Assembly (NCBI GenBank): GCA_036925085.1
Contig: JAUPFP010000002.1
Span: 2,812,550-2,876,549, forward strand
Direction of reading: 5' to 3'
From: Brachycybe producta
Lineage: Eukaryota > Arthropoda > Diplopoda > Playtdesmida > Andrognathidae
DNA: 64,000 bases
Part shown: positions 1-64,000 of the stretch, piece by piece
Layout of the letters: each line of letters begins with the position of its first letter
Numbering within the stretch: position 1 is the stretch's first letter
The notes under the pieces: generated by a model
Seen by the model: the letters and a program-made list of their open reading frames with translations, nothing else
The model's database searches: none
What the model was told of the DNA's origin: nothing
Position numbers and translations under genes: made by a program

Positions 1-760
1 AAATTCATTGCCAAGCAGACGACAAAATGGCCAGCAAGGGTCCCTGTCCTCCCCCAGGTGGAGCAGCCTGGGGGTGTATATAATGGCGGCGGCCATTGTA
101 TACTGGACAGTGGAAAGAGAACCCTGATGCTGAGTGCATGTGTTGGATGCTTCATCTTAATCAACAGGTGGCCAAAATGGCCACCATTCATCTTGTGTCT
201 TTGTTTGGATAAGGAGGTCAATAACCTCTTCTCCTGGCAGGAATTAGCCAGGAGATTCATCTTTAATTGTTCATCTCTTTGTTGGCTCTCTGCTGGTACA
301 ATTACCAGCAGATATTGCCCATTTATAAGTGAGTGTTTTTGGTTTATTCCATTGAATAAATATATTTATTATTTTCACTCTCTATAACCACTGTGTCCGT
401 GTCTTTATTGATCAAATTACTGGGGAAGTTACCGCGGGGAGGGTGGGGGTTATCGGCAGGGGTTGCCGCCCACCACCGTCCTGTTTTCGGCATGTTTGCC
501 ATCGTGTCGGCCGGTGCTTCGCGCGCGGTTTATCCACGGTAGGATTCATCGGGAATCTACCGTGGATTCCTCGACTTGTTCGGCGGTCATTCGTCCGTCG
601 ACTTGCGGCGGGGAGGATCCTCCGATCGGCGCTACCCGTGGCACGGACGGGTGCAAGAGGAGGGCTGGCCAGCGCTTCGACCCGTCCCAAGGAGGGTCAA
701 CGGCGGTAAGTAAGACAAATTTACCGTAGGTCATTGTAGCGACCAAGTCGGGTCGTTGCA
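1..760 (+). mobile_element. LTR (5'-truncated by window edge), + orientation
   Basis: This is an LTR of the family also seen at 57464-58203 (reverse orientation) and starting at 63982. Shared blocks include the CCAGGTGGAGCAGCCTGG block near 55-72, the GGGGAAGTTACCGCGGGGAG block near 422, and the 3' end GTCGGGTCGTTGCA at 747-760. A TATATAA box lies near 77-83 and an AATAAA signal at 355-360, as expected for promoter and polyadenylation inside an LTR. By comparison with the other copy, about the first 60 bp lie outside the window. No adjoining gag or pol is visible, so it is probably a solo LTR. The small ORFs here on both strands are not conserved proteins. Confidence 0.8.
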
Positions 761-1225
761 CAGTATAACTTATTGTGATAATGGCAATCTTGGTCCCTCG
801 AATCCGTTTCTTCAAAACCTACAAATACAATCTTCGTCAAATTTGGCATTTGAAGTTCTTCAGGATTTGACGGCACGAAAGTCTGAAAGTTAGTAATCCA
901 TATACGAGTGTACAAGAGAGGGAAGTGGCGGCAATAAGCTCTTTACATGAGAATAATTGAATTCATAAGTAATTTTCAATAGGTTTCATACAAAATGTGA
1001 AACAGGAATTTTTTTTTAAAAATTATTAACAAAAAAGTTATTAATTTTTAAATCCCTTTGCGATTGACGTCTCACCCCTTCTACACATGAAATGTGCATT
1101 TTTAACGATTTAGTTATCTAAACTGTAAGGTTTTAAGTTAGTCAGTTTAGTGGTTCTTAAAATGTATGCAAATACGGCAACTTTCTTGGTTAGATTCAAA
1201 ATTTTTAAAAAAGTACGAGCATGCG
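761..1225. other. AT-rich stretch without recognisable feature
   Basis: Between the LTR end and the next element I see no exon-like ORF, no repeat shared with the rest of the window, and no structured RNA. It may be RGP1 intron or upstream intergenic sequence. Confidence 0.4.
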
Positions 1226-1965
1226 CAGTGGCGTAGTTAGGGAACCGCAAGACCCGCAACTGCGGGGGGGGGGCAAAAACCGAAATGAAAGTCGATGTAT
1301 TTTTCAGTTATTTTCGAAAATAAATCGACTTTCATTTAATATTTACTTTGAACGGCGGAACAACGGTACGAACAGTCGGAAGGTTAGGTTTAGTAAAATT
1401 AAGTTGTTGCAGGGGGTCTGGGGGGTGCAGCCCCACGACTTTTTTTTTAAGAATTATTATATCAAATTAGTTCATTGTTCCGACTGTTCCCTAATATGTT
1501 CAACGGGAGGAACGGTCGGAACAATGGACAAATTTGATTTAATAACTAAAAAAGAGGGGGCTGTGCCCCCCCCCCCCCCCGAGACCCCCTGCAACATGCT
1601 TCATTTCACTAAACCTAACCTTCTGACTGTTCCGCCGTTCTTCGAAATAGCCCCCCTAGTATGAGGGCTAAGTGGAGGGGGAGGTAAGGTGGTTGCAAAG
1701 TTTTAAGCTGCGGGGGGGGGGGGGCGCAACCAAGTCATAGCTACACCACACAGGCAGTTAGAATTCGGGGAGAACTTCAGTTGGCTCCGCCCTTGTTATG
1801 ACGACCAGCAACTTCTAATTGGTTGGTTATGTAGTCTGACGTCACATGCCCCGCCCTTTTCAACGTCGAACCACATAACAAACCAATTAGAAGTTGCCGG
1901 TCGTCATAACAAGGCGGAGCCAACTGAAGTTCTCCCCGATTTCTAACTGCCTGTCTACACCACTG
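1226..1965. mobile_element. MITE with CAGTGGCGTAG termini, interrupted
   Basis: The terminal inverted repeats are CAGTGGCGTAGTTA at the left and TAGCTACACCACTG at the right. The right end is split by the Mutator-like MITE at 1750-1954, whose target duplication CTACACCAC rebuilds it. Inner sequence holds long G and C runs and a second inverted pair around AACGGCGGAACAACGGT and ACCGTTCC. The long ORF at 1221-1664 reads through this repeat and is not a gene. Confidence 0.6.
1750..1954. mobile_element. Mutator-like palindromic MITE (ACAGGCA family), 9-bp TSD
   Basis: This 205-bp foldback begins ACAGGCAGTTAGAATTCGGG and ends in the reverse complement. It is flanked by the perfect 9-bp duplication CTACACCAC (1741-1749 and 1955-1963). 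Its arms carry the block GTTGGCTCCGCCCTTGTTATGACG. Sister copies lie at 62074-62275 and 63416-63619. The 9-bp duplication is typical of Mutator-like elements. Confidence 0.85.
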
Positions 1966-2048
1966 AGCCACCTACCAAATTAATTTTGGTAGGACTCGAT
2001 ACACTGTAGGTGTGGTACTCATAAATGAATTGATTGTTTTATTTTCAG

Positions 2049-2176
2049 ATTATTTCTGCATAACAAATACCCATGGGAAAGTAGTACGTTTTTGTTTGTT
2101 TAAAATGGCGTACAAGTTAGGAGAGGACATTGTTGGCACATTCGACTTTAATTCATCAACTGTTAAATGTGTACAG
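2049..2176 (+). CDS. RGP1: RGP1 (RAB6A-GEF complex partner 2), internal coding exon
   Basis: Rgp1 pairs with Ric1 to form a guanine nucleotide exchange factor for Rab6 at the Golgi. This exon encodes HGKVVRFCLFKMAYKLGED followed by IVGTFDFNSSTVKCVQ, which aligns with the animal RGP1 segment containing the YRLGED-VVGT motif. An acceptor TTTTCAG precedes 2049, entering with two bases of a codon. A donor CAG|GTAAAA follows 2176 in phase 0. The next exon continues the same protein in the right frame. Earlier exons lie left of the window; none is recognisable in 1-2048, which is mostly repeats. Confidence 0.88.
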
Positions 2177-2287
2177 GTAAAATTCAATTGGTGTACTATT
2201 AACTTAATTATGGCATGAGTTCACACTTATTGTATGTTGATTTTACAGGGTGCCTGAGTAAGGTACAAGTTTGAAACTAAAAAAAAT

Positions 2288-2694
2288 TAGGGATGGGCCA
2301 TTCGAATCATCGAATCCTGCAAATCTTGAAAAATATGCGAGATTCAAAAACTCGAATCTTCGCACGTTTTTCGTCTTTGGAATCCTAACCTAAAAAAACT
2401 TAAAAACTTTGGTAAAAATAGTTTTAACTCCATTGACGTCCAATAGAAGCGTTCACTAACAAAAAATGCGATTGTTGCAATGTGGGTGGTACCCGGATCA
2501 CCAATATCACCTTGTGGGGACCCTGTGTGCCACACTATTTTTTATTATTAATAATTTTTTAATATTTCATTTATTTGTATTTTTCTTAATGAATACAGTG
2601 TAATATAGGATTCTTATATAAAAGATTCGAGGAATTCGAGAACCTTTTACGATTTGGGTTCGAGAAAATTTAGGATTCGTCCCACCTCTAACAA
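2288..2694. mobile_element. GATTCGAG-type MITE in RGP1 intron
   Basis: A repeat of about 400 bp runs from GGGATGGGCCATTCGAATC to GGATTCGTCCCACCTCTA. Imperfect inverted ends are built from GATTCGA motifs, and a central block reads TTGACGTCCAATAGAAGCG. Other copies or parts are at 14215-14755, 32925-33482, 36612-36985 and 48680-48912. It lies wholly inside the intron between 2176 and 3025. Confidence 0.7.
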
Positions 2695-3024
2695 AAATGG
2701 TTTTCATTTTTATTAGAGATAGGACGAATCCTTAGTGTAGTGCAGCGTTTTAGAATCCTTCCTGTAGTGTAGCGTTTTACATTGAAAACATAAAACCTCA
2801 GGACATTTATTTCAATTTTAAGAACCCCACCAAAAATGAACTAAAGCCTGTATATCGGTGGTGATCAAGGTCATACTAATGGGCCCTCAATAACCTTAAT
2901 AACTTTTTGTGACTTACGTATTTCATAATATTATGACTGATAATTTATGAATGTCTTTTCAATTTATAACTTCCTTCTTTAACTATATAATTACATATTT
3001 TTAACATCAAACTATTTTGCGAAG

Positions 3025-3184
3025 TTTTCAGTTACATTGCAGAGCGATGAGGTGTTATGCAACCAAAAGACAGGCACTGTGGTTAATTATAGCAAATACC
3101 ACGAAATGTGCCTATTTTCGAAAAATACACATATAGTTCTTCCAATTCCATTGACAGTAACTCCATCATTTTCCACAGATTTAG
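3025..3184 (+). CDS. RGP1: RGP1, second visible coding exon
   Basis: The exon begins FSVTLQSDEV directly after the CVQ that ends the previous exon, matching the order in vertebrate RGP1 (CLQ then FSVSLQ). It continues through KYHEMCLFS to LPIPLTVTPSFSTDL. The acceptor is TTTTGCGAAG|TTTTCAG; a more typical TTTTCAG site seven bases downstream would break the frame. The donor is TTAG|GTGAGT, leaving one base to pair with CT at 4229 and give Ala. Confidence 0.88.
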
Positions 3185-3424
3185 GTGAGTATTTCAAATG
3201 TTTTTATTACATATAGCCATAGTCACATTTAATTGTGTTACTTGGCAGAATCCCTATTTATTTAGTGAAAGAAACAGTTAATTCTGTTTAATTCATTTAC
3301 AAAAAGGATAAAAACTACTAATCCCTCAATAATTCTATCCTAGCCACTCAGATGTGTGGTCCTTTATGCCTTATTAGACATTTCCTCCTTTCTTTATGTT
3401 TTTAACATTATATCTGCGTTGTGT

Positions 3425-4181
3425 TTAAGAGGCTACATCACAAAATCACTTCGAAAAATCTCCGCAAAGAGCGCTTGTATCGTTTTTCTAATGAGCCCAT
3501 AGACCCAATGTTAAAGAAAAAATGTTAATTTTTAAATACACAGTCGCGGCAATATGTTTATTTTTCATATTTAAAGTTGTCCAATATTAAGTTTTCAAAG
3601 TGCAATGTGCACCTTAAATATATGCTGATCGAGTGATAGAATGACGAAATATTGGTAAGTGCGGTTATATCTTTAAAATCTATTTCAAAATGACGAATTT
3701 CTAACTCTTATGTTAAACTCCATTTAGTATGCCCAATTAAGAAAAAAAAACATGCATTAAAATGCTCGTAAAAATAAGTAATAATAATTTTAAAAAACCA
3801 GAAAAAAATCAGCACGTGCGCCAATGTATTGGCTTCGCTGTGATTTTTAATAGATGTTTTTTTCTTACGAGTGCGTACTCAATGGAGTTTAACATACGAG
3901 TTAGAAATTCGCGATTTTGAAATATTTTTTAAAAATAGAACCACCCTTACCAATTTTTTGTCATTATATCACTCCATGAACATATATTTAAAGTGCACAT
4001 TGCACTTTGAACCATCAAAATTGGACAACTTTAAATATGAAAAATAAACATATTGCCACCGCTGTGCATTGTAAAAATTAACGTTTTTTCTTTAATATCG
4101 GGTCTATGGGTTCAATAGAAAAACGATGTTAACGCTCTTTGTGGAGATTTTTCAAAGTAATTTTGCAATGTAGCCTCTTAA
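3425..4181. mobile_element. TTAA-flanked foldback MITE in RGP1 intron
   Basis: Inverted arms of about 340 bp start TTAAGAGGCTACATC (3425) and end GTAGCCTCTTAAG (4181). TTAA at both ends suggests a piggyBac-type target. The arms contain CTCCGCAAAGAGCGCT and CATAGACCCAATGTTAAAG. Near-complete or partial copies are at 31130-31750, 42513-43270, 47110-47890 and 54385-55110, with a mixed version at 28033-28760. Confidence 0.8.
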
Positions 4182-4228
4182 GCCTTTGAGGTGTTTCGGG
4201 TCTGATATGTATTGTTTTTCCATTTCAG

Positions 4229-4446
4229 CTTCTTTACAATGGCGATTACATTTTGAGTTTGTTACGACTAGTACTTCAATTGAATCTGGAGCTGACGAAA
4301 TTAACAACCTTCATGACTGGCAAGGTCCACATAGTTTAGATATTGAAACTATGATATGGGATCTTCCCATAAATATATTTGTAAGTGGTTCTGTTCAACA
4401 TACACAAGGTATACATAGCAAAAACAACTTTACTGTGCTTATATAA
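4229..4446 (+). CDS. RGP1: RGP1, C-terminal coding exon and stop
   Basis: After acceptor CATTTCAG the exon encodes SLQWRLHFEFVTTS, the diagnostic RGP1 motif (vertebrate form SLKWRLHFEFVTS). WQGPHSLDIETMIWDLPINI follows, matching the WxGPxxxxxxxxxWDLPI end of RGP1. The frame ends at TAA 4444-4446. A good-looking donor GTAAGT sits at 4381 just after the conserved WDLPINIF, so an alternative or additional 3' exon is possible. No classical AATAAA follows closely; AATAAG occurs about 25 bp downstream. Confidence 0.88.
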
Positions 4447-5133
4447 ATAATGTAATTTGTAAATGTTTAATAAGTTTTATTTCTTACTAATTGATTTAAT
4501 ACAAATTTATTCACCAACTACAGTAAAACGTCTATATAACGCTTTCCCGGTTATGGCGCACTTTTTGTACAGTCCCGATTCGTTTTTATGATTTTCTATG
4601 TGATTTTTTTTTCCGATTTCCGGTTATAACGCTCTTCTGGCCGAATCTGTCAATACTTTTAGTTTTTAATCATTAATTAAACAAATTATAATTATGAAAA
4701 CGGAAAAAATGAAATTACATTAGATGATCCATTATTGCGTAATCATACATGATTAGTCCTACATCGATCGATCTTTCCCTTGTTTTCTCAGTGCCTCGAC
4801 TATTCCACAAACTCAATCAGGAGCCCACTTTTCTGTTGGCCAGTTTCAGAGTTTAGGCATTTGCTTCTGTTTTGAAATAAAGTATTTTACTTTGTTTATT
4901 AAAAAAACTAACCTATTAATGAATTGCCCCATGATTTGGGAACATCTTGTAAGTATAATGTTTACGAAAATTGTAAAAATCTTGACCAAAATTGTAAATA
5001 TAATTAATTATTCTTGAAAAAGGTCAAAGTTGTATATTTTAGAAAATAAACAATATAACAATGCTTCAATGAATTAAAATAATTTAATAATTATTGACGA
5101 AGCAATGTTTCGACATAATTTGAGTCATTATCA
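4447..5133. other. RGP1 3' flank with pogo-like remnant
   Basis: The block from about 4521 (CAGTAAAACGTCTATATAACG) to about 4660, with the phrase GGTTATAACGCTCTTCTGG, resembles the ends of pogo/Tigger-like elements. The remainder is AT-rich with no coding signal. Confidence 0.35.
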
Positions 5134-5570
5134 TGTAACACCCATTAACTCGTGATCCCGCCAAAACCATAGCTTGGGGGGTAAACAACTCATGCTTGTG
5201 CCTCCCTCTCTCTAATTAATATTCAAGTGGCGGATTGATACTCTTAGGACCATGGTCACTTGGACCTGGTTACACCTCGTAGGTGTACACAGGTCCAAGG
5301 TATAAAAAGACCATGTTCCTTTTTGTTCTTCGTCCACTCTTTAGCTCAACTTTTGTACTACGCCGATTATTATATCCATATCACTTCATGGGCCCGTGGA
5401 TGCACCTTTGATCAATAACTATTCATTCTTGTAACGGTGTTTCTATGCAAGAATGAATAAAGTGTTTACAATATGAAACTGTGTTGTCCTATGTCTCGAA
5501 ACTAGTCCTTCTCTTTACAATCCGGAGACACCATAACGTAAGAAGACATACGGATCCCTAAGGAGCAAGA
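5134..5570 (+). mobile_element. Possible LTR-like unit
   Basis: The sequence starts TGTAACACCC at 5134, in the style of the other LTRs here. It has a TATAAAAAG box at 5301-5309 and an AATAAA signal at 5456-5461, the spacing expected of an LTR. No second copy or target duplication is visible, and the 3' boundary is uncertain. The downstream stretch 5570-6080 has short broken frames in which I recognise no protein. Confidence 0.4.
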
Positions 5571-6197
5571 GATCTTCCTAACAAAGGAAGGTGAACAACA
5601 ATGGTGGTCAGAAGTGGATGGTCACCACCCTTCTGATAGATTACACCCCTACACAGAAGGATGATTACAATCCATCACCATCCGACTACCTCTGTAGCTC
5701 GAATCTTCTCCGTGCGGTCACCGCGCAATCAAGAGAAGAGACGAGTTACAGAAAAGAGCATGATGAGTTGCTCAAATTTGGTCACGTGGTCGTCAATGCT
5801 CACATTTGGTGAAGGTGCGGGGTATGCCTCACGATCCTTCGTCCTTTTCATGTATGAGCTACGTGTTTAAAAAGACCAGCGATCGCATCAAAAGTTGACC
5901 GCATGGCCCTGATTCTGTTGAACCGCGTGTTGAAAGAGATTTAGTGATCACACACATCACTGGTCAACCGCATGATTCTATTGTCCCGTCCATGCCGAAG
6001 CAGAGGAAACTAATACGGAGGGATGGTCTGCCGGATAAAACCTCACTTCGTCGTAAGAGACACGTGTAGAAAGAACTTTTGTCTGCCATCCGCTTAGCAT
6101 TCGGGGGAACACGGAGGCCACGGTTGTGGACACACGTGTTTCCATCTTTGTTTTTGTATTCTATGTTCTATGTTTTCATCATCATCACTTTTGCCTT

Positions 6198-6480
6198 AAC
6201 TCTTAATTCAAATTCGAGGTGAACCCTATTTATTGACCTCCGTATCATTGGTCAATAAATAGAAAAGCCTCATCCTTATTCTTTTTAATCTCTGAGGTGC
6301 GTTTTTTAATCAAACTCCGTATCTTTGTGCGATAAATAAACAAAGCTCATCTACTTGTCTTTACACCTTTTAATGTCTTTTGAGAGATGTGTGTCTCTGA
6401 AAATCCCTATTACTCTTCACCCTTTTTAATTTTCGAGGTGTGTTATCCATCAGATGCCGTATCTGTCTGATGGATTAACA
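6198..6480 (+). repeat. Imperfect tandem units forming hairpins with a shared loop
   Basis: At least three units begin with CGAGGTG or TGAGGTG and carry CCGTATC at the centre. In unit one, 13 bases at 6226-6238 pair perfectly with 6250-6262 around an 11-nt loop. In the last unit, ATCCATCAGA (6445-6454) pairs with TCTGATGGAT (6466-6475), again around an 11-nt loop. The stem sequences differ completely while the loop core is kept. The middle unit (6293-6345) folds poorly. Confidence 0.55.
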
Positions 6481-7119
6481 TAACCCGAAACACTATTTTG
6501 CCACATGGGACTATCTTGTTCCACCATCGTTTTGTTCTTTGTTCTCTAACTTGTTTCCCTTGGGACACTTGCATCCCAAGTCATCATCTTCAAACAACTC
6601 ATCATCATCACCTCAATGAACACTCACATGAACTATCTCTATTAGACATTATTGAAGCCTTCCGCCATTTTTGTTCGACCGGAAGTCCTTCAAAAGGCGC
6701 CAACAGAGCAGTTTTTTGCTCCATGTGAGAACCTTGTTGATTCTTCTTTTTGTTTTCTTTCTTTTCCTCTTCCAGTGGGTCTGCACTTGCGTGCCCCCTG
6801 GTATTTTTTTTGGGGGGGGGGGAAATCCCACTTTTTTCTTTGGATTTTCTCTTTTGTGCATTTCCTCTTGGTGGCTACAAAACGCCACCTGGCAGATTTC
6901 TATTTGGACAATACATCATCATTTACCAACCAAGAGCAATCCTGGTTTGTTTTTTTGTGTAGTGATGCAGAACTTTGTCATCCCGCTGTAGAGTCGTAAC
7001 AAAGGGTTGATCCAGTTCTGCAAAACTGTTTACCCTTTAATGTTGATAAGGACGTTAATGTTCTTATTTAGTTCACACCTCGCCAGGGTCTGGGCCCTTT
7101 CCTCTCAGTATTTTTGTTG
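6481..7119. other. Non-coding stretch, no clear feature
   Basis: Overlapping ORFs across the poly-T and poly-G tract near 6805-6830 are low-complexity artefacts. I see no known repeat until the LTR remnant that follows. Confidence 0.4.
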
Positions 7120-8036
7120 AAAACTGGTCAATCATTTCATTGGTCCATTTGGTTTTAAGTTTTTGTAAGTGACCAATGAGAGCAAGCATGTCAAACTCAA
7201 AGGCTAACACGGGCCAAATAAACAATGTCTAAGTTTATGTGGGCCGCAAAAAAGAAAAACTTCCATTTTTATAGAAATGTAGGTTTATTTCGAAAAGTAC
7301 AGTATAACAAAGAACAAGGACAATGATGAACAATTAATGTTTTCTTCCTGACACTTGGCATCTCTTCTCTACTTCGGGGGAAATCTTATTTGCAGTGATT
7401 ACTTCCAAAACTGACCCAAGTTGATTGTCAGTAATCCTGGATCTGACAGGCTTCACCGCAAAAATATTCGCTGTGGGCCGCGAGTTTGACATGCTTGAAT
7501 TAAAGGATTCCGAGAAAATCCTCTTGGGTATGTAAGTCTGTTTTTGTGTACAAATTAAGCATTTTCATCATGGAGAATCTATGCTCGATTTTGTTCAGAG
7601 AGCATTCTTTGAAACACTTTTGAAGATAGAGAATCCATGCCCAATAGTGGCCAGATTCTGAAACAGTTTGTGTTGCAAGAGTAGTGTTGCTATGTTCAAA
7701 AAGTTGCTGAAGTTTTTATTTTATTTTTGTTAAGTTGAATGTAGAAACGCCAACCCAGGTGGAAACCTTGATACTACATTCTAAATGAAAATAGAGAACA
7801 ACATGATCTAATGGCTTTGAGTCGTGCATCAGCCATAAGGGTAACAAACAGCGAAAAACATTCTTTACACTGTAAAGGTTCTTAGAGAGAGAAACTTGTG
7901 AGGAAACGAGAGGGACTATTTTGTTCCTCCCGAACCAGAATAGAATAAGTGGCCAAGCCAACCACTTTCACCATGCCCGAAAGAGCGAACTGAAACCATT
8001 TAGTAGAGTATTCACCCGCTGAAGGTGGTTCGTTAC
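7120..8036 (+). mobile_element. Degenerate LTR related to the 17.3-kb element
   Basis: This is the + orientation counterpart of the 863-bp LTRs. Shared landmarks are TCTCAGTAT, CTGGTCAATCA, CCTCCCGAACCAGAATAGAATAAG, GGCCAAGCCAACC and the end GAAGGTGGTTCGTTACA at 8036. It is interrupted by a hAT-type MITE at 7183-7497 and is clearly older than the 17.3-kb copy. The ORF at 7716-7961 is spurious. Confidence 0.7.
7183..7497. mobile_element. hAT-type MITE inserted in LTR
   Basis: The termini are CAAGCATGTCAAACTC and GAGTTTGACATGCTTG, with GGGCC-rich subterminal sequence, as in many animal hAT derivatives. Flanking 8-mers AATGAGAG and AATTAAAG match at 6 of 8 positions, consistent with an aged 8-bp duplication. 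Confidence 0.65.
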
Positions 8037-8819
8037 AATAAATTATTAACTAAATAAATATTAATCACAAACATATGAAAAAATCCCTATACACCTTTGT
8101 ATAATAACATTGTTCAACAAGAAATTTTATTTTGAAAAACATTTTGAAAAACTAATGTTTTGCCACATAATTAGTGTTTTTTAATTTCTTATGTGTATGG
8201 AGCTTACAACAATTAAAGTAGTGACTTTTTAGATTAATAATTTAATAAATATTAAACTCAAACTTATGAAAAAACCGCATGCACCTCTGTATGTTAACAT
8301 TGTTAAACAAGAAATTGTATTTTTATGTTTTTCATTTAGAAAATAAAAAGTGATGAAAAAAATGAATTTATTTGTAGAGACATTTTTTCATTCGATTCTA
8401 GTGTTTTAAACCTGTGGAATTTTATTTTTCTTAAGTTTCTATTGGTTTAAAATTTTGAGTACAGAAGGTGTGAATTTTTTTCACATTTTTTCGTGGTTAA
8501 GATGATGGTAAGTCCGGTCTGCTTCACCAGGAAGATGGCATCCCTGTAGGGATTCATTGGTGGGAGGCCTGTAGGTGACCGCCATCTTATCTCCAATCCA
8601 GCCTCTCTGGACCCCATCTACTATGGTTCCAGTATTTTTGATTTTCAAGGATATGAGGATAACCACCACTTAACCACTAGTTTTCAGAAAATCACCTATC
8701 TGCCTCCCGAAAGACAATCCCAGATACAAATATATGTACTGCACATGCACTGTTTCATCAAATAATGTACAAACATAGTATTTGGTAGTTTCGGCAGTGT
8801 TTCGTTTCAGCTAAAAGTA
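8037..8819. other. AT-rich intergenic sequence with a small inverted-repeat block
   Basis: 8493-8690 is a GC-richer block bounded by GTGGTTAAG and CTTAACCAC and looks like a short unclassified MITE. The rest shows nothing recognisable. A duplicated phrase with TTAATAAATATTAA and ACTTATGAAAAAA recurs near 8045 and 8240. Confidence 0.35.
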
Positions 8820-8830
8820 AGAAAAACAAC

Positions 8831-9330
8831 ATGGCGTCTCAAAACAACAATGAAGCACTTAAAACTAAATATTTCAAGGAGGGCAAAACGTTTCAAAAGA
8901 GAAACAAAAATATTAATTGATGTTTGGAGATGTGAGAACATTCCATTATTATTCTCAAGTGCTCATTGCCATGCACGTGTGTGGGGTGACATAGTGAAAA
9001 CTCACTGGTATCAGTATCATAAAAAAGCCCTGATTGGTTGATCCAGCCACGGTTGTTTCTTCTAACCTGCCCGCTCAGTTATCTGACGTCATTTCTGGTG
9101 GTGGAGCGAACGTAGAGCCCATCCACTTTGCTTCCCACCCACGAGCCCACCACAGGCTTGTCTGGGTGTTATGCCACCCAAATCTGGGATCGAAGACTGT
9201 CTCACTGAGTCAGTTTTCCTCCAACATACAGAATTTCTCGAAAGGAATCTGCTGGAGCTGCGGTCTCACATGAAGCAGATGCAGCGTTTAATTCACAATT
9301 TCTCCGAACGAAGGCACTGCGATTGTTTTT
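8831..9330 (+). pseudogene. Remnant of a Myb/SANT-like transposon protein
   Basis: The frame starts at ATG 8831 (MASQNNNEALKT) and fails after about 30 codons. A shifted frame at 8850-9041 then gives FKRETKILIDVWRCENI, resembling the first helix of Myb/SANT-like (trihelix/MADF-type) domains of Harbinger-associated proteins. A third frame at about 9189-9331 gives EFLERNLLELRSHMKQMQ, a coiled-coil tail common in such proteins, ending at TAA. At least two frameshifts break it. The tail and its 3' sequence recur at 28040-28330, so it is repeat-derived and not a host gene. Confidence 0.4.
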
Positions 9331-9589
9331 AATTTAAAAAATGGGTTTTTAATGTCTTTTTTCCCAGGTTTGAAGTCATGTAACCCTATAAAAAAGAAAC
9401 ATTGTGAAGCCAATAGCTATTTTTTTGTTTTTGTTCTAAGTTTTAACGAGACTTCTTCAAATGTTTGTTTGAAGGTTTTTGGTCCTATGGAATTTAACAT
9501 GGAGTTAAAAATGTAAGATTTTAAATGTTATTTAAAAATAGGACCTTTCAAAATTTAGAAAAGGAATCATTCTGAAGCTAATAAACACA

Positions 9590-9993
9590 TGTAAGTATGT
9601 GTGTTCTTTGGTATAAAAGTCTGTGTTTTTTTGTGTAAATGGAGCACTTTTTGAATTGATTGCTCGATAATGAATCTATGCCCGGTTGTGGCCAAATTCT
9701 GAATCAGTTGTATATTTTTCGAAATAAACTATTATGGGCAAAAAGTTGCTTTAGGTTTTATTTTGTATTTACTAAGTCAAACAAAGGACTTTAACATTTT
9801 CTCATCTAGAACTACCAATCCAGGTGCAAACCTGGATCACCAACACTAGATGAGGCCTAAGAGGACAACACGTTTTACCGGCTTTTAATCAGGCGCAAAC
9901 CTGGGGAGTAGCAGACAGCGAAAAGATTCTTGAAACTGTAAAAGTTCATAAAAGAGGAAAAAATTCTATTCCCCCTAAAGGTGGTTCATTACA
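9590..9993 (+). mobile_element. Second degenerate LTR fragment of the same lineage
   Basis: It has GGTATAAAAGTCTGTGTTT at 9611, then AATCTATGCCCGG, ATCTAGA, CAGGTGCAAACCTGGATC, GTAGCAGACAGCG and the end AAAGGTGGTTCATTACA at 9993, all in LTR order. The upstream half is missing. Sequence at 10020-10100 (CTGGTCAATTTG, CATATAAAACCC) may be the start of a further copy. Confidence 0.6.
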
Positions 9994-10380
9994 CATATAT
10001 CATAGATTCGTTATAAAATCTTAGACTGGTCAATTTGAATTTGGCCAATAGGAACACAGTATTTTATTTTTTCAGCATATAAAACCCGCTTTTCAGAATC
10101 AATATTATAAACAGATTACTAAAGCTGCTTTTCGCTTGCAGTGTTGCCAGCTGTGCATTTCTTAATAAAATTCTATTATTTTTTTAATTATGGGGTGGGC
10201 AGTGCCCAAGGTTTGTAGAGTATGTAATGTGTGCTCATATCACGAGGAAGCCACGCCCCCAAAGGCGACGCCATATTGTAACGTCACTAGTGATCACTAT
10301 GTTTTGCCGTATATTACACACTGAAAAAAACGGTTTTCTGTTTGGCTTGCAGTACATTTTTTGTTTAATTCGATAAATAT

Positions 10381-11836
10381 TTGTTTTTTATGGTATTAAT
10401 ACCTTTTATTAATTTTTTTGTTACAACCAGCCGAATTCTGTTATACGTTTTTGTTGACGAGTACAGAGGAAACTTTTGCAGTGTTGCTATCTGCAAAAAT
10501 AATGCTATAGTTGCAAAACCATCAATGGAACGTTTGAATTTTTTACACTTTCATAAAAATATGAAAATTAGGAAGCAGTGGATCCAAAAATGTTACAGGA
10601 AAGATAAATTGTAACGAACCCGAATTTTTAGAACCGACAGCATGGCGTTACTATAGCAACGCATCGGCTGCTCGTTCTTTTTTCTTCTTTTCACAGTTAT
10701 AAAAAGGGTTGTGAGTAGGCATCGCGAATGTTCCTCCTCACTCCCTTAGATCAATTCACCCTAAAGCATGGTCGTCACCATGACAACGTGATGTCATCTC
10801 TTCTCTTTTCTCTATCGTATGAAAAAGGGGTGGCGGTAAAACGATCCTTCCCCTCCTCTTTTCTTAGCCTGCAGCTATTAAATCTGTCAACACTTCAAAT
10901 GAAAGAAACTTCACTGCATGACCCCTGCTGATTTTCTCACAATAGATTTCCATTGACCATCATCCATCCTAAGATTCCATCACCCAATAAATTACCAATA
11001 GTGTCACGAACGAAAAATATATATTTGTAAACATTCACTGATTAACACTAACATATGGTTTTATCATTTGGAGAACTTTTCATCGACTTCAAATAATTTT
11101 GTTCTCCAAACTGTCACTTGAAAATTCTTCCAATGCACCTCTATGGACAGGCTTAAATGACCTTTTTGGATCCTCCATAGAGTTGCATTGGCGTGATTAA
11201 TTGTTTCAAATTTAACATTGGGTCTATACAAAACGAAATGGGTTTTTGACCCCCATGTGGTCCCCCATAGACCCAGTGTTAAGATTTCTGTTTTACTTTT
11301 GCATCTCATTAAAATTTGAATTGTAAGCCAAAAGCTTATTGGTGGCTTACTGTCACATGATTTCAAAATGAAATCATATTTAAAGCCAAGCACCAGCAAG
11401 CTCTTGGTCGTTCCTGTTGTACCTGTCGTGGTGGGACACTACGCTAGTGCCCATCCGGAAATAGAATCATTTTTATTTGTGTAAACCATAGAGGTGTGTC
11501 GTGCAAGGCACCTCTTACCTTTAAAAGGAGACAGCCTATCTATTTGTACATCTACACTAGAAATAAAGTCGTGTTGTTTTTCGTGATAAATACCACGTGG
11601 GTGTCTTCTTTGATTCTTGGGTTGAGTCCCCGGAAAAAGATCCCTTCCCCCAAGAAATGATGCAAGAGGCATCAGCTGATTTGGTCAAGGCCTGCCTCCT
11701 TCGTTAACGAGTGTGTAAAACGAGAACCGTCGTCTGCTAAATAGACGATTTCCAAATCAAACAGTGTCACCAGGAGACCCGGAGGAGGAGGTTCGTTGCA
11801 AAATTTAATCCGGAAAATGTCAGAATTTGTAGTTAA
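10381..11836 (+). pseudogene. THAP-domain protein fragment, interrupted by LTR insertion
   Basis: THAP domains are C2CH zinc-finger DNA-binding modules found in P-element transposases and some host factors. The + frame gives CSVAICKNN (the C-x4-C pair), a basic middle, then RKQWIQKCYRKDK, typical of the THAP KKW region. It then meets the LTR. After the LTR and its AAAT duplication the same frame resumes with NPENVRICS. A TAA (11834-11836) occupies the codon before the expected zinc-binding His, so the copy is dead even without the LTR. On the - strand, 11990-12089 holds a diverged copy with RGNCCSVAICK. Confidence 0.65.
10610..11800 (+). mobile_element. Solo LTR with AAAT target duplication
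   Basis: This 1191-bp LTR runs from TGTAACGAACCC to GGTTCGTTGCA and is flanked by AAAT on both sides (10606-10609, 11801-11804). TATAAAAAGGG near 10699 and AAATAAAGTCGTG near 11560 supply promoter and polyadenylation signals in + orientation. The terminal TGTAACGAAC...GTTCGTTGCA inverted repeat resembles the 17.3-kb element's LTR ends. No internal retrotransposon genes remain. Confidence 0.75.
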
Positions 11837-12325
11837 CACTTAAGATTTCATTCATTCATTCATTTAAACAATATACAATATGACAATACAATTTTGTAAT
11901 AATCGAAAGTAACACTAAAATGGTTGTTAAAGTCAACCATTTTAGTGATACTTTGGCACAATTTAAAAAAAAAACGTACTTTAAGAAAATGATATTGTAT
12001 TTGCAAATAGCAACACTGCAACAGTTTCCTCTGTTATGTGTCAACAAAAACGTATAACACAATTCGGCCACAAGTAACAAAAACATCAATAAAAGGTATT
12101 AATACCATAAAATTCAAATATCTATCGAAAAAACAAAAAAATACCACACGCCAAAGAGAAAACCATTGTTTTTTGAGTGTGTGAAGTACGGCAAAACATA
12201 AATAAATAGAAAGTGTGGTCACCAGTGACGTTTCAATATGGCGTCGCCTTGGGGGGCGTGGCTTTCTTGTAATATGAGCAAACCTTACATACTGTAGAAA
12301 CCTTGGGCAGCGCCCTCAGACCCTC

Positions 12326-12657
12326 TGCAACAAACTTAATAACACCACAACACCACGTAATAATCGATATTTTATTAACCCTGGTATTCACAGATATTTT
12401 TTTTACAAATGTTCACAGCTACTTTTATTGGGGAGGGGGGAAATACAGCGTTCCTATTGGCCAAAATCAAATTGACCAAAGCTATCACCAACGGCAGCCT
12501 ATTAATATTGTGATAAGCTTGTAGCCTGGACGCCAAGTATTGATGTGGTTGTTGCAGACAGTAGTATATAAGTGAAGTGTAGTTGTTGAATCGATTCATA
12601 TGAATCGAATCGGATGTTTCGATTCCGATTAATAATTGGAAAATTAACATAAGGGTA
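12326..12657. other. Short intergenic stretch with TATATAAGTG block
   Basis: It contains TATATAAGTGAAGTGTAG at 12565-12582, which recurs at 24737-24754 upstream of the convertase gene, followed by a small palindromic cluster of ATCGATTC / GAATCGAAT. Confidence 0.35.
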
Positions 12658-13222
12658 GAAATATATGGAAGCCCGTTTGGGACATTTCGCACAATAATTT
12701 ACGTTCAATAATATTGCGTGCGCGCTCAATAATATTGTGCACACGCACAATAATATTGCGCGCGCACACACAATAACATTGCGCGCGCACACAATATTGT
12801 GCACACGCTCAATAATATTGCGCGCACACGCTCAATAATATTGTGCACACACACACAATAATATTGCGCGCACGTTCGATATTATTGTGCACCCACGCTC
12901 AATAATATTGTGCACACACACGCAATAATATTGTGCACACACGCTCAATAATATTGTGCACACACGCTCAATAACATTGTGCACACACACACACACAATA
13001 AAATGTCCCATTTGGAGCACCAGTGAGAAAGAAGTAAATGTGCACAATACCTTATTGGTCGAGAGAAATGGGGTGGGGTTTTAGTGCTTGAAAGACGCTG
13101 CCCAGAATGACGACACAAGATGTCCGCCTAGTTTGACTGCTTTTCATAAAAGAGGGCGCGCATATATATAAAAACAATGTTTAAATGAATTTTAGGTTAT
13201 AACGCTCTTTATAATGTCGTTC
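12658..13222. repeat. Left arm of a large inverted repeat, with minisatellite
   Basis: The segment is matched in reverse complement at 16701-17156. It begins near GGAAGCCCGTTTGGGAC and ends in GGTTATAACGCTCTTTATAATG. Within it, 12700-13000 is a tandem array of a roughly 20-bp unit of type CACACGCTCAATAATATTGTG-like sequence, with alternating GCGCGCAC stretches. ORFs here (repeated CVCAQYY peptides) are artefacts. Confidence 0.75.
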
Positions 13223-14454
13223 ATGCAAGGATACTAGATAATATTTTAAACCATTACCTTACATAAGGTAATAGTCTAAAATAATAGGATGAAACACTTC
13301 GCCCCTTATAAACTGGAGTCTATATGTAAATGGTCTCATTTTTTTTTGTTTCCCCCCCCCCCCTAATGACGTTATTTTTTGGAGCCTATTTGTGTGACGT
13401 CATTTTGAATATTAGCAGATGACAGTTATAGTTCCACTTTTCGCCGTTTAGTGGCGCCCCACAGCTAAGCCATTGAAGCCAATGAGAAAGAGAAATTCCT
13501 ATTTTAAAAAATACATGGTTCAGGCAAATGTTTTGTTTTCTGCAACGAAAATTGTTATTTTCAAAATTCAAATTGCAATATGTACATAACAATGTTGCTC
13601 ATCTAGTGATAAGTTGGTAAAAATTTATAATTAGTTTTTCTATTTTTAATTTCATTTTAAAATCTCGTATTTTTTTTAGCTCATGTTAAATCCCATAGGC
13701 CACAAAAGCTCCTCCGTTTATACATTTTATAGGATATAAATTCCCCACTAACAATAAGTTTCATAATACCTTAAAATTTGACCACTAATTGTATACGACT
13801 CAAATTACTCACCATTGTAGATCAAAAGTTACTCTTCCTTTTTTCAGTAGTGCATATTTACCCAAAAAAGAGTCGTTATTAAAATATACCCACTTCTATT
13901 CATCGATAAGAGAAAAGATGGCGGACAAAAGTGTATCAAAATTGATTTTTTTGCCACATATTGACGTCACAGCTACAGAAGCGCCTACATGCGAAGATTT
14001 TTGTAAGTCGCCCATCTTGTTGTTTTGAGCAGACGACAACGAGACGAATGAGTTACTATATGGTGTTACTAAACTTGTAAGAAATCGCCTCACAATCGCT
14101 GAATTAAAATACAGTAAAGCGCAAAATGCAATAAAAAGTATTGTTTTTTAAGTCCTCGCTTTATATAATTTTTGGAAAGGTCCTTCTATTTTTAAACAAG
14201 GTTTAAAATCGTTCGTTTTTTAACTCCTTGTTAACTACATTGACGTCCAATAGAAGCGTTCACTAACAATAAAACCGGCGATTGTTAAAATTTAAGTGGT
14301 ACCAGATCACCAATATCACCTTGTGGTGACCCTGAGTGCCACACTGTTTTTATTCATTTAATATTTGTCTATTAAATATTATTTATTAAATATTTATTAA
14401 ATATTAAATATTAATTTAATATTTAATATTATTTCATTTATTTATATCGGGATA
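13223..14454. other. Interior of the inverted-repeat pair, mostly unassigned
   Basis: A poly-C tract lies near 13350. An ATG-led frame at about 13918 (MADKSVSKLIFLPHID) lacks supporting homology and splice context. From about 14215, sequence belongs to the GATTCGAG MITE family (TTGACGTCCAATAGAAGCG, CACCAATATCACCTTGTGG), interrupted at 14455. Confidence 0.4.
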
Positions 14455-14620
14455 TTGACATTTGCCCTAAATCTACCTGCCCTAGAACCATTTGCCTAAA
14501 GGGACATTTGCCCTAAAATGTACACTACTGATTAGGGCAAATGTCCTTTTAGGGCAAGTGGTTTTAGAGTAAATGTGCCTTTAGGGTAAATGCCCCTTTA
14601 GGGCAAATGTCTCACACCCA
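14455..14620. mobile_element. Small TTAGGGCAAATG repeat element
   Basis: The ends are GACATTTGCCCTAAA and TTTAGGGCAAATGTC, with several more copies of the same 12-mer in both orientations between them. It sits inside a copy of the GATTCGAG MITE, which continues with ATTTGTATCTTTTTAATG at 14620. Related motif clusters occur at 45729-45815 and 48705-48780. Confidence 0.55.
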
Positions 14621-14751
14621 TTTGTATCTTTTTAATGAATAATATAGGATTCTTATACTGTATGAAGGATTCAAGAGATTTGAGATTTGTGAGATTCGAG
14701 AGATTTGAGAACCTTTTAGGATTCGAGAAAATTTAGGATTCATCCCACCTC

Positions 14752-14800
14752 TAATAATAATAATAACAATAATAATAATAACAATAATAATAAAAATAAC

Positions 14801-14844
<44 letters not shown>

Positions 14845-14863
14845 TAATAATAATAAAAATAAC

Positions 14864-14907
<44 letters not shown>

Positions 14908-14915
14908 TAATAATA
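14752..14915. repeat. (TAA)n microsatellite
   Basis: AAT/TAA triplets with occasional AAC interruptions. The long tyrosine- and isoleucine-rich ORFs crossing it are artefacts. Confidence 0.95.
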
Positions 14916-15090
14916 GGGACTTAGCGAAATTTCGTACGAAATAAATTTATTTACGAAATCCATTATTTTGACGTCATAAATAAAATTCCACCAATTAATC
15001 TCGTTAAATATAACGAAATCAGCCGGAAATGACGTCAAAATAATGGATTTCGTAAATAAATTTATTTCGTACGAAATTTCGCTAAGTCCC
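14916..15090. mobile_element. 175-bp near-perfect palindromic MITE
   Basis: It starts GGGACTTAGCGAAATTTCGT and ends with the reverse complement, and the arms pair over at least 60 bases (TTTCGTACGAAATAAATTTA, CATTATTTTGACGTCA). It splits a TAA-type microsatellite, so the target duplication cannot be identified with certainty. Confidence 0.8.
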
Positions 15091-15113
15091 CAATAATAAT
15101 AATAATAATAACG

Positions 15114-15148
<35 letters not shown>

Positions 15149-15353
15149 GATAATGATAATGATAATGATAATGATAATAGATAATGATAATAGATAATGA
15201 TAATAGATAATGATAATAGATAATGATAATAGATAATGATAATAGATAATGATAATGATAATAGATAATGATAATGATAATAGATAATAGATAATGATAA
15301 TAGATAATGATAATAGATAATGATAATGACAATGATAATGATAATGATAATAA
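15091..15353. repeat. TAATGA / TAGATAATGATAA minisatellite, left block
   Basis: TGATAA hexamers grade into a 13-bp unit TAGATAATGATAA. The same array continues at 16250, beyond the solo LTR. Confidence 0.95.
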
Positions 15354-16245
15354 TGTAACGAACAACACATTCAGGGGTCTAATAGAATTATCAAAAAGTA
15401 TCGTAGCGCTCTTTCGGGCGATCGGAAAGTGGTTGGCTAGGCCACTAATTCTATTATGGTTCGGGAGGAAGGGAACAAATTAGTCCCATACGTTTCCTCA
15501 CAAGTTCCTCTTTCAAGAACCTTTACAGTTTTAAGGATCTTTTGTTGTCTGCTACTCCCCGGGCTTTCGCCCGTAAAAAGCTGGTTGATCGTGCTGTCTT
15601 CAGAAGTCTCATCTAGTGCTGGAGAGCAAGGTTTACACCTGGGTTGACAGTGCTAGATGACAAAATGTTTGAAGTCCTTCGTTTTGTTTTTAAAAGATAA
15701 AAATAACTTCAACAACTCTTTAACTATAATTTCCAGTTTATTTACATCTCATCATCTCTAAGCAAATTTGGGCATAATGTCTGTGTCCAAATAATTGCTT
15801 TCAAGACTGCTTACTTTACACAAAAATACGTGGTTATTTATACCCAAAAAGAGGATACTGAGAACAGTTTCTCAGTATTCTCTGATTGGGCAAAATCAAA
15901 CTTAAAAACCAAACTGGCCAATCAATGTGATTGACCAGTGGTTACTAAAATATAGCAAAGTGATTCATCTTAATCAAAACAAAATTACAAAAGAAAGTTT
16001 TCACCCCATAGACCCAATGCTGAGGCTTATCAGGTCGATCTCTTTGTATTAAGGGGTGGGACTGGGAGGAAAAAGGGACCCAAGACCCAAGATAGGATAT
16101 TGGCATCGTCATCAGCTGATGGAACTGGGTCAATCCTCTGTACGTGAGTACAGAGGGTTGACAAAGTTCCAGGCCGATCCAAAAATAACCAAACGATCCA
16201 CAAAAAACTAAGTGAGCCAGGATCGCTCCTGGACGTATCGTTTCA
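15354..16245 (-). mobile_element. Solo LTR related to the 17.3-kb element
   Basis: Read on + it runs TGTAACGAACAACACA ... GGTTCGGGAGGAAGGGAACAA ... GTGAGCCAGG ... GTATCGTTTCA. It follows the 863-bp LTR in order but with substantial divergence (892 bp). It divides one minisatellite into two blocks. No clean short target duplication is visible in the repetitive flanks. Confidence 0.8.
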
Positions 16246-16475
16246 CCAATGATAATGATAATGATAATAGATAATGATAATAGATAATAGATAATAGATA
16301 ATGATAATAGATAATGATAATAGATAATGATAATAGATAATGATAATAGATAATGATAATAGATAATGATAATAGATAATGATAATAGATAATGATAATA
16401 GATAATGATAATAGATAATGATAATAGATAATGATAATAGATAATAGATAATGATAATGATAATGATTATAATTA
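16246..16475. repeat. TAGATAATGATAA 13-bp minisatellite, right block
   Basis: About a dozen units follow the solo LTR. There are no unique spacers, so it is not a CRISPR-like array. Reading-frame peptides rich in Ile/Tyr/His are artefacts. Confidence 0.95.
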
Positions 16476-16700
16476 TAATAACTATTAATAATAAAAAAAT
16501 ACACTTGCCTTTAATGGTTTTTGACACAACAACAGCCAGAGCGAACTACAATAACAAATCTCAAATTACTGTAAAACCAGAAAACACTTCTTTGTAAATA
16601 AAAAAAAACAAGAAACAAATAAATCTGACGTTGAATTTAGTGAATAAACTCAGTAGCTTTTAAAACAATGACATTTTCGACATCATTTTTAACCTTGCGT

Positions 16701-17156
16701 AAACGACATTATAATGAGCGTTGTAACCTAAAATCCATTTAAATACTGTTTTTATATATATGCGCGCCCTCTTTTATGAAAAGCAGTCAAACTAGGCGGA
16801 CATCTTGTGTCGTCATTCTGGGTAGCGTCTTTCAAGCACGAAAACCCCACCCCATTTCTCTCGACCAATAAGGTATTGTGCACATTTACTTCATTCTCAC
16901 TGGTGCTCCAAATGGGACATTTTATTGTGTGTGTGCGCGCAATATTATTGAGCGTGTGCACAATATTATTGAACGTGTGCGCGCAATATTATTGAGCATG
17001 TGTGCACAATATTATTGTGTGTGTGTGTGCAATATTATTGTGTGCGCACGCGCTATATTATTGTGCGTGTGCACAATATTATTGAGCGCGCACGTAATAT
17101 TATTGAACGTAAATTATTGTGCGAAATGTTCCAAACGGGCTTCCATAGAAATATAA
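16701..17156. repeat. Right arm of large inverted repeat, with minisatellite
   Basis: Reverse complement of 12658-13222: AACGACATTATAATGAGCG, then ATATATGCGCGCCCTCTTTT, CCCACCCCATTTCTCTCGACC, the CAATATTATTG minisatellite (16930-17110) and CCAAACGGGCTTCCAT. The spacer between the arms is about 3.5 kb. Confidence 0.75.
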
Positions 17157-17314
17157 TTAAAGTTCTTGACTTTTTTTTATTAATAGTTGGTTCTTTTAAA
17201 TAGTCGTTTTATGACTATTTAAAAGAACCAACTATTAAATAAAGGTGGAACTGGGAAATAAAACTAATTTTTTTTTCTTTCTCTAAAATGATGTCATGAT
17301 TTTGTTAAAAATAG
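17157..17314. other. Short spacer with inverted hairpin
   Basis: TTTTTATTAATAGTTGGTTC is followed by GAACCAACTATTAAATAAA, forming a long hairpin around GACTATTT, just before the retrotransposon. ATAG at 17311-17314 is the retrotransposon's target duplication. Confidence 0.5.
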
Positions 17315-18177
17315 TGTAACGAACCACCTTGTGGTGGATAAAATATACCAAAAAGCGGTTGGCTAAGCCGCTTATTTTATCCTGGTTCGGGAGGAAGGGA
17401 ACAAATTAATCCCTTTTCCTATTCCTCACAAGTTCTTCCTTGTTGAACTTTTACAGTAAAATGGATCTTTTAGCTGTCTGCTACCCCTCGGACTTTCGCC
17501 CGTTAAAAGCTAGTTGATCGTGTTGTCCCTTGAAGTTGCATCTAGAAGTGTTGATCCGGGTTTTCACCCGGATTGATAATTCGAGATGAAGATGATTTTA
17601 GAACTTTCGTTCTCTTCATTAAGTATAAAAAAATATGACTTGGCAATTTTAAAGCATAACATTCGTTTATTTACAGTTCTATTCCTTGAGGTCTATCCCA
17701 AATTGGGCATAGATTCTCTATTTACAGAATGCTTGATTTACATCAAAATACACGGCCTTTTATACCCAAAAAGAGGATACTGAGAACCATTTCTCAGTAT
17801 TCTCTGATTGGGTAGAATCAAAATGAAAAACCAAACTGGCCAATCAATTTGATTGACCAGTGGTCACCAAAATATAGGAAGATGATTCATCCTATTAAAA
17901 AGACAATTTTCCAAGAAAAATACAACCCCATTGACTTAATGCTACTGCTTATCAGCATGATCTTTTTGTATTAAGGGGTGGGACTGGGAGAGAAAGAGAC
18001 CCAAGACCCAAGAGGTGACCCAAGACAGGATATTGGCGTTGTCAGCTCAGAGAACTAGGTCAATCCTCTGTACATCAGTACAGAGGGTTGACAAAGTTCT
18101 AGGCCAATCTAAAAACAAAAACAAACGATCCACAAAAAACTAAGTGAGCCAGGAGCACTCCTGGACTGATCGTTTCA
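17315..18177 (-). repeat. 3' LTR of the gag/ORF2 retrotransposon
   Basis: On the - strand it begins TGAAACGATCAG and ends GGTGGTTCGTTACA. TATAAAAGG is read at 17764-17756 and AATAAA at 17671-17666. The small + strand ORF at 17586-17783 is duplicated in the other LTR and is not a gene. Confidence 0.92.
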
Positions 18178-18904
18178 CCCCCCCAACTAAGCCTGAAGTT
18201 CGTCCCTGAACTTCACACTGGTAAGCAGCCGCACTAAGTCAAAACAAAACCCCTTTTGAAAAACTTTCATTTTGCATCAAAATAAAAAAAATACAATTTG
18301 TACCGATAACAATATCACAGGTTTCATTATCAATTTATCACAGAATGATTTTTAACCCTGAGATCCCTTAAACCCCTCAAAATTTACATTTCCCAATTAA
18401 ATTTGTAATTTATTCGACTAGAATACCCAAGAATAGAATTTAAAAATAACGACATCTCCCCCAAGATAGATATTTTTAAATTACAATTAAACCCTGACTA
18501 ATTAAGATATAAAGTTTAAAGAAAACCCCCTTTTCTTTAATTCAACTGAAAGAAAGTTAAAACAAACCCTCTTCTTCCCAAACGATAAATATAAAAAACG
18601 TATCTAAGAACTTTAAATTACATTTCCCTCCCAAAAACCCTGACTAAAAAAAAATAAAAGAAAACCCTTCTTTAAATTTTTATAGCAAAAACAGTTAAAA
18701 TCTTTTTAACTTCTCCAAAAAGAAACGAACGTTCAAAGTTTTAATTTTCACCCATAAGGAATTCCCTCTTCCCTTTTTAAACCCAAAAATAAAAATAAAA
18801 ACAATTTGAAAAATTCTGCCTCCTTGCCGACTCGTTCCTCCGGTTTCCTTAGCGTGAATCGGAACTGGTCCGCGCTGATCCTTTTTCCGTTCCTAGTCCT
18901 CCGT
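18178..18904 (-). other. 3' non-coding region of the retrotransposon
   Basis: AT-rich sequence between the end of ORF2 and the 3' LTR, with no ORF on the element strand. Next to the LTR, 18178-18184 reads GGGGGGG on the element strand, a short candidate polypurine primer; a long classical purine tract is absent. Confidence 0.6.
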
Positions 18905-21889
18905 CTAGTGGTCCGGCTCCAAGTGGCCTCCCTGGTCTCTGGGTCTGGGTTCTGCTTCCGTCGAAAGGATGGTCAAATCCTCCAACATCCGAAGTGGTAT
19001 GACTTGCGACTTTGGGATTGCTCCCAGTACGATTGACTCCATCAGGTCCAGCTGCTGGATGGCCAGGTGCGCATTTCCATCCTGTTCCTTCAAGCGATGA
19101 TGAACAATGTTCCGGTGGCCCCTGCCGCTAGGGATCAGTGTTGCCATCATCGATGAGATAACCGCCTCGAAGATCTGGCTGTGGGATTGCTCCCAAGGCT
19201 GTGGATAAACGAGATTAAGGGTGCTGGGTTCGGCGTTGTTATGGAGAACGACGGGCCAGTGGTCCAAAACTTGTACGACAACTGCGGTCCAGGGCCTGTC
19301 TTGCCTCGGACAAAGTCGATCCTCCTTGATTCCTTCGTCGCTGTTGAGAAAGCCTAAATAACGAAAGACATTTCTCCCCCAGCGACGCCCAAAAGAAACT
19401 AACCCATTTCGCAGCAGCCGAAATTGCCGTCGGTTGGACAGCTTCCCATCCGACATATTCAGTCGGTCCTTAGGCCATTGTTGAGGAGGTGGTGGTGGAG
19501 AGATCTTCGGGATCACTCCCGTGGCTGGTCCAGGCGTTGGTTGGCTTGGATGGCCGCGTTCCCCTGGGAAGATCTGGTCCCTATGCTGTTTCCTCCTCTC
19601 TGTAGCACCTTGTCCCTTCCTGCCCTGTCCAGGTATGTGGGGATGGCGAAACGGCTGGATTCTGGCCGTCTCGGATCTCCTTGGTGGGTCCCTTGACTCC
19701 TTCCTCGGTCTGGTTCTTCGTTCCTCTTGAGGCTGACTTTTGGCGACGTCTCCTTGGCGTCTCGGGTCCCTGGGCCTCTCAGCAACGAATTTCTCCCTGT
19801 TGAGCCGAGCGGGATTGCTCACCGCTGGCGGATGAGCTTCTCTCCTCGGTTCTACAACTTTAGAAGCGATGGAGACCCTCTCCATCGCCCCAGACAATTT
19901 TAAAGGCTTGTTAGGTTGGTGCACGTACCCTCTGACGATTGGTTGGTCCACCGTGACCCAGCTGTTTGAAGGGGAGACATCCCTTGGTGTTGTCCTCTTT
20001 GGTAGCGCTGTGCCAAACGCTGGCACTTTGTTCGGGGACCGTCCCCTAGCTGCCAGTTCCTTGTTTTGCCCATCGATCCAATTCTGCATCGCTTTTTTAT
20101 CGGCATTTTTTTCTCCTTTCGTCCGACCTCGACGATTTGAGCCACCAAGCTCTGCTGGAAGACATCCATCATGTAAACTCCCTGGTGGAGTATCCATCTC
20201 TTCCGGTAGCCTGGGAAACTGTAGAGTTGGGTCCCTGGCGGGCCCTTCGTAAACGATTTCCGGCTCTGGATTGCCGCTTCGACGCTGTTCGGGAGGTGAG
20301 TGCATTAACGGGACAAAATTAGTGGTCTCACCCTCTGGCGTCTTCCTTTTCTTCGTTTTCGAAGATCCTGCAGCTTTATCCTTTTTAGGCGACGATGGCA
20401 CGGCATTGCTGCCGGAAAGAATTCCTGCAGCGATGGTGTTTTCGTCGTCTTCCTCCCCAAAAAGCATCCTTAGCCAGTCCGGTGTCATCTCGCCGGTGTC
20501 CATCACTATCTCCAATTCGGATGCTTCTTCGGTCCCAGATGCTCCCTTATCCATGAGTCCAGCCATCCTCTTTTCGATTATTCCTTTTTTGGAAGTTGAC
20601 ACTTTTTGTTTTCCGATAAAATCAGAATCGCGACTATTCTTTGCAGAATCTGATTTGAAAGTGGCGTCCAAAATGGTGGCTGTCTTCTCACGTGATCCTG
20701 TGGGGCTTGCAAATTCAATTTCCGGCCGGAATTGGGAGGAGCTTCTATCCAAAAAGTTTCTTTCTCCTTTTTCTCCCACCAGGCGGCGCTCCGTATAGCG
20801 GCAAATTCGAATTTTAGCCTCTCCCTTGCACAATTTGGACGTTAATTCATCGTTTGATGAAGTTTTAACGCCAAATTGTTCCTTTTTAGGAGTCGATCGA
20901 GTTTTACCGTTCTCAATCGACATTCCTACCCGTGTTTGCACACGGGAGGCTGTAGATGTCTCTCCCTTAGAGATATTTTCGGCCTGCCCGCGTGTCTTTT
21001 TCCAGAATTCCTTTTTGGACACCCTGTCCGTAGTTTCCTTTCGTTTTTGATGACCATCCTGATCATCTTTAGTGCCACCCTGACACTTTTCTATTTTCAC
21101 ATCTTCCCTATAAAGATGCTCCTTTTCAGTTCCACCCTGGAACTTCTCGTTTCGAGGCGTCTCTTCCCTATGAAGATGTCCCTCTCCTTTTTCAGGAGCA
21201 GCTACTCCTAGCTTCACTGCGACCTGTTTCCCATTGGACTGCACCATGACATCCGCCTTAGATGTCTCGATGAGCCCACTTTGCAGTGGCACTGTTGGTT
21301 GGCATCCCCCATAGACGCTACAACTCCTGAGGCCAGTTGCAAAGTTCCCTTTTTGTCCCTTTACAGGAGCAGTTACTTCCTTTTTCACTAACTCCTGTTC
21401 CTTTGCAGGAGCAGCTACTTTCCTTTTCACTGACTCCTGTTCCCTGAAGGGCTTAGTTTCGACATTTTCCCTTAATGTCTCGACGGCCCCAATTTGCAGT
21501 GGTTTCTTGAGTTGACCTCCCCCATTGATGATACGACTTTCGATTCCAACTGCAATTTCCTTTTTCGATGCCAGTCTTGTTGAGGCTTCTTGTCTAGCTA
21601 CAGCTTGGCTTCCCTTTTGTTTCTTTGCAGCCGCCGTATGTCGGTCATTTTGGCACAGGTCTGTGGGTTCCCCTATAGATCCCTCCTGTCGAACCTCGAT
21701 GCACATAACGTGTGGTAGCTCGGAGACTTCCCTTTTTTGCCGAGTTGCAGCTTGGACTCCCTGATGACTCTCCAAGTTGACTTCGATTTTTCCGTTATCC
21801 TTTTCCGTAATCGTTTCAGTTTCGGGCGTCACTACTTTGGGGCTGAGTGGCGCCCTTAGAAGTTTAAAGCCTCTTCGGTCAGATTTTCC
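18905..21889 (-). CDS. Retrotransposon ORF2, unknown function, follows Gag in frame after TGA
   Basis: I do not recognise this protein. The frame is open for about 994 codons from the base after the Gag stop to the stop at 18907-18905. It has no ATG near its start; the first is over 40 codons beyond the GTG at 21832. Translation by stop-codon read-through from Gag is therefore more likely than independent initiation. Numbered from that GTG, residues 1-450 are Lys/Glu/Gly-rich with two similar segments of about 50 residues (around 100-150 and 168-216; PLQIGAVET / PLQSGLIET, then KVAAP / GVAAP). Residues 450-780 are Pro/Arg-rich and probably disordered, ending in a PPPPPQQW stretch. Residues about 790-960 look globular (FRYLGFLNSDEG, WTAVVVQVLDHWPVV, HLAIQQLDLMESIVLGAIP). 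No YxDD, DTGA-type protease, RNase H or DDE integrase pattern is seen. Confidence 0.75.
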   Translation of the reverse strand, partial: GKSDRRGFKLLRAPLSPKVVTPETETITEKDNGKIEVNLESHQGVQAATRQKREVSELPHVMCIEVRQEGSIGEPTDLCQNDRHTAAAKKQKGSQAVARQEASTRLASKKEIAVGIESRIINGGGQLKKPLQIGAVETLRENVETKPFREQESVKRKVAAPAKEQELVKKEVTAPVKGQKGNFATGLRSCSVYGGCQPTVPLQSGLIETSKADVMVQSNGKQVAVKLGVAAPEKGEGHLHREETPRNEKFQGGTEKEHLYREDVKIEKCQGGTKDDQDGHQKRKETTDRVSKKEFWKKTRGQAENISKGETSTASRVQTRVGMSIENGKTRSTPKKEQFGVKTSSNDELTSKLCKGEAKIRICRYTERRLVGEKGERNFLDRSSSQFRPEIEFASPTGSREKTATILDATFKSDSAKNSRDSDFIGKQKVSTSKKGIIEKRMAGLMDKGASGTEEASELEIVMDTGEMTPDWLRMLFGEEDDENTIAAGILSGSNAVPSSPKKDKAAGSSKTKKRKTPEGETTNFVPLMHSPPEQRRSGNPEPEIVYEGPARDPTLQFPRLPEEMDTPPGSLHDGCLPAELGGSNRRGRTKGEKNADKKAMQNWIDGQNKELAARGRSPNKVPAFGTALPKRTTPRDVSPSNSWVTVDQPIVRGYVHQPNKPLKLSGAMERVSIASKVVEPRREAHPPAVSNPARLNREKFVAERPRDPRRQGDVAKSQPQEERRTRPRKESRDPPRRSETARIQPFRHPHIPGQGRKGQGATERRKQHRDQIFPGERGHPSQPTPGPATGVIPKISPPPPPQQWPKDRLNMSDGKLSNRRQFRLLRNGLVSFGRRWGRNVFRYLGFLNSDEGIKEDRLCPRQDRPWTAVVVQVLDHWPVVLHNNAEPSTLNLVYPQPWEQSHSQIFEAVISSMMATLIPSGRGHRNIVHHRLKEQDGNAHLAIQQLDLMESIVLGAIPKSQVIPLRMLEDLTILSTEAEPRPRDQGGHLEPDH

Positions 21890-23278
21890 TCATGAAAATA
21901 GTGTCACTCCATTGATGTCGACAGGCACCATTCTCATACCATTCGGCAGGACGTGAGTTTCGTAAACTTCGACAGTATTTGAAAATTGCGTCGCCGTCGT
22001 TACCAACGGTTCGTCGACTCTGTTTACAGGTGTCGGTGTAGCCGCAGCAACGCTCCTTCCTTGTTCCGGTTTTGATTTTGCAGGATTTGGGCAGTCACGA
22101 CCCATGTGGCCCGCCTCCCAACATCGGTAGCAGACGAGTGGCCCCTGATTTTTGTTCCAAGAAGTTCTCTGCCTGTTTTGATGTTCCTTTTTTGTCTGTT
22201 TCGGTTCTTGGTTGTCAGCCTTTTCAGGCGGATTCGACGTTGTGTCTTGTCCGCTTGATACCTTTGGTTGACTCTGTTGATTTGCTCGATTCGGCTGGCT
22301 TGTGCCCGCTTTGGTTGTAGTTCCAGCCGATGTTTTGTAAATCAACTCCCTTTCATCAACGAGTTCACCTTCAGTTTGAGTGGTGAAGCGAATGAACTCG
22401 TGATACCGATCCTTTGGCGCCCCATACAGATGTTTTCGAAGTGCTGGTAGCAGACTTTTTCGGAGCGTAGCTATCAGCAAAGATTCATCATCATTTGGGT
22501 GAATCCTCCGATACATTTCCGCATATTTCTCAGCATAGACCCTGAAAGTTTCGTGGTCTTGCTGACGCCTCTCAATCAACTCTCGATTCATGCGGACTTT
22601 TTGGTCCGGTAGGAGGAATTCGGCTATGATTCCCTCCTTCATAATCGACCAGGTGATTTCTTGTCCCTCGTAAGCAGAGCGGAAGTGTGCAAGCCATTTT
22701 ATTGCACGCTTCCATAAGAGCCCTGTGAAGTGTCTGCATCGCTGCAGGGAAGTCCAGTCATGTGCAGTAGCGATGTCCTCGAATTCTTCCACGTAGAGAA
22801 GGATGTTCTCGTCGCCTTCGTACTTCGGAAATCCCTGCAGAGGATGTAACGAATTCCTCTCAGAGTACGGCGTTGGTCCCAGGTCCGGTGTCCATTTGGT
22901 AGTTTCATCCGGACCGGGCTTTCGCCCGGGTTCGATCGACTCCAATTCCGTATTGATCGAGCCCTCTCTCTTCTCGCTTCGTTCGTCGCCCAAAATTTGA
23001 CGAACCAATTCATCTTGTTTTTCCTTTGACAGTTTACCAATGATGTCGGCAATGGCGGCGTGTTCTGGCGTCTTGCTCCCATCAATGGACTGCACCTCAG
23101 GCTTGACAGCAACAGGAGTTGGTGGAAGTACTTCGGTTTCCTCCTTGGCCTCCTCCAGTTGAGTACGTTGCCTCTTCACGATCCTCTTCAACGCAGCAGT
23201 TTTCTTCTTTCGACGTCGTTCCTCCCTCAGTCTCTCGAGGTCCCTCAGATCTTTGAGTAGCTTCTGAAGACTGGTCAT
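21890..23278 (-). CDS. gag: Ty3/gypsy-type Gag polyprotein
   Basis: This 462-residue structural protein would assemble the retrotransposon particle and package its RNA. Residues 1-50 form a charged helix (LRDLERLREERRRKKK). About 150-320 match the Retrotrans_gag capsid-type region: YVEEFEDIATAHDW, AIKWLAHF, then ETFRVYAEKYAEMYRRIHP and ATLRKSLLPALRKHL. A Gln/Pro/Lys-rich linker leads to a single CCHC knuckle near residue 382 (CYRCWEAGHMGRDC). The last residues, VPVDINGVTLFS, resemble the first strand of a retroviral-type protease, but the catalytic Asp-Thr-Gly never follows; a TGA ends the frame. The start is the first ATG after the primer site, 79 bp inside the 5' LTR. Confidence 0.9.
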   Translation of the reverse strand: MTSLQKLLKDLRDLERLREERRRKKKTAALKRIVKRQRTQLEEAKEETEVLPPTPVAVKPEVQSIDGSKTPEHAAIADIIGKLSKEKQDELVRQILGDERSEKREGSINTELESIEPGRKPGPDETTKWTPDLGPTPYSERNSLHPLQGFPKYEGDENILLYVEEFEDIATAHDWTSLQRCRHFTGLLWKRAIKWLAHFRSAYEGQEITWSIMKEGIIAEFLLPDQKVRMNRELIERRQQDHETFRVYAEKYAEMYRRIHPNDDESLLIATLRKSLLPALRKHLYGAPKDRYHEFIRFTTQTEGELVDERELIYKTSAGTTTKAGTSQPNRANQQSQPKVSSGQDTTSNPPEKADNQEPKQTKKEHQNRQRTSWNKNQGPLVCYRCWEAGHMGRDCPNPAKSKPEQGRSVAAATPTPVNRVDEPLVTTATQFSNTVEVYETHVLPNGMRMVPVDINGVTLFS

Positions 23279-23356
23279 TTCTGACGTCGATGATTCTCTG
23301 CTGCGTGTTTTTCAACATGATTTTTGTAGCTTACGGAGTAACAAGTTGTTCAACTA

Positions 23357-23372
23357 CCCCGCACCTCCACCA
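23357..23372 (-). promoter_or_regulatory. Primer-binding site, tRNA-Ala-like
   Basis: Four bases inside the 5' LTR, the element strand reads TGGTGGAGGTGCGGGG. This complements a tRNA 3' end GCACCTCCA plus CCA, which fits an alanine tRNA acceptor stem. The tRNA identity is inferred from memory of animal tRNA-Ala ends. Confidence 0.6.
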
Positions 23373-23376
23373 AATT

Positions 23377-24239
23377 TGTAACGAACCACCTTGTGGTGGA
23401 TAAAATATACCAAAAAGCGGTTGGCTAAGCCGCTTATTTTATCCTGGTTCGGGAGGAAGGGAACAAATTAATCCCTTTTCCTACTCCTCACAAGTTCTTC
23501 CTTGTTGAACTTTTACAGTAAAATGGATCTTTTAGCTGTCTGCTACCCCTCGGACTTTCGCCCGTTAAAAGCTAGTTGATCGTGTTGTCCCTTGAAGTTG
23601 CATCTAGAAGTGTTGATCCGGGTTTTCACCCGGATTGATAATTCGAGATGAAGATGATTTTAGAACTTTCGTTCTCTCCATTAAGTATAAAAAAATATGA
23701 CTTGGCAATTTTAAAGCATAACATTCGTTTATTTACAGTTCTATTCCTTGAGGTCTATCCCAAATTGGGCATAGATTCTCTATTTACAGAATGCTTGATT
23801 TACATCAAAATACACGGCCTTTTATACCCAAAAAGAGGATACTGAGAACCATTTCTCAGTATTCTCTGATTGGGTAGAATCAAAATGAAAAACCAAACTG
23901 GCCAATCAATTTGATTGACCAGTGGTCACCAAAATATAGGAAGATGATTCATCCTATTAAAAAGACAATTTTCCAAGAAAAATACAACCCCATTGACTTA
24001 ATGCTACTGCTTATCAGCATGATCTTTTTGTATTAAGAGGTGGGACTGGGAGAGAAAGAGACCCAAGACCCAAGAGGTGACCCAAGACAGGATATTGGCG
24101 TTGTCAGCTGAGAGAACTAGTTCAATCCTCTGTACATCAGTACAGAGGGTTGACAAAGTTCTAGACCAATATAAAAACAAAAACAAACTATCCACAAAAA
24201 ACTAAGTGAGCCAGGAGCGCTCCTGGACTGATCGTTTCA
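23377..24239 (-). repeat. 5' LTR of the gag/ORF2 retrotransposon
   Basis: 863 bp, essentially the same as 17315-18177 with scattered substitutions (for example AGGGGTGGG versus AGAGGTGGG). The promoter TATAAAAGG is at 23826-23818 on the - strand. TG...CA termini are intact and ATAG follows at 24240. Confidence 0.92.
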
Positions 24240-25502
24240 ATAGAATAATCAAGGGGGATTGAAAATTGAAAAATAACAAAACCGCGAACAACAATAAAAA
24301 AAAAACACAAATAAATGGGGAGAAAAAAATCATGTTTATTGAACTTGTACTTATAAGAAGAAAAAAATTCCATCAACTTGATTTGAGTCGATTCATTCAA
24401 TTAATCGAAAGGTGTCGAATCGATTCAATTAATCGATTAATTAGAACTAAAAAAAATCGATTTTCCGATTAATATAATCGGAATCGGGCATCCGTCGGTT
24501 GCACAGGCAAGTGTGCCCAGCACTAAAATTTTATTGGCTCCGCCCTTTTATGAGCGTCAGACCAAATATCAACCAATTAGAAATTGAAAAGGGCGGGACA
24601 TGTGACATCAGACCAAGTAACAAACCAATTAGATATTGATGACGCTCATAAAAGGGCGTAGCCAATAAAAGTTTTAGTGCTGGGCACACTTGCCTGTCTT
24701 TAGTTGCAGACACTGCCACTGCCAGACGGTAGTGTGTATATAAGTGAAGTGTAGTTGCAATGCAAGTGAACGTGTTTCTCGTATATTCCCAAGTGCTAAT
24801 TAGTAGGAAAAAAAAAAGATTTGCAAGCGATGATATTTGGGCTAAATTTAAAGTTGCATCATCAGCTTGGTGAGAAATTATTGCATCTGCCATCTGTAGA
24901 TTAATTATGAATTCAATGATGAAGTCGACTACTATGAATTCTGTTGTTGTTGCTGCAAGTGATGTGTTTGTGGCGGCGAGGATAAATTCATCCTAAGAAC
25001 AAACAATTGCTTTTTTTTTGTTGTTTTTTAATCCAAATCTTGGTATTAATGCTCAAATTTCGGCTCAATGAATGTGCTGGGTGCTGCTGCTAATAAGAAA
25101 CAATGCCCAAAAGTGGGACAAGAAAAGAATTTCTACTTGGATTCCGCCTTTTATTACGAATATCTCCTTAGATGACCACATTTTTTCTTTTGTTTTTGTT
25201 TCTATTTTACAGTGAAATTAGTCTGGTTTACAATGGAAATCTGAATCATGTCACATTCGTATTAATTGTGACTATTATCGCAGACATCAAATAACCCGAC
25301 GATTTTATTTGTTGAAAACATTTGATTCTTGTTGCTTTTTTTTAATTTTCACTTTAACACAATGTTGCCTTTTTTATTTTTAAAGAAGAATCGACGCGAT
25401 GATGTATTTTGTGTGTGAAATTCAATGACCAAGAGGGCCCTACGTTTATAGATGTAATTTTTTTTTATGATTAGGAAAGAAAAAGGACAACACACGTAAA
25501 AA
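24240..25502 (+). promoter_or_regulatory. Upstream region of convertase gene; candidate TATA at 24737
   Basis: After the retrotransposon there is an ATCGATT-rich patch (24360-24480) and a MITE (24503-24697). TATATAAGTGAAGTGTAG follows at 24737-24754, about 770 bp before the first coding ATG and correctly oriented. The same block exists at 12565, so it may be transposon-derived. No CpG island or initiator can be assigned, and a non-coding first exon could lie anywhere here. Confidence 0.3.
24503..24697. mobile_element. Mutator-like palindromic MITE (GTGCCCAGC subfamily)
   Basis: The ends are ACAGGCAAGTGTGCCCAGC and its reverse complement, with an inner ATTGGCTCCGCCCTTTTATG block. The flanks show no perfect 9-bp duplication. 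Relatives lie at 26572, 27032, 37786 and 46272. Confidence 0.75.
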
Positions 25503-25703
25503 ATGTCTGAAGTGCAATATTATACAGTAATTAGTCGCGTTTTTTTAGTAATAATTCCGTTTTGTGCTGTTTTTGCGAATATAATTTCATCTAAGAATAA
25601 TAATGAGAAAATATTCATGAACCAGTTTGCTGTTCTTGTAAATGGCGATTATAAAACTGCTGATGAAATTGCTGAAAAACACGGATTTGTCAACTTAGGA
25701 CAG
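25503..25703 (+). CDS. Proprotein convertase (furin/PC1/PC5-type), coding exon 1
   Basis: Proprotein convertases are Ca2+-dependent subtilisin/kexin-like serine proteases of the secretory pathway that cut precursors after basic residues. This 67-codon exon supplies an ATG, a hydrophobic signal-like stretch (FLVIIPFCAVFANIISS, about residues 14-30) and the prodomain start NQFAVLVNGDYKTADEIAEK followed by HGFVNLGQ. That corresponds to the conserved start of furin-family prodomains, including the HGF-NLGQ element. The donor is CAG|GTAAGA in phase 0, immediately followed by a (GA)n run at 25706-25732. Whether the gene is furin, PC1 or PC5 cannot be settled from the five exons present; residues in later exons favour PC1 or PC5. 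Confidence 0.9.
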
Positions 25704-25967
25704 GTAAGAGAGAGAGAGAGAGAGAGAGAGAGACCTACTTTTTAATTATTTTGTTGAAGTTGATCGAAAAGGGGTAGAAGGTGGGTAGATCGTAAACGGA
25801 GCGGACGGCTGGGGAACATTATTTTATTTCTAGACCTCCCCGCTTCCCCCCCCCCCCGCATGAAAATGCATAAATACCGGTACGTAACATCTCTCATCTT
25901 TCATCCTCATTTTAAATACAACGGAGAAAATTGTCTCGAATGGGTCACTTCGCACCTCGACTGGGTC

Positions 25968-26325
25968 AGGATAAAAAGGTCAACGAATGATCGGGATAAA
26001 CATTGTGGGTAACTCTAAAACCCGACACAGAATGCATATGGAATTGGATGAACACTATATTAATATGGATGAGCACGCATTTTAAAGGGATGAACTGAGA
26101 GAAATAAAAGGATGAACATACTTTAAATGGATGAAACATGGTTTTATCGGAGATGAACCATGTTCATCCTCATAAAACCATGTTCATCCCTTCAAAGTTT
26201 GTGTTCATCGATCCATATTAATATAGTGTTCATCCATTTCTATGTGTTTTCTGTGTCGAGTTTTAAAGTTACCCCCAATGTTCATCCCGTTCATTCGTTG
26301 ATCTTTGTACCCTGACCAAGTGCTG
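25968..26325. mobile_element. Palindromic foldback element in convertase intron 1
   Basis: Arms of about 175 bp: GTCAACGAATGATCGGGAT and ATTGTGGGTAACTCTAAAAC at left are mirrored by TTTTAAAGTTACCCCCAATG and ATCCCGTTCATTCGTTGA at right. ATGGATGAACA phrases fill the centre. A related, more diverged unit lies at 50415-50710. Confidence 0.7.
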
Positions 26326-26571
26326 TTTAGCCAGCAGCGCGGGGGCTCCTGAAAGGGCGGGGCCGAAGATGGTTGCATCGCTCGCCTTGCCCTAACGCCG
26401 CTCTAGAGTAAACTTGTATTAAAATTTTCTTCTTGTAACAAAAATGATTTCATTTACTTGTATTTTTATGATTATTTTCTTCTATAGTAAGTAAGATTTA
26501 CTCTTTATTATTTTCTTCTGTACAGAGTCGACATCTCGAGATTTTTTTAAAAATAATCTCGCGACTTTATG

Positions 26572-26767
26572 ACAGACATTTGTGCCCAGCAATAGAATTT
26601 CTTTTGCTCCGCCCTTTTATGACGTCAAACCAAGTAACAAACCAATTAGAAACTGAAAAGGAGTGGAGCATGTGACATCAGACCAAGTAACAAACCAATT
26701 AGAAATTAATGACGTTCATAAAAGGGCGGCGCAAAGGAAATTCTAATGCTGGCCACTATATGCCTGT
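26572..26767. mobile_element. Mutator-like palindromic MITE
   Basis: ACAGACATTTGTGCCCAGC at left and GCTGGCCACTATATGCCTGT at right, with inner CTCCGCCCTTTTATGACGTC. The flanking 9-mers GACTTTATG and GACTTTTAA are similar but not identical. Confidence 0.75.
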
Positions 26768-27022
26768 GACTTTTAATCTTGTATTCGGCCATGTTAATTA
26801 TGCCATGTTTCGCGCACCATACTCTGATAATTAAATTATTGCAAGCACCCTGTTGTAGAAGCAATAATTTAATTATTGGAGTTTTGTGCATGGCATGACT
26901 AACAGGACCGAATAAAAGAGATTTAAAGTCGACATGTCGAGATTTAAAAAAAATCGTATATGTCCTTGACAGGGCTCCGTAAGTTTTTTTTTTCTGTATA
27001 TCTTTTTATTCCGTGCCTTTGC
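26768..27022. repeat. Foldback with TAATTAAATTATTGCAAGC arms
   Basis: TGATAATTAAATTATTGCAA and TTGTAGAAGCAATAATTTAATTATT form a hairpin, followed by AGTCGACATGTCGAGATT and CTTGACAGGGCTCCGTAA. The same parts recur at 48635-48700, 49085-49145, 50345-50400 and 53640-53860, so this is a dispersed foldback family. Confidence 0.5.
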
Positions 27023-27031
27023 AATGTGGAC

Positions 27032-27159
27032 ACAGGCATTTGTGCCCAGCATTAGAATTTTCTTTTGCTGCGCCCTTTTATAACAAACCAATTAGAAATT
27101 GATGATGTTCATAAAAGAGCGGAGCAAAAGAAATTCTAATGCTGGGCACAATTGCCTGT
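27032..27159. mobile_element. Short Mutator-like MITE with near-perfect 9-bp TSD
   Basis: This 128-bp element has ends ACAGGCATTTGTGCCCAGC and GCTGGGCACAATTGCCTGT. The duplications AATGTGGAC (27023-27031) and AGTGTGGAC (27160-27168) match at 8 of 9 positions. Confidence 0.8.
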
Positions 27160-27169
27160 AGTGTGGACA

Positions 27170-27557
27170 GTCAAGTACCCCAATACCCCATCTCAATGGC
27201 ATATCTTCGACAGCATCAGTGGTTCCCCATCAAGCAGGCCTACTGACGGGCAGACTGTTACAGTTTCTTACCGGACATGGTTCTTTCCAGACGTACCGCT
27301 GTCGATTCCAAATCTCACATGAATTGGATTGTGCCTGTGGTGGAGGTGTTAGTGAAACATTAGATCATATTCTGTATGACTGTGGAATGGCGAATAGGGT
27401 TATGGCAAGACATGCACTTTCCAGGTTCATCACGTGTAATGGATACCACTGGCCATTTGAAAAAGATGTTCCACATAAACAGCACCTCAAAGAAGCCCTT
27501 GTGGGCTTTGCAGCAGTAGCGGTTTTTGGGAGCAACTCATTTGGCGCTCGGACCTAA
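27170..27557 (+). pseudogene. 3' fragment of a LINE reverse-transcriptase ORF
   Basis: The frame from 27219 encodes LLQFLTGHGSFQTYRCRFQ, then CACGGGVSETLDHILYDCG. That is the LTGHG...C-x-C...H-x4-C arrangement found after the RT/RNase H region of I/R1/Outcast-like LINEs. A stop just upstream and the absence of RT motifs show a 5'-truncated remnant. It ends at TAA 27555-27557. Confidence 0.65.
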
Positions 27558-28032
27558 TAGAAAAAACTGAAAACTTTTCATGTGAGGCCTAAAGCCTATC
27601 GGTGGGTGGGCCTGAAATTTTTAACTAAGTCAAGTATTCTGCTCCGTTCGTTAATTGTGGACAAGGCATTAATTAAAAACTAGAACTTTTTTTAGGTAAA
27701 AGTTACAAATTATAGTCGGTTAAGCATCGTCTGCTTAAAGCTGGGTCGTTTTCATACTGAAATCAAAAGCTTATTTTAAACATAAAATAATCAGAATGAA
27801 ATTACCCTCAAGTGATTTCAAGTATTTCTTAATTTTGCTTCTAATAAACAAAATAAACAAAGTTAGTGGGACGTTTACACTTTACAACCACCGTAAAAGA
27901 TTTCAGGTTTTTTCTTAAAGTTGTTTTGAAAATGCAGAGTATTCTAATGACTGTTTTGATGTGAAAATTCCTTGTAATAATAATTGTCGTATTATTATTT
28001 TTTTGTTCAAAATTTCTCATGCGAAAATCAGG

Positions 28033-28760
28033 TTTAAGAGGCTAGATACAGCGTTTGATTCAAAATTTCTCCGAATGTAGGCGCTGCGATCGTTTTTGAT
28101 TGAAAAACGGTTTTTTAACTTTTTTCTCCAGGTTTGAAGTGACATAATAACTAATAGAAAAATAATTTCGCGTGCTAACCTTATAAAAAAAGAAACAGCA
28201 TGAAGCCAATAGATTAATGGCACGTGGTGATTCTTTTGTTATTGTTCTAAGTTGTTTTTAACAAGAGTTCTTCAAATGTTTGTGGGACGGTTTTTGGTCC
28301 AATGGAATTTAACATGGAGTTAAAAATTGGTAAAAGCGGTTATATTTTTAAAAACTATTTCAAAGTCGCGAATTTCTAACCCTTGTGTTAAACTCCATTG
28401 AGTACGAGCTCGTAAGAAAAAAACATCCATTAAAATGCTCGAAAAAATTATTTTAAAAAACAAGAAAAAAATCAGCAAGTATTCAATGTGTTGTATTCAC
28501 TGTGGTTTAATTGTTGTCTTTTAAAATTATTTTTAGGTATTTTACGAGCATTTTAATGGATGTTTTTTTGCTTAAGAGCGCGTAATCAATGGAGTTTAAC
28601 GTAAAAGTTAGAAATTCGCGATTTTGAAATAGTTGTTAAAAATAGAACCGCACTTTTGTGTCATTCTGTCACTCGATCAGCATATATTTAAGGTGCACGG
28701 TGCACTTGAAAAACTTAATATTGTACAACACGAAGTAAGTAGCCTCAAAAAAATTCCATA
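28033..28760. mobile_element. Composite: SANT-element 3' end fused to TTAA-type foldback
   Basis: TTTAAGAGGCTAG at 28033 looks like the TTAA foldback terminus, but the next 290 bp match 9275-9510 (CAAAATTTCTCCGAA, CCCAGGTTTGAAGT, GGTTTTTGGTCC). From 28320 the foldback core returns (AATTTCTAACCC, AAACATCCATTAAAATGCTC) and ends near GTAGCCTC at 28745. It records a transfer between two repeat families or nested insertion. Confidence 0.5.
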
Positions 28761-29275
28761 AAAAGTTTATTTTTAAAAATAATGGTTGCACATAGACCAC
28801 AGCTAATTAATAGATACTGTAATTTTAAACCTTGCCATTAATACGTCCCACTTAATTTGTCTATGGAAATTAACACGGAAAAATAGTCACGTTTATGTTA
28901 CTTGATAAAAAAAATTAAAAATGACTTAAAATGATTCTGAAAAAAAACCACTTGCACCATTGTTTATTCTCTATAATGAGGATACAGTTTGTTTTGATTA
29001 ACAAATTATCCCGCAAGTGGAGTGCTGTCTCATTTAATTAGTTGACTAAAGTTTCACAAAACTAAAAACTACCTATTAGTTGTAATTATTTTTACGGGTA
29101 AATTACGGTAAATTACGGGTAAAACGATTAAGAGGAAAGGTGGGGGGGGGGGGGGGTTATTCTATGATTTGGGAGTGTGGAGTTTTTTGCATTAATGTGA
29201 AGACAAACACCAATAAAATGCAAAAAAGTAAAACCTGTGTGGACAGTACATAAATAGTAATATAGTTTAGTTTTA
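28761..29275. other. AT-rich intronic sequence, nothing recognised
   Basis: It contains a poly-G run near 29140 and no repeat or exon signal I can name. Confidence 0.4.
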
Positions 29276-29473
29276 GTTTTTAGTAGGGCTGTGGAGTCGT
29301 TAAATAATTGTTCGACTCCATTCGAGTCCAACTCCTGTAATTTGAAATTTGTAATTCGGCCCCACTATGACTCCAACTGTTTCGGACAAACAAAAATAAA
29401 AAAAAAATTGAAACTAAATTAACATATTATGTAGGCCTATTTATTCAAAAATAATTTGTACATTGTAATCGAA

Positions 29474-30057
29474 TTTAAAGAGACCATTACCTCCAGAAAT
29501 GTCTTGTCAAAATATTGTCAAGAAGTATTCAACGATTACCAAAACGATTTTTAAAATTTAAAATAAATTATTAATATAATTTATAAAAATTAAAAATCAG
29601 TTGATTTCATATAAATGAACTTTATCAGATAGATGCGCCACCAAACAACAGACATTGGCAACAAAAAACCCAAAGTCTACTCCTCTACTAGAATTCTGAT
29701 GTGTTTTTACCTCATTACTTTCATTTGAATGTACCATGGATTTATTATTTGAATTATTCCACATGGAAGGTTGTATTGAGTTGAATATGAATAGGGAATG
29801 CATGTATTTCATTAAGGAATTCTGGAAATGTGAGGTGACAACCTTTGCCACAAAAATGGGGGGGGGTGGAGAGACTTTCGTTTTTGGAAATTTAAAATGG
29901 CGTCGTTTGGTGACTCAGGAAAAGTCACTTTATTTTTAAGTCTTTTTTATGGTTTTAATGACTTATTTTAAACTTTAAAAATCGTTTTGACATTCGTTGG
30001 GTTCAAGTCTTGACAATATATTGAAAAAAAAATTCTGGAGGTGATGGTCTCTTTAAT
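29474..30057. mobile_element. Inverted-repeat element nested in the hAT element
   Basis: TTTAAAGAGACCATTACCTCC at left is mirrored by GGAGGTGATGGTCTCTTTAA at right; TTAA at both edges suggests a TTAA target. Inner inverted stretches also pair (TTGACAATAT). ORFs on both strands are not recognised. Confidence 0.65.
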
Positions 30058-30208
30058 TTATATTGAATTGGTTCTTAAAAATAGCATGGCTTCAATTATG
30101 TTTGATTTCATCAATGCTCTCAAATCAGATTTTAGAATTCGGAGAGCAGAAAATAATCTTTCCACAGATAGCTGAAGCGGTTAGAGCGGCATTTTGCGTA
30201 ATCCCAGG

Positions 30209-30998
30209 CAGGGCCGTTTTTAGACTATATGGCGCCCCGTGCGGGTAGTTTTGTGGCGCCCCCTCTTCCCTCCCCAAAAAACTTGAAATACAGTAAAGCA
30301 ATTAGAAAATAGCATCACTGCAAAGTCATGGAAAATATACAATTATTATAAAAATACATCTGAAAATTAATACTCTTATCTTTTTTTAAAAAAAATGGTG
30401 AAGAACAAAATTAAAAAAAAACGACGGGAAAAGAAAAACGCTAGAAAGAAAGAAAATTGATCAGTTTTAAGTACGTGTGTCCACGAGATTACTGAATGAT
30501 TTAGTTAGAAATATAAATTAAAGTGTTCGTTTTTTGAAAAAATCTTGTTTTATTTAAAAAAAAAACTGGGGGGGGGGGAATGCAAAAAAAAAAAAGCCTT
30601 TCTTTAGGTATAGTGGTTGTGATTCGTGATTCCTCATTGTTTCAGTTGTACGATAGACAAAAATACAAAGTTTACATTAGCAGTGAAATGCAGATTCAGG
30701 AATTGTCATTTTAATTACCTTCACTATATGATAGAAAATCTGGAAAACATTTTTTAAAATAAAAACTTAAAAAAATTGTAATAGTAAAAAAACACGTTCA
30801 TTTTCAACACTAGCATCTTGACGTACTCTTGTATACAAGCTGACTTTTACTCTTTACCCCCATCAGGTATTGAATTTATAAAATTTAAAAGTTTCAAAAA
30901 TTTCCAAAAAAAAATTTTTTTTTTTCATTTTTTGGCGCCCCTCCAGAGACGGCGCCCCGTGCGGCTGCACGCCTCGCACGCCCCTAAAAACGGCCCTG
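30209..30998. mobile_element. hAT element with perfect 8-bp TSD ATCCCAGG
   Basis: The termini are CAGGGCCGTTTTTAGACTAT and CCCCTAAAAACGGCCCTG, with GGCGCCCCGTGCGG at both ends. Flanks ATCCCAGG are identical (30201-30208, 30999-31006). Removing it joins GCGTAATCCCAGG to GTGCATC. Confidence 0.88.
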
Positions 30999-31129
30999 AT
31001 CCCAGGGTGCATCTTTAAGACTCGATTTTGATGTTCGGTCAATCATTTTTGTTTTGGAGTCAAGAGTCGTTTACTTTATACTGACTCCTACCAAAAATAA
31101 ATGACTCCACAGCCCTAGTTTTTAGTCGA

Positions 31130-31750
31130 TTAAGAGGCTACATAAACGAAATTACTTCGAAAAATCTCCGCAAAGAGCGCTAAAGTTAAAGAAGAAACGT
31201 TAATTTTTAAAATACACAGTCGCGTCTATATGTTTATTTTTCATATTTAAAATTGTCCAATATTAAGTTTTCAAAGTTCTTTGTGCGTCTTAAATATATG
31301 CTGATCGAGTGATAGAATGACAAAAAATTGGTAAGTGCAGTTCTATTTTTTAAAAACTATTTCAAAATCGCGAATTTCTAACTCTTACGTTAAACTCCAT
31401 CGAGTACGCGCTCGTAAGAAAAAAAAATACATCCATTAAAATGCTCGTAAAAATACGTAAAAATAATTTTAATAAACCACAATTAAACCACAGTGAAGTC
31501 AACACATTGGCGCACGCGCTGATTTTTTTTTCTGGTTTTTTAAAATTATTTTTGCGAACATTTTAATGGATGTTTTTTCTCAATGAAGTTTAACATTAGA
31601 GTTAAAAATTCCCGATTTTGAAATAGTTTTTAAAAATATAACCGCATTTACCAATTTTTTGTCATTCTATCACTCGATCAGCATATATTTAAGGTGCACG
31701 TTGCACTTTAAAAATTTAATATTGAACAACTTTAAATATGAAAAATTGCA
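31130..31750. mobile_element. TTAA-type foldback MITE, right end truncated
   Basis: It starts TTAAGAGGCTACATAAACG and has the family core (GTCCAATATTAAGTTTTC, GATCGAGTGATAGAATG) and its inverted repeat up to AACTTTAAATATGAAAAAT at 31745, where sequence changes. The last 130 bp of the right arm are missing. Confidence 0.7.
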
Positions 31751-31898
31751 TTTGGAATCGTTTGCATAGTATTTGGTTAAAGTTAGACTATCTTGCGAAG
31801 GGGGAATTACATTCTGGACAATGGTAAAAGGGGTGAATGGAAAACTGATAGAATGAAGTGATTTATCTAAATTCGTCCAGGTTTTCAGAACTTCTTCT

Positions 31899-32551
31899 AA
31901 AAGCCCTTATCACACTATCAACTTTTGATGCAATAAAACGTGCAATGTGACATGCAACTTCAATGTTTATAGTGTGATATGACATGCAACCTGATAAAAT
32001 TTTTCTTTCAACTAGTGTGAGACTCGGTCTCACGGAGTTGAACAGGTTCAACTTTGAGAGACTTTTCAAGTAAACTTTCTGACAAACAACCAATCAGGCC
32101 GTTTGCCAATCATGACGTATGTAACATTGAACGAATTCCTGGTTTCATATGACTTCCGGTTTATGAACTTCCTGTTAGTTGATCACAATATGGACACAAG
32201 CCAAGGGGGCAGACATTGAAGAAAATCATGTATGATTTTTCACTAAGATTCACAGCAGAATTGTGTGGATGGAAAGTCATTTTACTTTTTAGCTGCAATT
32301 TTGCTAGACATCCAAAATAGAATTGAAATATTAAAATTCAGTCAAACGCGGATTAAAAGTAAAATGGCTTCCGATACCGTACGAGATTCACCCGAATGTC
32401 GGCCCCCTTGACATAAACGGAAGTTTTGAAAACTTTGATTGCACAACTAGGTTGCATATAGTGTGATATAGAAGTTTATTACAAAGTTCTAGTTGCAAGT
32501 CACATTGCAAGTTGAATTGCTTTGGAGGTTGCTAGTGTGATAGGGGCTTTA
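31899..32551. mobile_element. MITE with AAAGCCCCTATCACACTA termini
   Basis: AAAGCCCTTATCACACTATCAAC at left and GTTGCTAGTGTGATAGGGGC at right are inverted. Subterminal motifs alternate (GTGCAATGTGACATGCAAC and its mirror). A partial copy lies at 36990-37312 in opposite order. The GTGTGATA motif repeats within both arms. Confidence 0.65.
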
Positions 32552-32924
32552 GTAGCCTATACCATGTCCATTACAATAAACCGATTTTAACATGGTTAAA
32601 AGTAGGTCTACTGCACATTTTTGTGAACGTAAATAGGTGTGCATCCTAAAAGGCGATTTTTTATGTTTCGGAAAGGAAAAAAAAAACCAGAACGTGCTTT
32701 TGGGGAACTGTATGGGTGAATTGTTGATGATTTTGCAACTGTTTTAGTTATTGCAAATTATAGGATAATTGGGCGTAATATAATGGAGTCATCTTGTGTT
32801 TCATTTTAAATTATTGTATGGTGTAGGTTCTGCACGTTTCCATTGTGAACGTGACAGTGAAGTTGAGGGCAAATGTGAATTTTTTTCTCTCTCGCCATAG
32901 TCTCCTATGAATTTAGGGTGGGGC

Positions 32925-33482
32925 GAATCGTAAATTTTCTCGAATCCGAATCCAAAAAGGTTCTTTAATCTCTCGAATCCTTCATATAAGAATCTTATAT
33001 TTATTATTCATTAAGAAGATACAAATATGAATGAAATAATATTAAATATTAAATTATTAATAATACGAAACAGTGTTTGGCCTTCAGGGTCACTGCCACA
33101 AGGTGGTGATATTGGTGTTCCGGGTATACCGGTACCACAGAAGTTGCAACAATCGCCGTTTTTGATTACACGTGTGTACATGTGCGTACACATGCGCACA
33201 CGTGTGTACATGTAACAATGAAAGAAAGTTTGTTATTTGATATATGAAAGCATATACTGTATTAAAGCAATGGAGGTCTATAGGGTTCCTTGAATCCCTT
33301 GTTTTTTTTGTTAGTCAACGCTTCTATTGGACGTCAATGGAGTTAAAACTAATTTTACCGAAGTTTTTAACAGGTATTTTTTTTAGGGTTAGGATTCGAA
33401 AGACGAAAAAAGCGCGAAGATTCTCGAGTTTTCGAATCTCGAATATTTTTCAAGATTCGTGGGATTCGAATGTCCCATCCCT
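32925..33482. mobile_element. GATTCGAG-type MITE, intron copy
   Basis: It runs from GGGGCGAATCGTAAATTTTC to GATTCGAATGTCCCATCCC, with the CGCTTCTATTGGACGTCAATGG centre. An ACGTGT/ACATGC alternating cluster (33165-33213), palindromic in parts, interrupts it. Confidence 0.65.
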
Positions 33483-33996
33483 ACCTATGAATATGTACTT
33501 TTCAAAGACTCCTATATCAATAATGCTATATATAAGCTTTAGTTGCGCTTTTTGTGTGTGTTATTAGTTAGTAGTGTTATTTTTCATGCAGATTTGGATT
33601 TCTACCGTTAACTTGACACAATTATTTGTTACAAACGATTCTTTAAACCCTCGTTCTCTAATCATATGATGTGTAACATATCCGTCGATATTTATTTTGA
33701 AAGTATTAAATATGCTTCACGTACTTTCTTGTACCACAGCCCGAGATAATTAATAATTTAAATGAAAAATATTATATTTCATGAAGATTAATAATACTGT
33801 AATAGAAATTAAAGTGTGGCACCCTGTGTTATATTGTATTTCTATGCTTATGCTGACATTTGTCATTATCAAGGTAATACAAAAAACATCATGTTTCCTC
33901 CATAATCTATGGCAGCGGTCTCAAACTGGGGGCCCGCGGGCCACTTCTCAATTTTTTTCCCCCCACCAAACATTGATGAAAAGTGGGCCCATGTGT

Positions 33997-35570
33997 TAAG
34001 CCTCGTTTTCATGGTGGCGATATTTCTTTCGTGAGAGTAGCTGTCGTAAATGTTGCTATAGTTTACTCTCACGATAGCAACTGTCTACATATCTTGAAGT
34101 AACGTGATAGTTCTGTCAGAGTGACGTCTACTTCACAGTCAACAACAGTGTTACCTCTCCCTACAGAAGCCAAATTTCCCTACGAAGTGAATTTTTCCCT
34201 ACAAGTGGTCACTCAACAACTATTATAGTTAAGCCCCGTTTTCACGATGATAGTTGTCACGATAGTTGCTGTCATGACAACTATCGCGAGAACTATCATC
34301 GTGAAAACCACGTGATAGTCACTATCGCTCTGTCGCTATAGCACTATCACACTATCTCGTTTGACTAGTCAGACTAGATAGTTGATAGTACTGTCGCAAT
34401 AGTAATAGTTATTGAGTGACCACTTGTAGGGAAATATCCACTTTGTAGGGAAATTTGGCTTCTGATGGAGGGAGAGAGAGGCAACACTGTTGTTGACTCA
34501 ATGATATCTATGATGTAGACGTCACACTGTCATGTGACAGACAACTATCACGTTACTTCAAGACGTGTAGACAGTTGCTATCGTGAGAGTAAACTATCAC
34601 AACTTTCATGACAGCTACTCTCACGGTAGAACCTTAGACTATTACTTTACTGGACTGGCAACTCCCTATCTTCTACATGTTAAAGCGTTAAATGCATGTT
34701 CATAGGCAAAATAAATAAGGCAAAAGTGATGCCAGCTACGTCTGGTGGCATTGTTTTAAAAGAAAATTGTAGGCCAGCATGGTTTTTTTTGCAAAGGGGA
34801 AGACATTGGGTTTGAATCATGTACTGTATGGCAAGTTATTTTAGTTTTTTCACGTTTTACTGGATTTTCCAATTTTAATTCTATTCTAGGAATCCAGTAA
34901 AATGCGGATAAAAAAGTAAAATGAATTTCCATATGTGATATTCTGCTGTGAATTTGTGTAAATTTTAGTGAATCTCGTACATGATTTTTTTAATGTCGCC
35001 CCAGTTGTCTTTTCGTCTCCTAAGCAAAAAATGGTTGGAAAATGTTGTCTGTGACTCGCGTTTTCCTGATAATAGAACACAACCAAAACAGGTAACACTT
35101 TACAGACACTTTTTGACAGAACACAGCTGTAGTTCTTCATTGGCCATACTTTTTATAATAATATATATAAAAAAATCCACCCTATATAACTACAAAATGA
35201 ACTCGTGCGAAGTTTGACTTTTGATGTTCATGTTCATATACCATAGTCCCGCTAAAGGCGCCACTTCAAAAACGACGTCACGACGATTCAAAACTGTCCA
35301 ACACAAAATTTCGGGAGTTGCCAATCCAGTAAAGTAATAGTCTAATGTAGAACAATCGCCGTGAAAACGAGGCTTTACTTACTGTCACTGTCCCAATAGT
35401 ACTATCAACTATCTATAGTCAAACAAGATAGTGTAATAGTGCTATCGCAACAGTGCGATAGTGACTATCATGTGGTATGCACTATGATAGTTCTCGCGAT
35501 AGTTGCTGCTGTCGTGACAGCAACTATCACGAAAAGTATCATCGTCAAAACGAGACTTTAGGTCAAAATA
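33997..35570. repeat. CTCGTTTTCAC / ACTATCG foldback cluster
   Basis: Starts TTAAGCCTCGTTTTCA near 33995. Arms with GAGAGTAGCTGTC, CAACTGTCTACA and CAAATTTCCCTAC recur inverted at 34410-34630, around a centre of nested ACTATCATCGTGAAAAC palindromes. The family end GTGAAAACGAGGCTTTA reappears at 35360 after a nested element. A compact single copy is at 43688-44025. Confidence 0.65.
34633..35346. mobile_element. 714-bp nested element with 7-bp TSD GTAGAAC
   Basis: Inverted termini TTAGACTATTACTTTACTGG and CCAGTAAAGTAATAGTCTAA are flanked by GTAGAAC on both sides (34626-34632; 35347-35353). Both TIRs continue into GGCAACTCCC / GGGAGTTGCC. A + frame at 34981-35217 includes KKWLENV and RHF, weakly THAP-like but lacking the required cysteines. 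Confidence 0.75.
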
Positions 35571-35667
35571 TGTGTAATTTCTTATTTTTATTTCCACTCT
35601 ATTTAAAATAAATTACAGTAAATTTAAAATAATTCACAGTATTCTAGACTTTTTTTTTCAGTGATCC

Positions 35668-36369
35668 TACATGAAGGTTGTGAGAACTAGGCATGAGACA
35701 CCAACGGTTATGCCTAGTTCTCACAACCTTCATGTAGCTCAGGCTAAGGACTTAGCCTATGTATAAGGGTTGTGAGAACACACACTAGATGGTGGTCAAT
35801 GTCAAATGTTAGCTTTGTTTAGGTAGCCTTGGTTACCCATATGTAGCCTACACATTATTTAGTGTGAATGCAAAACAAAGTTAACTTGATCATACGCCAC
35901 CTGGTGGTCATAAATCTGAATAGAAAATGGCGTCATTCATTTTCTATTTCCATTGTTAGATGTTTCAGTCTATTTGTTAATTTATTAAAATAATTTCAAA
36001 TTATCAATTGATCTTTATTTAGTGATTACTTATTTCCATAAACTCTAAATCATCAACCTACCTACAATTAAAATATGTTGCATTTAGTGTGTTCAATGAA
36101 GACTCATGCAATTCAGTTTTAATTAGTATGGACAATATCAGCCATTTTCCCTCCAATTATGTATACATTATGCAGGCTATACACAGCACAATGTCCACAC
36201 ATAATGGCCAGTGCCAAATTTGTAAAAATGAAATAAATATGCTGTAGTGAGCGCCACCTTTAGGCTGGTCACGAAGCCCATATGTAGCTGCTCACATGTG
36301 AACACAATCGTTTAGCCAAGGCTATTTTAGCCCGAGCTACAAGAAGATTGTGAGAACTAGGCATCACAA
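35668..36369. mobile_element. MITE with TTGTGAGAACTAGGCAT termini
   Basis: ATGCCTAGTTCTCACAACCT (from 35710) and GATTGTGAGAACTAGGCAT (to 36369) are inverted. A third inverted copy at 35669-35700 creates a strong hairpin with the left end. The interior carries CCACCTGGTGGTC. Confidence 0.6.
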
Positions 36370-36611
36370 ACGAGTTTGAGACCACTGTTCTATGATCTAT
36401 AACTAAGAAGGTAACCAATCTCCACGTAAAGCTACGATTACATTTTCAAAAACCCCAGGTTTTTTCGGGTTTCATTTTTGAAAACCGCGGGTAACCACGG
36501 TTTTTCGGTTTTGTATTTCCCCCCCTTAAATTTTAAAATTAATGATAAAAACGATTGATGAAAAAATTCATATCGAACAAAATTATTATTTTTTTTAAAG
36601 TAATAAGTAGA

Positions 36612-37312
36612 TGTGGGGCGAATCCTAAATTTTCTCGAATCCTAAAAGGTTTTCTCGAATCTTACGTATCTCGAATCTTTCATTTAAGAATTCTATATTA
36701 TTTATTAAGAAGATAGAAAGTAATTAAATAATATTGAATATTCAATTATTAATAATAATAAAAAAAAACAGTATGGCACTCAGGAGGTCGCCACAAGGGG
36801 ATGATATTGGTGATCCGTGTACAACACCGAAATTGCAACAATCGCCGGGTTTTTTTGTTGTTGTTAGTGAACTCTTCTGTTGGACGTCAATGGAGTTAAA
36901 ACTAATTTTACCAAAGTTTTTAACAGTTTTTTTAGGTTAGGATTCGAAAGACGAAAAAAGCGCGAAGATTCGAGTTTTGGAATCGTACATGATTTTCTTC
37001 AATGTTTGGTTTGTTTCCATATTGTGATCAACTAACAGGAAGTTCATAAACCGAAAGTCATGAAACCAGGAATTCGTTCAATGTTACATATGTCATTTCC
37101 GGCAAACTACCTGATTGGTTGTTTGTCAGAAAGTTTACTTGAAAAGTCTCTCAAAGTTGAACCTGTTCAACTCGGTGAGACTGAGTCTCACACTAGTTAA
37201 AAGGAAAGTTTTATCAAGTTGCATGTCCTATCACACTATAAACATTGAAGTTGCATATCACATTGCACGTTTTATTGCATCAAAAGTTGCTAGTGTGATA
37301 GGGGCTTTAAAG
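36612..37312. mobile_element. Junction of GATTCGAG MITE and a CCCCTATCACACTA MITE fragment
   Basis: 36612-36985 is the GATTCGAG element up to AAGATTCGAGTTTTGGAATCG. It continues directly into 36990-37312, the reverse-oriented half of the element at 31899-32551 (GTTGATCACAATATGG in mirror, ending GTTGCTAGTGTGATAGGGGC). Confidence 0.6.
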
Positions 37313-37741
37313 ATGACCAAAGGTTCTTCGTTCTTTTGGTACGTTTTTTTTAAACATTGCAAATTCCTGTTTTAGTAATAGTCCAGTAGCTTGGTGCAAA
37401 AAAGAGGTGAATTGTGCACATTATGATAAAAGCACCAAACTTGGCAAATATGAAGAACTATGTAAAAGTCTTGATTTCAGATATGCAATATCTTGGGAAC
37501 CACCAGCCCAATTGATGTGCAGATTGTCTCTAAATATGTATGACAGTACACTGCATATTTTTCATTTCATATATATAATTAACGTAAAACTTCCCCTTTT
37601 TTAATATTATGACATTTTTGTAGAACTTCATAAAAAATTGTGTATTTTGCTTAATATTATCCTAAGCAATATAGATGCTTGATTTTAACATAGCATGTAA
37701 TTTCAAGACATTCATTGTGAACATGTTTATTATTTAAATAC

Positions 37742-38323
37742 TAGTGGGGTAACCCGTCATAAATGACGGGAGCCAAATTCACAAGCAATTGTGCCCAGCA
37801 TTAGAATTTCTTTTCCTCCGCCCTTTTATGACATCAGACCAAGTAACAAACCAATTAGAAATTGATGACGTTCATAAAAGGGCTGAGCAAAAGAAATTCT
37901 AATGCTGGGCACAATTGCCCATGATAAACTGTAGTTTAATTTTGCTACTATTATCCCCTCGCCTTTTTATATACGAAAGAGAAAATGAGTTTTTCATTTT
38001 CTCTGGTGTGCGCATGCGCCTCGTTTGTTCCTTTTTTACTCCTTTCATTTCAATTTCAGTCATCCCCTTCCACTTCTTTCCCTCCACATTTCTCTCTCTC
38101 CCCCTCCTCCTCTACACTTTCCAACCTTTTTCCCTCTCCAATTTAATATCATGGGTTTCTTGGATTGGGAGAGTGAAACATATAGTTGACCTTGAGAAAA
38201 AAAACGGTTCATTTATTCATTTAAATTTATATAAATTCCGACGTGGTTTTTGTACAGCATTAGATCACAGACAAAAGGAAACACAGAAAGACGGGGCTTA
38301 ATATATATATAATTGCGATTGGC
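37742..38323 (+). mobile_element. TGGGGTAACCCGTC element, copy 1
   Basis: It interrupts the left duplication arm between TTTATTATTTAAAT and ATTGGCCAATT. It starts AGTGGGGTAACCCGTCATAA and contains a Mutator-like MITE (37786-37922), then CTACTATTATCCCCTCGCC, a C/T-rich block and TTTAAATTTATATAAATTCC. Copy 2 is on the opposite strand at 45966-46448. The superfamily is unknown; no clear target duplication. Confidence 0.65.
37786..37922. mobile_element. Mutator-like MITE inside copy 1
   Basis: ACAAGCAATTGTGCCCAGC to GCTGGGCACAATTGCCCA, palindromic with TCCGCCCTTTTATGACATC arms. The first base pairs of the outer TIR are mutated. Confidence 0.65.
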
Positions 38324-38740
38324 CAATTATTTCCTGAATTACAGCAATTTTAGTAATGCTGTAACAAGAGAATGTAACATTTGAATGAACGTGAGTAACC
38401 TTTTCTATGCTACTTCAGCTAGCATTTTACATGCACAAAAATTTATTTCATGAAAGTTCCTTCATCTGTAGGTTGGTTGGTTTGTTGGTCAATATATTGG
38501 GACATAAAACTTCAATTAATGTGCACATTGTCTTAAAATATGCATGACATGCTAATAATCATATTTGATGTGATACATGATTAGCCAAAATCATCCACAT
38601 TTTGAAGTATAATTACTTCTTATGATAACTTTATTTTAAAATGGTGTATTTTCCTGTATGTTTTTAGATACAATGCAGATAGTTAACTTCAGCATCACAT
38701 GTAACTTGCCTCATTCATTATAAACATTTTTTATATCTAT

Positions 38741-38974
38741 TCCCGCCCCAGTAGCTGAATAAAGATAGCTTCTGCTTGAGGTGCTGGGGTCCTATTTTCT
38801 AATCTCGGTCTAAGTATTGTTGTTGTTTCATAATTTCTCAATCATTGTGGAGTTGATGTTCAGCAGGGCAGCCACTTGTAAAACACATTTTGACAAATCC
38901 GACTTATGTTCATCTTTTATTATTCATCATTTGACTGACCCCTGCATGGTGCGGGACGTGCTCCACAAAAAAAA
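38741..38974 (+). repeat. tRNA-derived SINE, + copy
   Basis: The head CCCCAGTAGCTGAATAAAGATAGC is tRNA-like (box-A-like TAGCTGAATA), followed by GGGGTCCTATTTTCTAATC in the box B position. The body has CAATCATTGTGGAGTTG and CAGCCACTTGTAAAACACA, and a 3' end GCGGGACGTGCTCCAC plus A8. It aligns over its full length with the reverse-oriented copy at 39875-40113. Confidence 0.65.
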
Positions 38975-39874
38975 TTAATACAAATGGTATTTAAGAAATT
39001 ACATTTTTGTTATGTCACAGTTAAGCAAATACATTATGCCAGTGCACTGGCAACCACAAGGACACACTGCAGTGAATGTTAGCTCAGCATGTCAACATTT
39101 GCATTTGTGACAAATGCAGATTGTTTTACAACTGATGTGGATGAGTTCATAGATATGTTTGCTCACTACTGGAATAGTGGTCCAGTTTGGATCATGTAGT
39201 ATGTTTTAGATTCCATCTGCACCTAAGAAGAAATTGTATGTTCTGGATGCATTGCATAAGCCCAGACAAATCCAACTTGAAAAATCGCTTTTTTCACATG
39301 TAAAAGTGCAGCATGTGATGATTGAATGTTTTCTAGAGTAAGCCTACAACTTTCTTGAAAAGACCTTTCTTGCTTAATTTATATCAAAACATCTGCTTGT
39401 TCCATCATAAATGAAAATAACATTTGTATGATGTGGAGGTTTTGATAAAAAAGCAGCTATTGCAGAGTTAAGATTAAGTAAAAATGTGTTTAAGAAAAGG
39501 GGTACTACTTTTTCCATGTCAAGCAAATGCCAGCACTGTCAGATACAGTTAGTGCATAGAATATATGTAAGGCCAGTGGGGTTTTTTCTTTTCCAAGCAA
39601 AGGTGCTTTATTATGAGTGGCACAATATTGTAAATTATTTCAGGCCATAAATGCTATAGATAATTTAAATTATTTTTTATCTTTGGACTGTCGTAACTGC
39701 AAAAATACATAGTAAGGTATCTTTGTCCACACTCAATATGCATGCTGAAGTGCTGAGCTAAAGTACACTGCAGTGTGTTATTGTTGTGGCCAGTGCACTG
39801 ACTTAATGTACATGCTTAACAGTATAATATTATGAAAATGTAATATCTTAAGCACTGTTTGTATTAATGTCTCC
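38975..39874. other. Spacer of the inverted duplication
   Basis: AT-rich, no ORF and no repeat shared with the rest of the window. Confidence 0.45.
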
Positions 39875-40113
39875 TTTTTTTTTCCTGGACCACATCCCAC
39901 ACTGGGTGGGGATGGTCAAATGATGATGATGATGAAAGTTGCAACATATGAGTCAGATTTGGCAGAATGTGTTTTATGATTGGCTACCTAACACTAACTC
40001 TGCATTGACTGAGAAATTATCAAACACAAACACAACAATCCTTAGGTCAGAATTTGAAGCCGGACGCTAAGCATGATAAGCTGAGGCTATCTCCACTCAG
40101 CCACTGGTGTTGT
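39875..40113 (-). repeat. tRNA-derived SINE, - copy
   Basis: On the - strand: CCAGTGGCTGAGTGGAGATAGC (box A TGGCTGAGTGG), then CCGGCTTCAAATTCTGAC (box B-like GGCTTCAAATT), a GATGATGATGATG-complement tract and an A-rich tail after GTGGGATGTGGTCCAGG. Better preserved at the tRNA-like head than the + copy. Confidence 0.7.
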
Positions 40114-41576
40114 AATAAACAAAACAAAACGTTTTTTATCTGTATTGTATCTAACAACATACAGCAAAAATACACCATGTTTTAATAAAGGTCTCAAAAG
40201 AAGTCATTATACTTAAAAATGTGTATTATTTAGGCTAATTATGTATCACATCAAATATGTACATTAGCATGTCATGCATATTTCAAGACAATGTGCACAT
40301 AAATTGGAATTTTACTTCCCAATATATTGAGAAAAAGTCAGTGATTTCTCAATATGGCCGAGAAAATGACAGATAGCCTATACCCAGATTAGATAAATAA
40401 AGTTGAAATCCTAACAAATCAACCTACAGATGAAGGGACTTCCATGAGATAAATTTTTGTGCACGTAAAATGCTAGCTAAAGCAGCATAGGAAAGGTTAC
40501 ACACGTTCATTCAAATGTTACATTCTCTTGATACAGCATTACTAAAAATTGATGTAACTTAGGAAATAATTGGCCAATCTTAACATTTAAATAATAAAAA
40601 TGTTCACAATGAATGTGTCTTGAAGTTACATGTAATGTTAAAATCACGCATCTGTACTGCTTAAAATAATATATTTAGCGAAATACACAATTTTTAATGA
40701 AGTTCTCCAGAAAATTCATCATATCTAAAAATGTGGACGTTTTATGTTAATTATATATGACATGAAATATGTGCAGTGTACTGTCATACATATATGGCTT
40801 GTGGTTCCCAAGATATTAAGAAAAAACTTAAGTCAGCCATTTTCTAAGATGGCCGCCAAAATGGCGTCGTGCCGAAGTGCCTCCATGTCTCAAATCAAGT
40901 CGTTTACATAGTTCTTCATATCTGCCAAGTTTGGTGCTTTTAACACAAAGTGCACAATCAACTTAACAAGCTACTGGACTATAATATAAATTTTATTTTT
41001 AATAAAACCGCGAAAAGCGCAGATTTTGAAGACGCTTATACGGTTTTAGTTTTTCATCGAAAAACCGCTGTTTTCGGTTTCGGTGTAAACCGAAATCTTT
41101 CAATCTCTAGTTCAAGGAATGCAAAATAATATGTTCACAAGGTTCAGGTTAAATTTCAAGTACGAAGTTATTTTTTTTTAATGTGGGCCGTTTTTTTCCT
41201 TTTTATATATATATTTTTTTTTTAAGATTTCTGTTTTTTTTTTGGACAACGAGTTGTGTGTCCACACAAAGAAAACGTGCTCTGTAAAACTTGTATAGAT
41301 ATGAGCTCGATGATCTCTTGTGGCCGCAATCACCATTAGATTTTAGAATGTAGCCCACCTGAATGTGTATTAGAAATTGACATATTGTGGGGCAACTGTA
41401 TGTATGTATGTATGTGTGTGAATGACCAAACTTTGCATGGTCAACGAAGCGCGAGGTTGGTAATTTGCAAGCCACACCCAACTATGTTTTTTTTTATTGT
41501 CATGTATACCATAAGTAGTAGTACATGTTCATATTATGTGCATAAATTTGTATTTTTATTCCTACGTAATGTTTTC

Positions 41577-41982
41577 TTATACCTAGTACACACCTGATAA
41601 TTTAAATGCATTTAAATGATAAATGTGTTTTACGGAGCTCTGTGAAGGACAAACTAACAATATGTCGAATTCAATTTATTCAGTTTATCTGAAAATATTG
41701 AGTTAATACTTAAAATATAATTATAGAAACTATTGGCAAAATATTAATTTAGTATTTCAATTAAAAATTGACTTTTATTATTAATATTTTAAATTGAAAT
41801 ACTAAATCAGTATTTGTCAATAGTTTCTATAATTATATTTTAAGTATTAACTCAATATTTTCAGATTATTAACTGAATAAATTGAATTCGACGACATATT
41901 GTTTGTTTGCCCTTCACAGGGCTCTGTAGAAGACGTTTATTATTTAAATGCATTTAAATTATCAGGTGTGTACTAGGTATAA
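41577..41982. mobile_element. Palindromic foldback with CCTAGTACACACCTGATAA termini
   Basis: It starts TTATACCTAGTACACACC and ends GGTGTGTACTAGGTATAA, pairing over almost 200 bp per arm: TTTAAATGCATTTAAAT, GAGCTCTGTGAAGGACAAAC, AATATTGAGTTAATACTT. Confidence 0.8.
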
Positions 41983-42447
41983 CTTATGTGTGTATAAGGT
42001 ATTAGGCCTACTCATTAATATTTAAACAATTTTTCAACGTAAAAAAATATTAAACAAGAGTGTTTAAGTTTTAGAAGGGAGTGTGTCGCAGATGCAAAAA
42101 AACTATATTCGAGTAATTTAATGCAAATTCATGCAAAATTCTTTACCCGGTTTACAGTGTTGGGAGAAAATGCTTTTAAAAAAGCATTTTAAATAAAATA
42201 CAAAATAGTTTCATTGAAAATGTAGTTAAATTAATATACAAAATACGAAGTTTTACTTTTATTTAAAATACAAAATACAAAATAATTTCAAAAAAGTATT
42301 TAAAATACTAAAATATTTACTTCATCGTGTATGTCTTGAGGAGTAATAACTATTGGAAGCCCTTCTATTTCTTCTTGGAATTACTGTCGAAGCTGCATTT
42401 GAGGACAACCTTTCAACAGGGGGAATATGCAACTTAAGTTGCAGTCA
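41983..42447. other. Intronic sequence, nothing recognised
   Basis: TAAAATACAAAATA-type low-complexity sequence at 42180-42310; no gene or repeat signal otherwise. Confidence 0.4.
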
Positions 42448-43270
42448 ACACAGGCGATTAAAAACCGGGACGAACAGAAGTTGGCTCCGCCCTTTTTATG
42501 ACGAACGCAACTTCCACAAAGAGTGCTAGCATTGTTTTTCTATTGAGCCCATAGACCCAATGTTAAAGAAAAAATGTTAATTTTTAAAATACACACTGGC
42601 GCAGTATGTTTATTTTTCATATTTAAAGTTGTCCAATATTAAGTTTTCAAAGTGCAATGTGCACCTTAAATGTATGCTGATCGAGTGATAGAATGACAAA
42701 AAATTGGTAAGTGCGGTTATATTTTTAAAAACTACTTTAAAATCGCAAATTTGTAACTCTTATTTTAATCTCCATTGAGTACGCCCAAATAAGAAAAAAA
42801 CATCCATTAAAATGCTTGTAAAAATACGTAAAAATAATTTTAAAAACCAGAAAAAAATCAGCACATGCGCCAATGTGTTGGCTTCACTGTGGTTTAATTG
42901 TGTTTTTAAAAATTATTTTTAGGTATTTTTACTAGCAATTTTAATGGATGTGTTTTTCTTACGAACGCGCGTACTCAATGAAGTTGAACAAAAGAGTTAG
43001 AAATTCGCGATTTGGAAATACTTTTTAAAAATAGAACCGCACTTACCAATTTTTTGTCATTCTATCACTCGATCAGCATATATTTAAGGTGCACATTGCA
43101 CTTTGAAAACTTAATATTGGACAAATTTAAATATGAAAAATAAACATATTGCCGCGACTGTGTATTTTAAAAATTAACATTTTTTTCTTTAAATTTGGTT
43201 CTATGGGCTCAATAGAAAAAAATGTTGCTAGCGCCCTTTGCGGACATTTTGCGATGTAGCTTCTTGACTT
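42448..43270. mobile_element. Chimera: half Mutator-like MITE joined to TTAA-type foldback
   Basis: 42448-42512 is the left half of the CAGGCA/GGCTCCGCCC MITE up to GACGAACGCAACTTC. It switches at once to CACAAAGAGTGCTAGC, inside the left arm of the TTAA foldback. The foldback then continues through both arms to GCGATGTAGCTTCTTGA at 43270. The missing MITE half and foldback terminus imply a deletion or recombination at this point. Confidence 0.65.
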
Positions 43271-43687
43271 TGTTTTGCATTTTTTCTTTAAATACCTCCT
43301 CTTGTTTGCTGATCGAGACGAGATAAACTACCATTCATATATAAGGTAATTTTCATACTCGTATATTGAATACAGTAAAACATGTAAACACATTCATATG
43401 AAATTAATTCAATTCTGGATTAGCTAATAGGCCTAATGGAATTGACTCCTCTTTACCCAATTAAGTTAAGTGCACAGGCCTGTTGCACAATATCCTTTTT
43501 TTTCTTCTCACAGCAACAGATTAATTTTTGGATTGACACTGTAATAAACAACGAACAATAATTTAATATAAATTCCATATTGAAATTAGAAGTCTGACAA
43601 ACTACTACTTCGACTCCTTGAGTAGCATATTAATTATTTGCATTGTAGGCCTATTTATTATGTATTTCATACCATTTGTGTAGCCTG
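43271..43687. other. Intronic sequence, nothing recognised
   Basis: AT-rich, no exon or repeat signal. Confidence 0.4.
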
Positions 43688-44025
43688 TTAAGCCTCGTTT
43701 TCACGGGCGATAGTTCTATCGTGAGAGTAACTGTTATGAAAGTTGTGATAGTTCACTCTCACGATAGCAACTGTCTACACGTCTTGAAGTAGCGTGATAG
43801 TTCTGTCATGACAGTGTGATACTTCACAGATATCATTGAGTCAACAACAGTGTTGTCTCTCTCTCTCTCCAGAAGCCAAATTTCCCTACAAAGTGGATAT
43901 TTCCCTACAAGTGGTCACTCAATAACTGTTACTATTGCGATAGTATACTATCGCAGCAGTGTGATAGTGACTATCATGGCGATCGTTGCTCTCATGACAG
44001 CAACTATCGTGAAAACGAGGCTTTA
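43688..44025. mobile_element. CTCGTTTTCAC foldback MITE, compact copy
   Basis: TTAAGCCTCGTTTTCACGGG at left and GTGAAAACGAGGCTTTA at right. Repeated ACTATCG and GTGATAGT motifs throughout. It is the simplest copy of the family that forms the 34-35.5 kb cluster. Confidence 0.75.
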
Positions 44026-44570
44026 GTGATGGGGGGCAATTTCATGAAATTTATTTTGTTGAAATATTTCATTAAATTTATGAAAAAGTTGTGAAATATA
44101 TTGAAAAAAGTTGTAAAATTAATTGAGATCCATGAAATATAAAACAAGATAATTACATCAGTTTACATTAACTTTATACATGTATACTAATTTCTCACAT
44201 AATGCGACTAATGATTGTAGAATCATTAAGACATTATTGTTTGAAATTGTAAAGTTATGCATCTTCAATTTTTTTAATATTCTGTATTTATCTCATAATT
44301 AAGTAGGGCTCGGATTTTTATGCAATATCAAGCAAATGTTCACCACTAGCATAGTCATGCGAACCACGAAGAAATAGTTAATACTTTTTTTTACAAATTA
44401 AATTTTGTTCTTTATCTTAAGTATCAGTGACGTCTATATAATCAGCTAAATTTGACGTTAGTATACTTGCGAGCGTGTGTGTCCTTGAGAAAGTAGGCCT
44501 ATGTTAATACTCCGTTGTCACGCCATGAGGGGATGGAAATTGGACATATGCTACGTACACTTGTACATGC
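44026..44570. other. Intronic sequence, nothing recognised
   Basis: GAAATATTTCATTAAATTTATG-type AT-rich sequence; no coding signal. Confidence 0.4.
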
Positions 44571-45180
44571 TACTTAATACCTTGTACACACATGAATTCA
44601 AATTAAATGTGTTTTGGTGAATTATACGCAGAATCCAGTTAAGGACATGAACACCAAATAAAAATTTATTTTTATTATTAACATTTTAAATTGAAATACT
44701 AAACCAATATTTTGTCAATAGTTTATATAATTATATTTAAGTATTAACTCAATATTTTCAGATTATTAACTGGATAAATTGAATTCGACATATTGTTTGT
44801 TGCCCTTCACGGGGCTCTGTAGAACACGTTTATAATTTAAATGCATGTAAGTTATCAGGTGTGTACTAGGTATAATACCTTCGACACATGCACATGCACA
44901 GTTAAATGCATTTAAATATTAAACACGTTCTACAGAGCCCTGTGAAGGGCAAACGGACAATATGTCGCATTCAATTTATTCAGTTAATAATCTCAAAATA
45001 TTGAGTTAATACTTAAATATAATATATAAACTATTGACAAAATATTGATTTAGTACTTCAATTTAAAATAATAATAAAGTCAATTTTTATTTGGTTCATT
45101 TCCTTAACTGGATTCCGTATAATTCACCTAAACACATTTAATTTGAATTCATTTAGCTCATGTGTGTACAAGGTGTAAGG
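44571..45180. mobile_element. Foldback, inside-out relative of 41577-41982
   Basis: The outer arms are TACCTTGTACACACATGAATTC and GAATTCATTTAGCTCATGTGTGTAC. The centre near 44870-44890 holds GTGTGTACTAGGTATAATACC. The AAATTGAAATACTAAA, AATATTTTCAGATTATTAACT and GGGCTCTGTAGAAC blocks are those of the 41.6-kb element but run from outside to centre in reversed order. Confidence 0.65.
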
Positions 45181-45965
45181 GTAGGTAGAGATGATCAATT
45201 CCGGTCTGGTAATCGTTGATTATGTTTCAAAATCGCCACAGACCTTCGATCAATTTCTATCAGTTTTTCTTTGATTTTCTTTTGAAATTGGAATTTGTAT
45301 CATCTGTATTTAGCTTAACGTGAAAGAGAATTAATGTCATGTTGATGTTAATTTCTCCTGCGTACATGAGAAATTCATTTTCATAGATGAGGGAAGGGGG
45401 TGATTTCCAGCGCCACTGCGTGGGTATAAGGCGCCCTTGTGCAAACTCATAAAGGCGCCCCTCGACAAGAAAAAGGGGGGCTTCTGGGGCCAGCTGAGCA
45501 CTCCTGATACATTTTTAGAGCTTTTAGAGCATTTAAATATTTTTCGACTTTTGGTCGTTTTTTTTTTTTGAAAAAAAAAAGCCAAAAACTATATAGTCTT
45601 CACTTTTGACCCATTTATTTTTTCTAATTTTAAAAATTCTTGAAACCTTAATTGTGCTTTTTCAAGCATTTTGGGACTTTTGGGGCCAGTTGTGTGCTCC
45701 TGAGGCATTTTTAGAGCTTTTAGAGATTTTAGGGCAAATATCCCTTTAGGGCAAATGTTCCTTTAAGGCAATTGGCTTTATGGCATGTCCATAGGGCAAG
45801 TGTCTTGTGTCTTTAGGGCAAATTCTTATGTGATATATCCTTTTAATTTTTAATTTGAGAAAGTTTCAACAAGTGCTTTAATACTTAAAATAATATATTT
45901 ATGTATATTATATATATTTATGTATATATATTTTTTATTATATTATAAGCCAGGTCTGTGTGTGT
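45181..45965. other. Intronic sequence with TTAGGGCAA cluster
   Basis: A GCGCCCTTGTGC...AAGGCGCCCCTCGAC block lies at 45430-45460. 45729-45815 contains TTTAGGGCAAATA, TTTAGGGCAAATGTTCC and similar, related to 14455-14620. TATATATTTATG repeats at 45895-45940. No gene. Confidence 0.4.
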
Positions 45966-46448
45966 CTGTGTAACATGGGAATTTATATAAATTTAAATGA
46001 ATGAACCACTTTTTTTCTCAAGGTCAACTATATGTTGCGCACTCCCCATCCAAGAGCCCCATGATATTAAATTGGAGAGGGGAAAAGGTTGGAAAGTGTA
46101 GAAGGGGAGAGAGAAAAAGTGGAAAGGGGTGACTGAAAGTGAAATGAAAGGAGTAAAAAAGGAACAAACGATGCGCATGCGCACACCAGAGAAAATGAAA
46201 AACTCATTTTCTCTTTCAAATATAAAAAGGGGAGGGGATAATAGTAGCAAAATTAAACTACAGTTTATCACAGACAATTGTGCCCAGCATTAGAATTTCT
46301 TTTGCTCAGCCCTTTTATGAACGTCATCAATTTCTAATTGGTTTGTTACTTGGTGTGACGTCATAAAAGGGCGGAGGAAAAGAAATTCTAATGCTGGGCA
46401 CAATTGCCTGTGAATTTTGCTCCCGTCATTTATGACGGGTTACCCCAA
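45966..46448 (-). mobile_element. TGGGGTAACCCGTC element, copy 2
   Basis: The reverse complement of 37742-38240: on + it ends GCTCCCGTCATTTATGACGG then GTTACCCCAATAG. It has the same internal Mutator-like MITE (46272-46424) at the same internal position, so that MITE was already present before this element copied itself. The ORF at 45993-46277 and its counterpart in copy 1 encode similar peptides but look non-coding (C/T-rich tract). Confidence 0.65.
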
Positions 46449-47109
46449 TAGTTAATTATCTTCTTTTTTAAATTTAAAGTTGAAAATAAAATTCTGAAAG
46501 TCTCGTGTGAAATTTGCATGAATTTCATAGGATATTTCAACTGAAATTTTGCAAGTGACAAAAAGGAAGAGGAAAAAAAAATTCTGATGAGAAGATACGT
46601 TTGTATTCCAAATGTGTTGTTGCTTGATTAACATTCATATCACGTTTAGCTCATTGCTTTTTTTAATACAGGTATTGTTATTTTCAACAACACACAAAAA
46701 AAGATAGGTCACATTTCAGGATTCAGGATATCTCCAAACGCCAAAAATTCAGGGTTAACATGATCGAATGATGAATAGATGATTTAATCAGATTCGTGTT
46801 TAAATTGCTGAACAAATAAAATCACCATTTAAAAATAAAATGAAATGCAGTTTATGAAAAGGAAGAACGATATTGTCATATTATGAAAAAAAAAAAAAAA
46901 GAAATCATGGAAATATTTTTCTATGAAACTTGGGATCGAGAGTTAACAATTGCAAGGTGGTTGACATTATTCATGCTATTAGAACGATGATAACACAGGG
47001 TGAGAAAACTCGCACGTAATTGTTTTTTTTTTTTAAATAATCGGATTTTACTTAAATCAAGAAATTGATTTTTGTCATTAAGAATTAAAAAAAAAAATAT
47101 TGTATTACA
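46449..47109. other. Intronic sequence, nothing recognised
   Basis: AT-rich; no coding or repeat signal. Confidence 0.4.
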
Positions 47110-47890
47110 TTAAGAGGCTACATCGCAAAATTACTTCGAAAAATCTCCGCAAAGAGCGCTAGTATCGTTTTTCTATTGAGCCCATAGACCCAATGTTAAA
47201 GAAAAACATGTTAATTTTCAAAATACACAGTCGCGGCAATATTATGTTTATTTTTCATATTTAAAGTTGTCCAATATTAAGTTTTCAAAGTGTAATGTGC
47301 ACCTTAAATAGATGCTGATGGAGTGATAGAATGACAAAAAAATTGGTAAGTGCGGTTCTATTTTTAAAAACTCTTTCAAAATCGCGAATTTCTAACTCTT
47401 ATGTTAAACTCCATTGAATACGTGCTCGTAAGCAAAAACGTCCATTAAAATGCTCATAAAAAAATACCTAAAAATAATTTAAAAAAAACAAACAATTAAA
47501 CCACAGTGAAGACAACACATTGACGCATGTGCTGATTTTTTTCTGGTTTTTAAAAATTATTTTTACGTATTTTTACGAGCAATTGAATGGATGTTTTTTT
47601 TTGCTTATTTGGGCTTTATTGGAGTTTAAACATATGAGTTAGAAATTCGTGATTTTGAAATAGTTTTTAAAAATATAACCGCACTTACCAATTTTTTGTC
47701 ATTCTATCACTCGAAAACTTTGAAAACTTAATATCGGACAACTTTAAATATGAAAAATAAACTTATTTCCGTGACTGATTGTGTATTTTAAAAATTAACA
47801 TTGGGTCTATGGCCATGCTCAATAGAAAAACGATGCTAGCGTTCTTTGCGGAGATTTTTCGAAGTAATTTTGCGATGTATAGCCTCTTAA
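47110..47890. mobile_element. TTAA-flanked foldback MITE, full-length intron copy
   Basis: TTAAGAGGCTACATCGC at left and TAGCCTCTTAAC at right, with TTAA at 47110-47113 and 47887-47890. The arms include GAGCCCATAGACCCAATG, AGTCGCGGCAATAT and their mirrors. It is the cleanest copy of the family in the window. Confidence 0.85.
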
Positions 47891-48630
47891 CTCCTAAAGT
47901 CCCCTTTTTTTCTTGCATCTTTTTTTTTTTGATTATAAATATCATCCGATTTTTTTATATCTTTAAGTCATGTGAATGAAATAAAACGATTTGAAACAAT
48001 TCTCGCCTAATAGAAGTTAACACTTTTTTTTATTTTAGGCAACAAATTAAATAAAAATTGCCTGTGGCTTTTTTTTTCTAAGCCTGTTGAATACCTTTCT
48101 TAGGCCTACTATGCTTTTCGGTGACAAGTAACCTTATTCATGGATGGATGTGTGTTTGGCCTTCTTATTAGCCTTGGCACCAATGATGTATACTTTTAAA
48201 ATAAACAAAATATATTTAGGTTTCACAATTAACAGTATTTTATTTTTGTCTATCCAATGATTGATACTTTTTTTGGTAAATAATTTTGAACAATTTGTTC
48301 AAAATAAACAACATTCTGTTCCGCATTTTTGTTTTAAATTTGTATATACGTCAATTTTGATAATTACTGAATACAATACGTATGCAACTTTCCGTGAAAA
48401 AATATTAATTTATTACACATGTATCGGATAAATAATTTTTATCATGTTATTATGCCAAATAATAACAATAGTAATTCAAATAGCAATTTAAATAGAAATA
48501 GACTCTCGGTTGGTCCTTTTCATTATGTTAATATTTTTTTGAAATTAAACTGGGTGGATCATATAAATCTTTGAAATATTTATTTGTGAAGGGAACAAAA
48601 TTTAATATTTTAAGTATGAAACCCTGGAGT
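47891..48630. other. Intronic sequence, nothing recognised
   Basis: AT-rich; no coding or repeat signal. Confidence 0.4.
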
Positions 48631-48912
48631 ACGGAGCCCTGTAAAGGACATGCGAGATTTTTTTTTTTAAATCTCGACATGTCGACTTTAATTCTAACCT
48701 AAAAAAGCCATTTGCCCTAAACCCACTTGTCCTAAAGCCATTTGCCCTAAAGACGCGTGTCCTAAAACCATTTCCCCTCATTTTACCAAAGTTTTTAACA
48801 GTTTTTTTAGGTTAGAATTCGAAAGATTCTGAAGACGAAAAAAGCGCAAAGATTCGAGTTTTCGAATCTCGAATATTTCTCAAGATTCGAGGATTAAAAT
48901 GGCCCATCCCTG
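48631..48912. repeat. Mixed remnants: GAGCCCTGT foldback, TTAGGGCAA unit, GATTCGAG MITE
   Basis: CGGAGCCCTGTAAAGGACATG and AATCTCGACATGTCGACTTT (48631-48690) are followed by CCATTTGCCCTAAA repeats (48705-48778), then TTTACCAAAGTTTTTAACAG to TTCTCAAGATTCGAGG of the GATTCGAG MITE. Confidence 0.5.
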
Positions 48913-49144
48913 ATATAAACCATTTCAATCACTGAATACCGATAATAGGCCTATCGATTGGCCCCTCCCAGACCGGAATTCTGCTTGCGCCACTGATGTT
49001 TATTGTGTTGTTTGTTTCGCGAAGTAGGGGTGGCAAACTCAAGGACCGCCCAGGGCGGTACGATTCCCGTACGAACTCTAGTTACGCCACTGTCTCGGCA
49101 TGTCGGCCATGTTAATTATGCTATGTGGCGCACACCATACTCTA

Positions 49145-49540
49145 AAGGCGCATTCACACTAGGCTGGTTTACAAGCCGCTGGTTGCTGATGGCTATTAGC
49201 AGCAACAGCAAGCAGCGGCTGCCTTGGGTTCACACTTGTTCAGTCACCGCTGGTATTAGCAGCGCAAGTCATCCAATCACCGTCTTGCAAAAACACAAAA
49301 TCTAACAACAACCAACCCAAGCAGTGGAGTTGAATTCAACTACCCACTAGTGCCACTACTAGCGACAAAGGGTTCACACTAGCTGGTAGCTGCTAAAGTT
49401 GGACATGTTTAACTTCACCAGCCGCTGTTAAAATCACTGCGTGCGGGAGAAAGCAGCTGCCTGGTAGCAGTTCACACTGTGCTGCTAGAGGGCTACAACC
49501 AGCCAGCAGCTGGTAACGCAGCCCTTGTGTGAATGCGCCA
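49145..49540. mobile_element. PIF/Harbinger-type MITE, TAA target
   Basis: The ends are GGCGCATTCACACTAGG and CTTGTGTGAATGCGCC. TAA flanks the left end directly and follows after one base at the right, matching the 3-bp target of this superfamily. Internal CAGCAGC/GCTGCTG-type repeats. It interrupts a foldback whose uninterrupted form is at 26805 and 53685 (CATACTCTAATAATTAAA-like). Confidence 0.6.
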
Positions 49541-49544
49541 TAAT

Positions 49545-50035
49545 CAGCAGTCGCCAACCGGTGATCCGTGTACCACTGGTGGTCCGCGAGGAATTGTTGG
49601 TGGTCCGCAGAAAAATCTGGACAATATTTGCATTTTTTTTTTGTTTTATTAATAATAAAACCAAAAAAATATTCCAAGAAATTTTTATATTCTGAATGAC
49701 AATTTTCGCCTTTATATTGCACTAAATTCACGAAATGTACTAGAGTCTAGTACAGTTCTCGTAAAATACGGCGGCACGCGAGAGCTACATTTCGTTCAGT
49801 TTCCCCCCACCACACGCTTCTCCCCTAAGCTTCAATTATTTTCTAATAATTAAACTAACTTTAATAATTTTGTTACAATTAAACAATCTTTAAAGATTTT
49901 CTGTTAATAAAATGGAAGTTATCTGATCATTATTTGACAAACGTATTTATCTTTTTTTTTTTAAAAAATCATATTAGTGGTCCATGGGATTTTGAATTTA
50001 GTGGTCCGTGAGGTCCGAAATGTTGGCGACCGCTG
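49545..50035. mobile_element. hAT MITE with perfect 8-bp TSD GCCATAAT
   Basis: The termini are CAGCAGTCGCCAACCGGTG and TGTTGGCGACCGCTG; GCCATAAT stands on both sides (49537-49544, 50036-50043). Subterminal GGTGGTCCGCGAGG and GGTCCGTGAGG. Its duplication includes the end of the preceding MITE, so it inserted later. Confidence 0.88.
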
Positions 50036-50212
50036 GCCATAATAATGAAATTATTGCTACTAATGATGGTTTCGTTGGTATTTTTTCGTTCTTATTCTAC
50101 ATCATTTTCTACATTATATTTATTTAACCCGTGATGCTTTGCAAATAGCTGAGATAATAAAAATACTATTAAATATTAAAAAGTTACAAATTTATTGTTG
50201 CTTTTTTTACAG

Positions 50213-50317
50213 ATTGGAACTTTAGAAAACTATTATCTATTTGAGCATCATCATATATCAAGGAGATCATTAGATAAAAGTCATCAGCATCACTCATTAC
50301 TGGAGAACGAAGCAAAA
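50213..50317 (+). CDS. Proprotein convertase, coding exon 2 (prodomain)
   Basis: 35 codons between acceptor TTTTTACAG and donor AAA|GTAAGT, phase 0 at both ends. It encodes IGTLENYYLFEHHHISRRS, closest to the IGSLENHYLFKH prodomain segment of PC1 and the IGALKDYYHFYH segment of PC5. RRS at the centre matches the internal prodomain cleavage region. It follows exon 1 after a 24.5-kb intron. Confidence 0.9.
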
Positions 50318-50355
50318 GTAAGTTTTCAATAAAAGTATTTCGAGAACTAACAAAA

Positions 50356-51050
50356 TTACGGAGCCCTGTTGAGGACATGGAATATTTTTTTAATCTCGTC
50401 CAGACGAAGATACTACGTCTGGTCTGGATGAAAGGATGGACATTGTAGTTTGACTCTTAAAACCCGAAACTGAATTCATATAGAATTGGAGAAACACTAT
50501 ACTATTTTATATCGGTGATTAGATGGTGTCACGTTAAATTAAGATTCTTGTAGGGGTTTGGGAGGGGGCTGGGGTAGTCGCTGCCCCCAGAATGTAAAAA
50601 AAATCACATGATTTAATTTTAAAAAAAATGATTATGTTGTTCCGCATCCATGTAGAGTACAGCGTTCAGCCAATTATTTACGCATTCTGTTTCAGGGTTT
50701 AGAGTTACCCCACTATTAGGCTTTGCCACCTTAACCTTTTTTGTGGAGGACATTCCTCCGTTCATGAAGAAATGTCCTCCGGCCAGGACCGTCCTCTACG
50801 AAGGCAAACATGTCCTCCTCACAATAAATTGTATAACTACTGAAATACGTTCGTGGAGGACGAGGACCGGCCTGAGAACAGTTCTTTCGAATGGAGGACT
50901 GTCCTCCACAGGTAGCAAGCCTAACCACAATATTTATCTGTTCATTCTTTCATCCTGACCCGACTTACTGTCACATCCGGACAACTTAGTATCTGGTCCG
51001 GACTAGATAACAAAATATTTCATGTCCTCAACAGGACTCTGTACAAAATG
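50356..51050. mobile_element. Inverted-repeat element with GAGCCCTGTTGAGGACATG termini
   Basis: GGAGCCCTGTTGAGGACATGG at left and CATGTCCTCAACAGGACTC at right. Nested within: a TCTTAAAACCCGAAAC / TTTCAGGGTTTAGAG inverted unit (50415-50710) and a GTGGAGGAC / GTCCTCCAC palindromic unit (50740-50915). Confidence 0.6.
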
Positions 51051-51381
51051 ACAATAGTTGTTCATTTGTTGATTTAAAAGAAATTTTTATGGAATTATTC
51101 ATTTTAAAATTAAATTGTTAATTTGATTATATTGGATAAATTAAATTGAATACACAGCAATGCAATGGACAAAAAATTCTTTGAAAACTTAAACTGATTT
51201 TAAAAGATTCTTTGGGCGCTGATTTCAGAACAAAATAGTGAGCATTTTTTCATAACATGATATTTAAATTTCCCAGTTTACAATATGGCTATTGTTATGC
51301 ATACATTAGCTATAGGGTTTTCATTACCGGTTTTATATCGTTACTGGTAAGGTTTTATATCGTTACTGGTAAACCGGTATT

Positions 51382-52070
51382 ATGTTACATTACAATTACA
51401 GTCACAATTAGTACTCTGCTAGCAGCCAAATAGGCCTATGGCAGAGGGACATAAAGTCCATATGCAGCATTAAGCATTGTCAAGTACATATACATGTACA
51501 TATATAAAAACAGAATGAATATATAAATGTCAATCCCACAAAACAAAATTATTCCCATTCACCACTGACTCAGGAAGAGCGTTCCATTGTCTTATAACTC
51601 TAGGAAAAAAAGACCAATAATATGAATCTGTCCTAGCAAAAATCTCCCTAATTTTTTTAAGAGTGGTCAGCCCTGCCCATATATAGTGCTTTATGAATAT
51701 CACTGGACTGCGGTTTAGAACAATCACCACGTGTAATTTTTCCAAACAATTTCAAACTTAACTCAGCCCTGCGATGTGCCAAACTATGCCATTGTAGCAC
51801 TGACAGCATCTCAGTGACACTACCTGTAAATTTGTGCCTGATACAAACAAACCTAGCTGCCTTACGCTGAACCATTTGAACTGAATGAATGTGTGTGACA
51901 GTGAGGATTCCATACACAGCAGCAATACTCAAGATGAGGCCAAACCAATGCTTGATAGGCAATAGTTTTAACTTGTACTGGGCAGGGTGCCCAATGTCCT
52001 TTGACTAAAACGAAGCATTTGTAAAGCTTTCCCAGTAACACCATCAATGTGTTTTTTCCAAGAAAGATAT
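51382..52070 (-). pseudogene. 3' end of LINE (CR1/L2/Rex-like), copy 1
   Basis: Same family as 55815-58990. On the - strand it encodes pieces of the region after the reverse transcriptase: YQALVWPHLEYCCCVWNPH, VQMVQRKAARFVC, LSVLQWHSLAHRRAELSLKL and FFPRVIRQWNALPESVV, in at least three frames because of indels. The 3' tail has TGTAATTGTAA-type repeats at 51382-51400. The 5' truncation at about 52070 is typical of LINE insertions. Confidence 0.8.
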
Positions 52071-52161
52071 TACTGGTAAATTGACCTTTCAATACTGGTT
52101 TTTGGTAAAACGTTTAATATTAAATTTTAGAGTTGACCAATATTTAAGAACCACTGAGTTT

Positions 52162-52809
52162 CAGGGCCGCAAATAGGGGGGTGGCATGGGGGCGTTGCAC
52201 CGGGCATCATGCAGAGAGGGCATCAAACTTTTTGTAATATATATAAATTGAAATAATTATTTTCAATGATTTAAGTTTAATTTACGAATAATTAATGCCA
52301 TAAGCAGCCTCCCTACACTTTTGTCACACCCAGTGAAAACACAACCAACAACCCAGACGTGTCTGAATCTGATTTAGTCGAAGAGCTAGTTGTTTTTCGA
52401 AATCTTCAAATGTGTCATGTTAACTTGTTAAGTCACCAAAACGGCCACGACAAATAATATAATACATTGTTAGCAACAATTTAATGGATTGTGTATCCTA
52501 ACTTAACCGTTACCATTAGAATATTTCTGACATAGTTAATTAGTGTTGCAAGTGCTGAAAGGTCTTTCAGCAAACTGAAACTCATTATGAACGTCCATGG
52601 CACAGGAGAGATTGCACTTGCTGCACTTGCTGTGCTTTCAGTTGAAAACAAAATTGCCAGACAAATAAATTTTGATGATGTAATCGACATGTTTGCAACT
52701 ATGAAAGCACGAAGAGTGTTATTAAAATGATGTTCAAAAAATTATTCGTTGAGGGTATTTTTTTTCTCACTATTGCACCTGGGCATCCTATACTCTAGTT
52801 GCGGCCCTG
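52162..52809 (+). mobile_element. hAT element with perfect 8-bp TSD CTGAGTTT
   Basis: The termini are CAGGGCCGCAAATAG and CTAGTTGCGGCCCTG, flanked by CTGAGTTT at 52154-52161 and 52810-52817. Internal deletion leaves only the end of a transposase gene (52536-52730) just before the right terminus. Confidence 0.9.
52536..52730 (+). pseudogene. hAT transposase C-terminal dimerisation domain fragment
   Basis: The frame gives ASAERSFSKLKLIMN, the signature of the hAT C-terminal dimerisation region, then LAALAVLSVENKIARQINFD and the stop TGA (52728-52730). The upstream frame is closed by TAG at 52533. Catalytic parts are absent, so it is inactive. Confidence 0.8.
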
Positions 52810-53389
52810 CTGAGTTTGAAATTAAAATTTCGCATACAAGATGCAATATATTGTCGCTTGTGCTGTGCGTGTGCCTCTTGTGTGCATTGCAAATTCACGG
52901 AGAGAATTGGAGAGAATATAACGTATGGCGCAATGGTAGTAAGCAATAAAATGGTAAAAAAAAAGAACACTAAAAAATGTGCTGTCTGACAAACAGCCAC
53001 CGCTCTCATGTAGAAAATAACGGTATATCTAACCAAAAAAAGAAATTAATAATAGAAGACTACTTGTTTCGTTTCATTCGTTTTACTATTTCTTTTGGTT
53101 TATTGTTATTTTCTTATGTTCCTTTTTTGTTATTTAACTTTGTAATAAAATGTGAATTTTTAAAAATGATAAAATGTTTTGTTTAAAAAGAATATACATT
53201 TTTAGCTTTATTACGCAAATTTACCAGCTAATAAAGCTAAAAAATTATATTCTTTTTAATTGCTATAAGGTGACCGGTAGACTCACAAGCGGAGTACAAA
53301 ACAAAAAGCACCAAACGAAGCATTGAGGGGGAGGGGAAGAATAAGGCATTATAAGGACTTGAACGACCGTAAATAAGTAACACGTTATG

Positions 53390-53650
53390 TTGACTTTAAT
53401 TTCTTCATTTCGACTTTTTCCACAATCTCTACATGTCAACTTTAATCTCTACATTTCGACTTTAATCTCGATATTCGACTTTAATCTCGACATTTCGACT
53501 TTAATCTCGACATTTCGACTTTAATCTCGACATTTCGACTTTTTCCAGAATCTCGACATGTCGACTTTAATCTTGACATTTCGACTTTAATCTCGACATT
53601 TCGACTTTAATCTTGACATTTCGATTTTGATCTCGAAATGTCGACTTTTA
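53390..53650. repeat. TCGACATTTCGACTTTAATC tandem repeat
   Basis: About ten copies of a roughly 20-bp unit with substitutions. An inverted short run follows at 53785-53850, and between them lies the TAATTAAATTATTGCAAGC hairpin, so the whole 53390-53850 forms a foldback of the family seen at 26768. Confidence 0.75.
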
Positions 53651-54097
53651 ATCTCTTTTACGCCATGTTGCGTGCACAATACTCTAATAATTAAATTATT
53701 GCAAGCGCCCTATTGTAGCATCAATAATTTAATTATGGTGCGCACAACAGGGCATAATCAACATGGCCGATAAAAGCGATTAAAAGTCGACATGTCGAGA
53801 TTCTGGAAAAAAGTCGACATTTCGAGATTAAAGTCGAAATGTCTAGATTTAAAAGAAATACATAAAAAAACTTGTCACTAAAACGTATGCGGAAGGATTA
53901 TTTTATCATATTTTCAGAATCCATTTTGTCAAAAAAATTAAATGATGGGGAAAAATGGAGGTCCTTTTTGAAATCAGGGCACCAAATATGTTAAGAATCA
54001 GCCATAAACTTCCAACCAATTTTTAAATTTACCTAATTTTGCAGGCCTTTGTTATTAAATTGATTATTTCAGTTATAATACTTTTATTTTTTTATAG

Positions 54098-54265
54098 ATT
54101 GACTGGGTGCAACAACAAGTGGAACTGAAGAGGCGAAAAAGAGATGTATTTGACGATTTTCACAAATTTTCTATGCCATCACCTTCTTTCTTACGAAGTC
54201 ATTTTTCCAATCCTTTGCTGAGCAATGGATTCCCTGATCCTCTTTATAGTGAACAGTGGTATTTG
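54098..54265 (+). CDS. Proprotein convertase, coding exon 3 (activation site)
   Basis: 56 codons between acceptor TTTTTATAG and donor TTG|GTAGGT, phase 0. It encodes WVQQQVELKRRKRDVFDDF. RRKR|D is the autocatalytic cleavage site that releases the prodomain in furin-family enzymes, preceded by the WxxQQ motif common to the family. The exon ends with FPDPLYSEQWYL, equivalent to the conserved DP-W--QWYL at the start of the catalytic domain. Confidence 0.93.
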
Positions 54266-54384
54266 GTAGGTTTTTTTTTTCTAACATTATTAATTTATAA
54301 TGGTTCAGTGGGCGGACTGGTGAAAAGCGGCCCGGGAAAAAGTATTTATTTTGTTAACCATTAAATTAAAATTGAAATTGAAAG

Positions 54385-55110
54385 AAAAAATGTTATTTTT
54401 TAAAACAAACAGTCGCGGCCATATGTTTATTTTTTGTATTTAAAGTTGTCCAATTATTAAGTTTTCAAGTGCAATGTGCACCTTAAATATACATGTATGC
54501 TGATCGAGTGATAGAATGACAAAAAATTGGTAAGTGCGGTTCTATTTTTAAAAACTATTTCAAAATCGCGAATTTCTAACTTATGTTAAACTCCATTGAG
54601 TACGCACTCGTAAGAAAAAAAAACATCCATTAAAATGTTCGTAAAAATACCTAAAACATAATTTTAAAAAACCACAATTAAACCACAGTGAAGCCAACAC
54701 ATTGGCGCACGTGCAGATTTTTTTCTGGTTTTTAAAATTATTTTTTCGTATTTTTACGTATTTTTACGTATTTTTACGAGCATTTTAATGGATGTTTTTT
54801 TCTTATTTGGGCGTAATCAATGGAGTTTAACATAAGAGTTAGAAATTCGCGATTTTTAAATAGTTTTTTAAAAATATAACTGCACTTAACAATTTTTAGT
54901 CATTCTATCACTCTATCAGCATATATTTAAGGTACACATTGCACTTTGAAAACTTAATATTGGACAACTTTAAATATAAAAAATAAACATATTGCCGCGA
55001 CTGCGCGTATTTTAAAAAAATGAACATTTTTTCTTTAACATTGGGTCTACGGGCTCAATAGAAAAACGATGCTAGCGCTCTTTGCGGAGATTTTTCGAAG
55101 TAATTTCTTT
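54385..55110. mobile_element. TTAA-type foldback MITE, termini lost
   Basis: It starts inside the arm at GAAAAAATGTTATTTTTTAA, has both arms and ends at GGAGATTTTTCGAAGTAATTT without the last 30 bp. Confidence 0.7.
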
Positions 55111-55814
55111 AATCTTTAATCACTTTAATTAATTAAAGTGATTTAATTAGTAGTTGAACTACGCTGCTCGCTCCTACTTGTACTGCAGATCCCTGTGACA
55201 TATGAAGTAGGTTGAGCACGAGGTTAACAGTAAACAAGCCACATAAATAAAACAATGGAGTTATATTAAATTTATTGTGATAATCATCAATAATAAAGTC
55301 ACAGAATACCATTTTGTATGAGACATGACAAGAGATGTGTTAATCACTACGTGTGGAAGGTGTTAAGTGATAGCATATTACAATAGCCTGAGTGATGATT
55401 GGTTTACTTTTGAGTGGTTGTCTCAAACTCAGAAGTATAAATTAATAAACAATAACACTTTTGCATTGTTGTTTGACAGATAGAACATGAGTGTAGTTTA
55501 TTATTTCAAGTTTAACAATGGTTTGAATACAACTGTGTCTGGAGAATCGATGGCTTTAGTATTGTTTCTCTATTTACCAATATAAGTTTTATCTCTAGTT
55601 CATGGGCGCCAGCACGTAAGGGCAAGGGGGCGCCCCCCCGCCTTCCAAAGCTATTTTCAATGTGCAAATTTTTTTTTTAAATTTGAAATAATGTAAAATA
55701 AATATATTGATTAAGTTGAAGAACTATTTTGGTTATTGTCTAAAATTTGCCCTAGAAGTTCAATATTTTTAATAATATATTTTTTTGTATAAAAAGTAAT
55801 GCACGAGGAGCAGT
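55111..55814. other. Intronic sequence, nothing firm
   Basis: TTAATCACTTTAATTAATTAAAGTGATTTAA at 55113 is a short palindrome. A GGGCGCC...GGGGGCGCCCC patch near 55605-55640 may be a transposon end. No coding signal. Confidence 0.4.
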
Positions 55815-58800
55815 CAGAAATTACAATTACAATTAGAATTCTGCTAGCAGCCAAATAGGCCTATGGCAGAGGGACATAAAAGTCCACATGCAGCATTAAG
55901 CATTGTCAAGCACATATATATGCACATATATGAATACAAAATGAATATACAAATGTCAATCCCACAAAACAAAATTATCCCCATTCACCACTGCCTCTGG
56001 AAGAGAGTTCCATTGTCTTATTACTCTAGGGAAAAAAGACAAATAATATGAATCTTTCCTAGCAAAAATCTCTCTAATTTTCTTAGAGTGGTCAGCCCGG
56101 CCCATGTATAGTGCTTTATGAATATCACTGGACTGTGGTTTAGGACAATCACCACGTGTAATTTTTCCTAACAATTTCAAACTTAACTCAGCCCTGCAAT
56201 TTGCCAAACTATGCCATTGTAGCCCTGACAGCATCTCAGTGACCCTATCTGTAAATTTGTGCCTGCCACAAACAAACCTAGCTGCCTTATGCTGAACCAT
56301 TTCAACTGAGTGAGTGAGTATGACAGAGTGAGGATTCCATACACTGTAGCAATACTCGAGATGAGGCCGAACCAATGCTTGATAGGCAATAGTTTTAACT
56401 TGTGCTAGGCAGGTGCCCAGTGTCTTTTGACAAAAACGAAGCATTTGTAGAGCTTTCCCAGTAACACCATCAATGTGTTTTTCCAGAAAGGTCATCTGTC
56501 ATTGTTACCCCCAAGTACTTATAACACTTGACACTCCGAAGATCAATGTCATTCATACTATAACTGAACACAATTGGATTTCTACCCCGAGTTAGCCTCA
56601 TAACACTACACTTCCCCTCATTCAACTGAAGTTGCCATGTATTACACCATCAATCAATTGCCTTCAAGTCTAGAGCTAATGTTTCACAGTCTAGGATACC
56701 ATCAGCCTCTTTGTAAATTAGAGTATCATCAGCAAATAGTCTGCAGTTGCTGCCAACTGTGCTGCTGAGGTCATTAATAAATATCAGGAAAAGAGGACCC
56801 AACACACTACCCTGGGGTACACCAGATTTAACAGCCAACCACTGTGAGTGAGACACATTTACAACTACCCTTTGTTTCCTATGACTTAAAAAAGAAGTTA
56901 CCCATTTGGTTACCTGTCCCCCAACTCATATGCTGCAACTTTTGCCAGAAGTTTTGAATGTGAAACAGTGTCAAATGCCTTACAAAAGTCAAGAAATGCC
57001 ATGTCAACCTGCTTATCATTGTCTAAACTTTTCTGGAGGTCATCCACTACCAGGATAAGTTGTCTCACAAGAGCACCCTCTCAGGAAACCAGGTTGGTTA
57101 TCAGAAATGAGATTGTGAGATTTGAGAAACTTAATGCAGCCAGAGTATATGATATGCTCAGGAATTTTACAAACCACTGAACTTAGAGATCCAGGCCGAT
57201 AGTTTGCAGCTTCGGACTTATTACCAGACTTAAATATTGGGGTAACATTTGCTAATTTCCACATACTTGGAACAACCCCTTGATACAAAGACTGCTGATA
57301 AATTAGCTGAAGAAATGGTCCCACTTCCCTAGCTAATTTTATAAGAACTACTGCATGAATTCCATCTGGCCCCCCACTTTTATTTTTATTAAGGGTCAAT
57401 AGTTGCTTGATAATGCCCTCAGTATTAACAATAATATCCCCAAAAGAATGCATTGTTCGAGACTGTAACGACCTGGTTGTCGCCACAACACCCTGGCAAG
57501 ATTTTCCCCAACCTTACCAGATCCTGACTCCGTTAGGGGCCGGGATCGGATTGCTGGCTAGCCCTCCTCTTGTCCGTCCATGTCCTGGGTGACGACGGTC
57601 CGGAGTCCTCCCCGCAAGTCGACGGTGAAATCCCGCCGACCGAAACAAAGAATCCATGGTAAATCCCCGATGGATCTTACCGTAGACACCAACGCCAAGT
57701 ATTGGCCGAAAATGCCGGAAACATGACGGACGAAGGACGGTGATGGTCCGGTGTTTCCCCACCAGAAACCCCCACCCTCCCCGCGGTAACTTCCCCAGTA
57801 AATTACACGGACACACAGTGTGTAGGTTTAAAATAAAAGAGAGTATTTATTCTATATAACTTAATTAAATATGCAATAATCTGCCTGGTTACTCCAACCA
57901 GCAAAGAACAAAACAAAAGCACCAAACCAGCAAACACAGAAGAACAAAGGAAAGATGAATGGCGGCCATCTTGGCCACCCAAAAGCACAAAACACATCGT
58001 CCTCAGCATCCAGCCTCTAACACACTGCCCAGTATATAATGGCGCCACCCATTGTATACCCCCCAGGCTGCTCCACCTGGGGGTTGACAGTGACCCTTGC
58101 TGGCCTTTCCGTCATCTGCCGGGCAGCCTACTACAGGCGCCTAGCAGACGACACCAGGAGTTTAGTCTGCTCCTAATGAAAGGGGCAAAACTGGGTCGTC
58201 ACAAAACTCAAAAGTTTTAGGTGTAGTATTTTAATCTGCTGTAAAACACTCCTGTATTGTTCATTCAACAAAGAAGCTTTCAATTTTGGGTGTGATATTA
58301 GTTCTCCATTTGCCCCAACAAGAGCTGGAATCGAGTACTCACCAGCCCGTGAATGCTTGACATACCTCCAAAACAGCTTTGGATTTTCTTGCAGCCATGT
58401 ACTGAGTTTATCAGTTTTAAAATCCTTACGGGCCAATGCCAGTTTTGCCAGGGGTTTGTGGCAGACCCAAGTCGGGTCGTTACAGCTTTAACGGTACTCC
58501 TAACATTAACATTGACATCACAAGTTACAATGTGATAGTTACTAATTCCTTCAGAAACCTTAACATTAGATATCATAAGGGGAATGTTAGTTATTACAAC
58601 ATCAAGGACACTACTATTCTTAGTTGGTTGCATAACCATCTGTTCTATGGAGTAAATATCCAAACTATCCAACAATGAAACATCTAAAGTAACATCATTC
58701 CCACCTGTAATTGAGCGAAGTTCCCAGTTTATGTTTGGGAAGTTAATATCACCTCCTAAAATTATAGCTGGGTTATTGTGCGCATGATGAAGGGCATCGA

Positions 58801-58990
58801 GACATGAGCGAAAGGCAGCTATATCACTAATTGAAGATCCTGGTGGGCGATAGAAAGAAATTAAAAATACCTTTTTCCCATTGAGCAGCTCTACACTGCA
58901 GCAAACTATCTCACACCCAGTCTCAAATGCCTGTTCCCTTTGGTTGTTAAGCAAATTAGAAAGTAAGTTGCACTCACAACTAAAAAAGTA
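55815..58990 (-). pseudogene. LINE (CR1/L2/Rex-like) with endonuclease and RT, copy 2, broken
   Basis: Read on the - strand. From 58993 an APE-type endonuclease segment is recognisable (FLISFYRPPGSSISDI, ILGGDINFPNINWE). From 57486 the reverse transcriptase follows (NKSGGPDGIHAVVL, VTPIFKSGNKSEAANYRP, then GVPQGSVLGPLFLIFINDL and CRLFADDTLIY carrying the catalytic FADD). From 56495 comes the C-terminal segment (YQALVRPHLEYCYSVWNPH, FFPRVIRQWNSLPEAVV). Frameshifts and stops are scattered, the 5' end is missing, and an LTR (57464-58203) separates endonuclease from RT. The 3' tail at 55815 has AATTACAATTACAATT. Clade assignment is by motif style only. Confidence 0.85.
57464..58203 (-). mobile_element. 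Solo LTR inserted in the LINE
   Basis: 740 bp from TGTAACGACC to GGTCGTCACA on +. It matches the LTR at 1-760 in reverse orientation (ACTTCCCCAGTAA, CCAGGCTGCTCCACC, CTTGCTGGCC). The LINE open frame resumes on each side. Flanks AGAC and AAAC are only partly alike, so the 4-bp duplication is degenerate. Confidence 0.8.
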
Positions 58991-59419
58991 CAAGCAATTT
59001 TATAGTGCAACTATTTTTTTGTATTGGATAGTAAACATAAAATCTATTTTTCTACATAATCACTAAGGCTGTACCAAGCCAATTTTGCCGAACTGATTTT
59101 TGTCGATTTACTGCTAATCGTAAAAAATCGGATCGGCGAACAAATGTTAAAAGATTTCCAATCATTAACGCACTAAACAATTTGGTCTGCGACCCGATAA
59201 AACGGCAGCGGTGGAGGGTCAATCAATTTATTACCAACTTCATCACTAATTCATCTTTAAAAGAATATTGTTGTCTTGCCATTTGCTTTGTAAACTCGAA
59301 AATTATAATTTAATTTTTTTTTCCAGACGTTCTTGTGTGAAACGCTTCTTTCTTGGCCGACACAAGCAGCCAAAATCGGTAGTGAAAATCGGCATGATTG
59401 ACTCGGTTAAATCGATCGG

Positions 59420-59930
59420 CATGCCAATTTTTTTTGTGTGATCGATCGGTTCGGTATTGGCTCGGTAAAAAAAAGTGTGATCGGTCCAGCCTTAATAATC
59501 ACCCAACAAGTGCTTGCATATTTTATATCGCTGAACAAGCTTTGTGATTCCAGTTTCATGAAAATCCCTTCCAGAATGTGAACACCAGTTTTGAGTTGCC
59601 AGTTCATTTTTCTTGGCCCGAAGACATGAAAATCGCAGGGCGACAAATCAAGGTTGTAGGGAGGGTGTTCCCACACTTTTCATCAACTGTTATTTGTCGG
59701 TTTGATGCAATCATTTCATCAACGTGCTGAACATTGTCAGCTGTTGTTGCTATGCTTGGTCTCCCAGCACATATCGTCATCAGTGATATCAGTACTGCTG
59801 TTCTCGAAAATTTCCCACCATTTCCCGACTGCTTGCCTCGAAATAACCTTCTCACCATAAACTTCATGCACTTGCTTATGAATTTCAGTGGGAGTAAACT
59901 TTTCAACTATAAAAATGGGATTACTGCACG
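59420..59930 (-). pseudogene. mariner transposase fragments
   Basis: On the - strand, SGNGGKFSRTAV and CAGRPSIATTADNVQHVDEM resemble the N-terminal mariner region (GRPS motif, V--VDE-I). Then another frame gives WEHPPYNLDLSPCDFHVFGP, the diagnostic mariner PPYSPDLSPCDFHLF motif. The middle of the gene is deleted and the frame broken. Confidence 0.75.
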
Positions 59931-60030
59931 AATTTCAGTTTTGGACGATGGAACATTGTTGCCATTGTTTTTAACTGATAAGAAACGAGATATCAACATT
60001 ACAATTCATATCACTATCTATATATTGATA

Positions 60031-61393
60031 CAGTGATGGAAAAATTAATAGCAACCAAATGAAAATCATAAGTTTTCTTACTTCACAGATATATTTCAGC
60101 AACTCACAATAACATTTCATGAGAATCTTTATTAAAACCATACATTTATACACTCAAACAATGTATGTACGGTGTATGCACCGTACATACATTTTTGAGT
60201 ATTTTTATGTAAAATTGTTCAATTTTGTTTATATTTTATGTTAAAAAAAATTTGAAGTCTACAAATCAACAGCAACTGCTTGGATGAACTCCATAATATT
60301 CAAAGAATTCTGAAAATCACCACACTAATAATTAGTAGGGTAACCTTTGGATTTGATTATTTCTTGGCAACATTTTGTCATAGATTTCACAAGATTTTCA
60401 AATAAATCTGCTGATATCATGGTGGCAGACATGTAAAATTGCCTCGATTAACTACTGCTTTGTTCGTGAACATTTTCTATGAAAATGATCAAAATCATCC
60501 AGAGGTTCTCGATTGGATTCAAATCTGGTAGGATAGGGCAATGTTTCCACAAGTTGTTCATCTAAAAACTGCTTCCACCACCTCAGCACGGTGGCATGGG
60601 GCTGAGTAATCTTGAAAAATGAATGGTCCAAACATGTCTTTTGATGAAGGCAGCATTTTGTTTAACAGAATTGACTTGTATAAAGACTGAAATTTCCAGT
60701 CAGTGTAATGTTATGGAGTTGCTTCTCAGCAAAAGGAATTGGTCAAATACACATCATAGATGGCACTGTGACGAGCTACATACAAGTCAATTCTGTTAAA
60801 CAAAATGCTGCCTTCATCAAAGAACATGTTTAGAAATGAACCATTCATTTTTCAAGATGACTCAGCCCCATGCCACCGTGCTAAGGTGGTAAAGCAGTTT
60901 TTAGATGAACAACTTGTGGAAACATTGCCCTATCCTAGCAATTTACCAGATTTGAATCCAATCGAGAACCTCTGGATGATTTTGATCATTTTCATAAAAA
61001 ATGTTCACGAACAAAGCAGTAGTTAATCGAGGCAATTTTACATGTCTGCCAGATTTATTTGAAAATCTTGTAAAATCTATACCAAAATGTTGCCAAGCAA
61101 TAATCAAATCCAAAGGGTTACCCTACTAATTAATTAGTGTGGTGATTTTCAGAGTTCTTTGAATATTATGGAGTTCATCCAAGCAGTTGCTGTTGATTTG
61201 TAGACTTCAAATTTTTTATAACATAAAATATAAACAAAATTGAACAATTTTACATAAAAATACTCTAAAATGTATGTACATTCTGGTTTTAATAAAGATT
61301 CTCACGAAATGTTTTTGTGAGTTGCTGAAATTTATCTGTGAAGTAAGAAAACTTATGATTTTCATTTGGTTACAATTAATTTTTCCATCACTG
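60031..61393. mobile_element. Tc1-like foldback with TA target
   Basis: CAGTGATGGAAAAATTAAT at left and AATTAATTTTTCCATCACTG at right, each bordered by TA. About 600 bp of each arm is mirrored, including the end of a transposase gene, so the element is a head-to-head duplication of a Tc1 end. Confidence 0.8.
60781..61026 (+). pseudogene. Tc1 transposase C-terminal fragment
   Basis: The frame encodes FIFQDDSAPCHRAKVVKQF, then LPYPSNLPDLNPIENLWMIL. These are the second catalytic Asp region (Q-DSAPCH) and the P-NSPDLNPIENLW motif with the catalytic Glu. The N-terminal DNA-binding part and first Asp are absent. A mirrored copy of the same coding sequence lies at 60430-60660 on the - strand. Confidence 0.85.
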
Positions 61394-61875
61394 TAATGGA
61401 TAAGGCTGTATCGATCACACTTTTTTACCAAGCCAATACTGAACCGATCACACAAAAAATTGGCATGCCGATCGATTTAACCGAGCCGATTATGCCGATT
61501 TTCACTACCGATTTTCGCTGCTGGAGTTTGTTTCACAGCCGATTTCTGGTACAGAGAGAGAAGCGGTTCGCACAAGAACATATGGAAAAAGAGGTAAATT
61601 TTCGAGTTTAGAAAGCAATGGCAAAACAAAAATTTCCTTTTAAAGATGATTCGCCGCTCCGATTTTTACCGATTCGCAGTAAATCGGCAAAAATCGGTTC
61701 GACAAAAGCGGCTTGGTACAGCTGAAATAATGAAGTTCAAACAGTGTTGCAACCGCAACCGCCCATCAAAATATCTCGTCGTGGAGGAAAATTATGAACA
61801 TGTGCAACATTCTTTTTGACTGCCCCTCATATTATTAACGTTTTGTAATTTAAAATTGTATTGTTTGTTTTTCAG

Positions 61876-62010
61876 AACGGTGGTGCAGTTGGAGGGTATG
61901 ACATGAATGTAAAAAGCGTTTGGAGAAAAGGCATCACTGGTAAAGGAGTAGTTGTATCAATTTTAGATGATGGAATTCAAACTAATCATCCGGATTTAAT
62001 TCAAAACTAT
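61876..62010 (+). CDS. Proprotein convertase, coding exon 4 (catalytic Asp)
   Basis: 45 codons between acceptor TTTTTCAG and donor TAT|GTAGGT. It encodes [20 protein letters not shown] then [11 protein letters not shown]. The first Asp of LDDG is the expected catalytic Asp of the subtilisin/kexin triad. KGITGKGVV is typical of PC1-like enzymes. His and Ser exons lie beyond the window. Confidence 0.93.
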
Positions 62011-62073
62011 GTAGGTTAAATGTGTGTACGATATAATCGATATTTGTTGGTTGTTTGTACAGGCAGATATGAC

Positions 62074-62275
62074 ACAGACATTTAGAAATCGGGACGAACT
62101 TCAGTTGGCTCCGCCCTTTTTATGACGAACGCAACTTCTAATTGGTTGGTTATGTAGTCTGACGTCACATGCTCCGCCCTTTTTAACGTCAAACCACACA
62201 ACAAACCAATTAGAAGTTGCCGGTCATAAAAAGGGTGGAGCCAACTGAAGTTCGTCCCAATTTCTAAATGCCTGT
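62074..62275. mobile_element. Mutator-like palindromic MITE, intron 4
   Basis: ACAGACATTTAGAAATCGGG to CCCAATTTCTAAATGCCTGT, with GGCTCCGCCCTTTTTATGACG arms. Flanks GATATGAC and GATATGAG differ at one base. Confidence 0.85.
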
Positions 62276-63406
62276 GATATGAGTTATCCATCCTTTGGTT
62301 TTCGTTTGAAATTTTATTTCTGTGGGGCCCCTCTATCGTATTTATCATCTCGTTATTTCGGCTCTAGGGGTCTAGGGACGATGCGGCGTGTTTTGATTTG
62401 GCAATGCTCAATGAGTATTTTTATTTTGGCAATTAGGGTTTCGCGTCTTGTACATTTCCAACATTTTTTTTTTTTTCGCTTTTTATTTGGGGGAGGCTTT
62501 TATTTAGGTTCGCCCGCTGCAAGCGCACAAAAAATGGCAAATAAATTTTCTTCATTGTTTTTAATTTAATTTAATTTAATTAATTTTCGGCGACTTCTTA
62601 TGGTTTCATATAGTGACCGTCTCATCGGCAGTTTCCATTGGCGATCAATAGATGGCGTTGCTAACGCAAATCTGCAATCACTTTCCTATGTAAAACGATA
62701 AACGGCAATGTGCATGTTAGAATGCTCAAACGCTGGTGTATTTCTTTATGCACACTTTACGGTGTTGCTAGACCGCTGAGCCATATTTTTTTTTTACGAT
62801 ATTTAGTGGATTTCTGATAAAATTCGGCATAAGTCAGGCTTAGCCGCATTTTTTCCGCCAGCATTCGACTGGGCTAAAATTCGGCGGATATTCGGCTTAT
62901 TTGCGGCTTCAAGTTTCAAGCAGTTGCAAAAAAATAAATAAAAACTTTAATAAAGAAAGTGATTTCATTTCTAAGGGCATAGGTCTAAATTCCAATTTTC
63001 AAGTTACAATAATTGAAAGTTATCTTGGATAAAAGAATGCCATTTTAGTTTTTCGGATCTCAACGACGAACGACGGCCAATACATAAACGTAAAGTTATG
63101 GAGAACATGCTCTCAATTGCAACCGAGCCAGAGGACATTCCCAAATATAATCCTGCTAGTTTTAATTATTAAATACTATTAACTTTTTTTTTGGCTAAGC
63201 TGAAAATATTTTCGGCGACCGGATAGCAGCTAGCCATAAAAGTATTCGGCGGATATTGTTTTGTTGGTATGCGTTTAGGCGGATATTGGCTGCATGAAAC
63301 AAATTCGGCTAATGGCGGCGGGCTGTGTTGCGAAAGGTGACGGAGATAAGTCTGGTTATGGTAACGGCAGTAGGTTTCGAAAAGCTACGCTTTTTCAAGA
63401 GTGAAG
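62276..63406. other. Intron 4 sequence with TTCGGCGGATATT motif cluster
   Basis: TTCGGCGGATATTCGGC at 62888 and TATTCGGCGGATATTG near 63242, plus scattered CGGCTTA motifs, suggest one degraded element at 62810-63310. No gene is recognised; the GC-richer ORF at 62279-62569 lacks homology. Confidence 0.4.
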
Positions 63407-63415
63407 GTCTTGCAC

Positions 63416-63619
63416 ACAGGCATTTAAAATCGGGAAGAACTTCAGTTGGCTCCGCCCTTGTTATGACGAACGGAACTTCTAATTCGTTGGTTATGTAGTT
63501 TGACGTCACATGCTCCGCCCTTTTCAGCGTTGAACCACACAACAAACCAATTAGAAGTTGCCGGTCGTCATAAAAAGGACGGAGCCAACTGAAGTTCTTC
63601 CCGATTTCTAAATGCCTGT
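63416..63619. mobile_element. Mutator-like palindromic MITE with perfect 9-bp TSD
   Basis: ACAGGCATTTAAAATCGGG to CCGATTTCTAAATGCCTGT, 204 bp, flanked by GTCTTGCAC on both sides (63407-63415, 63620-63628). The arms include GTTGGCTCCGCCCTTGTTAT. Confidence 0.9.
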
Positions 63620-63857
63620 GTCTTGCACCAGATCGCCATTAGCAACAACAAGTAGAGATTAGAATTGACAAACATGAAGTGAGAGTGGGTACCCTGGGAA
63701 TTCCTCTTCTTGGGCCAGGATTATGTGGGTCGTCACAGTAATCACCTATTAACCTTCTTATCCAAAATTAGTTATTTTTTTCACATTATCTGTCTGCATT
63801 TCTTTAATTTAAGAATATTTACGAAGTTAATAGTATTGTTATCCTCTTTTTTTTAAG

Positions 63858-63928
63858 GATCCACATGCAAGCACAGATATTAATGGAAATGATAACGACC
63901 CGATGCCACAAGATAATGGTGACAACAA
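63858..63928 (+). CDS. Proprotein convertase, coding exon 5 (partial catalytic domain)
   Basis: It encodes DPHASTDINGNDNDPMPQDN then GDNK, matching the D--AS-D-N--D-DP-P segment upstream of the catalytic His in furin-family enzymes. The acceptor is TTTTTTTTAAG. The donor is AACAA|GTACGT, splitting the last Lys codon so the next exon should supply its third base and the HGT motif with the catalytic His, outside the window. Confidence 0.9.
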
Positions 63929-63981
63929 GTACGTTTGAAGTGTAACTTGACACGTTTTATATACATGTATATTATATACCT

Positions 63982-64000
63982 TGTAACGACCCGACTGGTC
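63982..64000 (-). mobile_element. Edge of another LTR, cut by window end
   Basis: TGTAACGACCCGACTGGTC equals the reversed 3' end of the LTR at 1-760 with one base missing. It begins 53 bp after the donor of exon 5. A lone terminus GGGTCGTCACA at 63727-63737 may be a remnant of the same family. Confidence 0.55.

Follow-up and report, generated by a model that had tools for sequence, protein, structure and literature searches.

TR-GAG elements consist of LTRs with a primer binding site (PBS) and a polypurine tract (PPT), and carry gag only, with no other coding domain. In pol-less Athila families, which are non-autonomous, two proteins (Gag and Env) are under purifying selection, according to the available part of PMC2410132. 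The wheat element Quinta has kept Gag and lost the enzymes, and its partner Cereba has the same primer site and LTR ends (PMC11302176, available sections). For mouse IAP 1-delta-1, a Gag-Pol fusion born by deletion reportedly assists in cis, while Gag and Pol have to be supplied in trans (PMC7411935, in extract). The CERV protein of C. elegans is needed for the export of Cer1 genomic RNA (PMC10309623, in extract), and sense ORFs beside gag-pol in plants have already been reviewed (PMC7264820 and PMC11963269, in extract). Non-autonomous elements with Gag and a second protein are on record in Athila and Quinta, as these extracts give it; a first-pass annotation of the present locus had noted that Gag-only elements of the TR-GAG type are not known for a second protein of such size. 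In the open-licence papers searched, no element was described as Gag plus the ends of Pol without the enzymes.

The locus lies in the window (the whole stretch of 64,000 nucleotides of Brachycybe producta DNA that was analysed) and occupies positions 17315-24239 of the minus strand. Its features are collected in Table 1; they follow in the order LTR, four bases, primer site, gag, ORF2, an AT-rich leader of ~730 bases, PPT and LTR. The two LTRs differ by nine mismatches, and AATAAA is found at LTR base 507. The TGGTGGAGGTGCGGGG primer site, four bases inside of the 5′ LTR, presumably corresponds to tRNA-Ala. The TG..CA LTRs, a target duplication in the range of 4-6 bp, the PBS and PPT, and a Gag with capsid and CCHC knuckle are characteristic of Ty3/gypsy (Metaviridae) elements. 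In the Pfam search, Gag matched Retrotrans_gag (E 1.2e-5) and zf-CCHC (E 9e-5). The Pol order PR-RT-RH-IN of this group is absent from the window element and present in a related family of the same genome, family C, which indicates that the element is a non-autonomous derivative.

Table 1. Positions of the subfamily A element and of the neighbouring solo LTR in the window.
Feature	Positions	Strand	Remarks
5′ LTR	23377..24239	-	863 bp, TGAAACG...GTTACA, TATAAAA box at LTR base 414
3′ LTR	17315..18177	-	98.96% identity to 5′ LTR
Target-site duplication ATAG, left	17311..17314	.	
Target-site duplication ATAG, right	24240..24243	.	
Primer binding site TGGTGGAGGTGCGGGG	23357..23372	-	Identical 16-mer in family C
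Polypurine tract G7	18178..18184	-	Adjoins 3′ LTR
gag	21890..23278	-	462 codons counted from the ATG; this copy lacks the C-terminal end and the frameshift reading
Slippery heptamer UUUAAAC	21862..21868	-	Read in the gag frame elsewhere; not usable in window copy
Stem-loop GGGCGCCACU-loop-AGUGACGCCC	21824..21855	-	Six bases 3′ of heptamer
ORF2	18905..21889	-	994 codons; Pol frame without enzyme core
N-terminal Pol extension	21176..21871	-	ORF2 residues 7-238; repetitive, fast-evolving
C-terminal Pol extension	18911..21001	-	ORF2 residues 297-993; constrained
Lone subfamily B LTR (solo LTR)	15426..16247	+	~1 kb from subfamily A element

The solo LTR is 95-98% identical to 39 other places in the genome, and smaller LTR-like pieces lie at 7751-7968, 9802-9959 and 6945-7019. 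Next to the element, at 16251-16497 and 16919-17131, lie an array of 13-bp tandem units (GATAATAGATAAT) and a degenerate array with a unit of 21-23 bp. LINE remnants at 55956-58999 (minus strand) contain an endonuclease-like frame (Exo_endo_phos_2, E 2e-9) and a weak RT.

The 994 codons of ORF2 are free of stops, while the longest frame obtained in 500 first-order Markov simulations of ~4.5 kb, built from the dinucleotides of ORF2 itself, was 336. Codon usage fails to single out the ORF2 frame (0.42 vs 0.43 and 0.37). The Pfam scan gave no match at E 1 or better for ORF2 or for ten other frames of the internal region, and no env-like transmembrane segment was found, the top 19-residue hydropathy being 1.15 in ORF2 and 1.43 in the family C extension. 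The first-pass annotation had described an LTR element that carries Gag, is non-autonomous and has a large uninterrupted frame where pol would be expected, with no protease, RT, RNase H or integrase, and this description stands at the full 994 codons. In ORF2 and the ten other frames scanned, the enzyme domains are absent, not degraded; we rejected the reading of ORF2 as a degraded or frameshifted pol, and likewise its reading as a new pol in favour of a derived non-autonomous Ty3/gypsy element. Searches of collections that are mainly prokaryotic and viral revealed no relative of the whole ORF2 among 5.8 billion proteins (best 7992 candidates scored), of its last 215 residues among the same number (E up to 10), of gag, or of ORF2 in a collection of genome contigs. 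A viral contig collection searched with ORF2, gag and A4 also gave no relative, ORF2 had no match in PDB or PHROGs, and the tail had none in PDB.

The source of ORF2 was found in the genome of the window itself. A distant, broken copy (L028) shows 36-55% identity to ORF2, and a stop-free stretch of 168 residues from it retrieved family C, with at least 150 matches (best 150 of 319 candidates); among the matches listed, 21 lie in frames of 2204-2207 codons. In the same search, the A and B tails appeared with 41-43% identity. The family C copy on contig 11 (L051-L053) shares with the A/B elements the gag (47-59% identity), the primer site TGGTGGAGGTGCGGGG and the frameshift signal. Its Pol frame of 2206 codons consists of an N-terminal extension, a protease-RT-RNase H-integrase core (protease 287-373, RVT_1 644-804, RNase H 867-997, H2C2 1102-1159, rve 1176-1273) and a long C-terminal extension, and its best PDB match is Ty3 Gag-Pol (E 8e-124). 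The LTR pair of this copy has 1 mismatch in 927 nt, and RT-region pieces of three further copies are open frames with 98-99% identity. Residues 7-238 of the subfamily A ORF2 match family C Pol codons 5-226 (29%, E 2e-15), and residues 297-993 match codons 1542-2205 (40%, E 5e-122). The enzyme core that lies between the matched ends, ~1300 codons, is missing in frame from both A and B. As judged from these alignments, ORF2 is a Pol frame of the family C type minus the enzyme core, with both extensions kept.

The first-pass view that pol had been replaced by an unknown, foreign frame is thus overturned by the homology of ORF2 to both non-enzymatic ends of the family C Pol. An autonomous relative carrying pol, which that annotation had suggested looking for, does exist in family C but does not have the same LTR: the A and C LTRs can be aligned over only ~150 nt, at 68%. 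Their termini are alike, not identical (TGAAACG..GTTACA in A vs TGAGACG..GTCACA in C, or TGARACG/GTYACA). The identical 16-nt PBS and the matching LTR termini of A and C are the signs by which non-autonomous and autonomous elements are paired in the available part of PMC11302176. The lack of any Pfam, PDB, PHROG or protein-database match for ORF2 would suit the capture of a host gene, but the direct homology to both ends of the family C Pol frame, together with the same frameshift start, refutes this source for the A/B family and leaves it a negligible probability. A host gene may have been captured earlier, by an ancestor of family C.

A by-eye comparison revealed a junction segment common to A and B, KT.G.A.N[IV]SK.ETSTASRVQTRVG, whose left part is lacking in C, which favours one loss before the A/B split. 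Splicing could also account for the removal of the entire core between flanks that stay in frame, if a spliced, enzyme-less RNA of the ancestor was packaged, copied and became the founder. The precedent is Cer1, where a spliced mRNA connects exons in the gag frame with the C-terminal portion of the polyprotein, as described in the accessible part of PMC10309623. However, only mediocre GT/AG sites occur near the family C boundaries (the best donor in codons 5-226 scores 6/9), the junction falls in an unalignable linker and its exact ends are thus blurred, and recombination or deletion during reverse transcription explains the loss equally well. We regard the splicing origin as improbable.

The copy searches covered the window's own genome (295.3 Mb, 442 contigs). 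With ORF2 as a query, at least 65 matches were obtained (best 46 of 1716 candidates). Among those listed, 19 span residues 1-994, with 18 of them stop-free, and 15 of subfamily B span residues 218/219-994 at 66-67% identity, with 14 stop-free; the subfamily B frames have 1021-1051 codons. A and B together carry ORF2 in tens of copies, so it is not the one-off insertion that the first-pass annotation had named as a possible outcome. The gag query gave at least 95 matches (best 92 of 2546 candidates). All eight gag loci that we read among those with no listed ORF2 match have ORF2-like sequence downstream, some of it degraded, shortened or partly masked, and among the matches listed, including these eight loci, no pol was seen beside an A/B gag. 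LTR stretches of 572-869 nt compared in nine copies are identical in five, 99.8% identical in three and 98.9% identical (gaps only) in one.

Subfamily A copies are mosaic. The end of ORF2 (last ~150 codons) in L006-L008 is as distant from L001 as a separate lineage would be: over the last three segments compared, these copies show 76% identity to L001 and 76-81% to subfamily B. This suggests that templates were switched between co-packaged RNAs. L022 is an internally shortened variant of subfamily B in which the middle of ORF2 (~515 codons) is missing, and for B copies of ~5.6 kb at C12:3007454, C23:1156734 and C25:3024835 the shortening was inferred from the LTR spacing. L027, L035, L039 and L043 represent another gypsy family (gag ~23-25% identity where measured), which at L027 and L039 is nested in old copies of A/B type. 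The gypsy element at these two primer sites was considered as a partner and rejected because of this nesting.

In the ten other copies compared first (L009-L018; eight B, two A), gag overlaps ORF2 in the -1 frame. Gag ends there with ...VDINGVTHYFHEENLT[EK]EALN[FC] and a stop, and ORF2 starts upstream of this stop. The overlap contains U UUA AAC in the gag frame, followed by a six-base spacer that includes the gag stop and by the stem. An X XXY YYZ heptamer in the gag frame, a short spacer and a downstream structure characterise -1 frameshift sites; these ten loci have UUUAAAC, a 6-nt spacer and a 9-pair stem, and the same arrangement is present in a fourth group, D. All four groups (A, B, C and D) have the heptamer and the stem in identical form. 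Of codons 4-16 beyond the slip, only one varies among A, B and C, and the codons that follow differ in all three. The stability of the stem-loop is not unusual (z -0.09), and energy alone fails to single the stem out. No covariation was found in the stem, and no pseudoknot was apparent by eye at the signal. Since the -1 overlap at UUUAAAC with the stem occurs in most copies read, ORF2 is expected as a minor Gag-ORF2 fusion, which intact copies should make by -1 frameshifting, as Gag-Pol is made.

The window copy departs from this arrangement. A short frame-changing deletion in its gag, immediately 5′ of the signal, leads to an early end at TGA, and ORF2 follows behind in the same frame; one old copy, L024, ends gag in the same way. 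Stop readthrough, which the window copy suggested, was rejected because the other copies show the -1 overlap. As the gag of the window copy ends upstream of the heptamer, this copy is unable to make the fusion there and is a defective member of the family. With an LTR divergence of ~1%, it is older than several of its relatives, in which the two LTRs show 99.8-100% identity. Seven of its LTR differences fall within 180 bases (17976-18157 vs 24038-24219), which is uneven for mere ageing. Thus, of the parts first annotated as intact, the LTRs, the primer site and the ATAG duplication are so and gag is not wholly so, and several relatives inserted more recently than this copy.

Selection was analysed on 16 distinct copies (8 A including the window, 8 B). 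Mean dN/dS was 0.21 (A-A), 0.34 (B-B) and 0.20 (A-B), and the A-B comparison gave dS ~1.2 and dN 0.24. The test pairs below are not all independent. In the C-terminal half of ORF2, pN/pS was 0.19-0.20 in three A pairs (p < 1e-29) and 0.36, 0.14 and 0.35 in B pairs (p 1.4e-4 to 1.7e-9; the L011/L013 pair gave 0.14 at p 1.4e-4). The N-terminal half gave 0.80-1.09 within A, not different from neutral, and 0.80, 0.49 and 0.61 within B, not significant; an in-frame repeat pair inside this half showed dN/dS ~0.86. Values for gag were 0.13, 0.23 and 0.13. Because of the mosaic A copies, part of the signal could stem from an unsampled lineage, and the test was repeated on codons 750-1075 of L001-L005. 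All five pairs gave low values (0.26, 0.37, 0.26, 0.28 and 0.10; p 0.015 to 1e-7). Selection on ORF2, which the first pass had named beside very recent origin as what could keep the frame open, is borne out as purifying selection on the C-terminal half. This data indicates that the C-terminal part is a maintained protein and the N-terminal part a fast, repetitive linker that stays open.

If ORF2 were a passive remnant, A and B would have moved wholly in trans, and the frame would be open through youth or through past constraint in an unsampled autonomous lineage that recombines with A and B. The mosaic ends of L006-L008, the N-half pN/pS near 1 and internally shortened copies such as L022 agree with such a remnant. 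It is opposed by the selection seen within B and in codons 750-1075, where the A copies are clonal, by a dS of ~1.2 against a dN of 0.24 between two lineages that both keep the frame open, and by the eight extra gag loci, none of which has pol with an A/B gag. We consider a remnant rather unlikely. Constraint on the RNA, such as a packaging signal, could explain why the codons just behind the slip show constraint even at their synonymous sites, but elsewhere synonymous sites change far more than the others, and a constraint on RNA in place of protein is highly improbable.

We conclude that the A/B family is, very probably, a long-lived non-autonomous Ty3/gypsy lineage descended from a Gag-Pro-Pol ancestor whose core was lost; it would receive its enzymes in trans, and its tail would act in cis. 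The ancestor would have lost the region from protease to integrase in frame and retained both non-enzymatic Pol extensions as well as the frameshift signal. Intact members would make much Gag and, by -1 frameshifting at the conserved UUUAAAC, little Gag-ORF2. RT, protease and integrase would come in trans, either from C, with which the primer site is shared, or from D. Family C is the most likely donor because the primer site, the PPT type and the LTR termini are shared. The tail on Gag-ORF2 would favour its own coding RNA, as selection on the tail could not otherwise be expected to last.

As for the role of the tail, its last domain of ~190 residues and a KKRK motif are conserved. KKRK was present in 4/4 ORF2 sequences and in the one family C Pol examined, and a leucine-rich export motif was present in A and B and absent from C; such motifs are common by chance. 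Single-sequence AlphaFold models of the tail reached a mean pLDDT of 35.5 and 38.8, too low to define a fold. By analogy with Cer1 CERV, the tail may be a nuclear or RNA adaptor acting in genomic RNA export or in nuclear return of the DNA complex, a suggestion that we make tentatively.

A query with the RT of family C gave at least 106 matches (best 106 of 3309 candidates), all 96-100% identical. Among the matches listed, 22 lie in frames of 2204-2207 codons (one with TGA), 19 in frames of 1697-1704 and 15 in frames of 1920-1950. Inspection by eye placed none of the tail-domain matches listed in the search with the L028 stretch at the expected position in any of the 19 frames of 1697-1704 codons. 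In the shorter-frame copies read, one of each kind, Pol tracks family C as far as codon 1629 in L058 and codon 1768 in L059, and ends there. Both copies belong to group D and look autonomous apart from the truncated Pol tail. L058 has one mismatch in 934 bases between its LTRs and a primer site, TGGCGAGAGGTGCGGGG, unlike that of A and C. A stretch of its LTR is 84-86% identical to the promoter region of A and B over 139-185 nt and is lacking in C. The genome thus contains four modular forms: a complete C, a D that lacks the tail, and A and B, which lack the enzymes. It is conceivable, though we would not expect it, that A/B and D form a split complementary system in which A/B give Gag and the Pol tail and D gives Gag and the enzymes, with mutual dependence if the tail is needed for transposition. 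Both halves have moved recently, and family C would then be the undivided form. Were this so, a retroelement genome would be split between A/B and D in the manner of multipartite viruses. With enzyme-free and tail-free versions occurring naturally in a single genome, the role of the Pol tail becomes directly testable.

Among the systems compared, family C shares the primer site, the frameshift signal, the type of LTR termini and both Pol extensions, and its Gag is related. It differs in having protease, RT, RNase H and integrase, in proteins that are 29-59% identical, and in LTRs that are mostly unalignable. TR-GAG elements are similar in having kept Gag and lost the enzymes, whereas the A/B family has a second conserved frame of 994-1051 codons and falls outside their definition. 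In the available part of PMC11302176, Quinta likewise has a second domain of unknown function, DUF1, beside Gag; that domain is not traced there to Pol, whereas ORF2 consists of Pol's own ends behind a frameshift signal. In Athila, the second protein is an env-like ORF (PMC2410132, in extract), while in the window family it is a Pol extension. IAP 1-delta-1, as given in the extract of PMC7411935, is also a deletion derivative of an autonomous family with a cis-helping fusion; it is a recent retroviral ERV with a gag-pol deletion, whereas the window family is old, has lost the whole core and has a fusion predicted to arise by frameshifting. Cer1 CERV resembles the tail in being an additional protein derived from the polyprotein end of a Ty3/gypsy element, with no known homologue and a basic KRKK motif, but it is made from a spliced mRNA in an element that keeps its enzymes, and the resemblance is one of position only (PMC10309623, accessible part). 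What non-autonomous LTR elements keep is usually Gag or nothing; the present lineage, an old one, has kept the non-enzyme parts of Pol under selection, which points to a cis-acting function of the Pol extensions that is worthwhile even without reverse transcriptase. The A/B element is thus of a known kind, a non-autonomous Ty3/gypsy element, with an unusual retained module.
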